A DNA stretch of 39,650 nt. It comes from a virus. Position 1 is the first letter of the stretch. Every line of letters starts with the position of its first letter. Location of the stretch: the IMG/VR virus record IMGVR_UViG_3300027734_000143, positions 1 through 39,650 of that record; one strand, given 5' to 3'. The notes beneath the pieces were generated by a model. It saw only the letters and a list, made by a program, of their open reading frames with translations. It made no database searches and was not told the origin of the DNA. Positions 1-39,650 of this stretch are shown here, one piece after another. The position numbers and the translations under genes were made by a program.

Positions 1-38
1 CTATCACAACAGCCGCTGTTATACTAGCACTCAAAGAT
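1..38. repeat. Terminal direct repeat marking circular closure (copy 1)
   Basis: The 38 bases at the window start are identical to 39613-39650. An open reading frame continues in phase through the overlap, so this is best read as the redundant end of a circular assembly rather than a biological terminal repeat. Confidence 0.95.
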
Positions 39-359
39 ATTCAAGTGCGTGACTATGCACTAGGAATGTATGACCCAGCAGAAGAGAAGGCTAGACTATG
101 CTTTGAGTTCTTAACAAAGCATGCACCTGCTAAGTATATTGCTGCACCTACTACATTGCTTGCTCTTACATACTATGAGAAGCATCAAGATGGTAAAGCA
201 GATGAAGCATTGAAACCAGCACTAGCACAAGGTTATTCATTGGCAACACTATTAAGCCGAGTATTCCAAACTAACTGGCCTGTTGGTGCATTCAATAGCA
301 TGCGCTTGGAACTACACCCAAGAGTAACAGCAGGTATCTTTGGAGAATCAAATGAGTAG
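1..359 (+). CDS. DUF4192-like protein, C-terminal part (gene crosses the circular joint)
   Basis: This is the 3' part of a gene whose 5' part lies at 39441-39650. Bases 1-38 repeat the window end, and the frame passes through the joint without interruption, giving a protein of about 176 aa. The C-terminal half reads like actinobacterial and actinophage DUF4192 proteins: a helical segment with a PTTLLALTYYEK core, then GYSLATLLSRVFQTNWPVG before the end. The molecular role of DUF4192 is unknown. An internal GTG at 45 could be taken as a start, but the true start is upstream across the joint. The stop overlaps the next gene, so the two are probably co-translated. The family call rests on pattern recognition only. 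Confidence 0.72.
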   Translation, partial: ITTAAVILALKDIQVRDYALGMYDPAEEKARLCFEFLTKHAPAKYIAAPTTLLALTYYEKHQDGKADEALKPALAQGYSLATLLSRVFQTNWPVGAFNSMRLELHPRVTAGIFGESNE

Positions 360-768
360 AGGAATCACAGTCAAACTACCAACACATAAGGTAGTCACCG
401 CTTTAGAAGCCAAGTTAGTAACAATTAAAAAAGACTATGCTAACCAAGAAACATATGAAGCCAAGTATCAAAAGGCTTATGTTGCATGGCAAAAAGAACT
501 AACAGACTTTGCCATTGCTAATGTTAAAAAGGCTACTAATTTCCGAACAAACTATCGTGCATGGAACAGCACTCTTAACATTGACTATGATGTTATGGTT
601 GATGAAAAAGATTTACCTGTATGTCCTGAACGCAACTTTGAAAATATGTCATCATATACATACAAAGAAACAGTAGAAGAAATTAGTAATGCTTTATCAA
701 TTCTGCGTATGACAGATGAACCAACAGTTAATGCTTCAACAATGAAGCAGATAGCAAAGTATCTTTAA
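352..768 (+). CDS. Hypothetical early phage protein (138 aa)
   Basis: I do not recognise a family. The ATG at 352 is preferred over the in-frame ATG at 340 because a GGAG sits 6-7 bases before it and it overlaps the upstream stop in the tight manner common in this arm. The protein is rich in Lys, Ala and Tyr. Residues about 15-70 look helical and coiled-coil-like (many E, K, A and Q), followed by an acidic central part (DYDVMVDEKD) and a helical C-terminus. It has no signal peptide, membrane segment or cysteine motif. It lies between the DUF4192-like gene and the DUF932 gene, which places it in the early accessory block. Confidence 0.7.
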   Translation: MSRGITVKLPTHKVVTALEAKLVTIKKDYANQETYEAKYQKAYVAWQKELTDFAIANVKKATNFRTNYRAWNSTLNIDYDVMVDEKDLPVCPERNFENMSSYTYKETVEEISNALSILRMTDEPTVNASTMKQIAKYL

Positions 769-780
769 TAAGGAGGAACA

Positions 781-1770
781 ATGACAGCAACCAAAAACAA
801 ATCAGCATGGGTACGTGGTGGCACAGCAGTAGAGGCTACCTCTGCTGCTAGTGCAGCCACACAAGCAGGACTTAACTGGACTGTACGCACAGCACCATTG
901 TTAGCAGAAGCAACGCCCCTAACTATGGATACTAATGGTGTAACACCAGCCACATACATAGATATAACCAAGAAGCAGGCTATTATCCGTGAGGATAACA
1001 GCACAGTCATTGGTATTGTTGGTAACAAATACAAAATGGTGCAGAACATGGAAGTATTCAATGCATTAGATACACTAGTAGACTCAGGTGATGCTCGATA
1101 TACAGCAGCAGGTGAGTTCAATGGTGGCTCTAATATCTGGATGCTACTTGAATTACCGCAAGGTATAGAGGTAGCCAATGACCCACACACTGCATTCCTA
1201 TTAGTTAAGACATCACATGATGGCTCATCATCAGTAGTAATTAAGCCAGTCATTGAGCGTTTGTTCTGTGCTAATCAAGTCAACGGTTTGATTAGTAACA
1301 CAGGTAGAAAGTACAATGAGTACACCTACCGCATGACACACACAACTAATCAAGAACTATCGGTCAAAGATATACGCAACATTACTAACCTAACATATAC
1401 TGCTATAGCAGACTATGAATTGGTTGCTAACAACCTATTGCGTAAGCCAATGACACGAGAAGAAACAGTTAACTTCTTTAAAAAAGTATGGCCTCTACCT
1501 ACTACAATAGAAGACAAGCCATATGACCTGCTCACTAGAGGTGAGCGCAAGCAACAAACTATTGCTAAAGATGCACGTGCTAAGGCATGGTCTATCTACT
1601 CAGAGTCAGAGACTCAAGAGAACATCAGAGGCACGGCCTTTGGTGCATGGCATGCAGTAGTAGAACATGCTGACCACTATGCAACAGGTGGCGCGGAGCG
1701 GCTTGCCGCGGCCACCTTGAGTGGACGCAATGACAGAGTAAAGACTAAGGCTTTATCTCTGCTAGTATAG
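781..1770 (+). CDS. DUF932 / phage-plasmid-like protein (TIGR03299-type)
   Basis: The 329-aa protein has the hallmarks of the DUF932 family found in phages and plasmids. There is an N-terminal beta-rich part with IGIVGNKYKMVQNMEVFNAL, a GGSNIWMLLELP strand, then TSHDGSSSVVIKPVIERLFCAN and QVNGLI. The C-terminal third is helical. The family function is not established; it is often found near recombination or anti-restriction genes. A strong TAAGGAGGAACA leader sits just before the ATG. A 272-base gene-free stretch with inverted repeats follows, so this gene may end a transcription unit. The first residues (TATKNKSAW...) are low-complexity and probably disordered. Confidence 0.85.
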   Translation: MTATKNKSAWVRGGTAVEATSAASAATQAGLNWTVRTAPLLAEATPLTMDTNGVTPATYIDITKKQAIIREDNSTVIGIVGNKYKMVQNMEVFNALDTLVDSGDARYTAAGEFNGGSNIWMLLELPQGIEVANDPHTAFLLVKTSHDGSSSVVIKPVIERLFCANQVNGLISNTGRKYNEYTYRMTHTTNQELSVKDIRNITNLTYTAIADYELVANNLLRKPMTREETVNFFKKVWPLPTTIEDKPYDLLTRGERKQQTIAKDARAKAWSIYSESETQENIRGTAFGAWHAVVEHADHYATGGAERLAAATLSGRNDRVKTKALSLLV

Positions 1771-2042
1771 GTTTACCTATCGGGGTAAAGCGCATCAGTA
1801 CTGTATAGTTTTGTTTATTTCCTATACAGTTGCTGCCTTTCACTGGGTGGTCCCGCCAGTGGCGCACACGGGACATAGTATTGGTACGCATACTGCATAA
1901 GCAGCAATAGCGCCAATGAAGGTAAGTCTAGATGGTTAACTCCTTCTCTGGAAAAGACTGTATTGTGGGACCTGTCGCGCAGCACAAGCCTTCAACACCT
2001 GAGTATGTGTGTAAACTGCTCATCAAACAACGAGAGGAACAC
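1771..2042 (+). other. Gene-free leader region with several inverted repeats
   Basis: No convincing gene lies here; an in-frame upstream ATG at 1932 exists but has no ribosome site. The stretch holds a TTTACC/GGTAAA hairpin (1772-1777 with 1784-1789), the 9-bp inverted repeat at 1800-1830, a CACTGG/CCAGTG pair (1841-1846 with 1856-1861) and an overlapping GTCCC/GGGAC pair (1850-1854 with 1869-1873). None is followed by a T-run. It may be a structured 5' leader or regulatory region for the gene at 2043. Confidence 0.5.
1800..1830. promoter_or_regulatory. Perfect 9-bp inverted repeat ACTGTATAG / CTATACAGT
   Basis: The arms 1800-1808 and 1822-1830 are perfectly complementary around a 13-base AT-rich spacer. 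The CTGTATA core recurs in a second inverted repeat at 36021-36050, so it may be a protein-binding operator rather than only an RNA hairpin. The lack of a T-run argues against a classic terminator. Confidence 0.5.
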
Positions 2043-2462
2043 ATGAACACAATCCAAGTTACAACCACAGATGGTATAGTAAACTATACTGAAGCAGAAG
2101 TGCTGCGTTTTATTGAGAAAGCAAAAGGAATAAATGACCTCAATGACTTACTCAACAAGCAATACAACACTATCCGTAGTATTAAAGAAAACGTCCGTGA
2201 CTTCTTTAGTGAAGTTGAATGGGAAGACGGTGAGCAAACAGTCAGTAAGTCTGACGTCAATGAGTTACTCGAACGCATGGGCTCACACAAACTTACAAGC
2301 AAATACCGTGGCACATTTACTATCACAGGTACATTTGGAATAGAAGCAGAAGATGAGAACGAAGCAGAATCTATGTTCTCAGATAATGTTGATGTTAATT
2401 TCTATGAAGGCGACATTGATGTTGACCAAATAGAAGTAATGGATGTAGAAGAAGATAACTAA
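2043..2462 (+). CDS. Hypothetical acidic protein (139 aa)
   Basis: I do not recognise it. The start at 2043 is chosen because GAGAGGAA lies just before it; an in-frame ATG at 1932 would add 37 residues without a ribosome site. Residues about 15-60 are helical and charged, and a middle beta part reads YRGTFTITGTFGIEAEDENEA. The C-terminus is strongly acidic (DVEEDN). The YRGTFTITGTFGIEAEDENEA pattern resembles small phage proteins with a single alpha/beta domain of unknown role. Its stop overlaps the next ATG (TAATG), so translation of the DNA-binding-like protein downstream is probably coupled. Confidence 0.72.
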   Translation: MNTIQVTTTDGIVNYTEAEVLRFIEKAKGINDLNDLLNKQYNTIRSIKENVRDFFSEVEWEDGEQTVSKSDVNELLERMGSHKLTSKYRGTFTITGTFGIEAEDENEAESMFSDNVDVNFYEGDIDVDQIEVMDVEEDN

Positions 2463-2842
2463 TGGCAGAGTATGTACCTTATAAACCATACAAAGGTACG
2501 GCTGGATGGTCAGGCACTGATACATCTAAGGCTCGTGCTATAGATAACATTACATCAGGTCGGGAATTAAATCACCAGGTTACAGCGTTAGCATATTTAA
2601 AACTAGCAGCAAACAATGGGCTAACCTGGAAAGAGTTAGCCGAGAAAACAGGCTGGCATCACGGTACTACAAGTGGTGTGCTGTCAGTACTGCATCAGTC
2701 AGGTGCTATAGTGCGTGCACTTAAAGCACGCAACAGATGCAAGATATATGTGCATCAAGATTTTAAAGACAACCTGATACATGAGGTGTATAAGAAACGA
2801 GAAAAACTTTGTCCGCATTGCGGCAATGACATCAATGCATAG
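2462..2842 (+). CDS. Winged-helix/HTH-like DNA-binding protein with C-terminal CxxC
   Basis: Residues about 40-100 read as a winged helix: a first helix with TALAYLKLAANNGLTWKELA, a turn and recognition helix in GWHHGTTSGVLSVLHQSGAI, then a basic strand (ALKARNRCKIYV) as wing. The C-terminus has CPHCGND, half of a zinc ribbon. Similar MarR-like or helix-turn-helix proteins are common in actinophage early regions. It could regulate the promoter just downstream or act in replication; that is inference. It is coupled to the previous gene by a TAATG overlap and is followed by a promoter-like sequence and hairpin. Confidence 0.7.
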   Translation: MAEYVPYKPYKGTAGWSGTDTSKARAIDNITSGRELNHQVTALAYLKLAANNGLTWKELAEKTGWHHGTTSGVLSVLHQSGAIVRALKARNRCKIYVHQDFKDNLIHEVYKKREKLCPHCGNDINA

Positions 2843-2854
2843 TCCGTCACACTA

Positions 2855-2863
2855 TGCTATGAT
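2855..2863 (+). promoter_or_regulatory. Extended -10 promoter candidate TGCTATGAT
   Basis: A TGn extension precedes TATGAT (2858-2863) in the gap between the HTH gene and the nuclease gene. No good -35 is visible, which is typical of extended -10 promoters. Transcription would start near 2870, giving a leader of about 70 bases that holds the hairpin at 2871-2917. Confidence 0.4.
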
Positions 2864-2870
2864 GAGTGGG

Positions 2871-2917
2871 TTAGGAGTGGTGGGGTTTTGGTTCTCTCCT
2901 TGTTCCCACCCTCCTGA
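2871..2917 (+). promoter_or_regulatory. Strong leader stem-loop upstream of the nuclease gene
   Basis: TTAGGAG-T-GGTGGG (2871-2884) pairs with CCCACCCTCCTGA (2905-2917): 13 base pairs including one G-U, one bulged T at 2878, and a 20-base loop. No T-run follows, so it is more likely an mRNA-stabilising or regulatory leader than a terminator. The ribosome site (AGGGAGAG) and ATG follow about 20 bases later. Confidence 0.6.
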
Positions 2918-2938
2918 CCTATTTAACAAGGGAGAGTT

Positions 2939-3715
2939 ATGTCAGAAGTAGAAGTATCAAGAGATAGATACGGCAGACCTATGGTTGTACCACCTAAGGG
3001 TGGTAAGGCTGTAGCCTATACACGTACCACTACAGTTGCAGGTTCATTAGATGATGGCACTGCACTAGTAGCGTGGAAGTTACGCATGGCAGCAGCAGGA
3101 TTAACGCTGCGCCCTGACTTATTGTTAGCAGCATCAGCACATAGAGATAACAAGTTAGAGATGGATAAGTTAGTAGAAGATGCAATGACAGCAGCAGGTG
3201 CAACAGCACAGGCTAACATTGGTACTGCTATCCATACACTGACAGAAAAGTATGACCGAGGTGAAGACCTCGGAGTCATACCAGAAGAGTATGTTGCAGA
3301 CATACAAGCATACGCAGATGCAACTAAGAAGTTTAAGAACGTGTTCATTGAACAGTTCTGCGTGCTAGATAAGTACAAGATTGCAGGTACACCTGACCGT
3401 GTAGTTGAATACAACGGCGAGTTGTACATCTCTGACTTAAAGACTGGTAGTATTTCCTACCCAAACAAAATTGCCATGCAGTTAGCAGTGTATGCACACG
3501 GCTTGCCGTATGACCCCGCCACGGCAACCCGTGGTTCTTGGGGTGGTGTTAATCAAGAGAAGGGAATCATTGTCCACCTACCAGCAGGTAGTGGTAAATG
3601 TGAACTGCATTTTGTTGATATCAAACAAGGTTGGAAAGGTATAGAGTTAGCAATGAAAGTTCGTACCTTCCGAGACACAAAGAAATCCCTAGTAACATCT
3701 ATTCAAGGAGAATAA
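2939..3715 (+). CDS. PD-(D/E)XK exonuclease, RecB/Cas4-like
   Basis: The 258-aa protein carries the motif series of RecB/Cas4-type nucleases. There is an early GTAIHTLTEKYDRGE helix (residues 95-109, His99), Asp153 in AGTPDRVVEY, Asp166-x-Lys168 in LYISDLKTG, and Gln181 in MQLAVYAHG. These supply the metal ligands, the catalytic Lys and the motif-IV Gln. It should act on DNA ends in recombination or replication. The usual Cas4 iron-sulphur cysteines are absent, so a plain RecB-like nuclease is the better label. A good AGGGAGAG ribosome site precedes the ATG. The next gene starts directly after the stop, which indicates one operon with the helicase and resolvase genes. Confidence 0.85.
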   Translation: MSEVEVSRDRYGRPMVVPPKGGKAVAYTRTTTVAGSLDDGTALVAWKLRMAAAGLTLRPDLLLAASAHRDNKLEMDKLVEDAMTAAGATAQANIGTAIHTLTEKYDRGEDLGVIPEEYVADIQAYADATKKFKNVFIEQFCVLDKYKIAGTPDRVVEYNGELYISDLKTGSISYPNKIAMQLAVYAHGLPYDPATATRGSWGGVNQEKGIIVHLPAGSGKCELHFVDIKQGWKGIELAMKVRTFRDTKKSLVTSIQGE

Positions 3716-4177
3716 ATGCCAAGCACCGAAGCACCAATTAGTATCACAGTTAAAACAACAGCAGGTTCTCTTGTTACTGTCCGCGCCGAAAGCGGCGAAG
3801 AACTAGACCAAGTAGTAGCACTATCACTAGCATCAGTATCATCTGCAGTTGCAGAACTAGAAGCAGCGGTACGCGGTGGCAACACAGCAGTACCACCTAA
3901 CCCACAAGTAGCATCAATTGCTACAGCATTTGGTGGCACAGTTGTAGATTCATTTGATGCAGCACCAGCATTCGTTGCACCATCTATGGGTGCAGGTTCA
4001 CGCAACTGTCCTCACGGTACAATGACACGCATCCATGGACTAACAGGTAAGTTTGGTCCATACAAGGGATACTTCTGCCCTGCTAAGCAAGGCGACCCAA
4101 GTAAGTGTACAACTCAGTACATTAAACAGAACCAAGCAGAGTGGAATAGTTTCCAAGCCGACCAAACAAAGGCATAA
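3716..4177 (+). CDS. Small protein with C-terminal zinc-ribbon-like cysteines
   Basis: No named family is recognised. The N-terminal half (residues 1-60) forms a short beta segment (ISITVKTTAGSLVTVRAES) and a helix rich in Ala and Val. A disordered Pro/Ala linker leads to a compact C-terminal part, NCPHGTMTRIHG ... YKGYFCPAKQGDPSKC, with Cys and His residues spaced like a zinc ribbon. Proteins of this shape sit beside the nuclease and helicase in other actinophages and may bind single-stranded DNA; that role is inference. It sits directly against the nuclease stop and before the helicase ATG without gaps. Confidence 0.7.
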   Translation: MPSTEAPISITVKTTAGSLVTVRAESGEELDQVVALSLASVSSAVAELEAAVRGGNTAVPPNPQVASIATAFGGTVVDSFDAAPAFVAPSMGAGSRNCPHGTMTRIHGLTGKFGPYKGYFCPAKQGDPSKCTTQYIKQNQAEWNSFQADQTKA

Positions 4178-4993
4178 ATGAAAACATTACGCCGTAGTAT
4201 TGGCAAGCCTGACGTAGGTGGGGAGCCATTAGCCCCACCATTTCAGGCGTTCCAACGTGAAGGCATTATCTTTCGCCGTGCTGAGGTATCAGTAATTGCT
4301 GGTACTCCTGGTGCAGGTAAGTCATCTATTGCATTACATATCGCAGCAAGACTAAAACAACCAACCTTATACTTCTCTGCTGATACTAATGCACACACTA
4401 TGGCTATGCGTTTACTTGCTATGAAAGCAAAGATAAGTCAAGCGCATGCAGAACATATGCTTAAGACAGAGCCAGCCAAAGCAGAAGAACTCTTGCGAGA
4501 GTTTGCTAATCTTTACTGGTCTTTTGAACCTAGCCCTACACTTAATGATTTAGATGCAGAAGTATCTGCATTTGAAACTATGTGGGGTAGAAGTCCTACG
4601 CTTATCGTAGTAGATAACCTTATGGACATTGCTGTTGATGGTGGCGAAGAGTTTGCTGCCATGCGACAGGTCATGAAAGAACTCAAGTATCTTGCAAGAG
4701 ATACCAATGCATGTGTACTAGTGTTACACCATACTAAAGAAGGTGCTCAAGGTTTCCCATGTCAGCCACGCTCAGCGTTGCAAGGCATGGTTAGTCAGGT
4801 ACCTGCTATGGTATTGACGGTAGGACAGATGATGCAAGGACCAGACGCATACCTATGTGTAGCCCCTGTTAAAAATCGTTACGGTAAAGCAGACTTTACT
4901 GGTAACACATACGTATCACTATCATTTGACCCAGCATCTATGTACTTAGAAGATGTAGTCAGAGACTACAGACAGGTTGAGATGACAGTATGA
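4178..4993 (+). CDS. RecA/DnaB-fold replicative helicase ATPase
   Basis: The 271-aa protein is a single RecA-fold motor domain without the DnaB N-terminal domain. Walker A is GTPGAGKSS (residues 42-50). Walker B is LIVVD (142-146) followed by NLMDI. A glutamine/histidine-type sensor lies at VLVLHHTKEG (180-189), and KNRYGKAD (232-239) matches the KxRxG arginine-finger region of DnaB and RepA-type helicases. It probably unwinds the phage fork together with the primase encoded just downstream. Neighbours overlap by 4 bases (ATGA), so the nuclease, zinc protein, helicase, resolvase and primase genes are one translationally linked set. Confidence 0.85.
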   Translation: MKTLRRSIGKPDVGGEPLAPPFQAFQREGIIFRRAEVSVIAGTPGAGKSSIALHIAARLKQPTLYFSADTNAHTMAMRLLAMKAKISQAHAEHMLKTEPAKAEELLREFANLYWSFEPSPTLNDLDAEVSAFETMWGRSPTLIVVDNLMDIAVDGGEEFAAMRQVMKELKYLARDTNACVLVLHHTKEGAQGFPCQPRSALQGMVSQVPAMVLTVGQMMQGPDAYLCVAPVKNRYGKADFTGNTYVSLSFDPASMYLEDVVRDYRQVEMTV

Positions 4994-5337
4994 GTAACGC
5001 AGCCAAAGCCAAAGGCTCAGGGGCAGAACGAGATGTAGTTAAATACCTCAAGCAATGGTTCCCTTATGTAGACAGACGCTTGGCTGGTGCAACATTAGAT
5101 AAAGGTGACATCTCTGGTATCCCTGGAGTTACTATAGAGATAAAAAACCATGCCAAAATGGACTTGGCAGGGTGGACAGAAGAGTTAATAGTCGAGATGA
5201 CTAATGACAACGCATGGACAGGCGTGGTGTGGCACAAACGTAAGGGTAGGGGAAGCCCTGAAGATTGGTATTGCACCATGCCTGGCTATGTGTATGTTGA
5301 TTTATTAAGGAGAGCAATTGGAAAGGGACAAGCCTGA
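4990..5337 (+). CDS. Holliday-junction-resolvase-like PD-(D/E)XK nuclease
   Basis: The protein is 115 aa, the usual length for archaeal-type Hjc and phage resolvase-like enzymes. The motifs are Glu13 in KGSGAERDVVKYL, Asp40 in DKGDISGIPG, and Glu50-x-Lys52 in VTIEIKNH, the standard metal and catalytic set of this fold. It would cleave branched DNA during recombination or before packaging. It overlaps the helicase gene by ATGA and the primase gene by 20 bases. Alternative: a VRR-NUC-type nuclease with the same fold. Confidence 0.78.
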   Translation: MSNAAKAKGSGAERDVVKYLKQWFPYVDRRLAGATLDKGDISGIPGVTIEIKNHAKMDLAGWTEELIVEMTNDNAWTGVVWHKRKGRGSPEDWYCTMPGYVYVDLLRRAIGKGQA

Positions 5338-5701
5338 CATTGGTGAGTACCTCCACTACATAGGCGCCACCGTGCCTGCTATGGGCAGCGGTTGGCGCAA
5401 GATGAAGTGTCCGTTTCATATAGACAGTCATGCATCAGCAGCAGTAAACTTTGATAAGAACGCCTTTATCTGCCACGGTTGTGGAGTTAAAGGCGATACT
5501 TATTCCCTCATTATGTACAAAGAAGGTGGTGATTATCGTGAGGCTATCAAATTCGCAGCGTCAGTTCTTGCTTCAGGCAACGCAGAGATACGCAGCCAAG
5601 ATAAATCTCGCAGAGGATTATCTGGCAAGCCGTCAACTCTCGGTAGAAGAGGCAAACATCTTTCATCTGGGGGTGGTAGACGAACCGCTTCCAGGTCATG
5701 A
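5318..5701 (+). CDS. DnaG-type primase, N-terminal zinc-binding part (first frame)
   Basis: Residues 1-80 are a primase zinc-binding domain: CPFHIDSHAS, then NFDKNAFICHGCGVKGD, giving a Cys-His...Cys-Cys zinc site, followed by a YREAIKFAASVL helix. After about position 5590 the sequence becomes Arg/Ser/Gly-rich and loses primase character, while the overlapping frame three-from-5451 becomes clearly primase-like. The TOPRIM domain is therefore in another frame, reached by a +1 shift. The first frame runs on to a TGA at 5699-5701. The start overlaps the resolvase gene by 20 bases. Either a programmed frameshift, a real split gene or a sequence error explains this. Confidence 0.8.
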   Translation: MERDKPDIGEYLHYIGATVPAMGSGWRKMKCPFHIDSHASAAVNFDKNAFICHGCGVKGDTYSLIMYKEGGDYREAIKFAASVLASGNAEIRSQDKSRRGLSGKPSTLGRRGKHLSSGGGRRTASRS

Positions 5702-6170
5702 GCCTTACAAGGGTAGGCTTGCTATTCCATACATCACGCCATCAGGCGTAGTTGATATTAGATTTCGTGGTATGCACAATGAGGAACCTAAGTACATGGG
5801 ACTAGTAGGTGCTAAGACAACTATGTTTAATACGCAAGCATGTTTTGTTGCAGATAAATACATATGCGTCACCGAAGGTGAGTTCGATTGCATCATGATG
5901 TCAGTTAAAACTACACACCCAACCATCGGTATACCTGGGGCTAACAACTGGAAGCCACACTATGCTAAGATACTTGATGACTTTGATACTGTAATTGTAT
6001 TAGCAGATGGTGATGCAGCAGGGCTAGAGTTCGGCAAGAAAATCAGTAGAGAGTTAGGCAATGTTAACATCATCAGCATGCCAGACGGAGAAGATGTCAA
6101 CAGCATGATGATTAAACAAGGAAGCGAGTGGCTAGATGAGCGAATCAGAGAGTGCGTTACCCCTGGATAA
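5451..6170 (+). CDS. DnaG-type primase, C-terminal TOPRIM part (second frame)
   Basis: The frame is open from 5451 (a TTG without a ribosome site), but primase-like protein begins only near 5585-5605: a helix ending AEDYLASRQLSVEEANIFHLG, as in DnaG between zinc and TOPRIM domains. The TOPRIM domain follows: YKGRLAIPY, CVTEGEFDCIM (motif Glu), VIVLADGDAAG (the DxD motif), and MPDGEDVNSMM at the end. With the zinc domain in the first frame this makes one short primase of about 280 residues. No good independent start is visible, which favours a +1 shift between about 5540 and 5640 over a separate gene. Confidence 0.78.
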   Translation: MIRTPLSATVVELKAILIPSLCTKKVVIIVRLSNSQRQFLLQATQRYAAKINLAEDYLASRQLSVEEANIFHLGVVDEPLPGHEPYKGRLAIPYITPSGVVDIRFRGMHNEEPKYMGLVGAKTTMFNTQACFVADKYICVTEGEFDCIMMSVKTTHPTIGIPGANNWKPHYAKILDDFDTVIVLADGDAAGLEFGKKISRELGNVNIISMPDGEDVNSMMIKQGSEWLDERIRECVTPG

Positions 6171-6447
6171 TACATTTTGGGAACACATCGAGCATATAGA
6201 TTTTGCTATTGCTATACCAGTATCTGAAAACAGAATGCTTGACATCATCAGCGCACTGCATGATGTATATGAAACCATATGTGAGGGTGAGTTAGAAGAA
6301 GCCAAGATGTGTGTTACCGCATTGGCTGCCATCTTAGTAGCCAGTAAGTATGACAAAGCAGAAGAAGTATGGGAAGAGTTCTCAGTTAGAGAAGCAATGT
6401 TCCACTTTGATAACAGCCTTAAGGAAGTGTTAGATGAAAAGCCCTAA
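6136..6447 (+). CDS. Hypothetical helical acidic protein (103 aa)
   Basis: I do not recognise it. The ATG at 6136 lies inside the primase end (35-base overlap) with only a distant AAGGAAG. The protein is acidic and almost all helical, with ALHDVYETICEGELEEAKMCVTALAAILVASKYDKAEEVWEEF suggesting a small helical bundle such as a hypothetical partner of the nucleotide or replication proteins. It overlaps the next gene by 14 bases, so it belongs to the same transcript. Confidence 0.65.
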   Translation: MSESESALPLDNTFWEHIEHIDFAIAIPVSENRMLDIISALHDVYETICEGELEEAKMCVTALAAILVASKYDKAEEVWEEFSVREAMFHFDNSLKEVLDEKP

Positions 6448-6724
6448 GAACGCATCAGAAATTATGGACGAACTGTACTCAGTACTAGTGCGTAAGCATG
6501 CTGACTACGGCCCACTCAACATCTCAGGTGCACCTGGTGGTGCTATGAATGGGCTACGCGTACGCATGTACGATAAATTGGCTCGACTTAACAACCTAGT
6601 AGATACAGGCGACACGCCCAACTACGAAAGTATTGAAGATACACTGATTGACCTAGCAAACTATGCCATAATCGGGTTACTAGTCCAGCGTGGACAGTGG
6701 GAAGGTATCCCGAATGGAGAATAG
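6434..6724 (+). CDS. DUF1599 / nucleotide-modification-associated all-alpha protein
   Basis: The 96-aa protein contains KHADYGPLNISG at residues 20-31, then GLRVRMYDKLARLNNL and EDTLIDLANYAIIGLLV. This is the pattern of DUF1599 (nucleotide modification associated domain 1), related in fold to MazG-type NTP pyrophosphatases. Conserved acidic residues and the KLARL helix would line a nucleotide site. It may tune the dNTP pool or take part in base modification; neither is proven. It overlaps its neighbour upstream and is followed after 2 bases by the GTG of the phosphoesterase. Confidence 0.8.
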   Translation: MKSPKNASEIMDELYSVLVRKHADYGPLNISGAPGGAMNGLRVRMYDKLARLNNLVDTGDTPNYESIEDTLIDLANYAIIGLLVQRGQWEGIPNGE

Positions 6725-6726
6725 AT

Positions 6727-7464
6727 GTGAAGAGAGTAGTCGTACTAAGCGATTTACAGATACCATATCAAAATAATAAAGCAGTAGATGCAACTATAGA
6801 GTTCATTGCTGATTACAAACCAGACGAACTATGGTGCGTAGGTGATGAGTTAGATGCACCCGAACCATCGCGCTGGAACAAGGGTATGGCAGGAGAATAT
6901 GCTAATACCCTACAAGATAGTATTAATTTAACGCACGACATTATGGCTCGTTACCGCAAGGCTCTGGGTAACAAGCCATTTTACATTCAACGCAGTAACC
7001 ATACTGACCGCATAGATACATACATGCGCAAGTATGCGCCAGCCTTTATGTCACTCAAGTCATTAGAGATTGAGGAACTACTAGGCTATGGCAAATTAAA
7101 GATTAATTACTTACATAAGATGCATGAGTTGCTACCTGGTTGGGTAATGGCACACGGAGATGAAGGTGCACTCAACCGTGCACCAGGGGCTACCGCATTA
7201 AACTTAGCCAAGCGTTTAGGTAAATCCGTAGTGTGTGGACACACACATCGTGTTGGATTACAACATGAGACCACAGGATTTTACGGAAAAACCAGTACTT
7301 TATACGGGTTAGAGGTCGGTCACATGATGGACATTAAACAAGCATCTTATCTCACATCAGGTTCTGCTAACTGGCAAACAGGTATGGGCATCCTTGTTGA
7401 ACACAACCGCAAGGTAACACCGTTTGCAGTGCCTATTGTTAATGGCGAGGTAATCATTCCTTAA
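6727..7464 (+). CDS. Calcineurin-like metallophosphoesterase
   Basis: The motifs of the metallophosphoesterase fold appear in order: LSDLQIPY (Asp9), CVGDELD (Asp40), SNHTDR (Asn91-His92), AHGDEG (His143) and GHTHR (His172 and His174). The first motif has Gln11 where most family members have His (DxH), so one metal site may differ. The GTG at 6727 is chosen because GGAG lies 7 bases before it and it follows the previous stop directly; the longer ATG at 6697 would lie inside the DUF1599 gene. Phage enzymes of this kind are proposed to process nucleic-acid ends or nucleotides. Substrate unknown. Confidence 0.85.
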   Translation: MKRVVVLSDLQIPYQNNKAVDATIEFIADYKPDELWCVGDELDAPEPSRWNKGMAGEYANTLQDSINLTHDIMARYRKALGNKPFYIQRSNHTDRIDTYMRKYAPAFMSLKSLEIEELLGYGKLKINYLHKMHELLPGWVMAHGDEGALNRAPGATALNLAKRLGKSVVCGHTHRVGLQHETTGFYGKTSTLYGLEVGHMMDIKQASYLTSGSANWQTGMGILVEHNRKVTPFAVPIVNGEVIIP

Positions 7465-8138
7465 TGAATTACATTGAAGAGTATAACGAGTTAGTACAAC
7501 AACTCTCATCTGAGTATGCAAAACGTTACGGCATGTTAGAACGTGACGACATAGGTCAAGAGTTGTGGGTGTGGTTTGTCGGTCACCCCCGTAAGTACAA
7601 AGAATGGTCTGCCTTACCACAAAAAGACCGCGACAAATTAATTGCTAAGTCGCTGCGTAATGCAGCAATTACATATTGTGAAAAAGAAAAGGCTAAGAAA
7701 GTTGGGTACGATATGTCCGACTTGTACTACTATGACGTGTCAGTTGTAGAAGCATTCTTGCCTTCAATCATTGGGGAAACATATGAAATCCCTACTAAGA
7801 TTCAAGACCTTAACTCTAAATTTGGCGGAGGTGCATTATCAGATGGAAATAACTGGTTGTCACTGCGCTCAGACATTGCATCTGGGTTTTATAGATTAAC
7901 AGATGCTAAGCAAAATACACTCAGGCTACGCTTTAGCGTAGACTCACCCGACTGGGCAGTACTATCTAAAGACATGGATAGCACACCAGACGGAGCACGC
8001 ATGAAGGTGCAGCGTGCGCTCAACTCATTAGTCAAACACCTAGGAGGGTGGAAGCCATATCATGAGCAAGACAACCAAGAAGACGCCGCTGTATCAGATG
8101 CAACAGATGTCGAACAAACAGAAGACACAGATGAATAA
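7464..8138 (+). CDS. Sigma-70-like / ECF-type transcription factor
   Basis: Residues 24-38 (MLERDDIGQELWVWF) match the conserved helix of sigma region 2 (the DAEDLxQE type). Residues about 144-195, with RLTDAKQNTLRLRFSVD and ARMKVQRALNSLVKHL, are laid out like region 4 with a helix-turn-helix. The linker (80-135) and a disordered acidic tail (EQTEDTDE) complete the 224 aa. It may redirect host RNA polymerase to phage promoters, a role that fits with WhiB nearby. Helix-turn-helix proteins of this type are often annotated only as DNA-binding in actinophages, so the sigma label is moderate. TAATG coupling to the previous gene. Confidence 0.6.
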   Translation: MNYIEEYNELVQQLSSEYAKRYGMLERDDIGQELWVWFVGHPRKYKEWSALPQKDRDKLIAKSLRNAAITYCEKEKAKKVGYDMSDLYYYDVSVVEAFLPSIIGETYEIPTKIQDLNSKFGGGALSDGNNWLSLRSDIASGFYRLTDAKQNTLRLRFSVDSPDWAVLSKDMDSTPDGARMKVQRALNSLVKHLGGWKPYHEQDNQEDAAVSDATDVEQTEDTDE

Positions 8139-8808
8139 TCAAATAATGTTATGTTGGTGTGACGGTGGCTCAACAGATGGCAAGTTCACCGAAGGTGTTG
8201 TGTATGCAGCACTGACCTCATCAATACCTATCAAGTCAGCCATGCGTGTGCAAGGCAATCAGATTGGAAGGCAACGCCAAGAAGCGTTGAACTTCTGGTA
8301 TGACAAGACAGACTTTGATTGGATTCTTTGGGTAGATAGTGACATAGTATTAACAGAAACAGCACTTAAATTAGTATGGGATGCAGCAGACCCAATACAA
8401 AGACCAGTAATTACTGGTACATACTTCATCTCTAAAGAGAATGAGGCTTCTGTTATGGCACCGTATCCTGCTGTATTTAACTGGGTAGAGGGTGATGACT
8501 ACAAGATTGCATACGTTCATCCACTTCCTAAAGATGCACTCATCAAAGTTGGTTCAGCAGGATTTGGATTTGTACTTATGCACCGCAACGCAGTTACAGC
8601 AATGCGTAAGGTGCATGGGTCAAAGCCATACTTTAATGAAACAGGAGTAGGAGAAGAGTTTGTATCAGAAGATATTAACTTCTTCCGTATGATGCACCAA
8701 GCAAAAGTTCCTTTGTACACACACACTGGTGCATTAGTTAAGCATATGAAACGCTTTGCTCTTGACGTTGAATACTATAAAATGTTTTGGAATAGTAAAA
8801 ATGATTGA
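8131..8808 (+). CDS. GT-A fold glycosyltransferase (family 2-like)
   Basis: The protein has a GT-A Rossmann-like start (IMLCWCDGG), QRQEALNFWYDKTDFDWILWVDSDIVL with a DxD motif (Asp69-Ser-Asp71) for metal and nucleotide sugar, and a C-terminal VSEDINFFRMMHQAKVPLY acceptor part, then LVKHMKR with a likely metal His. The ATG at 8131 overlaps the previous stop by 8 bases; an in-frame ATG at 8062 would add 23 polar residues and has AGGAGG 14 bases away, so it cannot be excluded. It could glycosylate modified DNA, virion proteins or host glycopolymers. It has no membrane segment. Confidence 0.75.
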   Translation: MNNQIMLCWCDGGSTDGKFTEGVVYAALTSSIPIKSAMRVQGNQIGRQRQEALNFWYDKTDFDWILWVDSDIVLTETALKLVWDAADPIQRPVITGTYFISKENEASVMAPYPAVFNWVEGDDYKIAYVHPLPKDALIKVGSAGFGFVLMHRNAVTAMRKVHGSKPYFNETGVGEEFVSEDINFFRMMHQAKVPLYTHTGALVKHMKRFALDVEYYKMFWNSKND

Positions 8809-8986
8809 CGACCTTAGAGGTGAACCTACCTTTGCTTGCATTTGTGGATGCAAGATGTTTAAGGTTACTGTTATATGGGATGAAGATACCAGAGCAGTAG
8901 GTTGGTATGATTTATCACAAGAATGTATAGAATGTGGGACAATTACTACTGCACCCACTGAGATAGATGGAGATGATTGTGCCTAA
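8801..8986 (+). CDS. Small zinc-ribbon protein (61 aa)
   Basis: The ATG at 8801 overlaps the glycosyltransferase stop by 8 bases; a longer frame from 8756 lies inside that gene. The protein has CICGC near residue 14-18 and CIEC near residue 44, a two-knuckle zinc ribbon, with VIWDEDTRAVGWYDLSQ between. It resembles small phage zinc proteins of unknown role. It is followed by an 8-base overlap with the FmdB-like gene, so this is a string of tiny co-translated genes. Confidence 0.7.
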   Translation: MIDDLRGEPTFACICGCKMFKVTVIWDEDTRAVGWYDLSQECIECGTITTAPTEIDGDDCA

Positions 8987-9146
8987 CTACGATTATAAAT
9001 GTGACCTTTGTAATATGACTCAAGAAGTATACCGTGAGTTTGGAGATGACCGTGAACCAGTATGTTGCCAAATGATAATGACTAAGATATGGTCATCACC
9101 GCCAGTCAAGTTTAAAGGCTCAGGTTTCTACTCAACAGGAGGATAA
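8979..9146 (+). CDS. FmdB-like zinc ribbon protein (55 aa)
   Basis: A GTG start at 8979 with GGAG 6 bases before it opens a 55-codon gene. The N-terminus MPNYDYKCDLCNMTQEVYR is the typical FmdB-family zinc ribbon start (MPxYxYxCxxC), and a CC pair follows at about residue 29-30. The end, KFKGSGFYSTGG, also matches the FxGxGFYxT tail of that family. The role is unknown; in bacteria these are called regulatory proteins. Its stop overlaps the WhiB ATG (TAATG). Confidence 0.8.
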   Translation: MPNYDYKCDLCNMTQEVYREFGDDREPVCCQMIMTKIWSSPPVKFKGSGFYSTGG

Positions 9147-9406
9147 TGTACGCATTCAGAGAAGAGGCTAACTGTGCAGATACTGACCCAGATGCTTTCT
9201 TTGCAACAGAAGGAACAAGTGCTTACCCTAGTTTAAAATTAATACAAAGAATATGTAGTGGTTGTACCGTAGCAGACCAGTGCTTGGACTATGCCCTCAA
9301 ACATGAGGTACTAGGATATTGGGGTAATACCACGGAGTTCCAACGCAGAGTATTACGCAAAAAACTTAATATAATTCCACGCCAGTTATACTTAGACTAT
9401 AATTAA
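9146..9406 (+). CDS. whiB: WhiB-family iron-sulphur transcription factor
   Basis: The 86-aa protein has the four WhiB cysteines (Cys10, Cys37, Cys40, Cys46: C...CxxCxxxxxC) that hold a [4Fe-4S] cluster, the GYWGNTT turn (57-63) and a basic tail (RRVLRKKL). WhiB proteins are found only in Actinobacteria and their phages, and act with the main sigma factor at the polymerase. A phage copy may reprogramme host transcription or block superinfection, as in mycobacteriophage WhiB cases. It is the last gene of the right-going arm and is followed by a bidirectional terminator. Confidence 0.93.
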   Translation: MYAFREEANCADTDPDAFFATEGTSAYPSLKLIQRICSGCTVADQCLDYALKHEVLGYWGNTTEFQRRVLRKKLNIIPRQLYLDYN

Positions 9407-9455
9407 AACAAAAAAAGACCCCCGCCAGGTAGGTTAATGTACCTGAGCGGGGGCT
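9404..9455. terminator. Bidirectional terminator between the convergent arms
   Basis: CCCCCGC-CAGGTA (9419-9431) pairs with TACCTG-A-GCGGGGG (9440-9453) around an 8-base loop. On the minus strand it is followed by a strong T-run (plus-strand A-rich 9404-9416), and on the plus strand by CTTCTTGTCT. It sits after WhiB and after the last left-going gene, so it insulates both arms. Confidence 0.9.
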
Positions 9456-9467
9456 TCTTGTCTCTAC

Positions 9468-9492
9468 GGGGCTGGTAAGCCCCTTAAAAGGG
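9468..9492 (-). terminator. Second hairpin(s) after the left arm
   Basis: GGGGCT (9468-9473) pairs with AGCCCC (9478-9483), and CCCTT/AAGGG overlaps it at 9481-9492. These two are competing small hairpins directly behind the stop of the holin-like gene, upstream of the main terminator in the leftward direction. Confidence 0.5.
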
Positions 9493-9494
9493 TA

Positions 9495-9686
9495 TTACTT
9501 CTTAACTACACCAAATTCTTTTGCTGATGGGTCAAGGGCTTTAAGCGCTGGACCAACTAATCCTGCAACAAAGGCTGATGCCAGTGTCTTAGGGTCATGT
9601 ACGCCAGTCATGTACAAACCTGCTGCTACTGCTGCTGCAGAACGTAGGTAAGTTAAAGCAATCTGCTTAATCTTTTCTTTATTCAT
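9495..9686 (-). CDS. Holin-like small membrane protein (63 aa)
   Basis: The protein has a charged N-terminus (MNKEKIKQ), a hydrophobic helix YLRSAAAVAAGLYMTG, a short turn (VHDPK) and a second hydrophobic stretch LASAFVAGLVGPALKAL, then DPSAKEFG and a basic end. Size, two-helix layout and position directly after the endolysin fit the r1t-type or similar actinophage holins, which make the membrane hole for endolysin release. It is the last gene of the left arm. Family membership cannot be proven from sequence alone. Confidence 0.7.
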   Translation of the reverse strand: MNKEKIKQIALTYLRSAAAVAAGLYMTGVHDPKTLASAFVAGLVGPALKALDPSAKEFGVVKK

Positions 9687-9694
9687 GAGGACTC

Positions 9695-10198
9695 CTAATC
9701 CTTAAACTTTGGGGAACCAAAGCCAACAATAAATGTTGGAAGTTTTTTCTTATTGTCTTTGCGGTAAGCACGAACTTTCTGCACTACCTCTCCACCATTA
9801 CGTTCTGATGAAGATTTCTTTTTATCACCTGATGTATTGCCCTCAATGGTAGTTACTGTTCCGTCTTCATTATCTTTAACAACAATGCCAACATGGTCAA
9901 TAGGGTTACCACCTTCTGCAAAATCAAAGAAGACCAAGTCTCCTGGCTTAGGCTTTGCTGTTTCAGCATTAGCCCATGCGCCAGTTCCCTTGAACTTCTC
10001 TGCTCCTATGGTTGTAGATACAACATTAGGAATCTTTAGGTTTACTTGTGCTGCCACCCACATGCAAAAACTTCCGCACCATGGTTGGAAATTAGCCTTA
10101 GTAAAGGCTCCGTACTTAGTTTCATTATCTTTAGGACCTTCAACTGTTCCTATTTCTGCACGTGCAGCCATAAGAAATTGATTACGTTGGCTCATCAT
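9695..10198 (-). CDS. CHAP-domain endolysin
   Basis: The 167-aa protein is essentially one CHAP (NlpC/P60-like) domain: Cys41 in QPWCGSFCMWVA, PGDLVFFDF at 85-93, His102 in PIDHVGIVV, and a polar third residue in TIEGNTSG. It should cut peptidoglycan peptide bonds or amidase bonds at lysis. There is no signal peptide and no separate binding domain, so release needs a holin. The first ATG at 10198 overlaps the stop of the membrane protein gene (TAATG), and a second ATG is at 10195. It belongs to the lysis cassette. Confidence 0.88.
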   Translation of the reverse strand: MMSQRNQFLMAARAEIGTVEGPKDNETKYGAFTKANFQPWCGSFCMWVAAQVNLKIPNVVSTTIGAEKFKGTGAWANAETAKPKPGDLVFFDFAEGGNPIDHVGIVVKDNEDGTVTTIEGNTSGDKKKSSSERNGGEVVQKVRAYRKDNKKKLPTFIVGFGSPKFKD

Positions 10199-10365
10199 TA
10201 TTCCTTTGAGTTACGTAATGGATAAGTAATTGCCCATGCAACCAATGTTCCCATGATTGCATATCCAACTACAGTCTTTGCTGAACCATCAAGAACAACC
10301 CATGCAATAAACATGCCGAGTACTGTCCATAGTTGGTCAATCATATCTTTCATTATTTTCATCAT
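10198..10365 (-). CDS. Small membrane protein of the lysis cassette, second holin candidate (55 aa)
   Basis: The gene opens with ATGATG at 10365, 5-6 bases after GGAGA, and runs 55 codons to a TAA at 10198-10200. The protein is MMKIMKDMIDQL then a hydrophobic WTVLGMFIAWVVL, a DGSAKT turn, a second hydrophobic VVGYAIMGTLVAWAI and TYPLRNSKE. Two membrane helices with a short turn are the usual holin or antiholin layout. It overlaps the proline-rich gene by ATGA and the endolysin by TAATG, so the three are translated together. Confidence 0.75.
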   Translation of the reverse strand: MMKIMKDMIDQLWTVLGMFIAWVVLDGSAKTVVGYAIMGTLVAWAITYPLRNSKE

Positions 10366-11774
10366 GGTTTTCTCCTATAGGCTGCTACTCCTGCCATGCC
10401 TGCTGCGTTAACCGCAGCCTGCCCAGCAATAACTGATGCGATAATAATTTTTTCTGATTCTTTTCTTTCTTCAACTGACATGTCAGCACCAATGCTTGCA
10501 AATGCAAGCAAGGCTTGACTTGGGTCATTAAAAATTGCGCTGAGTAATTCAGCAGGATTCTCAAGTACAACAAGGGCTGCTGCTACTTCTGCAGTAATAA
10601 CAACCTCATTACCATTTTCATCCTCGCGTACTTCAACTGGTGTAGCAGGAGGTAAGTCTTTGTATTCAAGACCTGCTGATTCAATTGCTTGTGCTGTTAC
10701 GGGCGCACCTTGCGCCGCTTTTATAAGCGTTTCTGCTACTGCTGCTCGTTCTTCTGGTGTAGAATTAACTGTAGCCACAACAGGTGGTACAACATCTGGT
10801 ACAACAGGAGGCTTAGGTGCAGGTTCAGGAGCAAGTTCAGGAGTTGGAGGAACAGGAGTTACCTCTGGCTCAGGAGCAGTTGGTTCCTCAGGAAGTGGAG
10901 GAAGTGGTCCCAATACAGGAGGGTCCTCCTCAACAGGAGCAGGCTCTGGCGCAGGGGCAGGAGGTTCTTCTGCAACTGGCACAGGTTCAGGAGCAGGTTC
11001 TGGTGCTAGAGGCACAGGTACGGGCTCTGGCTGGGGTAATGGCTCAGGCAAAGGCACAGGTTCTGGACTTGGCACTTGGGGTGGAATTACAACAGGTGGT
11101 TCTGGAACAGGGTCAGGCTGTAATGGTTCAGGCAAAAGATTTGTTGGCGGACACATTTCAGGACAACGGTCTACAATTAATATTGGTTCAACAGGAAGAG
11201 GTGTAGGCTGTGGCTCTGGGGTTGGGAGTGGCGCTGGCGGTACTGGCGCTGGCGTATTGGTATCTACAGAGGATGGAGTAGGTAATGGTTCAGGCAACAC
11301 AGGGGTATTGGTTGGCAAAGGTTCAGGCATTGGAGTCACAGTTGGCACTGGAGAAGGCTCGACAGTTGGTGTTACAGTCGGAGTTGGACTCGGCTCAGAT
11401 ACGGGTACAGGACTCAGAGTTGGAGTTGGTTCAACTGAAGGAACGGGTGAAGGTTCTGGAGTTGGCACAGCAATAGGTCCAATACCATTGTAATACCTAC
11501 CTTTACCTGTGTAGTTATCACTTATATAAGTAGTCCATTCACCACCAAAACCACCTTCGCAATATAATTTTGGGATAGAACCTTTACCATCAAAGTAAGT
11601 GTTGTCAGCATCCCAACCTGTAAGCGCACTATGTGTTTCACCAGCAGGATTAGCACAAATAATTGTTACATCTCTAGCCATTAATTCTGGTGGAGTTGCT
11701 TGCGCAAATGGTAAACAAAATATAGAAGTTCCTAATACTAGGAACCATACTGCAAGTAAACGGGGAAGTTTCAC
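10362..11774 (-). CDS. Exported proline-rich protein of the lysis cassette (470 aa)
   Basis: The protein has a clear signal peptide (MKLPRLLAVWFLVLGTSIFC, cleavage near AQA at 26). A globular N-domain (27-99) contains two Cys and GEWTTYISDNYTG. A proline-rich rod of about 230 residues (100-333) follows with PEPxP and PVPxP repeats. A helical part comes next, and a C-terminal hydrophobic segment (about 444-466) ends in RRKP, a membrane anchor with a positive stop. Such a molecule could span the cell envelope. It overlaps the holin-like gene by 4 bases. The function is unknown; a role in lysis or envelope disruption is inferred from position. The high-GC repeat region makes a long glycine-rich frame on the other strand, which is only its shadow. 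Confidence 0.8.
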   Translation of the reverse strand: MKLPRLLAVWFLVLGTSIFCLPFAQATPPELMARDVTIICANPAGETHSALTGWDADNTYFDGKGSIPKLYCEGGFGGEWTTYISDNYTGKGRYYNGIGPIAVPTPEPSPVPSVEPTPTLSPVPVSEPSPTPTVTPTVEPSPVPTVTPMPEPLPTNTPVLPEPLPTPSSVDTNTPAPVPPAPLPTPEPQPTPLPVEPILIVDRCPEMCPPTNLLPEPLQPDPVPEPPVVIPPQVPSPEPVPLPEPLPQPEPVPVPLAPEPAPEPVPVAEEPPAPAPEPAPVEEDPPVLGPLPPLPEEPTAPEPEVTPVPPTPELAPEPAPKPPVVPDVVPPVVATVNSTPEERAAVAETLIKAAQGAPVTAQAIESAGLEYKDLPPATPVEVREDENGNEVVITAEVAAALVVLENPAELLSAIFNDPSQALLAFASIGADMSVEERKESEKIIIASVIAGQAAVNAAGMAGVAAYRRKP

Positions 11775-11793
11775 TTGTACCTTTCGAGGTTAG

Positions 11794-11889
11794 TTAGTCA
11801 TCATCTTCATCGTCTTCCCAATCATTTGGGTTGACATTGGGTGTTACTGGGTCCCATTGTGGTTCAGGAATTATAGTTGTATACCCCAT
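11794..11889 (-). CDS. Small acidic protein (31 aa)
   Basis: The start overlaps the stop of the upstream gene (TAATG at 11887-11891). The product is MGYTTIIPEPQWDPVTPNVN followed by PNDWEDDEDDD. A stretch of acidic residues at the end and no membrane segment are all that can be said. It fills an otherwise empty 110-base gap in a dense cistron row, which supports it being real. It has only a weak ribosome site, as expected if coupled. Confidence 0.55.
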   Translation of the reverse strand: MGYTTIIPEPQWDPVTPNVNPNDWEDDEDDD

Positions 11890-12143
11890 TATTGTTCTGC
11901 CTTAGCCTTTAATACTTCTACATCTACACGAATACATTGCTGGTTTTCTAATAGTTCTTCTACTTTATTAATAAGACCAGTCTTGCCATCATTATATAAT
12001 GCGTACTCAATACGATTAAGTTTATCTTTTAATTCTTCAGTATGTTCTTTAATGGTATGTCTAGCAACAATGGCTACACCCGCAAAGACGGCAATACCTA
12101 CAAAAAAATATGAGTATACAATTGTGGCTACATCTACATTCAT
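11889..12143 (-). CDS. Membrane-anchored coiled-coil protein (84 aa)
   Basis: An N-terminal hydrophobic helix (ATIVYSYFFVGIAVFAGVAI, about residues 6-26) precedes a long charged helix (KEHTEELKDKLNRIEYALY and INKVEELLENQQ) with heptad spacing, likely a coiled coil. Its layout resembles DUF2746-type actinophage membrane proteins, which are sometimes called holins, but I cannot confirm this. It stands between the tail gene and the lysis genes, with one base between it and the tail gene stop. It may anchor or regulate the lysis complex. Confidence 0.7.
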   Translation of the reverse strand: MNVDVATIVYSYFFVGIAVFAGVAIVARHTIKEHTEELKDKLNRIEYALYNDGKTGLINKVEELLENQQCIRVDVEVLKAKAEQ

Positions 12144-12144
12144 G

Positions 12145-14085
12145 TTATACCGTTCTAATGGTTAGAGAGATAACGCCACCAAAACCAGTTAATCTCTTGT
12201 CGGGAGGAGTAATGTCCGTAAACAATACTTCTTCAATGAGGCACTGTTGAATTTCACCAGTACGAAAGTCTTGCCAAGATACTACGTCACCAGTTGCTTC
12301 TGCTGATTCTAAAGCAAGAAGGCGGTCTTTAGCCCGTCCTTCATAGCCAATAGTTGCATTGTACTTGTCTGTTTCTGTGTCATAGTTTAACAAAGGTATC
12401 TTGATAATACGTTGACGTGGTGATGCTGGTACTGCTTTAAGTTGATAGCCTTTAAATACAGGACCTACAGTTGAATCATCTGCGTCTCTGTATAAAACAA
12501 AACGCAACGCTAATGAATCTTGTGCACCAAACGGTTGAGTGATTGTAGATTCAGGATTGCCAATAACAGAATCATATGAGTTAACATCATAAACGTTGTT
12601 TAAATTATCTTTAGTTTGTAGGCTCATAGAGCCATAAGTAAAATCACCTTGCGCATGAAGGCGCTTAAAGTTTTTAAGTTCTAATGTGTTGTATCTGATA
12701 AACCCTGTTTCTAGATACCCACTAGGATTTAATACAGTTGTAGATTGAATAGCAATACCATTGCTGCTTGATGTAGTAAAAGCAATTTGATTTGTATTAC
12801 CAACAAAATCTACACTTGTTGCATAACCAATTACATCTGGTAAATAAGTATCATGTGCCCATGCAAATCTAAGCGTGTCAATTTCAGTACTTAAGTCAAT
12901 ACGATACAACCCAGCAAAACCATTTACAGAACCAGTAACCCAAACAAATGTATCTCTAAAAGCAAAATCTAATACAGGATTATCTGTTTGAATAATAAGT
13001 GGACCATAAGTTATTGAACCATCTGTTGGTTGAATAGATGCAATACGTACACCTTTGTTAGTTCCAATTGCTAGGTATCCAAGATAAGATTCAATCTTAT
13101 AAACTATTTCACCAATAGGTAATTGTGCTGCAACTATACCAGATGACAGCACAGGCATAGCACCAGTAGTATCTAATGTAAACTTATAGATAGCAGAGTT
13201 ACCGCCAAGGTAACCAGCAACATAGATAGCAGAACCAGATTCAGATATAGATGTCCAATTCCAATCAGAGTTTGGATGTGTATATGCTGCAGTAGGTAGT
13301 GTATGGCTTGAGCCTCTGGCTCCAGTTAATTCATAAACAGCAGCACCAATGCATGCTACAAGTCTTTGTTTTGCCCAACCAAGAACAATCTTTTCGCTGC
13401 CAGTATTGTAATACTGTGTATATCCAGCAGCAGGTGTAGCAATTTCACCTGTATAAATATGGTCATTGTCAGCAACAAACAAGTGTGCGCCATCAGTTGC
13501 AATAGCAAGTGTGGCTGTATCTAACCCTGCGGTTACTACGCTTGTATATGTAGTCGAAGCACCAGCAGCAGTGTAACTTTTAATAGTTGTATTTGCTGGT
13601 GTCCATCCAATTATTTTGTCAGTTGAGCCATCAACAACAGAAATTGTTTTATACACACCAGTAGTAACACCAGATAAGTTAGCAGTTTCTTTTAACAAAC
13701 TAACTTGTCCTGGTGTCCATATATCTACACCAACCGAGTTAGCAATACGGTATGAGTTAGATGCAATTGTAGTTGAGTAAGGATTAGCCAGTGGGTCATA
13801 GAAATTAATACCAGCACCTGTATGAAATGATGACTGGCTACGTAACCACCAACCAGTGAGCGACTGCTCACCTGGGTCGCGTTGTGAATCAAACTGTTGT
13901 TTTCTAAACGGTGCAGTGGCGCGCTCATAAGGGCGTGTGTCACTAATAGCAGTAAGAAATGGAATACCAGCAATAGCACAATCAAATGAATTGCCTGTGT
14001 TTTGCCAGATGGTTCCTGTTCCTATACCAAGGTCAACTGCAATAGCACGAGTATTTCGACCTTCGGTTATATCTCTTCCAGCCAT
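12145..14085 (-). CDS. Large beta-rich tail protein, propeller-like (646 aa)
   Basis: The protein is nearly all beta: repeated blades such as TLAIATDGAHLFVADNDHIY, GSAIYVAGYLGGNSAIYKF and NQIAFTTSSSNGIAI, spaced 50-60 residues, suggest a beta-propeller of about 7 units over residues 150-460. The last 150 residues (RQRIIKIPLLNYD ... LTGFGGVISLTIRTV) look like a beta-sandwich tail domain. Virion tail tip or minor tail proteins of many uncultured actinophages have this form. The start has an AAGGAGCAGCC leader. It is encoded downstream of the fibre and adhesin genes, so a tail tip role is likely. Confidence 0.7.
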   Translation of the reverse strand: MAGRDITEGRNTRAIAVDLGIGTGTIWQNTGNSFDCAIAGIPFLTAISDTRPYERATAPFRKQQFDSQRDPGEQSLTGWWLRSQSSFHTGAGINFYDPLANPYSTTIASNSYRIANSVGVDIWTPGQVSLLKETANLSGVTTGVYKTISVVDGSTDKIIGWTPANTTIKSYTAAGASTTYTSVVTAGLDTATLAIATDGAHLFVADNDHIYTGEIATPAAGYTQYYNTGSEKIVLGWAKQRLVACIGAAVYELTGARGSSHTLPTAAYTHPNSDWNWTSISESGSAIYVAGYLGGNSAIYKFTLDTTGAMPVLSSGIVAAQLPIGEIVYKIESYLGYLAIGTNKGVRIASIQPTDGSITYGPLIIQTDNPVLDFAFRDTFVWVTGSVNGFAGLYRIDLSTEIDTLRFAWAHDTYLPDVIGYATSVDFVGNTNQIAFTTSSSNGIAIQSTTVLNPSGYLETGFIRYNTLELKNFKRLHAQGDFTYGSMSLQTKDNLNNVYDVNSYDSVIGNPESTITQPFGAQDSLALRFVLYRDADDSTVGPVFKGYQLKAVPASPRQRIIKIPLLNYDTETDKYNATIGYEGRAKDRLLALESAEATGDVVSWQDFRTGEIQQCLIEEVLFTDITPPDKRLTGFGGVISLTIRTV

Positions 14086-14094
14086 GGCTGCTCC

Positions 14095-14181
14095 TTACAT
14101 AGGTAATAAATCTGCTTCATCTATAACATCATCTATTGTGCGAGTAGGTTGATGAGAACAATTACCGCATTGATAACACAT
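14095..14181 (-). CDS. Zinc-knuckle microprotein (28 aa)
   Basis: A GGAG 5 bases before the ATG at 14181 opens a 28-codon gene: MCYQCGNCSHQPTRTIDDVI then DEADLLPM. Three Cys in CxxCxxC with a His follow the start directly. The motif resembles the start of the 61-aa protein encoded at 19680-19865 (MCTQCGC). Its stop is next to the ribosome site of the tail gene. Confidence 0.6.
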   Translation of the reverse strand: MCYQCGNCSHQPTRTIDDVIDEADLLPM

Positions 14182-14235
14182 AATTACTCCAATAAAATTA
14201 ATTGAGCAGTTTAAACCCATGCTCAGGGGTTATTT

Positions 14236-14424
14236 TTATTCTTCTGAATACTCTACTGTTACACGCTCTGGTTCTAATGACAAAACAGTATGTCCTGTTT
14301 CTTCATAAGTTCCAACATTGCATTTTAAACAAGTACTAAAAAAAATATTTGGCTCATCATTGCCGCGTTGTTCGACGTAATCGTGTGAACACGCATTGCA
14401 TTTGTATTCATATTTAATAGTCAT
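14236..14424 (-). CDS. FmdB/zinc-ribbon-like protein (62 aa)
   Basis: The start MTIKYEYKCNACSHDYVE has the YxCxxC lead of FmdB-type zinc ribbons, and STCLKCNVG provides the second knuckle about 22 residues later. The end (VLSLEPERVTVEYSEE) is a beta strand. It is a second FmdB-like gene in this genome, on the structural arm, so it may be a virion- or assembly-associated relative of the protein encoded at 8979. The role is unknown. Confidence 0.7.
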   Translation of the reverse strand: MTIKYEYKCNACSHDYVEQRGNDEPNIFFSTCLKCNVGTYEETGHTVLSLEPERVTVEYSEE

Positions 14425-14440
14425 TTATTTCTCCTGAATT

Positions 14441-15268
14441 TTAATAATAAAGAATAATGCAGCCATTGCCGCCTGTGCCACCAGTACCACTAGTTGAAGC
14501 ACCACCGCCACCACCGCCGCCAGAACCACCAGCGCCACCATTTATTGCACCACCAGCAGAACCGTTTGCTAATGTTCCTGCACCGCCGCCTCCAGCAGCA
14601 CCACTAGCAGTGCCACCAGTATAACTTGTAGTATTTCCACCAGCACCACCTGCACCAGTTACTGATGAACCTCCACCACCACCAGTCCAAGTTCCATAAC
14701 CACCAGCACCGCCATTAGTAGTTGTTCCAGATGTAGCGCCACCGCCGCCACCAGACATACCAACACCACCAGCAAACGCACTAAGTGAAGTACTTCCACC
14801 ACCACCGCCGCCGCTATAACCATTACCACCAGCAGCAGTAGTTGTACCTGCTGCTCCACCTGTACCGCCAAAAAATCCTGCAGCACCAGCAATACCAGCA
14901 CTTCCAGCATTTCCGCCACCACCTGCACCACCAAAACCTGCTGTTGGCGTTTGTGTACCGCCACCGCCTGCAACCATTCCTCCAAAAGTAGTTGGGCTAC
15001 CATTTACGCTTTCTGCTCCACCTGCGCCAATAGTGCAAGGGGTTGATGTTGTAACTCTTACCCAACCTATAGTAACTCCTCCTCCTCCTCCACCACCGCC
15101 GCCGCCTGTTGTTCGACCACCAGCGCCACCGCCAATAAGTACGGCATAAGCCCAAGTGATGCTAGAAGGAAATGTAATGCTAGTTCCAGATGTAATTGTT
15201 TGTTGTAAGGTTAAATCACGAGGCACAACAGTTGATGTTGATGCTAAAGGAAATACTGTACTTGCCAT
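14441..15268 (-). CDS. Glycine-rich tail adhesin (275 aa)
   Basis: A short N-terminal part (residues 1-45, with SITFPSSITWAYAVLIGGGAG) leads to about 200 residues of Gly-rich GGAGG, GGGG and GSGGG runs, ending in GNGCIILYY. This is the phage glycine-rich domain layout: polyglycine-II helices packed as a hedgehog-like distal adhesin, as known for some T4-like gp38 adhesins. It probably binds a host surface receptor and may vary rapidly. It sits between the fibre-side gene and the zinc ribbon gene. The long Leu/Val/Gln-rich frame inside is a shadow of the GC-rich repeats. Confidence 0.8.
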   Translation of the reverse strand: MASTVFPLASTSTVVPRDLTLQQTITSGTSITFPSSITWAYAVLIGGGAGGRTTGGGGGGGGGGVTIGWVRVTTSTPCTIGAGGAESVNGSPTTFGGMVAGGGGTQTPTAGFGGAGGGGNAGSAGIAGAAGFFGGTGGAAGTTTAAGGNGYSGGGGGGSTSLSAFAGGVGMSGGGGGATSGTTTNGGAGGYGTWTGGGGGSSVTGAGGAGGNTTSYTGGTASGAAGGGGAGTLANGSAGGAINGGAGGSGGGGGGGASTSGTGGTGGNGCIILYY

Positions 15269-15570
15269 TAGGAAATCTCCACTCCGCTGATGTGAAACTT
15301 AACTGTAGTTGCTGATGCAAGACCAGCAATAATTTTTGTAGTTGCAAGGACCTGCTTAAGGTCAAACATTGCGGTTGAATTAGCAGCAAGTGCCACGTCT
15401 TTGAATATTTCAATGCTATCAAATGTTATCGTAAAAGTTGCTGCAGTTGCCGCAGTATTGCTTACTACGATATTACTTACTACCGCAGTAGTTGCTGATG
15501 GAACTGTGTATAGTGTTGTACTTGTTACTGCTGCTGCTGTTCTAGCCAGCGCTTTAGTTGTTGTAGCCAT
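15268..15570 (-). CDS. Small beta-sandwich virion protein (100 aa)
   Basis: The protein is Ala/Thr/Ser/Val-rich, with alternating strands such as TLYTVPSATTAVVSNIVVSN, AATFTITFDSIEIFKDVAL and TVKFHISGVEIS. This is the layout of a small beta-sandwich accessory protein of phage tails or capsids (TLYTVP...NT...I..N motif seen next to fibres). It is coupled to the adhesin gene by overlapping ends (TAATG). It may be a cap, hinge or decoration protein; unproven. Confidence 0.65.
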   Translation of the reverse strand: MATTTKALARTAAAVTSTTLYTVPSATTAVVSNIVVSNTAATAATFTITFDSIEIFKDVALAANSTAMFDLKQVLATTKIIAGLASATTVKFHISGVEIS

Positions 15571-15588
15571 TAGTTACTACCTTTCATA

Positions 15589-17292
15589 TTAGAGGGCACC
15601 CATAAGAATGAGTGTTAATTGGTCAATTAAACTTCCTGGAGCATTAGTTGCAGACAAGTTAATATCACCTGATACTGTTACTGTTCCAGTTAATGTTGGT
15701 GCTGCAGATAAAACATTGTTTCCAGTGCCAGTTGAACTTGTTACACCAGTACCGCCATTAGCAACTGGCAATGTTCCAGTTACACCAGTTGAAAGTGGAA
15801 GCCCTGTAGCATTGGTTAAAGTTCCTGATGTTGGTGTGCCTAAAGCACCACCTGATGTAAGCAAGGTTGCTGATGTTGGAATTGTAGTTGAGTTAATAGT
15901 TAACCCATTAACATTTGATACTGTTGCACCAGAGTTAATAGTCGTGCTACCAAGGGTAGGTGCTGCGTAAACACTAGTTGTAGCAATTTGCACCCATGTA
16001 GAACCTGACCATACATACATAGCATTAGCGGTAGAGTTCCAATAAATAGCACCAACAAGAAGTGTATTGCCATCATTGTCTAATGTAGGAGCAGATGTTT
16101 TGCTGCCAAGATAACGGTCATCAAAATTGTCATAAGTTGTAGCAGCATCTGTTGCGCTAGTTGCAGCAGAAGAGGCTGACGTAGCAGCCGATGATGCTGA
16201 GGTAGCAGCAGAAGAAGCAGATGTTGTTGCTGCACTTGCTGAGTTGGATGCTGTAGTAGCATACGATGCTATAGTAGCAACTGAATTAGCAGCAGTAGTT
16301 GCAGAAGCAGCCGCGCTTGTAGCGCTTGTAGCCGCTGCCGTAGCCGAGGCTGCTGCTGAGGTTGCACTTGTGGCTGCTGTAGTCACAGAAGTGGCTGCAG
16401 AGGCTGCTGAAGTAGCCGCTGCGGTTTGTGATGTCGCAGCCGAAGTTGCAGATGTTGCTGCTAAACTCGCAGATGTGGCTGCGGAAGAAGCAGATGTAGC
16501 AGCAGCGGTGGCACTAGCCGCCGCTGATGTAGCAGATGTAGAAGCAGCAGTGGCAGAACCAAGGATAGAGTCTACATAATCCTTAGGGGCAGCAGATGAT
16601 GCAGACATACCAGCAGATGAAAGACCAGTAATAACAGGGGTACCGTTAATAGTAGGACTTGTTATTGTCTTATTAGTTAAAGTTTGAACAGCATTAATGA
16701 TATCTACTGTGCCACTTGTATTAGGCAATGTAATTGTATTGTCTTGAGTAGGGTCTACAACTGTAAGAGTCGTTTCATAGGCATCTGCAGTAGCACCTTC
16801 AAAAGTAATGCTTGCATCATTTTCTAAAGTACCAGTAAGAATTGGTGAAGTAAGAGTTTTATTTGTAAGAGTTTGAGTAGCGGTGGTACCAACTACAACA
16901 CCATCTGATGAACCAAGTCCATGCATGGTATGTGTGCTAGTGCCATCATTATAAGAACCAGTTGCTTCAATGTGTAAGTTAGATTCACGAAGGTCACGAC
17001 CAATAATCATGTGTCGGATTACTGCACCAGCAGAGTGGTCCTGTGCTGCTGCACCTGACATATCTACTGCACGAGTTACGGTTAAGTTATTAGAACTAAC
17101 CGCCGTAATTTCTACTACTTCTTCAAGAGCCGTATCTGGGTCAATGACAACTACAAATGTCTGACCAGTAGAAACGGTTGCTCCACCAAGAAGTGTTAGG
17201 GCGTTGACAACTGGAATAGTCAGGGCACCAGAGGTGACCGCTGATGTCAGCGTTGTTTGCTGGGAACGGGAACTGTATTTACGAGTTGTCAT
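15589..17292 (-). CDS. Tail fibre with Ala/Ser/Thr coiled-coil repeats (567 aa)
   Basis: Residues 12-105 form a beta module (TIPVVNALTLLGGATV ... EVVEITAVSSNNLTVTRAV). Two TLTNKTLTSP-type fibre motifs occur at 141-150 and 204-213. Residues about 247-385 are a long ATSA/ASSA repeat rod, likely a trimeric coiled coil. Next come YDNFDDRYLGSKTSAPTLD and GAIYWNSTANAMYVWSG (388-430), a known phage-fibre motif that precedes the distal part. The C-terminal tip (to 567) is beta-helical with GTLPVANGGTGVT-like repeats. It is the main host-contact fibre, with the adhesin gene immediately downstream. Confidence 0.88.
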   Translation of the reverse strand: MTTRKYSSRSQQTTLTSAVTSGALTIPVVNALTLLGGATVSTGQTFVVVIDPDTALEEVVEITAVSSNNLTVTRAVDMSGAAAQDHSAGAVIRHMIIGRDLRESNLHIEATGSYNDGTSTHTMHGLGSSDGVVVGTTATQTLTNKTLTSPILTGTLENDASITFEGATADAYETTLTVVDPTQDNTITLPNTSGTVDIINAVQTLTNKTITSPTINGTPVITGLSSAGMSASSAAPKDYVDSILGSATAASTSATSAAASATAAATSASSAATSASLAATSATSAATSQTAAATSAASAATSVTTAATSATSAAASATAAATSATSAAASATTAANSVATIASYATTASNSASAATTSASSAATSASSAATSASSAATSATDAATTYDNFDDRYLGSKTSAPTLDNDGNTLLVGAIYWNSTANAMYVWSGSTWVQIATTSVYAAPTLGSTTINSGATVSNVNGLTINSTTIPTSATLLTSGGALGTPTSGTLTNATGLPLSTGVTGTLPVANGGTGVTSSTGTGNNVLSAAPTLTGTVTVSGDINLSATNAPGSLIDQLTLILMGAL

Positions 17293-17300
17293 CTATACGC

Positions 17301-18194
17301 CTATCGTGAATAGTGGACGCGGGTTGGGTACTGAAGTTTCTGTTTTAGAGATTCTTCTTCAAGACGTTGCAGGTACAACGCTTGTAGGTTCTTTGTTACA
17401 TTTGTTCCCGTACCGTATGGACGCTTAACGTCTAACTCATCGGCTTGCGGGGAAGATATAGAAATACGTGCTGGGTCTACGTATGAAGACAAACGCCATG
17501 CTGCGCCATAAACAATTACATCTTTCATAGATGAAGGCAGTCCAGTTATTGTTTCAAAGTCATCGGACAAATTGGACATGCCAGTTGGAATATGTGCATA
17601 AATAATATTGATAGTACGACCAGGAAGTACGTTGTCATAGATAGAGACAGATTTACCTGTTGGGAAAGAAGTTGCATATGCTAGTGGGTCCCAACGCCAT
17701 TGGCGGATAGGAAGCCATTCTTTAGTTGGTCCTACTGATTGCCATGCCATTGAAAGAATCTGCACAGCATCTGCTGGCAATGGGTATGTTGTACGGCTAG
17801 CCAAAAATGATACGGCTGAAGAGCCAGTTGCAAATACCTTTGGATATACCGCACCAATGGTGTCATTAATTGCACGCTTAACTGCATAACGTGGGTATGT
17901 AGGAGTAATAACTACTTTTGTATTAGTGTCATGAGCAGCAGCAGTAGTGCCATTGTATCCACGCCCAAAAGGAGCGATAGTAATAGTGTTTGCTTGACGG
18001 TCATAAGAATCTACCCACATCATTTCGTCATCAATCTCAATGATGCCTTTACCAATGTTATCGGTTGAGGCTACGTTAAGAATTAAATCGCTAGTAGTTG
18101 CAGCACTTACTAAATAAGTAACACGGTCTTGACGGTAAGTAAAACCCGAAAGGTCTAATTGTACGTCATCAATTAAATTATTAAATGTTGTCAT
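17301..18194 (-). CDS. Tail/adaptor protein (297 aa)
   Basis: The protein starts with a helical part (MTTFNNLIDDVQLDLSGFT), then a small beta module (SDLILNVASTDNIGKGIIEI, MMWVDSYDRQANTITI, GYNGTTAAAHD) and a helical and beta body with RAINDTIGAVYPKVF and PLPADAVQILSMAWQ. This arrangement matches phage adaptor or gatekeeper proteins (SU10-adaptor-like, gp4-like families) that join portal and tail. It precedes the fibre gene. I cannot separate these families from sequence alone, so the label is moderate. Confidence 0.6.
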   Translation of the reverse strand: MTTFNNLIDDVQLDLSGFTYRQDRVTYLVSAATTSDLILNVASTDNIGKGIIEIDDEMMWVDSYDRQANTITIAPFGRGYNGTTAAAHDTNTKVVITPTYPRYAVKRAINDTIGAVYPKVFATGSSAVSFLASRTTYPLPADAVQILSMAWQSVGPTKEWLPIRQWRWDPLAYATSFPTGKSVSIYDNVLPGRTINIIYAHIPTGMSNLSDDFETITGLPSSMKDVIVYGAAWRLSSYVDPARISISSPQADELDVKRPYGTGTNVTKNLQALYLQRLEEESLKQKLQYPTRVHYSR

Positions 18195-18526
18195 TAGTTG
18201 GGTATCAATCTAAGAGCAGTGACAATTTCAAGGTATTTGGCTGGGTCAGTAATACCAGCAAGTTCTGATGCAACTGCATTGTTACCTTTGTATTGAGGAT
18301 ACTTACGAGTAGGGTCTGCTTTTAAATTAAGAGCAGAGGCTAGCGGTGTACCGTTAGGTGTACCAGCCCAGTCATTAACTGCACCATCTTCATCTTGGTA
18401 AGACGTATAAGGTGGATACTCTCCACCATTAGCAAGGCGATTTATTTCATCACGAAGAGTAGAACCAGGACGACCATACAATGTGTATGTAGTGCCGTTA
18501 TAAACTGCTGTACCATATGTTGTCAT
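18194..18526 (-). CDS. Hypothetical structural-arm protein (110 aa)
   Basis: The protein begins MTTYGTAVYNGTTYTLYGRP, followed by GSTLRDEINRLANGGEYPPY, and ends in a helix with AKYLEIVTALRLIPN. The N-terminus mixes Gly, Thr and Tyr strands. I do not recognise the family; it resembles small phage proteins encoded between head and tail genes. Its stop overlaps the adaptor ATG and its start overlaps the previous stop, so it is in the same cistron row. Confidence 0.65.
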   Translation of the reverse strand: MTTYGTAVYNGTTYTLYGRPGSTLRDEINRLANGGEYPPYTSYQDEDGAVNDWAGTPNGTPLASALNLKADPTRKYPQYKGNNAVASELAGITDPAKYLEIVTALRLIPN

Positions 18527-18684
18527 TACTTACCCTTCTTCTGTGCTGCTCTTATATTGTCTACAAGATTAGGATATTTTCTGCCAGCCTTTTTAGCAGC
18601 AGCCTTGGCTGATGCTTTAGCAGCAGGTGTTAATGGTGTTGACTTCTTTTTAGGGTTAGGTGTTTCCCAAACTTTTTTAGCCAT
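18526..18684 (-). CDS. Small basic protein (52 aa)
   Basis: The gene opens at 18684 and stops at 18526-18528. The product begins MAKKVWETPNPKKKSTPLTP, continues with an Ala/Lys-rich part (AAKASAKAAAKKAGRKYPN) and ends NIRAAQKKGK. It carries a strong positive charge with Pro near the start, similar in style to its neighbours. It overlaps both neighbours by TAATG-type junctions, which supports the gene being real. Function unknown; DNA binding or virion association is possible. Confidence 0.7.
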   Translation of the reverse strand: MAKKVWETPNPKKKSTPLTPAAKASAKAAAKKAGRKYPNLVDNIRAAQKKGK

Positions 18685-18986
18685 TACTTTTTACCTTTGT
18701 TACGTGCACTAATAGCAGCGGCTTTCTTTTTAGCATCTGCTTTTGATGACGCCCCCCACGCTTGAAGCGATAGCAACAAGCGGGTAGGGTCACCATTAGG
18801 TTTACGTTCTGGTCCAGGCATACCACCCATGCGAGCAAGAAAACTTGCTCTGCGTGGATTGTCACCAGACTTAACAGGTGGCTTTAGGTTTGACCCTTGA
18901 GCCTTAGCAGATGCACGTCCCTTTGCATTTAATCCACCCGTAGGTGACTTGCCTTCTTTACGCTGCCATGCTGGTGATGATGCCAT
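18684..18986 (-). CDS. Conserved small basic phage protein, DUF6321-like (100 aa)
   Basis: The protein starts MASSPAWQRKEGKSPTGGLN, followed by AKGRASAKAQG, KPPVKSGDNPRRASFLARM and TRLLLSLQAWGASSKADAKK, ending with ISARNKGKK. I recognise this PAWQRKEG...RRASFLARMG...LLLSLxAWGASSKxDA layout as a widespread small basic phage domain (I believe DUF6321; the number should be checked). Its role is not known. It is one of a row of six or more small Lys-rich genes in the structural arm. Confidence 0.75.
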   Translation of the reverse strand: MASSPAWQRKEGKSPTGGLNAKGRASAKAQGSNLKPPVKSGDNPRRASFLARMGGMPGPERKPNGDPTRLLLSLQAWGASSKADAKKKAAAISARNKGKK

Positions 18987-19148
18987 TTATTTTCCCTTAA
19001 CCTTTTTCAAATTAGGATTTGCTTTCTTTGCTGCTGGACTTGCTTTGCGTGTAGAGGATGCGAGGATTGCACCAGCAGACTTCATTGATACACCACTCTT
19101 CTTTGCGATACTCTTTTGTGCTGCTTTGAAGCCCATACCCTTTGGCAT
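18987..19148 (-). CDS. Small basic protein (53 aa)
   Basis: The gene opens at 19148 (TAATG overlap with the previous stop) and ends next to the following ATG. The product begins MPKGMGFKAAQKSIAKKSGV, contains KSAGAILASSTRKA and ends PNLKKVKGK. It is Lys/Ala/Ser-rich with no cysteine or membrane segment. It could be a DNA-condensing or capsid-filled protein, but I cannot name it. Confidence 0.7.
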   Translation of the reverse strand: MPKGMGFKAAQKSIAKKSGVSMKSAGAILASSTRKASPAAKKANPNLKKVKGK

Positions 19149-19438
19149 TACTTTTGCTTGCCGTTCTTATCATAACGACGACCTTGAAGAACCGCTCCTG
19201 CTGCTTGACCAAACTCAGCCTTGGCCTTGTTATCTTTAGCCTTAACTCCCATGACAACACCCTTAGGTGTCATGCGTGGTGTGTTCTTAGACTTGTCTAC
19301 GTCAAGAATATCTTTAACAACAGCCTTAGCATATTGTCCAGATTCTTTTACAGCATTAGTAAAGTAACCAATTGGCTTATAAATACCATTCATTTTTGAA
19401 CGGTCATCTGCTGACTTGCGTGTTCCGTCTTGTGCCAT
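19148..19438 (-). CDS. Small basic protein (96 aa)
   Basis: The protein opens MAQDGTRKSADDRSKMNGIY, then KPIGYFTNAVKESGQYAKAV, and contains MTPKGVVMGVKAKD and AGAVLQGRRYDKNGKQK. It is positively charged and mostly helical with Gly-rich turns. I do not recognise it. It is adjoined on both sides by small basic genes with 0-2 base spacings. Confidence 0.65.
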   Translation of the reverse strand: MAQDGTRKSADDRSKMNGIYKPIGYFTNAVKESGQYAKAVVKDILDVDKSKNTPRMTPKGVVMGVKAKDNKAKAEFGQAAGAVLQGRRYDKNGKQK

Positions 19439-19440
19439 AA

Positions 19441-19677
19441 TTAAATCTTACGTCCGCCACCAGTTGGCTGTGTGTAAATACCCTGGATTAGTTGTGATGG
19501 ACCATTAGAAGTTCCGCCACCTTGACGAGGTGCAGATGTAGGAGCCTGCCCTGGAGCAACTCCACCCATAAAATCTGCTTTGTTAACAGATGATGTATCT
19601 GTTGCTGCCTTACGTACCTTTGCAGGAACAGTTAGTCCTGCACCAGTTACGTTGCTATTCATATATTCATTAGCCAT
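19441..19677 (-). CDS. Hypothetical Gly/Ser-rich small protein (78 aa)
   Basis: The protein begins MANEYMNSNVTGAGLTVPAK and continues with charged VRKAATDTSSVNKADF, then a disordered Gly/Pro/Gln-rich tail. No domain is recognised. It lies 2 bases from its neighbour in the small-gene row of the structural arm. Confidence 0.6.
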   Translation of the reverse strand: MANEYMNSNVTGAGLTVPAKVRKAATDTSSVNKADFMGGVAPGQAPTSAPRQGGGTSNGPSQLIQGIYTQPTGGGRKI

Positions 19678-19679
19678 TA

Positions 19680-19865
19680 TTATTTTCCTTTTCCGTATGG
19701 TGCTGGAACATTCCAGCCTGTGATGACACTTGCATCAGATTCGTGTAGTTCTTGTCCACCAACTTGTGATGCACCCATGTAGGATGGTGCAATATGCTTG
19801 GTGTTTGTTCGCACTGCTGCGTCAATTGTTACAGGACGGTCAGCGCATCCACATTGTGTGCACAT
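19680..19865 (-). CDS. Zinc-knuckle small protein (61 aa)
   Basis: The N-terminus MCTQCGCADRPVTID has CxxCxC, as in the 28-aa protein encoded at 14095-14181, so the two may share a zinc knuckle. The rest (SYMGASQVGGQELHES, then VITGWNVPAPYGKGK) is polar and Gly-rich. The role is unknown. It belongs to the row of small genes downstream of the capsid. Confidence 0.6.
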   Translation of the reverse strand: MCTQCGCADRPVTIDAAVRTNTKHIAPSYMGASQVGGQELHESDASVITGWNVPAPYGKGK

Positions 19866-19879
19866 AGTTTTCTTCTTTC

Positions 19880-20149
19880 TTAGTATGTATTATAAAGTTT
19901 GTTTACAGAAACGCCAGCATTGCCATAAATTCCCGCTGCTGTACGTGTATTAGGCACTGGGTCTACTACAAGATTATTAGAACTAGGACCCACAGGGTCC
20001 ACAACTAAGTTTGGAGTTCTTGGTAATCTAATACTTCTTGCTCGTGTTGGTTGTACAACAGCACGACGTGTTCTACGTACTGGGTCTACTATAAGTTGAT
20101 TGTCCATACCACCACTAGGTGGGTCTACAATAAGATTATTGTTAGCCAT
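19880..20149 (-). CDS. Protein with four NL(I/V)VDP repeats (89 aa)
   Basis: The motif NLIVDP, QLIVDPV, NLVVDPV and NLVVDPV occurs four times, at residues about 5-10, 18-24, 47-53 and 59-65. In DNA the four related copies lie near 19959-19979, 19995-20013, 20082-20100 and 20121-20140. The Arg-rich middle (VRRTRRAVVQPTRARSIRLP) separates them in pairs. The repeats look like linear peptide motifs that dock onto a partner, perhaps a capsid or scaffold protein. I know no family for this, and no function is assigned. Confidence 0.7.
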   Translation of the reverse strand: MANNNLIVDPPSGGMDNQLIVDPVRRTRRAVVQPTRARSIRLPRTPNLVVDPVGPSSNNLVVDPVPNTRTAAGIYGNAGVSVNKLYNTY

Positions 20150-20151
20150 AA

Positions 20152-20361
20152 TTACTTACCCTTGTTGCCCATAATACGATTACGAAGCGCCATATCCATT
20201 CTTGCATCTGCCTTAGCGGATGGCTTCTTGGCATCCATTTTTTTGTCAGCCTTTTTGAAAGCGGACTTTTTTGCTGATGTCATGCCCATCATCATCTTTG
20301 CATCTTGCTTCATGTCTGCTTTTTTAGACATTGGCTTTGCTGCCTTTTTCTTTGTTGCCAT
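20152..20361 (-). CDS. Lys-rich histone-H1-like small protein (69 aa)
   Basis: The product begins MATKKKAAKPMSKKADMKQD and continues KKSAFKKADKKMDAKKPSAK, with many Lys, Met and Ala. It has a run of short KKADxKxDA repeats, like the tails of histone H1 or DNA-binding proteins, and an Arg/Asn end (RNRIMGNKGK). Possible roles are DNA condensation in the head or an RNA-binding role. Adjacent genes are small and basic too. The function is inference. Confidence 0.65.
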   Translation of the reverse strand: MATKKKAAKPMSKKADMKQDAKMMMGMTSAKKSAFKKADKKMDAKKPSAKADARMDMALRNRIMGNKGK

Positions 20362-20804
20362 TAGATTTGTCCTATCTCTTTCATTACTGCTGCGGTTTCT
20401 TTATTAATTTGCGTTGCTTTGGGCATCTTTTCTGCATTATAGGCTTTGTTTAAAGTAGCCGATGCATCAAGTGCTTTTTCTACAGCCTTGCGATTAGTGC
20501 CCTCAGGTTGTACACCTTGTGCTCTTGCTTGTTTGTAGAAATCTAGTTCTTTGTCCCACTTCTTTTGCGTAGTACCGCTGGCAATAATATTGCCTGCGGC
20601 ATCACCTGTTGCTAATTGAAGCCCTTTAGCCTTGCAACCAAAACAGTCATCATCACATGCAGTATGGTCAATTGAAATCTCTTCATACTCAAATGGTTTA
20701 TCTGCTGTTACATCACATAACACGCAACCCCAAAGGCTTGCCACAAAGTTATGGTCTGCACTGAATCCCCATTCAAGCACCTTACTAATATGTTGGTGCT
20801 CCAT
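20361..20804 (-). CDS. Cys-rich protein upstream of the small-gene row (147 aa)
   Basis: Residues about 20-65 have zinc-type cysteines: LWGCVLCD near 25-31, then CDDDCFGCKAKG near 50-61. The C-terminal part (KELDFYKQARAQGVQPEGTN) has the D-K-E-L-x-x-Y-x-x-A-R-x-Q-G-x-Q-P-x-G-T pattern seen in other actinophage virion-region proteins. A helical tail follows. Function unknown. Both ends overlap neighbours (TAATG and ATG at 20804), so it is part of the late operon. Confidence 0.65.
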   Translation of the reverse strand: MEHQHISKVLEWGFSADHNFVASLWGCVLCDVTADKPFEYEEISIDHTACDDDCFGCKAKGLQLATGDAAGNIIASGTTQKKWDKELDFYKQARAQGVQPEGTNRKAVEKALDASATLNKAYNAEKMPKATQINKETAAVMKEIGQI

Positions 20805-21064
20805 TAAACCGCCCTTACGTTTGCCCCGTATCCTGCATTTGTTAATTCTGTATAAACACCTTGACTAATTTCATATTCATGTCCACCAAGGTAAAACAGT
20901 TCTGCTTCTTTAATTACATCTTCAGTTGGAAATGTAGTTGTAGTCCAGATACCAGCATTACGCATAAGACTGACGCCACGCGTTAACTTGTAACGAATAA
21001 ACAGGCGTCCCCCACCTGCTGGTCCGTATTCCTCTGTTGGAGGTGTTAAGTAATACTTAGTCAT
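20804..21064 (-). CDS. Head-tail connector-like small protein (86 aa)
   Basis: The ATG at 21064 has GGAG 5-6 bases before it; a longer frame to 21127 begins in the hairpin region and is rejected. The product begins MTKYYLTPPTEEYGPAGGGR and contains FPTEDVIKEAELFYLGGHEY. It has a short strand-helix-strand layout typical of small head-completion proteins. Its place directly after the major capsid gene fits a connector or stopper, which I infer. Start chosen by ribosome site. Confidence 0.55.
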   Translation of the reverse strand: MTKYYLTPPTEEYGPAGGGRLFIRYKLTRGVSLMRNAGIWTTTTFPTEDVIKEAELFYLGGHEYEISQGVYTELTNAGYGANVRAV

Positions 21065-21086
21065 TAGTCTCCTTAGTTGACTTACT

Positions 21087-21121
21087 GCAATGCAGGGGTG
21101 CACGAGCAACCCCTGCACTGC
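21087..21121. terminator. Strong hairpin between capsid gene and late genes
   Basis: GCAATGCAGGGGT (21087-21099) pairs with ACCCCTGCACTGC (21109-21121): 12 of 13 pairs around a 9-base loop. It directly follows the major capsid stop in the leftward transcript. There is no T-run, so it may be an attenuator or mRNA-stability element that raises capsid expression over downstream genes. Confidence 0.6.
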
Positions 21122-21134
21122 CGTCAATTAACTA

Positions 21135-22301
21135 TTAGTAGTTGATTGAAGATGAAGTCTCAACGCGGTAAAGCGCTTCTTCACGGTAACGAGCGAAGCC
21201 AAGTACGCCGTACCATCCGAGTGGACGGTGACGCATCAACTTGTCAACGACTGGTCCGATAACTACATGTGGTTCTTCGGCAACGGCTTCAGCCAATGCT
21301 TGCTGTCCAGCAAAGTATGTATTGAACACGCGTGTCTCGTGTGTGAATGTAACTGATGTACCAGAAGTAACCTGAGTTACAATAGCCTGGTCAATTGTTA
21401 CTGTTGTTCCACTAACTGCTGTTACGTTTGTACCTGTAGGAATGTTAGTTCCTGCAACCAAGTCACCAACAAGAATTCCTGATGATGATGTAACAGTAAG
21501 AGTTGTAGCACCAACTGCAGATGATGCAGAAGTTGTTGTTGTAGATGTTGACTTAGCAGCACCTACTGTGTCGTTGTACAGACGTGGTGATTCAACATAG
21601 AATGCACCTTCGTATGTACCAATTTCTCCAGCCCAGATTGAGTCATTGCTCTGGTACTCGTGTGGCTGACGCCATGAACCAACACCAGTCTCAGCACGAA
21701 GGTCGTGTGAAACTTCTGGGTGAAGTCCTGCCCAGTAAAGTGAACCCTTACGTGGGATAGCCTTGTTAGCACGCAACTTTGCAGTTGTCTTACGAGCAAG
21801 TGCTGAAGTAAATGTATCTGATGATGTAAGTGTTGCTGTTGAAGTACGTGTTCCACCGTAGAGAGCATTGTCTCCACCGCGTAGTACTGTCTGTGCAACA
21901 TCATCAATTGAGTCTGCCATGTTGAACGCAATGATGTTAGCAACTGCTGGGTCTACGTCAGCAAGGCTGAATAGTTCCAAAGCACGTGTTACTAGTACTG
22001 CGTTACCATACTCGGCAAGAGTAATGGTTGTGTATGTTGGTGTAGCAAGTGCTACAGCATCTGGGTCTGTTGTTTCTGTAAGAGTTGATGTAACCTTTGT
22101 GAGGTCTACGTAACGCTGCAAGACAACTGATGAACCAGGGATGCTTTGACGTGCAGGAGTCTTATCAGACACTGAACGGATTAGTGGTTGTGCACGGAGT
22201 GCGAACTCGATAAGACGGTCATACGCCTTTTGTACGAGACCAGCACCACCAACGGTACCGCCGAGAGACGTTGAACCTGTGGTTGTATATGCATTAGCCA
22301 T
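21135..22301 (-). CDS. Major capsid protein, N4-gp56 family (HK97-fold)
   Basis: Residues 22-130 show the N4-gp56 capsid pattern: RLIEFALRAQPLIRSVSDK, SIPGSSVVLQRYVDL, AEYGNAVLVTRALELFSL and FNMADSIDDVAQTVLRGGDN. The C-terminal part (HVVIGPVVDKLMRHRPLGWYGVL) is also typical. Residues about 250-320 are an inserted Ser/Thr-rich beta module (TTLTVTSSSGILVGDLVAG ... VSGTTVTIDQAI) that may decorate the capsid. A very strong AAGGAGGTGCAAAA leader gives high expression, as expected. The scaffold gene lies just upstream and a hairpin follows. This is the best-supported structural gene. Confidence 0.88.
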   Translation of the reverse strand: MANAYTTTGSTSLGGTVGGAGLVQKAYDRLIEFALRAQPLIRSVSDKTPARQSIPGSSVVLQRYVDLTKVTSTLTETTDPDAVALATPTYTTITLAEYGNAVLVTRALELFSLADVDPAVANIIAFNMADSIDDVAQTVLRGGDNALYGGTRTSTATLTSSDTFTSALARKTTAKLRANKAIPRKGSLYWAGLHPEVSHDLRAETGVGSWRQPHEYQSNDSIWAGEIGTYEGAFYVESPRLYNDTVGAAKSTSTTTTSASSAVGATTLTVTSSSGILVGDLVAGTNIPTGTNVTAVSGTTVTIDQAIVTQVTSGTSVTFTHETRVFNTYFAGQQALAEAVAEEPHVVIGPVVDKLMRHRPLGWYGVLGFARYREEALYRVETSSSINY

Positions 22302-22340
22302 TTTTGCACCTCCTTATGAGGGGTTAGATTTCGGTTGTTG

Positions 22341-22826
22341 TTAGTTAAAGTCGCCCGATTGAATCATTGCAATAATCTCTTCTGCGCTAGCAGCATTGTT
22401 GAGTTTAAGTAATGTGTCATCAGCACGGTCAGGCGTAATCGCCTGTGAAGTCACAATGTCCTGCTGACGTAATGCAGCGCGGTCAAGTGTATTTCTTGGC
22501 TGTTCCTCTTGCTGTACTTGTAATCCGAATACTTCAGCGTTATCATCAAGCCAGTTAGAAACTGACTCTTCTGTTAAATCGCCTTCTAGTTCTCGTGCTA
22601 CTAATCGTGCAGCCTTTGGACTTACGCCCTTATTTTCTAGAACTTTCTTGATGATAGATTCTTTCTGAGCCTTTGAGAAACCCTCAAGTTGGTCAGTTAG
22701 TTCTTTGATACGCTTTTCATCTGCACGCTTGGCTTTACGCAGTTTCTTTAATAAGTCACTGCCATCCATCGGCTCATTTGTGATGTCGTTATCGTCTTCA
22801 TCTTCGTCCCAGTAGTTGTTGCTCAT
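22341..22826 (-). CDS. Capsid scaffolding protein (161 aa)
   Basis: The acidic N-terminus (DEDEDDNDITNE) leads to a charged coiled-coil helix (LLKKLRKAKRADEKRIKELT) and a helical rest. The C-terminus (LLKLNNAASAEEIIAMIQSG) is a likely capsid-binding tail. Size, charge and place just before the capsid gene are diagnostic of a scaffold. The ATG at 22826 follows GGGAGG; an in-frame ATG at 22880 would add 18 residues without a ribosome site. No separate capsid protease is seen. Confidence 0.8.
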   Translation of the reverse strand: MSNNYWDEDEDDNDITNEPMDGSDLLKKLRKAKRADEKRIKELTDQLEGFSKAQKESIIKKVLENKGVSPKAARLVARELEGDLTEESVSNWLDDNAEVFGLQVQQEEQPRNTLDRAALRQQDIVTSQAITPDRADDTLLKLNNAASAEEIIAMIQSGDFN

Positions 22827-22955
22827 AGCAACCGTCCTCCCATATTTCATTAGTTGAATCGCAAACCTCAAGGTCAGCATTGGGGAATGCTGTTTGGCTT
22901 TTGCTACCAGTCTTGTACGCCGTGTTGGGCTGGTCGGTCTACACGGGATTCTTTA

Positions 22956-24788
22956 TTAGAAAGCGCCTTGAGTGTTCTTGGCTAGGCTTCCATATTGTGA
23001 GTTAACTCCAGAGTCACCCATATATTGTGCACGCTCAAGTGACTTTAAACGTTTGCGGTCTTCTGCAGCCTTTTGATTAGATTTAAGAAACTCTTCTTCA
23101 CCAGATTTTTGAGTGTAATCAATTCCTGCTTCATTATAAATGTTACTTAGTTTTTCTGATGTTGGTAAAACAGATTTAATATCTGCTGCGCCTTGAAGCG
23201 CACCAGCACGGTCAATACCATATCTAGCAAGGTCAGTTGCAGATGTGACGTCAGTTGATAAACCTTGACCAAGGAATGCTGCACCAATTTCAGCAGCAGT
23301 TACTTTTTCTTTTAACTTGCCAATTGTATCGCTTGGGCTAAGGAAATAAGCAATTAAATCTTGGTCAGTAAGACTTGGAAACCATTTCTTAAAAGTATCT
23401 TTAATCATTGGGTCAGCATTAACAACACGGTCTTCTACTGTAGAAATACGGTCTTTAAACTCAGGAGCATTAATATCATTTGCCATCCAAGTAGAAAACA
23501 ATTTCCAATTAGTTTTAGAATCAACACTAAGCATACTGCCTAAACCATATGACCTTAGTGTCTCAGCATATGAATTTTCAAGTTCAATGTATGCTGCTTC
23601 GGACATCATGTTAAGTCCCTTTTTTTGACGAGCAAAGTTACCAGCAAAACGCTCAGCATATGCACCACTAGGATTTGTTTTAAGTTTAATCAACGCTTCA
23701 GCGGCTGTAAGCCCTGATGACATGTATCCCTTAATCTCACCTGAAAGGCTATCTAAACCATATGACCGAAACAAATCTTCAAGTGCAGCAAATGCATCTT
23801 TAGTTGTATCACTAATGTCACTAGAACCACCTGAACCACTGCTGCTAGAACCGCCAACACCGCCAGACATATTACGTGCGCCAGTGCCCTTGCCAGTATC
23901 AAAAATATCCAAAGGACTATAATTAAGAGAATCATATTCTGGAGTATATTGACTATAATCCATTCCAGTTACATCTCCAGTAGGTTGTTCACCCAGAGTG
24001 TATCTTCCTTGAAGGTCAAGACGAACTTCACCACCAGTGACAGGGTCAATTGCTGTTACTTTTTCTCCTGATGCTATTGCTGCATTATATGCTTTGAATT
24101 GTTCTGGAGTAAGTTGATTTGTGGTTGGGTCTACAACAAATCTTTTCATACTATAGGCATCACCAAAGTTTTGTCTGTCAATAATTGTGCCAACAGTATC
24201 TTTTCCAAGTGTCCAAGATTCAGATTTATTAGCAAGTGTTTTTACTGTATTAGCACGAGCACCTTTTTTAAGGTATTCATAAACTTCGTTTGCTGGTTGA
24301 TAACGTTGTCCTTCATACTTAGCATTTTGCATTAACTGCATTAAGACTTGATTTACTTTTTGTGCAGCAGTCCAAGATTGTGGCTTACCTGTTGATGGGT
24401 CTAAAGATACACCACCATAATTTTTATCTGCAAGGACGGCTTCTGTAACTGCGTCAATAATTTCTTGAGGTGTGCGATTTTTGCCAGTCTTTGGGTCTAT
24501 TGCCCATTTAGCAATAGTAGAACCAATTATTCCACCTGCACCCGTATCTGGATTATTTTGAAGCATTTGTTCAGCAAATTTTTTATTTGAAGCAATTTCT
24601 GTTGCGCTTTGTCCAGAAGGCGTAGATGCTTTTTTTGCTGCTCTAGCCTCTGCTTCTGCTGCAAGTTTCTTTTCGCGTTCAGCCTTCATTTCTGCTAGGC
24701 GCTCTGCAGTTGTCTTGCCTGCTCTTGCAGCAGCAGCGGCCTTTGCTTCTTCTAAACGTGCTGCATTCTGTGAGTCTGTTGCTGCCAT
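22956..24788 (-). CDS. Virion (probable internal/ejection) protein (610 aa)
   Basis: The N-terminus (about 1-60) is a charged Ala/Lys/Glu helix. A middle part (residues 75-290) holds helical and beta segments and a Gly/Ser linker at about 305-325. Residues about 335-425 contain paired LFRSYGLDSLSGEI and ETLRSYGLGSM elements around GAYAERFAGNFARQKKG, a pattern I have seen in actinophage virion proteins. The C-terminal half is helical. The place with the 416- and 1698-aa proteins suggests they enter the cell with DNA. No lysozyme motif is visible. Confidence 0.65.
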   Translation of the reverse strand: MAATDSQNAARLEEAKAAAAARAGKTTAERLAEMKAEREKKLAAEAEARAAKKASTPSGQSATEIASNKKFAEQMLQNNPDTGAGGIIGSTIAKWAIDPKTGKNRTPQEIIDAVTEAVLADKNYGGVSLDPSTGKPQSWTAAQKVNQVLMQLMQNAKYEGQRYQPANEVYEYLKKGARANTVKTLANKSESWTLGKDTVGTIIDRQNFGDAYSMKRFVVDPTTNQLTPEQFKAYNAAIASGEKVTAIDPVTGGEVRLDLQGRYTLGEQPTGDVTGMDYSQYTPEYDSLNYSPLDIFDTGKGTGARNMSGGVGGSSSSGSGGSSDISDTTKDAFAALEDLFRSYGLDSLSGEIKGYMSSGLTAAEALIKLKTNPSGAYAERFAGNFARQKKGLNMMSEAAYIELENSYAETLRSYGLGSMLSVDSKTNWKLFSTWMANDINAPEFKDRISTVEDRVVNADPMIKDTFKKWFPSLTDQDLIAYFLSPSDTIGKLKEKVTAAEIGAAFLGQGLSTDVTSATDLARYGIDRAGALQGAADIKSVLPTSEKLSNIYNEAGIDYTQKSGEEEFLKSNQKAAEDRKRLKSLERAQYMGDSGVNSQYGSLAKNTQGAF

Positions 24789-24791
24789 TGT

Positions 24792-26042
24792 TTACCCCAT
24801 GAATCCAAACGACTTAAGTATAGTGTCAGCAAAGTTAGCAGCAATACCATGCGCTTCTTCTGTTTGACCCCATAGTGGGTTTGCTTGCATTTGTCTAGTA
24901 AAATCTGCGGTACTCATAAGACCACCATCCTTTGTAATTGCAGCCACAACATCTTTATCAGCCATTGAGTCGGTCAATGCAATACCAAGTTTGCGTGCTT
25001 TAATTAAAGCATACTGGTCAGCAATGTCTTTAACCGTTCCACCATTATTAATGTGGTCTTTAAGGTTACTAAACATAGTCATAGAATTAAGACGCAAACG
25101 TTCTGTTTGCTTGGCAATGTAATCAGCCATTCCAAATCCTTCTTGGACTTTCTTTAATGCCTCAGCAGCAGTCATTGGTTGACCATAGTCAGCAGCAGCC
25201 TTTTGAAGTTTAGCAATATCTGTTGCAACCTTACTGCCCTTTGTAGATGTAAGAATAGTATTAACATCTACACCATCTAGTGCTTTCTTGACAACAGTAT
25301 TTAGCGCACCTATGCGCTCATCTGCTGAAACAGGGGCACCAAGTTTTTGAGTCTTAGTAATCTTTCCAGTTGCATCACGAGTAGATACAGTCTGTACACC
25401 AGACTTTAATTCACGTGCATGGATGTCATTATAAAAGGCATCTTTTTCTTCTTGTGTTGCTTCACGTCCAAGGTTATCTAGGATGTAATCATTGATTTCC
25501 TTGTAAGCATCACCCTTGTCTGTTAAATCTGTTGATGTATCTTTCCAAGTACCAGCCTTACTGGTGCCACCAGTACCAGTAGGCTTTTGTGCCATAAGAA
25601 AAGAAGACATTGGAGCAAATTCAGTCTTACCTTCATAAGCATAACCTTGTACTGATTGAATAGATAAGTCTGAAATAGCATTAACAAGACCACCAATATA
25701 ATTATTATTGTCATATTCAACTTGTTTAATATAACCAGATTTTAATAATGCTTTTTTAAGTGCAGGCAAACCACCAGGAAAGTTTTTAATGTATGCTGCT
25801 TGTGCTTTGTTTAAATCACCAGTAACTTGATATTTAATATTTTTTCCAGAACCAGTAATAATAACAAAATGCTGGTATCCATTTTTGTCTGCAACATACT
25901 GCTGACCATTTTTGGTTACTACTTGATACCTAGCATTATCACCAAAAAAATCTGAATCAATTAAAGAAGTAGCAGAACCACCACTAGGATTAATATTAAC
26001 AGCAGATGAGGTACCGCCAAAGAACTGAATTGGTTCTGCCAT
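24792..26042 (-). CDS. Virion (probable internal/ejection) protein (416 aa)
   Basis: An N-terminal part with GTSSAVNINPSGGSATSLID leads to beta segments (RYQVVTKNGQQYVADKNGYQ) and then a mostly helical body (residues 180-416), for example DIAKLQKAAADYGQPMTAAE. Repeats of Ala/Lys-rich helices suggest elongated helical packing. I recognise no family. It abuts the 610-aa gene by 3 bases and overlaps the 1698-aa gene by TAATG, which indicates a single functional group. Confidence 0.65.
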   Translation of the reverse strand: MAEPIQFFGGTSSAVNINPSGGSATSLIDSDFFGDNARYQVVTKNGQQYVADKNGYQHFVIITGSGKNIKYQVTGDLNKAQAAYIKNFPGGLPALKKALLKSGYIKQVEYDNNNYIGGLVNAISDLSIQSVQGYAYEGKTEFAPMSSFLMAQKPTGTGGTSKAGTWKDTSTDLTDKGDAYKEINDYILDNLGREATQEEKDAFYNDIHARELKSGVQTVSTRDATGKITKTQKLGAPVSADERIGALNTVVKKALDGVDVNTILTSTKGSKVATDIAKLQKAAADYGQPMTAAEALKKVQEGFGMADYIAKQTERLRLNSMTMFSNLKDHINNGGTVKDIADQYALIKARKLGIALTDSMADKDVVAAITKDGGLMSTADFTRQMQANPLWGQTEEAHGIAANFADTILKSFGFMG

Positions 26043-29000
26043 TATGACCTCCGACTAAATGTGATATATGAATCACGAGATAAACTGTCTAGAATTGATT
26101 GGAAAACTGCACGGTTTGCTTCAGTAACATACAAATCACCAGCCATTAAATCTTTAATGTTAGCCTCAACTTGTGCTTTACGTTCACGTTTAATTTCAAT
26201 ACCATTAATAGCATTACCAAAACGTGGGTCTTGGGCAAACGCCATAAAATCTTTAACCATCTTAATTGCTAGACCCATACGTGTGCGTGTGCTTGCATCA
26301 ATATTGGCCTTAGGGTCTGAGATAATTTGTTCTATCTTTGCCATCATATTTGTCTCATCACCAATGCTATTGCCACCGCCAATAAGGGCTTTTGCAAGCA
26401 ATGGATTAGAAGTTTTAAGATTCCTACGGGCATCTTCTGCTTGTCCAATAATTATGGAACGAGCATTAGGGTCTGCCATATTAGATAGCATTTCTTTTTC
26501 TTGCGTTGCAATATTGTAATAAGCCTGCTTATCTTGTGATACTAAAATGTCATCATAATACTTTTCAAGTGTTTTATTAGACATAAGACCTGATGCTTGA
26601 ATCCAGTTATATGATGCTGGTGTAAACTTGCCCACTTGTGGCGCAAAGATATATGCTGCTTCTCCATAGGTTTCAATAAGTTTGCTGTTATCAATAGCCC
26701 AATTCTTAAGTCCTTCAGTATTTCTTACAACAACTTTAGTTGCTTTATCTGTACGAGATACTGTATAGATTAACTTACCTGGGTTATTACCCGTAAATGT
26801 AGCCAATGCTAAACCGTATGGGTCTTGAATATCGCCTTGGCTAGCAATAGTAATACCATTAAGAATGTCAAAGAACTCTGGGCGTAATCCTGTAATTCTG
26901 GCATTCTTTAAGTAATCAGGAACATCCATGCTTTCTTGCATTGAAGGAGCAACGGGTGAAACAAGACCTAAAATAGAACGCAATGCAATAATGTTATGCG
27001 CACTAATGCGCAAGTTCTTAATGTATGCAGTTTTTTCTTCAGCAGTTGAATTAGCATCTAAGTAATAGCCATGTGCCGCCATGTATGCCATAGCCTGCTG
27101 TCCTGCTGTTACTTCTTGACGAGTCTTTTCGTTAAGAGGAAGAATTGACCATAATTTAGTTACAGTTGATGGCACAATAGCACGTGCAATGTCAATATTG
27201 TCACCAATATTACCCAACGCTAGTGTATCTAATTGCTCTCCCGCTTTAGTTAACAATGGATTATTAGTAGCACCCAAAAGGTTTTTAATACCAATAACGC
27301 TTAGCCCTGCCATTGGACCAGCCAATGTAGGTAATCCTGCATCCTGTTGGAATGATGGGTTAACTAATTTTAACTTAAGAGTAAAGTCACTAAATGCTGG
27401 TTGACGGTATCCGTCACCAGTAAGAGCACGTAATGTGGTATCAGTAGCCTTATAGATAATTTTATCCATAGGCATAATGATGTACGGGTCACCATTTTGG
27501 TCTGGATGCACCTCGCCAGTAGCGTCTAAGCCTTGATGTGCCAACCGTAAACGGTACAACACACGTGGTGCTACCTTAGCCATACGCCAAATACGGCGTT
27601 GGAAGTCTTCTGTTGCACGATAGTAACGACCCACAGTACGTGCACTAAATGCTGCGTTAGAACGGATAGCAGGGTTATCAGCAAACATTAATACTCTATC
27701 TGCTGCATTACGAGAAGCAATTTCAGTATAACGCTTTTGTGCCAATGCTTCCATTTGTGAAAGCAAACGTGATTTGCTCTTTTCACTAATGTACATAGCA
27801 GGATGTTCTGCAATTTGTGCATCATATGATTGCTTAATAAACGTTCGTTCAATACCTGCATACTGCTTACGCAATTGCACATAGGTAACCATAACTGCTG
27901 GCTGACGGAACAGGGCATTTATCTGTCTGTCCATGCCTTCCATTAACTTATTACCAAATGCTCGGTATGCACCCTCAATTTCACTAAATCCAGGGAAGTT
28001 AATAGCAGTATTGATTTCACCAACTGGTTGATGTCCTACAGTTAATTCTGAAAAACGCTCATATGGAATACTTGCTGACGCTTTAGCCCACTTGCGTGCA
28101 ACCTTTGCACCTGTTGCTATTTCAAGTTCTTGGAATTTAAGGAACTCATTACGCACCGCATTAAATAATGCTTGGTTATAACCGCTAGAACTACCATGAA
28201 AAGTAGTATAAAGGTCTGTAAGAATACGACCCATTTGGTCACGCACAATACCTACATCATCAACACCACGAGCCTTTAAATCAACTGTTCGTGATGACAT
28301 AGCCTTAAATGCATCTACCGCTGCTTGGTCAAACACATACCATAAGTTAGTTTGTACATTGTATGACAAACCAGCAGCCTCAGATAATTGGTCTAATGCA
28401 TTTTGAAAATGTTCTTTACCAGTTGCACTGTCAATACCACCAGGACGTAACCCTTCATTAGTATAAAATACATAACCTGGGTCAATTACTCGACCATTAG
28501 GTAGTTCTTTACGGTTAGCAACAAAACTTAAGAACCAGTTTTCATGGTGTGCTGCTGTTAACCATGCTTGGTTAGCAATTGCTAAGTCATTTGTAGAAAT
28601 TGAATAGGCTTTAGTGCCACGTTCAAGTTTTAAATCTGATAGGTGCTTTGATAAAGCACTCATATCTACAATACCATCAAGCATTTCTTGCGCATACTTA
28701 CCAGACAAACCGCTTTGAGCCACAATTGAGTTAGCAACTGAGTTAAGCATTTCTGGTTGATGAACAAGTGCTTGCATAAGCAAGCCTTGGTCTTCTTCAC
28801 TAATAAAGCGACCATAGATTCTTATTACTTCTTCACCAATTGCTTCGCGCTTTTGAATATTAGTTAATTGTTCTACTGGTACGCCAAGTTTTTCTGCCAA
28901 AGTACGCATAAGTTCTGCACGTTTTTCAAGACCAATAGCATCTTGTGGTGCTTTACCAATTATTTTAAGCAAACCAGACTTAATTGGACCAACTGCAGAC

Positions 29001-31138
29001 TTAGAACCAGTAAATGCAGTAGACATTTTGCCTAAACGTGAACCCGTACGTGCAGCAAAGTGGAATAAATCTTTACCAGGTGCTGTTAATGCATAGGCTA
29101 AGCCTTCATCAATAGCAGAACGAATACCTAAACGAGGAAACAGTGTAAGTAATGACCAAATATCTGTAATTTTACGTGCTGTTTCACTTGCTGGAATACC
29201 GCCAATAGCATAAAACAGATTCTTCTTTGAACGAATCTGATTAGCCATTGCTGCAATCTCAGCATAAGGTAATGCACCAATAGCCTTTGCTTCTTGGAAT
29301 GGTTGAATGGCGCCAGTGCTTTGCACCATTGGAACGCCATTCTCATTACGCATAGTTATTTCATCAAGAAACTTAGCATGTGATGGATTAACTTCAAGGT
29401 TGCTTACTACACCCATACCAGCCTTGCCACCATACTTATCAGCAAGAATCTTATTCATAAGGATTCTGCCATCAGGTTCTCCACCTAATCCAGCCTTAAG
29501 CATAATTGCTGCATCCATGTTGCGCATAATTACAACTTGTTCATCTTCAGTTGAATCAAGGAACTTGGTAGTCATAAACTCTGCAAGGTCACGTGGCAAA
29601 AGCAAACGTGCCTTGGCAGTAAAGTTTTCAGCAGTCTTAGCAGCATCTGCTCCAAGACGGATTTCAAGATTAAGTGGGCTTTTAGAAGCCATAGTGCCAA
29701 TCTTTTTAAAACCCTTAATTTCAGCAATTGCATCTGTAAGAACTCTTGATTTCATTGCACCAGTCATTACATCAAGAGCATCTCCTGATTGCACAAAAGA
29801 AGAATAGATGTCTTCACCCTGTGCTTCTAACTGCTCAGTTGTACGACCACGTGTAGATAGTGGTCCAAGTTGTTTAGCACTAGTAGCATTAAATACGCTA
29901 TCTAAATAAGATGATAAACCATCAGCCATATTACGATGTGTTTTAGCAATGGCAACACCATTGCGGTAGTAGTCAACACCATCAATACGACCAGATAAAA
30001 GCAAATCTACATTCTTTGCTTGTGAAAAAAACTTTTCAGCAGATGCAGCGTCAACAACATTATTGCGAGCAAATAGATTAATAGCCTCACGGTTTCGATA
30101 ACCAGGATGGTTATCAATTAATTCACGATAAGCAACAGTTTTTTCAGCAGCAGTCTTTGCATCAGAATACTTTTTAATTGCAGGACCAAGTTGATTTTCC
30201 CACAGGTTAAATACTTCTGGTTTAGCCATAACTTCACGAACACCAAGATTAAGTTCACCACGTGCTGCTGCATCAGTAACTGAAGTTGCTAGGCGCTCAC
30301 CAAGAGTAGCACCCTTAGTTGTTCCGCCAGTCATCCATGTTAATGGGTCTATAGCAATTTGATAAACAAAATCTGTAATACCAGAAATGTTTTTAGTTTT
30401 GCCACTAACGTAATCACCCCGCAAGCCACCTGACTTTACTGGCATGTCATCCATCATGCGTGCTAAATCACGACCAGGGCTAAGTTGTGCATACTTAACA
30501 CCATCTATAACTTGCTTAAAATCATCTGGTGAGTTATAAGCCTTTTTAATAGATGTAAGAATCTTTTCATCTGGAGTGCCATATGATTGAATAATTTCAC
30601 CAGGAGTCTTGCCTGCAAGTAATCCTTGTGCAACTAAAGTATCAGTATCGCCAAAGTATTCTTTAACCTTTTTAATAGCACCATCATCATAAAGTGCCTT
30701 GCCGTCCCAAGCATTAGTCCATACTTTTTTGTTAAGTACACTGCCTTGGTCTTGCGCAACTTGACGACCAACTAAATACGGAGTATTAAGTGTGCGTCCA
30801 TAAGTATAAGCAAGGTTATACATTTGAATAAGTGGACTAGCCAAACCTTTGGCTACGTTTTTAACTACGCCAAATGCACGGTCACCAATTGAAGGGTCTG
30901 CCTGTGAATAAACAGCATCTTTAAAAAGAAACTTTAAACCATCTTGAACATCTTTATCAAGTTTAACAAACTGTTGTTTTGCTGTATTGGCAGGCAACTT
31001 AGATAAACGGCGGTGTTCTTTAAGTGAATAACTTAACTGGTTTATTTGTGTTACTTCTGCAGGTGAAAGGTTTGCATTTTTTGCAGCAGCATAAAGATTA
31101 GGAGATGCCTCAGCAACTGTAGGTTCTATGCGCTCCAT
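26042..31138 (-). CDS. Giant virion protein, probable DNA-ejection protein (1698 aa)
   Basis: This gene is 13% of the genome. The product is almost fully helical and has no clear enzyme motif, transmembrane segment or signal peptide. Segments include AKGLASPLIQMYNLAYTYGR, RSAIDEGLAYALTAPGKDLF, and ARTVGRYYRATEDFQRRIWR near residue 1160-1180, the last a pattern met in other phage giant virion proteins. There is no virion RNA polymerase motif set. Large internal virion proteins of this kind in short-tailed phages form a channel for DNA entry; the position between portal and scaffold is unusual for that. Function is inference. Confidence 0.7.
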   Translation of the reverse strand: MERIEPTVAEASPNLYAAAKNANLSPAEVTQINQLSYSLKEHRRLSKLPANTAKQQFVKLDKDVQDGLKFLFKDAVYSQADPSIGDRAFGVVKNVAKGLASPLIQMYNLAYTYGRTLNTPYLVGRQVAQDQGSVLNKKVWTNAWDGKALYDDGAIKKVKEYFGDTDTLVAQGLLAGKTPGEIIQSYGTPDEKILTSIKKAYNSPDDFKQVIDGVKYAQLSPGRDLARMMDDMPVKSGGLRGDYVSGKTKNISGITDFVYQIAIDPLTWMTGGTTKGATLGERLATSVTDAAARGELNLGVREVMAKPEVFNLWENQLGPAIKKYSDAKTAAEKTVAYRELIDNHPGYRNREAINLFARNNVVDAASAEKFFSQAKNVDLLLSGRIDGVDYYRNGVAIAKTHRNMADGLSSYLDSVFNATSAKQLGPLSTRGRTTEQLEAQGEDIYSSFVQSGDALDVMTGAMKSRVLTDAIAEIKGFKKIGTMASKSPLNLEIRLGADAAKTAENFTAKARLLLPRDLAEFMTTKFLDSTEDEQVVIMRNMDAAIMLKAGLGGEPDGRILMNKILADKYGGKAGMGVVSNLEVNPSHAKFLDEITMRNENGVPMVQSTGAIQPFQEAKAIGALPYAEIAAMANQIRSKKNLFYAIGGIPASETARKITDIWSLLTLFPRLGIRSAIDEGLAYALTAPGKDLFHFAARTGSRLGKMSTAFTGSKSAVGPIKSGLLKIIGKAPQDAIGLEKRAELMRTLAEKLGVPVEQLTNIQKREAIGEEVIRIYGRFISEEDQGLLMQALVHQPEMLNSVANSIVAQSGLSGKYAQEMLDGIVDMSALSKHLSDLKLERGTKAYSISTNDLAIANQAWLTAAHHENWFLSFVANRKELPNGRVIDPGYVFYTNEGLRPGGIDSATGKEHFQNALDQLSEAAGLSYNVQTNLWYVFDQAAVDAFKAMSSRTVDLKARGVDDVGIVRDQMGRILTDLYTTFHGSSSGYNQALFNAVRNEFLKFQELEIATGAKVARKWAKASASIPYERFSELTVGHQPVGEINTAINFPGFSEIEGAYRAFGNKLMEGMDRQINALFRQPAVMVTYVQLRKQYAGIERTFIKQSYDAQIAEHPAMYISEKSKSRLLSQMEALAQKRYTEIASRNAADRVLMFADNPAIRSNAAFSARTVGRYYRATEDFQRRIWRMAKVAPRVLYRLRLAHQGLDATGEVHPDQNGDPYIIMPMDKIIYKATDTTLRALTGDGYRQPAFSDFTLKLKLVNPSFQQDAGLPTLAGPMAGLSVIGIKNLLGATNNPLLTKAGEQLDTLALGNIGDNIDIARAIVPSTVTKLWSILPLNEKTRQEVTAGQQAMAYMAAHGYYLDANSTAEEKTAYIKNLRISAHNIIALRSILGLVSPVAPSMQESMDVPDYLKNARITGLRPEFFDILNGITIASQGDIQDPYGLALATFTGNNPGKLIYTVSRTDKATKVVVRNTEGLKNWAIDNSKLIETYGEAAYIFAPQVGKFTPASYNWIQASGLMSNKTLEKYYDDILVSQDKQAYYNIATQEKEMLSNMADPNARSIIIGQAEDARRNLKTSNPLLAKALIGGGNSIGDETNMMAKIEQIISDPKANIDASTRTRMGLAIKMVKDFMAFAQDPRFGNAINGIEIKRERKAQVEANIKDLMAGDLYVTEANRAVFQSILDSLSRDSYITFSRRS

Positions 31139-31551
31139 TAGTACCCGCTGTCAAGTAACGACCTGTAAATTAATTCTGCATCACCTGATGGGTCATACTG
31201 TGTCAAATGTTTAATAGTGTCAATTAGTGATGGTGCACGATTAGGTAACCCACGCATTGCTTCAGTTCCCGCTCCTGGACCTTGACTTAAACCATGAGTA
31301 ATAGGTTCATTAGGACGCTGTGTTGGTGCACCAAGTTCTACAATACCTGCCATTGAAAATGGATTGCCAGCCATAGGAGCGCCGCTCTGTTGGTCTGCTA
31401 ATTTTTTATTTTCTCCGTATGCAAAGCCTGTATAATCTTGTTGTGGCTGTGACATACCTTCTGTTGCTCCACCGTCTGTGCGTTGCGATAACGCACCAGG
31501 ACCTGATACAGGTGCTGGATTACTAGGCTGACGATAACCTCCACGTGCCAT
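31138..31551 (-). CDS. Small disordered structural-arm protein (137 aa)
   Basis: The start MARGGYRQPSNPAPVSGPGA followed by LSQRTDGG is a well-conserved opening in many uncultured and actinophage genomes, placed next to the portal gene. The middle is Gly/Pro/Gln-rich and disordered, and the C-terminal helix has LIDTIKHLTQYDPSGDAELI. The role is unknown; a packaging or portal-associated partner is possible. It overlaps both neighbours by ATG/TAA junctions. Confidence 0.7.
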   Translation of the reverse strand: MARGGYRQPSNPAPVSGPGALSQRTDGGATEGMSQPQQDYTGFAYGENKKLADQQSGAPMAGNPFSMAGIVELGAPTQRPNEPITHGLSQGPGAGTEAMRGLPNRAPSLIDTIKHLTQYDPSGDAELIYRSLLDSGY

Positions 31552-31781
31552 TACTCGTCCTCCTCATCTTCAATGTGTTTTCTAATATCTTCGGGTGATA
31601 TATCTTGCATCCAATCAGGATACGCTTGCTTTGCAGAAAGAATATACAAAGCATTATCTACAGTAAATCCTGCTCTACGCAATGATTTATAAAACTCATG
31701 CAACTCAATTGCATACTGGTCTAACTTAGAATAACTTTCATCAGCAACTGTTTTAACTATTCTCTTACGAGGTGTTGCCAT
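31551..31781 (-). CDS. Small helical protein next to portal (76 aa)
   Basis: The product begins MATPRKRIVKTVADESYSKL, then YAIELHEFYKSLRRAGFTVD, and ends in acidic HIEDEEDE. It is a compact helical protein seen in the same place in similar phages, beside the 137-aa protein and the portal. The acidic end and basic start suggest it may bridge partners. No function is known. Confidence 0.65.
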   Translation of the reverse strand: MATPRKRIVKTVADESYSKLDQYAIELHEFYKSLRRAGFTVDNALYILSAKQAYPDWMQDISPEDIRKHIEDEEDE

Positions 31782-31790
31782 GACTACTCC

Positions 31791-33548
31791 TTAAACTGCT
31801 CGTTCTCTAGTTGTGCGTACTGCGCTACGTCCTGCACCTTCACCTGTCATAGTGCTAAGTAATGTTTGTAAATCTGGTCTTCCTTGTGGCGCTGAAGCGC
31901 CTCCTGCTGGAGGGACACCAGGAGCAGCGGGGACAGGTTGCTCAGACTGTTCTTCCGCACCAGCAGGAGGATTCTCAGGTTCAAACACTTCCTCAATAAC
32001 ATCTTCAATGTTTTTGCCAGCCTTGCGTCCTTTAATAACTTCAGCAATCTGACGTACCATGTTAGATGGGTCTTGTCCCTGCATAACCATTTGAGGTATT
32101 GCTTGAGTCATAGCCGCTAATGAACCAACCAATGCGTCTCGCATCTTTTCAATTTCAATTTTCTCTTGTTCAAGAGTAACGTTGACGCCGAATGGTAGTT
32201 CTCTCATAGCCATATCCTTGGAGATAAGTCCCCCTCCAAGTGCCTGCAACATAAAGATAAGACCTTGTGCTGGGTTTAAACCAGCAAGCATACCGTATCT
32301 TACGTCTGCAGAATAATCCTTTTTGATGTCTTTGCTTGGCAAATACTTAACTTCATAAGGTGAGCCAGCATCTACGCCGCGAATTGTTTTTTCTTCATTA
32401 AAGAATGTTTCATCTACTTCAAAGCAAAGCGCAATTACATCACGTAATGCTGCTGAGAAAATAGCCTGAGCAGATTTAATTTGTGTATCAAATGCTCCAA
32501 GCAGTGCTTGTACACCCTGTCCAGTAACAACACTTGCATTCATGTTTCCAGTACGAGACTCTGGATAACGAGCACCTACGCGCAGTTCTTCGTTAAGCAA
32601 TGATTGTTCAGTAAATGCACCTTGTGGAAGTGTAAGTTCAACACGGCGCACACCTGCTGGATTAGCCGTACGAATTACAGCATCTCCACCAAGTTGTAGT
32701 TCTTGAACATCTTGTGGCAAAACAATTGGTGCTTGTACTGACTTCTCTGCTGCTTCCATTGCAAGTAATGCAAATCTGTTGCGAAGCAACTGAATACCAA
32801 GTACATCATCAAACTGTCCGCGTAGTTCTCCATCAACAGAAGGACGCTTAGCAATAATTACGTTCATCTTCCCAACTGGATTAGCAGCATGGGATAGCAA
32901 CATATTGTTGCGTGATGGAAGATAAAGAACTGTTTGGTCTTTATCATAATAACGAATCATCTCAATCATTCCATTGAGGTCTTGTTTCCAACCCAACTTG
33001 CCAAGTAATTCGTATTCATGTTCTGGGAACATGGCTACTAATTCACCTAGTGTCATTGAGTATCGTTTAGCAAAGGCAACGCAACGTCCGTAGCGGTCAA
33101 ACTCTGGGTAAGCCCCAACAGGATTTTCTAGTCGGATACGTGGCAACTTTGACTCTTCATCCAATTCAATTATGAACGGGAGGAAACCATATGTGATGTA
33201 CATGTCTGCGCCGTTGTACATCTGCACCTGTAAATCAGAATGCAAGAAGTAATTGTTAGCAATACGAGTACGGTTATCCGCAAAGATGCGTGCTCTGTCA
33301 TTAGTCTTATTAACTGCTGAACAGTTTACCGCTGGAAGCGGTGCCATAACTTCTGCTAAATCACGTGCAACAATATCAATAAAGTTAGCAACTACGTTTT
33401 GGTCAATGCCATCTGGAAAAAAGTTAGGGTATACCTGACTAATCTTTCCCTGGCGCACCATCTGTACGTCACCGTTGCGCTGGTCACGACCATGCGCACG
33501 GTAGCGCAGAGTCTGGACTCTCGCGCCAATCTGGTCCATTGATAACAT
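31791..33548 (-). CDS. Portal protein (585 aa)
   Basis: The protein follows the terminase and has portal features: an N-terminal helical part (GARVQTLRYRAHGRDQRN), a beta-rich wing (residues about 110-260, for example RIRLENPVGAYPEFDRYG), and a helical stem (about 360-470, with GQGVQALLGAFDTQIKSAQA, FSAALRDVIALCFEVDE). The C-terminal 70 residues (EPENPPAGAEEQSEQP, then PVPAAPGVPPAGG) are disordered, rich in Pro and Gly. It forms the dodecameric ring for DNA entry and exit. The family subtype cannot be set from sequence alone. It lies 27 bases from the upstream small gene. Confidence 0.85.
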   Translation of the reverse strand: MLSMDQIGARVQTLRYRAHGRDQRNGDVQMVRQGKISQVYPNFFPDGIDQNVVANFIDIVARDLAEVMAPLPAVNCSAVNKTNDRARIFADNRTRIANNYFLHSDLQVQMYNGADMYITYGFLPFIIELDEESKLPRIRLENPVGAYPEFDRYGRCVAFAKRYSMTLGELVAMFPEHEYELLGKLGWKQDLNGMIEMIRYYDKDQTVLYLPSRNNMLLSHAANPVGKMNVIIAKRPSVDGELRGQFDDVLGIQLLRNRFALLAMEAAEKSVQAPIVLPQDVQELQLGGDAVIRTANPAGVRRVELTLPQGAFTEQSLLNEELRVGARYPESRTGNMNASVVTGQGVQALLGAFDTQIKSAQAIFSAALRDVIALCFEVDETFFNEEKTIRGVDAGSPYEVKYLPSKDIKKDYSADVRYGMLAGLNPAQGLIFMLQALGGGLISKDMAMRELPFGVNVTLEQEKIEIEKMRDALVGSLAAMTQAIPQMVMQGQDPSNMVRQIAEVIKGRKAGKNIEDVIEEVFEPENPPAGAEEQSEQPVPAAPGVPPAGGASAPQGRPDLQTLLSTMTGEGAGRSAVRTTRERAV

Positions 33549-33574
33549 TATTGTCCTAACGGTTGATTAAAAAA

Positions 33575-33910
33575 TTACTTATTAATGTACTTTGCTTTAC
33601 CAGCAACAATGTCTTTTCTATTTTTTACTATTGCCGCTTGCTTAGATACAATGTTCTTAGCGCGACCTAAAGTCTTGCTTGTATCATTTACTTTATTAAG
33701 GTCTCTAGTTCTTTGTGATGCAGTTTTTGATGGTTTGTAATCCATTGCACCTGATTTAGGCTTGCCTTTTTCTTTATTAACTTTAAGTTGATACGCGGCA
33801 CCAGTAGCAGCACGTTCTGCAGCGGCTAGTTTATCGTTCATAGATAAAGACTTTTGCATATTAGATGCAGTGCCTTTTTTTACTATTGCTTTCTGTGGTG
33901 TTTTTGCCAT
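33575..33910 (-). CDS. Lys-rich small protein between terminase and portal (111 aa)
   Basis: The ATG at 33910 (MAKTPQKAIVKKGTASNMQK) is chosen, since an upstream ATG at 33943 lies inside the terminase end. The product is strongly basic throughout (KVNKEKGKPKSG, KNIVSKQAAIVKNRKD) and largely helical. It may bind DNA during packaging or be a disordered virion protein. I do not recognise a family. An AAGGA lies about 13 bases before the start. Confidence 0.65.
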   Translation of the reverse strand: MAKTPQKAIVKKGTASNMQKSLSMNDKLAAAERAATGAAYQLKVNKEKGKPKSGAMDYKPSKTASQRTRDLNKVNDTSKTLGRAKNIVSKQAAIVKNRKDIVAGKAKYINK

Positions 33911-33921
33911 TTTATTTATCC

Positions 33922-35826
33922 TTATCCGTATAGGTCTTGCCATTGCTCGGCGAACATCTCATCGAGATTTACTGCGCCTCTGCGTTCCATCTGAGCACGA
34001 GTTGCCCAGCGGTTGTTTGCGTACATAGATGTTCGGCTAGCAGATTGCATTAGTTCGCGGATGCGAATGACGGCAAACCACAGAGCCATGACGGTATCTG
34101 TTTTTCCTTTAGTCTCTGGCTTCCACGTAAGTAGTTGCTGAGTCAAGGCTTTGATACCTTCAGAACCTTCAGATGAAGGTAATTCTAATATGTTGTTCTT
34201 TTGGAATTTTTCTTCGCGGACTGTGCCAAAGAGGTTAGACATTGATGCAACGCCAAACGAAGTGTCCCATTTGTTTTTGCCTGTGAAGTGAGCATCAAGG
34301 CGTACGCCGTATGCAGCGAGCCAGTTGCGTAAGTCCTCGTCAAGTGAGTAGGCTTTTTGGTGCGCGTTAATTTCAACTCTAAACTCTTGTGGCTTGTACC
34401 TGATAACAAGTTCTTCAATTGTCGCCCGAATCTTTTGTGGTGTTGGTTCTTCCATGTTAATGCAATCAAGAACATAGATACGTCCATCTGCTCTGTTGTA
34501 AGTACATGCAACAAATGCAGCGTTACCTGCCATAGCAGGGTCAAACCCAATTACAGTATGACCTTCTACCTGTGGTGGATGTCCAGCAGCACCAGCCTTT
34601 AACGGTCCGCGCTTGCGCATCCCATTGGTCGCTCCCTGCACGAGTACTGGCGGGAATATGGAGTCTTCCATAATGTCTTCTTGTTGATAGACAAGTGCCC
34701 ATGTTGAGGGCGTAACTTCACTTCTGCGTTTAAAGAGTGCTTGCCCGTCCCATTTAGGATAGCGACCATTTGCTTTCGGAGTATCCGAATCACCATCCCA
34801 CGGAATATCCGACTCATGCCATAAGGTTTTCCAGTCTTCGGGTTTCTCAGCATAGTCAAGAACCGCAGGCATACCCATATAAGTAAACGGTGTCTTGCCG
34901 CCAGACCAGTGCTTAGGATTACGAAGTTCTTTGTAAAGGTCATTTGCCGCAATTCGTGTCCCTACTACTAGAAGTTTACCGTTCTTACCCAAACGAGTAA
35001 TAACTTCCTTCTGTAGCCAATCCATCTGCTTGTCCCACTCATGGGCATTGGCAGTAGTAATACAGTCGTCAAGAATAATCAGGTCAGCACGGGCGCCGTA
35101 AATCTGACCACCCATACCCAGTGCCTGAAGCGTTGGGTCTTTTTCTGAAGAGTTACGCGCATCGCCGCCAAGATAGACAGTATCGGTACGCCAAGTATCT
35201 GCGTCTTCTTTCCAACCGCCCTCAGGACCATATGCGGTCTGTAACTTGAGCCAGCGTGGATGAGACAATCGTTGCTTGATAGCGTATACGAACTCGCGTG
35301 CCTTATTCAATGTCTTTGATACCACGATGATGCGGATGTTAGGATTGAGGGCGATGCGGTAAGTCGGATAGTTCACGGTCACAACCGTGGATTTAGCGTG
35401 CTCAGGAGGCACGTTGATGAGCAGGCGGTTCCCCTCGCCTGGCTCGTAAATCATAGAAGGGTGGAGCCATGAAGGTTCCCTACCCTCCAGTAGGTCTACC
35501 CAGTCCTGATGATGTGGGAAGACCGTCTGGTCAAAAAACATTTTAGAGAAGTCCGCAAATGGAATAGATTCCTTCTCAACGCCCATGGCGGTAAAGGATT
35601 GCTTGCTTCCCTCTTCCTTGGCTTCTTCCAAGTTACGGGCAAACTCAGGGTCACGGTTCATCCATTGACGTACCGTATCTGGTTTCTTACCCGCCGCAAC
35701 CATAGCGGCTTGGACGCTTACACCTTCTTTAACTCTAGCAATTACATCTGCCTTAGCCTGGGCGACCCCTTTGGCGAGGTGGTGCTCGTCACCCTTTTTG
35801 AATCCCTTGTGCGCTGGTGTAGCCAC
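33922..35826 (-). CDS. terL: Large terminase subunit with fused N-terminal HTH (634 aa)
   Basis: A GTG at 35826, 6 bases after AAGGAG, is the best start; ATGs at 35883 and 35868 lack ribosome sites and 35832 is too near. Residues about 26-72 are a small-terminase-type HTH (VIARVKEGVSVQAAMVAAGK, DTVRQWMNRDPEF). The ATPase has Walker A PPEHAKST (140-147) and Walker B LIILDD (249-254), with a VVGTR coupling motif near 290. The RNase H-like nuclease has Asp429 (GFDPAM), Glu485 (VEINAH) and Asp577 (KTDTVMALW). It cuts and packages DNA. No separate small subunit is seen, so the HTH may do its work. Confidence 0.9.
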   Translation of the reverse strand: MATPAHKGFKKGDEHHLAKGVAQAKADVIARVKEGVSVQAAMVAAGKKPDTVRQWMNRDPEFARNLEEAKEEGSKQSFTAMGVEKESIPFADFSKMFFDQTVFPHHQDWVDLLEGREPSWLHPSMIYEPGEGNRLLINVPPEHAKSTVVTVNYPTYRIALNPNIRIIVVSKTLNKAREFVYAIKQRLSHPRWLKLQTAYGPEGGWKEDADTWRTDTVYLGGDARNSSEKDPTLQALGMGGQIYGARADLIILDDCITTANAHEWDKQMDWLQKEVITRLGKNGKLLVVGTRIAANDLYKELRNPKHWSGGKTPFTYMGMPAVLDYAEKPEDWKTLWHESDIPWDGDSDTPKANGRYPKWDGQALFKRRSEVTPSTWALVYQQEDIMEDSIFPPVLVQGATNGMRKRGPLKAGAAGHPPQVEGHTVIGFDPAMAGNAAFVACTYNRADGRIYVLDCINMEEPTPQKIRATIEELVIRYKPQEFRVEINAHQKAYSLDEDLRNWLAAYGVRLDAHFTGKNKWDTSFGVASMSNLFGTVREEKFQKNNILELPSSEGSEGIKALTQQLLTWKPETKGKTDTVMALWFAVIRIRELMQSASRTSMYANNRWATRAQMERRGAVNLDEMFAEQWQDLYG

Positions 35827-35899
35827 GTTCATCTCCTTTGTGGCAGAGTCCCCCCGCCCTACAGACATATGTTTGTACAGCATACTGTAACAGAGTGAG

Positions 35900-35919
35900 G
35901 AACTCTAATAAAAGAGTTC
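35900..35919. repeat. 7-bp hairpin GAACTCT / AGAGTTC
   Basis: The arms 35900-35906 and 35913-35919 are perfect around a 6-base AATAAA spacer. A GAACTATTT direct repeat follows at 35921 and again at 35970. It lies in the leader of the leftward terminase transcript and may be an operator or mRNA hairpin. Confidence 0.5.
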
Positions 35920-35939
35920 TGAACTATTTTACTCTCTAT

Positions 35940-35967
35940 ATAGTATTAACCTGTTCAAATAGGTCAA
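35940..35967 (-). promoter_or_regulatory. Leftward promoter candidate TTGACC - 16 - TACTAT
   Basis: On the minus strand TTGACC (35967-35962) is followed after 16 bases by TACTAT (35945-35940), with TATATA overlapping. It would drive the terminase and structural arm. The hexamers are close to the sigma-70/SigA consensus but not proven. Confidence 0.4.
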
Positions 35968-36020
35968 ACGAACTATTTATATGAAAGTATTTTTTATAGA
36001 TACTAAAAGTGCAGGTCAGA

Positions 36021-36050
36021 CTGTATATAGCCCCCTGTAACTATATACAG
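36021..36050. repeat. 10-bp-arm palindrome CTGTATATAG / CTATATACAG
   Basis: Perfect arms 36021-36030 and 36041-36050 enclose a 10-base spacer. The CTGTATA core also appears in the inverted repeat at 1800-1830. A plus-strand TATAAT (36077-36082) follows 27 bases later, so it may be an operator for a rightward promoter. Confidence 0.6.
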
Positions 36051-36076
36051 AAATATTTGTAGGTAGAGATACAATA

Positions 36077-36082
36077 TATAAT
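36077..36082 (+). promoter_or_regulatory. Rightward -10 candidate TATAAT
   Basis: A perfect TATAAT is present, but the -35 region (TATTTG at 17 bases spacing) is weak, so activation or an alternative sigma factor would be needed. The palindrome at 36021-36050 lies just upstream. Transcripts from here would cover the structured region. Confidence 0.35.
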
Positions 36083-36120
36083 ACTGACACAGATTAACAT
36101 ATAGGGGGTCAAAGACTAGA

Positions 36121-36138
36121 ACAGAACTGTAGTTCTGT
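36121..36138. repeat. Near-palindrome ACAGAACT-GT-AGTTCTGT
   Basis: Eight-base perfect arms (36121-36128 and 36131-36138) with a 2-base centre make a compact operator-like site. It is followed immediately by the CAGACAGAC units. The tight spacing suits a dimeric DNA-binding protein rather than an RNA hairpin. Confidence 0.55.
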
Positions 36139-36249
36139 ACAGACAGACTACATACTGCGGGTTGTCTGTCGGTAGTCTATCTGCCTGCCTACCTAGGGGG
36201 GTAGATATATACAGACAGTACAATTAAATGAGAATACTCGGACTGTCCG

Positions 36250-36279
36250 TCTATAAACTATTGCCTTGGCAATTGTCAA
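36250..36279 (-). promoter_or_regulatory. Leftward promoter TTGACA/TATAGA with palindromic operator in the spacer
   Basis: On the minus strand a perfect -35 TTGACA (36279-36274) is followed after 18 bases by TATAGA (36255-36250). The spacer is filled by ATTGCC-AA-GGCAAT (36273-36260), a perfect 6-bp-arm palindrome. This is a classic place for a repressor, or for a MerR-like activator that acts on long spacers. The transcript would run left toward the terminase. Confidence 0.6.
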
Positions 36280-36326
36280 CCCCTCAGACCTGACTATCGC
36301 AGATGCATGGTCGTAATCTGTCCTAT

Positions 36327-36378
36327 GATTTAGAGACAAAGACAACGCGCCTGCGTTGTTGCCTTTGTCTGTTAAATC
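36327..36378 (+). other. Long interrupted hairpin (21 bp)
   Basis: GATTTA (36327-36332), AGACAAAG (36334-36341) and ACAACGC (36342-36348) pair with GCGTTGT (36353-36359), CTTTGTCT (36363-36370) and TAAATC (36373-36378) around a GCCT loop. The breaks are small and one-sided or 1-2 bases. Such an extended stem is more than expected in a plain promoter region and suits a structured RNA, an origin or a protein-binding cruciform. Confidence 0.65.
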
Positions 36379-36393
36379 AAAGGCAGACCAGAC

Positions 36394-36432
36394 GGCGATA
36401 CAATTCCTTAGAATTGATATCACCGCCTTTTA
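36394..36432 (+). terminator. Terminator-like hairpin with T-run (plus strand)
   Basis: GGCG-ATA-CAATTC (36394-36406) pairs with GAATTG-AT...CGCC (36411-36427), loop CTTA, and is followed by TTTT. The perfect CAATTC/GAATTG core and the GC clamp beside the T-run resemble an intrinsic terminator for rightward transcription. No gene precedes it on that strand, so it would end a non-coding transcript. Confidence 0.55.
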
Positions 36433-36465
36433 CTTATCATTCCTTTGAGTTTATCTCCATCAGCA

Positions 36466-36548
36466 AAATAGCAAGCGTACTTAACCATGATTCCCGTCAC
36501 GCCCTTCTGGCATGACAGTAATCACAGTTAAGTCTGTGCTTGCTATTT
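36466..36548. other. 83-base symmetric long hairpin (26 bp in four blocks)
   Basis: AAATAGCAAGC (36466-36476) pairs with GCTTGCTATTT (36538-36548), CTTAAC (36480-36485) with GTTAAG (36527-36532), TGATT (36488-36492) with AATCA (36520-36524), and GTCA (36496-36499) with TGAC (36513-36516). The internal loops are nearly symmetric (3x5, 2x2, 3x3). This is the most striking structure in the window. It may be an RNA element, origin or packaging site. Confidence 0.7.
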
Positions 36549-36599
36549 GAGTCACGGTGTTCTACGTCTGCCTGGCTGGGGTGCTGATGACGGCTCTCG

Positions 36600-36653
36600 A
36601 TTTTGAGCATCAGAGTCTTGTCAAGCCAAGCCTCCGATAAGCACGCTCAAAAT
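36600..36653. repeat. 9-bp inverted repeat ATTTTGAGC / GCTCAAAAT
   Basis: Arms 36600-36608 and 36645-36653 are perfect around a 36-base spacer that contains CTTG-T-CAAG. It lies between the 83-base hairpin and the next hairpin, forming a chain of stems up to the first early gene. Confidence 0.5.
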
Positions 36654-36654
36654 A

Positions 36655-36681
36655 GGCTGGCAGGCTAAAGCCTGCGTAGCC
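36655..36681. repeat. Hairpin CAGGCT-AA-AGCCTG with outer GGCT/AGCC
   Basis: CAGGCT (36661-36666) pairs with AGCCTG (36669-36674) across a 2-base centre; GGCT (36655-36658) pairs with AGCC (36678-36681) outside. It is a compact palindrome in the leader of the right arm. Confidence 0.5.
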
Positions 36682-36703
36682 ATTGCTCTAGCCTGAGATA
36701 TTT

Positions 36704-36728
36704 GGGCATTGCCCTTAAAATTTAAGGG
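36704..36728 (+). promoter_or_regulatory. Two mutually exclusive hairpins before the first early gene
   Basis: GGGC-ATT-GCCC (36704-36714) and CCCTTAAA-A-TTTAAGGG (36712-36728) share the CCC at 36712-36714, so only one can form. The second ends about 12 bases before AAGGAG (36740-36745). This could be a simple switch, or the 17-base palindrome could be an operator. Confidence 0.5.
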
Positions 36729-36750
36729 TGGTTGATACAAGGAGATAGAA

Positions 36751-37146
36751 ATGACAAAATACACAAACCAAGGCATCAGCGTCACCACACAATGCTACGA
36801 CTGCATGATGCTTGACTACGTATGCAATAACTGCGAGGAAACGAAAGAAGCGCGTGACAGTGCAGTTGCCCATCAACTCGTTGATGAGGGCAACATGCAG
36901 TACAAGCGTCAGTGGCTACGACCAGTCGAGGACATAAGCGGACATGACTGGACTGACCGTGAAGGCGAGTACAAACTACCAATCGTCATGCTTCAAGACG
37001 GTGGAGTTTATGAGGAACTATGGGAGTTAGAAGATGAGCGTCAGCGTGCACGTGAGGTTGAGTGCCAATGGTGTCACATCCTGACTCCCAAGATATTCAA
37101 CCAGTGCCAAGACTGTGACGGTATCTTAGAACATAACGTAAGATAA
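36751..37146 (+). CDS. First early gene: Cys-rich zinc protein (131 aa)
   Basis: Two pairs of CxxC knuckles are at each end: Cys15/Cys18 and Cys25/Cys28 (QCYDCMM ... VCNNCEE), and Cys105/Cys108 and Cys119/Cys122 (ECQWCHI ... QCQDCDG). The middle is charged with EYKLPIVMLQDGG. It probably binds two zinc ions and may be a regulator or a takeover protein, as first gene of the right arm. A good AAGGAG leader is present. A strong hairpin follows the stop. I do not recognise the family. Confidence 0.72.
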   Translation: MTKYTNQGISVTTQCYDCMMLDYVCNNCEETKEARDSAVAHQLVDEGNMQYKRQWLRPVEDISGHDWTDREGEYKLPIVMLQDGGVYEELWELEDERQRAREVECQWCHILTPKIFNQCQDCDGILEHNVR

Positions 37147-37157
37147 ACTAAGTTACA

Positions 37158-37187
37158 GGTAGCCCTGTTGCCTACGGCAGGGCTACC
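37158..37187 (+). terminator. 10-bp hairpin after the first early gene
   Basis: GGTAGCCCTG (37158-37167) pairs with CAGGGCTACC (37178-37187), loop of 10 bases, followed by TTCC only. The short T-run makes it a weak terminator or an attenuator, letting part of the transcript run into the next gene. Confidence 0.6.
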
Positions 37188-37224
37188 TTCCACAAACGAA
37201 ACTAACTACTAAACAAGGAGAAAC

Positions 37225-37569
37225 ATGAACAACGAAGTAATCATCACAGGCAAGATTAAGAACGTTAAGTCATTCACAGGTTCAAAGGGAACTATGGTGA
37301 CAGGTTGGTTTGACCAACGTGAGGTGTCAGCATTCAGTAACGGCGAGGCTGACCGTCAGGTATATGTATGCGGTATAAATATCGTGGCACTAGATGACTC
37401 AACCGTAGGGGAAATCCTAGGGGTAACACGTGCAGGCGCGGAGCAATCAGACCTAGTAACTCTCAAAGGTCGGTTAGTAACACGCTTTGACCGCCGTCAA
37501 AACGTGGCAGAAGATGCACGCAGAGCACCGCAACTACAACTCGAAGTATTCGAGGTAAGCAAGAACTAA
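37225..37569 (+). CDS. OB-fold / single-stranded DNA-binding-like protein (114 aa)
   Basis: The start MNNEVIITGKIKNVKSFTGS is like the first strands of SSB-type OB folds, and the middle (RQVYVCGINIVALDD) and end (TLKGRLVTRFDRR ... QLQLEVFEV) give the remaining strands. The usual acidic SSB tail is missing. It may coat single-stranded DNA during replication, but it could be another OB-fold protein. A strong AAGGAG leader is present, and a terminator with T-run follows the stop. Confidence 0.55.
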   Translation: MNNEVIITGKIKNVKSFTGSKGTMVTGWFDQREVSAFSNGEADRQVYVCGINIVALDDSTVGEILGVTRAGAEQSDLVTLKGRLVTRFDRRQNVAEDARRAPQLQLEVFEVSKN

Positions 37570-37575
37570 AAGACA

Positions 37576-37617
37576 GGGAGGTGGGTGGCTAACACAGCAC
37601 TCACCTTCCCCTTTTTT
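37576..37617 (+). terminator. Rho-independent terminator after the SSB-like gene
   Basis: AGGTGGGT (37579-37586) pairs with ACTCACCT (37599-37606; one G-U), extended by GGG/CCC, and is followed by CTTTTTTG (37611-37618). The stem and T-run are standard. Genes after it need read-through or a new promoter in the following 70 bases; none is strong. Confidence 0.75.
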
Positions 37618-37690
37618 GCTCGGGGTTTCTGTAACCTCAGCGGACCATTGCGGGTCAATCAGTCAACTACAATTATAAAAGGAGATTACA

Positions 37691-37867
37691 ATGACACTAT
37701 CATACGGTGACATAGTTGCTATAACTATAGCGTTAGGTGCTAGTATTATCATGATGTTTATACTAACATTTGCTAACATACATCTGCTACAAGAAAATAG
37801 ATTTCTTAAGCAAAGACTACGAGCATGGCGTAAGTCATGCCAGAACCATGTGGAGGTACCGTTCTAA
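37691..37867 (+). CDS. Small membrane protein (58 aa)
   Basis: After AAAAGGAG and the ATG at 37691 the product begins MTLSYGDIVAITIALGASII and continues MMFILTFANIHLL, a single membrane helix (about 7-30), then a basic helix (ENRFLKQRLRAWRKSC) facing the cytoplasm. This is the size of small phage membrane proteins such as superinfection exclusion or membrane-bound regulators. Its stop overlaps the next ATG (TAATG). Confidence 0.72.
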   Translation: MTLSYGDIVAITIALGASIIMMFILTFANIHLLQENRFLKQRLRAWRKSCQNHVEVPF

Positions 37868-38145
37868 TGGGACGCGGATTTGCAACAGACATAGCAAACA
37901 TGGATGGGATAAGTATGCGTAGAGGTGTAGAGATACACCTGACTAGCAACTTCTATCCACCAGTACCAGTAAGTATGGCACAACCATGCATCGAAGCAAT
38001 AGATGCATGTTGGGACAATGACAATGACCGTAGTATCCCATTACCTGATGGTGTATTCTGGCGCGGTCAGAATACTGCGCCTGCCCACGCCATAGTTGAG
38101 CAACATAAATTATATCCATGGATAGAGGAGTTAACAAATGAGTAA
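37867..38145 (+). CDS. Hypothetical actinophage protein (92 aa)
   Basis: The ATG at 37867 (TAATG overlap, GGAGG about 10 bases earlier) is chosen over an in-frame ATG at 37837. The product begins MGRGFATDIANMDGISMRRG and continues VEIHLTSNFYPPVPVSMAQP, then a helical end (WIEELTNE). The MGRGF...MDG...HLTSNFYPP layout is one I associate with small conserved actinophage proteins, role unknown. No membrane or zinc motif is present. Confidence 0.7.
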   Translation: MGRGFATDIANMDGISMRRGVEIHLTSNFYPPVPVSMAQPCIEAIDACWDNDNDRSIPLPDGVFWRGQNTAPAHAIVEQHKLYPWIEELTNE

Positions 38146-38365
38146 TGTAATTACAACTGATGTTCTATTTGCAGCAGAACATTTCATCATGGTCACTACA
38201 GTAGAAACAAACTATAGCCCAGACCAGCGTGATGTAGAGAACGCAGCATGGGAACGATTGGCTGATGAGTATGGAGTAGACTGGGTTAACATGACCAAGC
38301 CATTCATCAAACAAGTATCTATTGAGGTAGTGCCTGGCACTAGCGCAGATGAGGTGAATAAGTAA
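38138..38365 (+). CDS. Hypothetical small protein (75 aa)
   Basis: It overlaps the previous gene by 8 bases (GAGTTAACAAATGAG). It begins MSNVITTDVLFAAEHFIMVT and has NYSPDQRDVENAAWERLADE, then VSIEVVPGTSADEVNK. It shows a strand-helix-strand layout. I do not recognise a family. The stop overlaps the next ATG (TAATG). Confidence 0.65.
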   Translation: MSNVITTDVLFAAEHFIMVTTVETNYSPDQRDVENAAWERLADEYGVDWVNMTKPFIKQVSIEVVPGTSADEVNK

Positions 38366-38721
38366 TGGGACTTGACATGTATCTGTACGAGAAGCAAGTA
38401 CATGAGGTTGCATACTGGCGTAAGGCTAATGCAATTCATGGCTGGATTATCAACAACAGTGGGGCAGTAGATAACTGCACGCCAATACATCTAACCAAGC
38501 AAGACCTTATTCAGTTGCGAGACAACTGTCAAAAAGTATTAGATGAAGGCACAGCAGAAACAGCAATGGAACTACTGCCACCAACAGAAGGGTTCTTCTT
38601 TGGTAGCAATAACATTGACGAGTGGTACTGGGAAGACATCAAAGATACCATTGAAAAACTAAATACAGCAATAGAACAGAGCGTTGATGACGCTATGTTT
38701 GAATACCTAGCAAGTTGGTAA
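38365..38721 (+). CDS. Conserved phage protein with MGLDMYLY start (118 aa)
   Basis: The sequence MGLDMYLYEKQVHEVAYWRK, then NAIHGWIINN, DLIQLRDNCQKVL and LLPPTEGFFFGSNNIDEWYW follows a pattern widely found in phages and bacteria, usually about 120-160 aa. The function is unknown (annotations vary and are not trusted here). The aromatic-rich middle (GFFFGSNNIDEWYW) is the signature. Coupled to its upstream neighbour by TAATG. Confidence 0.82.
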   Translation: MGLDMYLYEKQVHEVAYWRKANAIHGWIINNSGAVDNCTPIHLTKQDLIQLRDNCQKVLDEGTAETAMELLPPTEGFFFGSNNIDEWYWEDIKDTIEKLNTAIEQSVDDAMFEYLASW

Positions 38722-38733
38722 GGAGGTATACAA

Positions 38734-38859
38734 ATGAGTGAGCCACAACTTGATGACCCTATCGCAACAGGAGAATCAGATGAATGCGACCAGTGTGGTT
38801 GCTTTATCTATGAGTGTGTATGCAATGAGCCTGACCGTATGTACGGAGACGAAGACTAG
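38734..38859 (+). CDS. Zinc-knuckle microprotein (41 aa)
   Basis: A strong AAGGAGG at 38720-38726 lies 7 bases before the ATG at 38734. The product is MSEPQLDDPIATGESDECDQ then CGCFIYECVCNEPDRMYGDE and D. Five Cys (18, 21, 23, 28, 30) in a CxxCxC-4-CxC pattern suggest a zinc knuckle. The rest is acidic. Function is unknown. The strong ribosome site supports translation. Confidence 0.7.
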   Translation: MSEPQLDDPIATGESDECDQCGCFIYECVCNEPDRMYGDED

Positions 38860-38868
38860 GAGATAGTC

Positions 38869-39297
38869 ATGAGTGAAGTAAGAAAATGGTTAGCAATAGG
38901 TAGCACAATGTTGCTAACACTAACCACAATGCTAGGTCTACCACTTAAGCATTACTCTCAACATGTTAACAACCTATGTTATAACGAACATAAACTACCT
39001 AAAGTATGGACACCATACGCAGCAAAGATGTATGCCATTTCTTATATGAAGATGTGGTTCCCTGAATGGAATCGCAGCGAACATAAAGCACTAATGAAAC
39101 TATGGGGTAAAGAATCAGCATGGCAACATGATGCGGACAACCCTAAGTCTACAGCCTACGGTATAGCACAAGTACTAGGCACTAAGCCTGGTACCCCAGC
39201 CCCGCAACAAGTTGCGCGGGGGCTGGAGTACATAGTACATAGGTACGAAAAGCCATCAATTGCCTGGGCACATTGGAGAAAACATGGCTGGTACTAA
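38869..39297 (+). CDS. Lytic transglycosylase-like (SLT/lysozyme-like) protein (142 aa)
   Basis: After a hydrophobic N-terminal segment (WLAIGSTMLLTLTTMLG, about 7-23), which may be a signal anchor, residues 70-142 form an SLT-like fold: LMKLWGKESAWQHDADNPKS with a likely catalytic Glu82, AYGIAQVLG (97-104), and GLEYIVHRYEKPSIAWAHWR, then HGWY at the end. This is the C-terminal layout of actinobacterial transglycosylases. It would cleave glycan strands from outside the membrane. Unusually it is in the early arm, far from the lysis cassette. Confidence 0.85.
   Translation: MSEVRKWLAIGSTMLLTLTTMLGLPLKHYSQHVNNLCYNEHKLPKVWTPYAAKMYAISYMKMWFPEWNRSEHKALMKLWGKESAWQHDADNPKSTAYGIAQVLGTKPGTPAPQQVARGLEYIVHRYEKPSIAWAHWRKHGWY
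39196..39226. repeat. Intragenic hairpin in the transglycosylase gene
   Basis: CCAGCCCC-GCAAC (39196-39208) pairs with GTTGC-GCG-GGGGCTGG (39211-39226) around an AA centre: 13 bp with one 3-base bulge. It is inside coding sequence and has no T-run, but is GC-rich against an AT-leaning gene. Confidence 0.5.
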
Positions 39298-39448
39298 ATA
39301 CATAGTACAAGTAGAGATAGAAGTAGAAGCGGACAACGATGATGCTGCACTCTTCTGGGTGCAGGATGCAGTAAATATGTATGGGGCAACCATGTCTATA
39401 CATAGATGGATAGACACACGACTAAACAAGGGAGAAGCAAGTGAATAA
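39284..39448 (+). CDS. Small protein with beta-alpha layout (54 aa)
   Basis: GGAG lies 5 bases before the ATG at 39284; an in-frame ATG at 39260 lies in the transglycosylase gene. The product begins MAGTKYIVQVEIEVEADNDD and continues with a helix (AALFWVQDAVNMYGA), then a short end. Unknown family. Its stop overlaps the next start (GTG at 39441) by 8 bases. Confidence 0.65.
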   Translation: MAGTKYIVQVEIEVEADNDDAALFWVQDAVNMYGATMSIHRWIDTRLNKGEASE

Positions 39449-39650
39449 AACCATAATCAAAGAAAGAATAAAGCAAATTGAAAAACTGTCTAGTCAAGAT
39501 AAGCATGGACAGTTTGAGATTGGTACACCTGAACAACAAAGTGCTGCTAGATTAGTAGAAGATTTCTATACTAACTTTGACTTGAGTAAAGAAACAAGTG
39601 AAGATGAACTATCTATCACAACAGCCGCTGTTATACTAGCACTCAAAGAT
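39441..39650 (+). CDS. DUF4192-like protein, N-terminal part (runs across the joint)
   Basis: A GTG with GGGAG 7 bases upstream opens MNKTIIKERIKQIEKLSSQD, and the frame continues to the window end (70 codons). The frame at the end (AAVILALKD) continues into base 39 of the window, giving a 176-aa protein. The N-terminal part is charged and helical, and the C-terminal part matches DUF4192. The full gene should be annotated as one CDS on the circular map. Confidence 0.75.
   Translation, partial: MNKTIIKERIKQIEKLSSQDKHGQFEIGTPEQQSAARLVEDFYTNFDLSKETSEDELSITTAAVILALKD
39613..39650. repeat. Terminal direct repeat marking circular closure (copy 2)
   Basis: Identical to bases 1-38. The reading frame across it is open, as expected for a circular molecule or circularly permuted phage genome assembled with overlap. 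Confidence 0.95.

Follow-up and report, generated by a model that had tools for sequence, protein, structure and literature searches.

What does a long, symmetric hairpin do in the gap between the two divergently transcribed arms of a phage genome? The hairpin occupies positions 36466-36548 of the IMG/VR virus record IMGVR_UViG_3300027734_000143, which was analysed over all of its 39,650 bases (the window, to which all coordinates refer). An initial annotation proposed a noncoding RNA, a cruciform replication origin or a terminase recognition site, and knew of no named element of such form. The analysis described here strongly supports the first proposal by covariation and strand-asymmetric G·U pairing: instead of standing alone, the hairpin belongs as an arm to a structured noncoding RNA of far greater size.

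The genome and its divergent region

The features that frame the hairpin are:

1-38 and 39613-39650: exact 38-bp terminal repeat
33922-35883, minus strand: terminase large subunit (TerL; phrog_38, E 1e-69)
36751-37146, plus strand: early gene, 131 aa, four CxxC-like pairs seen by eye

The window probably amounts to a whole genome of about 39.6 kb, circularly assembled though classed as linear, since its ends share the terminal repeat and are adjacent in relatives. The leftward structural arm encodes TerL, portal, capsid and tail fibre, and the rightward early/replication arm encodes helicase, primase, exonuclease, a sigma-like factor and a glycosyltransferase; the hairpin lies between the first genes of these arms, as initially described. 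TerL is 63% identical to that of the isolated Planktophila phages LanE43-AprE7 and F5 (PMC10202952) and 42% identical to that of Streptomyces phages, hence the host is likely a freshwater actinobacterium. Residues of about 43-95 of TerL are similar to small-terminase/Sf6 DNA-binding domains, which suggests a fused small-subunit-like domain. The 131-aa early protein is a possible zinc ribbon, as judged by eye from its CxxC-like pairs, and a search for a family match returned none. No integrase was found among the proteins tested (a subset of the ORFs), and ARAGORN found no tRNA genes in the 39.65-kb genome.

That the hairpin region holds no gene was borne out, as the sole ORF of at least 60 aa across it (36303-36515, plus strand, 70 aa) is disrupted by 1-nt indels in relatives, and a coding role was rejected on this ground.

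The hairpin folds far beyond chance

36466-36548, minus strand: 83-nt hairpin (P3 below), -48.7 kcal/mol and z -10.6; relatives show compensatory changes

Read on the plus strand, the inverted repeat consists of blocks of 11 (AAATAGCAAGC/GCTTGCTATTT), 7, 5 and 4 bp, so that three of the four block lengths given earlier are correct and the second is 7 rather than 6 bp. The plus strand folds with a minimum free energy of -35.4 kcal/mol (z -8.7). The minus strand forms 34 pairs, with G·U pairs closing most of the apparent 'internal loops'. None of 200 dinucleotide shuffles was as stable as the hairpin on either strand, and when every 100-nt window of each strand was scanned, a single stretch (from 16301, plus strand, antisense to the tail-fibre gene) folded more stably. 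This part of the genome, 16131-16470 on the plus strand, opposite the tail-fibre gene, has the most stable predicted folds of all, which may reflect only GC-rich repetitive coding sequence.

Two small readings of the hairpin were rejected. An intrinsic terminator does not fit, as no U-run follows the outer arms, after which come TGCTGATGG (minus strand) and GAGTCACGG (plus strand); a terminator site predicted on the plus strand at 36523-36538 is an inner sub-stem of the hairpin. A boxB-like loop (GCC-UGAAG-GGC) was likewise dismissed, as the apical loop varies freely in relatives (GAA, GCA, AAA, AGC).

Architecture and covariation of an RNA of about 400 nt

A 24-sequence alignment and its consensus fold, drawn from the window and its relatives, retained the hairpin structure and showed its original limits to be too narrow, as conserved pairing extends over about 36699-36302:

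36302-36699, minus strand: type A, a structured noncoding RNA that 29 other contigs also carry (approximate limits of the conserved pairing, not mapped ends)
36453-36699, minus strand: Domain I, multibranch; contains a subdomain of two hairpins at the 5' side as well as the three-way junction
36699-36695/36457-36453, minus strand: closing helix of Domain I, compensatory U-A to G-C in 7 sequences
36458-36589, minus strand: three-way junction of P1, P2 and P3
36589-36582/36465-36458, minus strand: P1, with U-A/C-G and A-U/G-C exchanges
about 36567-36552, minus strand: P2, short hairpin
36390-36428, minus strand: P4, hairpin of 17 bp, sequence strongly conserved
36315-36389, minus strand: P5, long hairpin with compensatory change in 7 pairs

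In this consensus fold of 24 sequences the 83-nt hairpin, P3, makes up the long arm of the junction, and the 3' side of P5 contains the near-invariant block AGGACNGATTACGACCAT. Standard pairs fill 98.0% of the 3113 pair cells. The initial annotation had named compensatory changes in relatives and conservation near the terminase gene as its test, and both are seen: the RNA lies upstream of TerL, and double-sided compensatory change affects 27 of 130 pairs (104 cells) spread over 10 of 14 helices. Change of this kind across many helices is the general mark of a large structured noncoding RNA. Shuffled alignments gave means of 12.1 double-sided pairs and 28.7 cells, with 0 of 500 as high as the real alignment, a control that related sequences alone can outscore; sliding the structure along the alignment gave 2-8 double-change pairs and 34-43% of cells paired, a comparison biased in favour of the consensus fold, which was derived from the alignment tested. 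For both reasons, the individual exchanges are the strongest single facts, namely UA to GC in 7 sequences (columns 54/301), CG to GC in 5 (columns 397/416) and AU to GC in 11 (columns 393/419). In the window, the fold of the whole slot that holds the RNA has a z of about -7.6, compared with -0.8 to -2.9 for coding controls.

The RNA is most likely read from the minus strand

Several G·U pairs are invariant in 24 of 24 sequences and would be invariant A·C mismatches on the opposite strand, and it is this pairing that argues for an RNA rather than a DNA element. The fit to the minus strand contains 350 G·U against 11 A·C, and among the 97 pairs common to the fits of both strands the bias is moderate (26 G·U against 7 A·C). 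The consensus energy is -140.5 kcal/mol for the minus strand and -104.8 kcal/mol for the plus strand. From these sequence comparisons, the functional molecule is most likely an RNA that runs in the terminase direction.

The opposite reading, a plus-strand RNA serving as the 5' leader of the early operon, is very unlikely. It could appeal to the reverse complement, which also folds well (z -7.9 in the window), and to the early gene, whose start is about 50 nt from the structured region, yet the minus strand is the more stable in 12 of the 12 sequences compared as well as in the consensus, and the early promoter-like site comes after the structured region:

36693-36721, plus strand: early promoter-like site at the edge of the structured region (such sites are no commoner here than in shuffles)

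Type A RNA occupies a variable slot between conserved flanks

Carriers of type A were gathered by pattern scans for the hairpin apex and the 3' conserved block, followed by profile confirmation, which gave 29 other phage contigs, or 30 counting the window. In every contig that extends far enough, the RNA is flanked by the early gene and, at its opposite end, by TerL, and in related phages the RNA is found only at this locus upstream of TerL, on one strand and in the terminase direction. Searches with two covariance models, one of the three-way junction and one of the 3' domain, gave no type A match in 67 other sources or in 9 of 14 records searched whole, and none in phages with other slots. 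Eight pattern-scan matches in bacterial genome contigs were obtained, none of which was backed by the profile.

Comparison of the region upstream of TerL across relatives shows conserved flanks and a variable middle, in which the slot is bounded by the conserved early-gene start and a conserved late leader:

36290-36739: variable slot; similarity to relatives with other slot RNAs breaks at about 36739, the ribosome-binding site of the early gene, and at about 36273-36301
35884-36290, minus strand: conserved late leader upstream of TerL, common to phages of all slot types

When the intergenic cassettes were clustered, they fell into type A, type B (30 members), type C (20 members) and small groups, and the slots of most relatives fold better than shuffles, with coding controls doing so only slightly. 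Type B (L005, L007, L013, L015, L052, L082 and others) is a branched RNA framed by GTCACTC...TTTGAC, with an CTGCTGAATAGGCAG arm and exchangeable side arms, and looks like a second RNA class built as a mosaic of modules. Double changes were counted in 10 of 32 pairs of its module M1 and in 14 of 28 pairs of module M2 (21 G·U against 4 A·C in M2); covariation and G·U excess in the two modules point to the same strand as in type A, in alignments that are small and partly gapped and give weaker support than for type A. Most type C slots measure 1.0-1.8 kb, and small ORFs occur on their early strand; the longer ones (L026, L027, L031, L032, L039, L042, L060) have strong nested hairpins with recurring GGTTCTG...CAGGTTC ends, which adjoin these ORFs.

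Slot content does not follow the replication and packaging proteins. Four phages (L005, L007, L009, L018) have helicases 98%, primases 95-96% and TerL 92-94% identical to those of the window and an unrelated slot sequence, whereas four others (L092, L151, L159, L164) carry type A with helicases only 72-84% identical. At the nucleotide level, L007 shares 90% of TerL and 88% of the early gene with the window and has an unrelated slot, whereas L129 shares 69% of TerL but 85.5% of the RNA, and in distant carriers generally the identity of the RNA to the window (80-86%) exceeds that of TerL (68-74%). The L005 contig (79,356 bases) has two helicase genes (98% and 56% identical to the window's) and two primase genes (96% and 48%), and may join two related phages.

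The same comparisons bear on the two DNA elements suggested at the outset, a cruciform replication origin and a terminase recognition (cos/pac) site, which we consider most improbable. The divergent position adjoining TerL and the strong inverted repeats on both strands would suit either. The origin is disfavoured by the phages with near-identical helicase and primase and an unrelated slot, the recognition site by those with 92-94% identical TerL and an unrelated slot, and both by the sharing of type A among phages with 72-84% identical helicases. Moreover, G·U pairs invariant on one strand and compensatory changes over about 400 nt fit an RNA, and contigs run through the slot, the window closing elsewhere via its terminal repeat.

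Spread of type A by horizontal transfer was considered and set aside, since the tree of TerL and that of the RNA have the same main split (the window, L025, L145 and L092 together). Long vertical inheritance with replacement in close relatives is as likely as horizontal transfer, and only local conflicts between the trees (e.g., L159) suggest transfer. As the trees share their main split, type A is old, and its patchy occurrence is best explained by replacement in close relatives.

Putative transcription signals and a possible cis-acting role

Between the slot and TerL, the late leader contains a promoter-like sequence that includes an inverted repeat; it lies some 60-90 nt ahead of TerL and, in each of the slot types compared, on the downstream side of the RNA:

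35930-35995, just before TerL: GTTCGTTT...GAACGGATTAA, an inverted repeat with TACTAT/TATATAG that is conserved whichever of the compared slot types is present
about 35975-35940, minus strand: candidate late promoter GTTCGTTT...GAACAGGTTAATACTAT

The inverted repeat is a candidate late promoter/operator. Late transcription from such an element would begin beyond the RNA, which therefore need not belong to the late mRNA.

The main rival to a trans-acting RNA is a cis-acting leader, in which the RNA would form the 5' part of a long leftward transcript into the terminase operon and act on that operon, for instance through antitermination of the put type, stabilisation or control of translation. 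The two classes of slot RNA that were examined share their position and their strand, in the terminase direction; the conserved late leader sits between the RNA and TerL, and no obvious terminator directly follows the RNA. As no convincing minus-strand promoter for the RNA was found in the slot region, nor a clear terminator, this reading stays alive. It is nevertheless rather unlikely, as the candidate late promoter is downstream of the RNA, the end of the RNA is more than 400 nt ahead of TerL, a multi-domain RNA of about 400 nt is large for a put-type element, and unrelated RNAs substitute for each other while the leader stays constant.

Possible function in trans

We give about an even chance to a trans-acting role, in which the folded RNA of about 400 nt would itself be the product. 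The RNA would be transcribed separately from the minus strand, toward the terminase, and in infected cells would bind a protein of the host (or phage), the ribosome or RNA polymerase and so act in trans, probably in host takeover or counter-defence. One point against trans action is that all copies lie at one position and on one strand, which a trans-acting RNA would not need. Antisense action against the phage's own mRNAs was rejected, as pairing amounts to three 13-mers only, two of them overlapping, which were taken as chance.

Replacement of the unit beside unchanged flanking genes suggests selection for alternative targets. Quite unlikely, in comparison with host targets, is a defence- or exclusion-type RNA partnered with a neighbouring phage protein such as the 131-aa early protein. 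Such a partnership would account for the fixed position beside the early gene, and the early protein is itself variable among carriers (30-70% identity to that of the window), but L007 has a 90% identical early protein with a different slot RNA and 30-40% identical ones occur with type A, hence the RNA and the early protein do not vary together.

For the trans-acting RNA, a broader and more tentative proposal, which we hold at less than even confidence, is that a widespread group of freshwater actinobacterial phages has a dedicated RNA slot for interchangeable, unrelated large RNAs (at least types A and B, the latter a mosaic of arms), whose cassettes would be exchanged like immunity or anti-defence genes, making the slot an RNA-only arms-race locus. 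If the cassettes track host range or defence, the RNA itself would be a tool of counter-defence or takeover that phages can exchange. A natural experiment is provided by close relatives whose core proteins are near-identical and whose slots hold different RNAs, so that the function of the RNA is testable by swapping or deleting the slot.

Relation to known phage RNAs

The statement that no named element has this form holds against Rfam, GOLLD and ROOL included. With Rfam 15 at the gathering score (cmscan), neither the window nor 12 relatives gave a match, and a permissive search of the slot gave only sub-threshold chance matches, mostly to eukaryotic miRNA-type hairpins. The GOLLD model (RF02032) had no match at E<=10 in the window and none over the cut-off in 9 relatives; the ROOL model (RF03087), run without a positive control, had no match either, and cmscan at gathering was also negative for it. 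Two further phage RNAs invite comparison. The prohead RNA (pRNA) of phi29 is a phage RNA with a three-way junction, as is type A, which also adjoins a packaging gene; type A differs in having no Rfam match at gathering and in an RNA type that does not follow the TerL type. The put RNA of HK022 is a structured, cis-acting phage leader of about 65 nt with two stem-loops, in contrast to the multi-domain type A of about 400 nt.

GOLLD is a large, elaborately structured phage noncoding RNA first seen in lake and Lactobacillales DNA, with one universally conserved and one less conserved region, and ROOL is a large ornate phage/prophage RNA without a known protein partner; neither has a known function (PMC12286853). 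Type A resembles both as a large ornate phage RNA; however, its sequence and fold differ from those of GOLLD, which is usually near tRNA genes, and no tRNAs or tRNA island accompany type A. Among the results listed by searches of the open-access literature, no paper dealt with RNAs of this sort from freshwater phages or from positions near a phage terminase gene. Type A is apparently an undescribed class of a known kind, the large ornate phage RNA, with the interchangeable slot as its unusual part, and it adds an RNA class in relatives of the isolated Planktophila phages E7 and F5 (TerL 63% identical; PMC10202952). These two isolates have a slot unlike that of the window.

Other hairpins in the genome

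A hairpin at 37158-37187, GGTAGCCCTG-TTGCCTACGG-CAGGGCTACC, lies between the first two early genes with no U-run after it. Many relatives with an early protein only about 50% identical keep this hairpin at 100% identity. At 9391-9510, close to where the convergent arms end, both strands form a strong hairpin, probably a bidirectional terminator.
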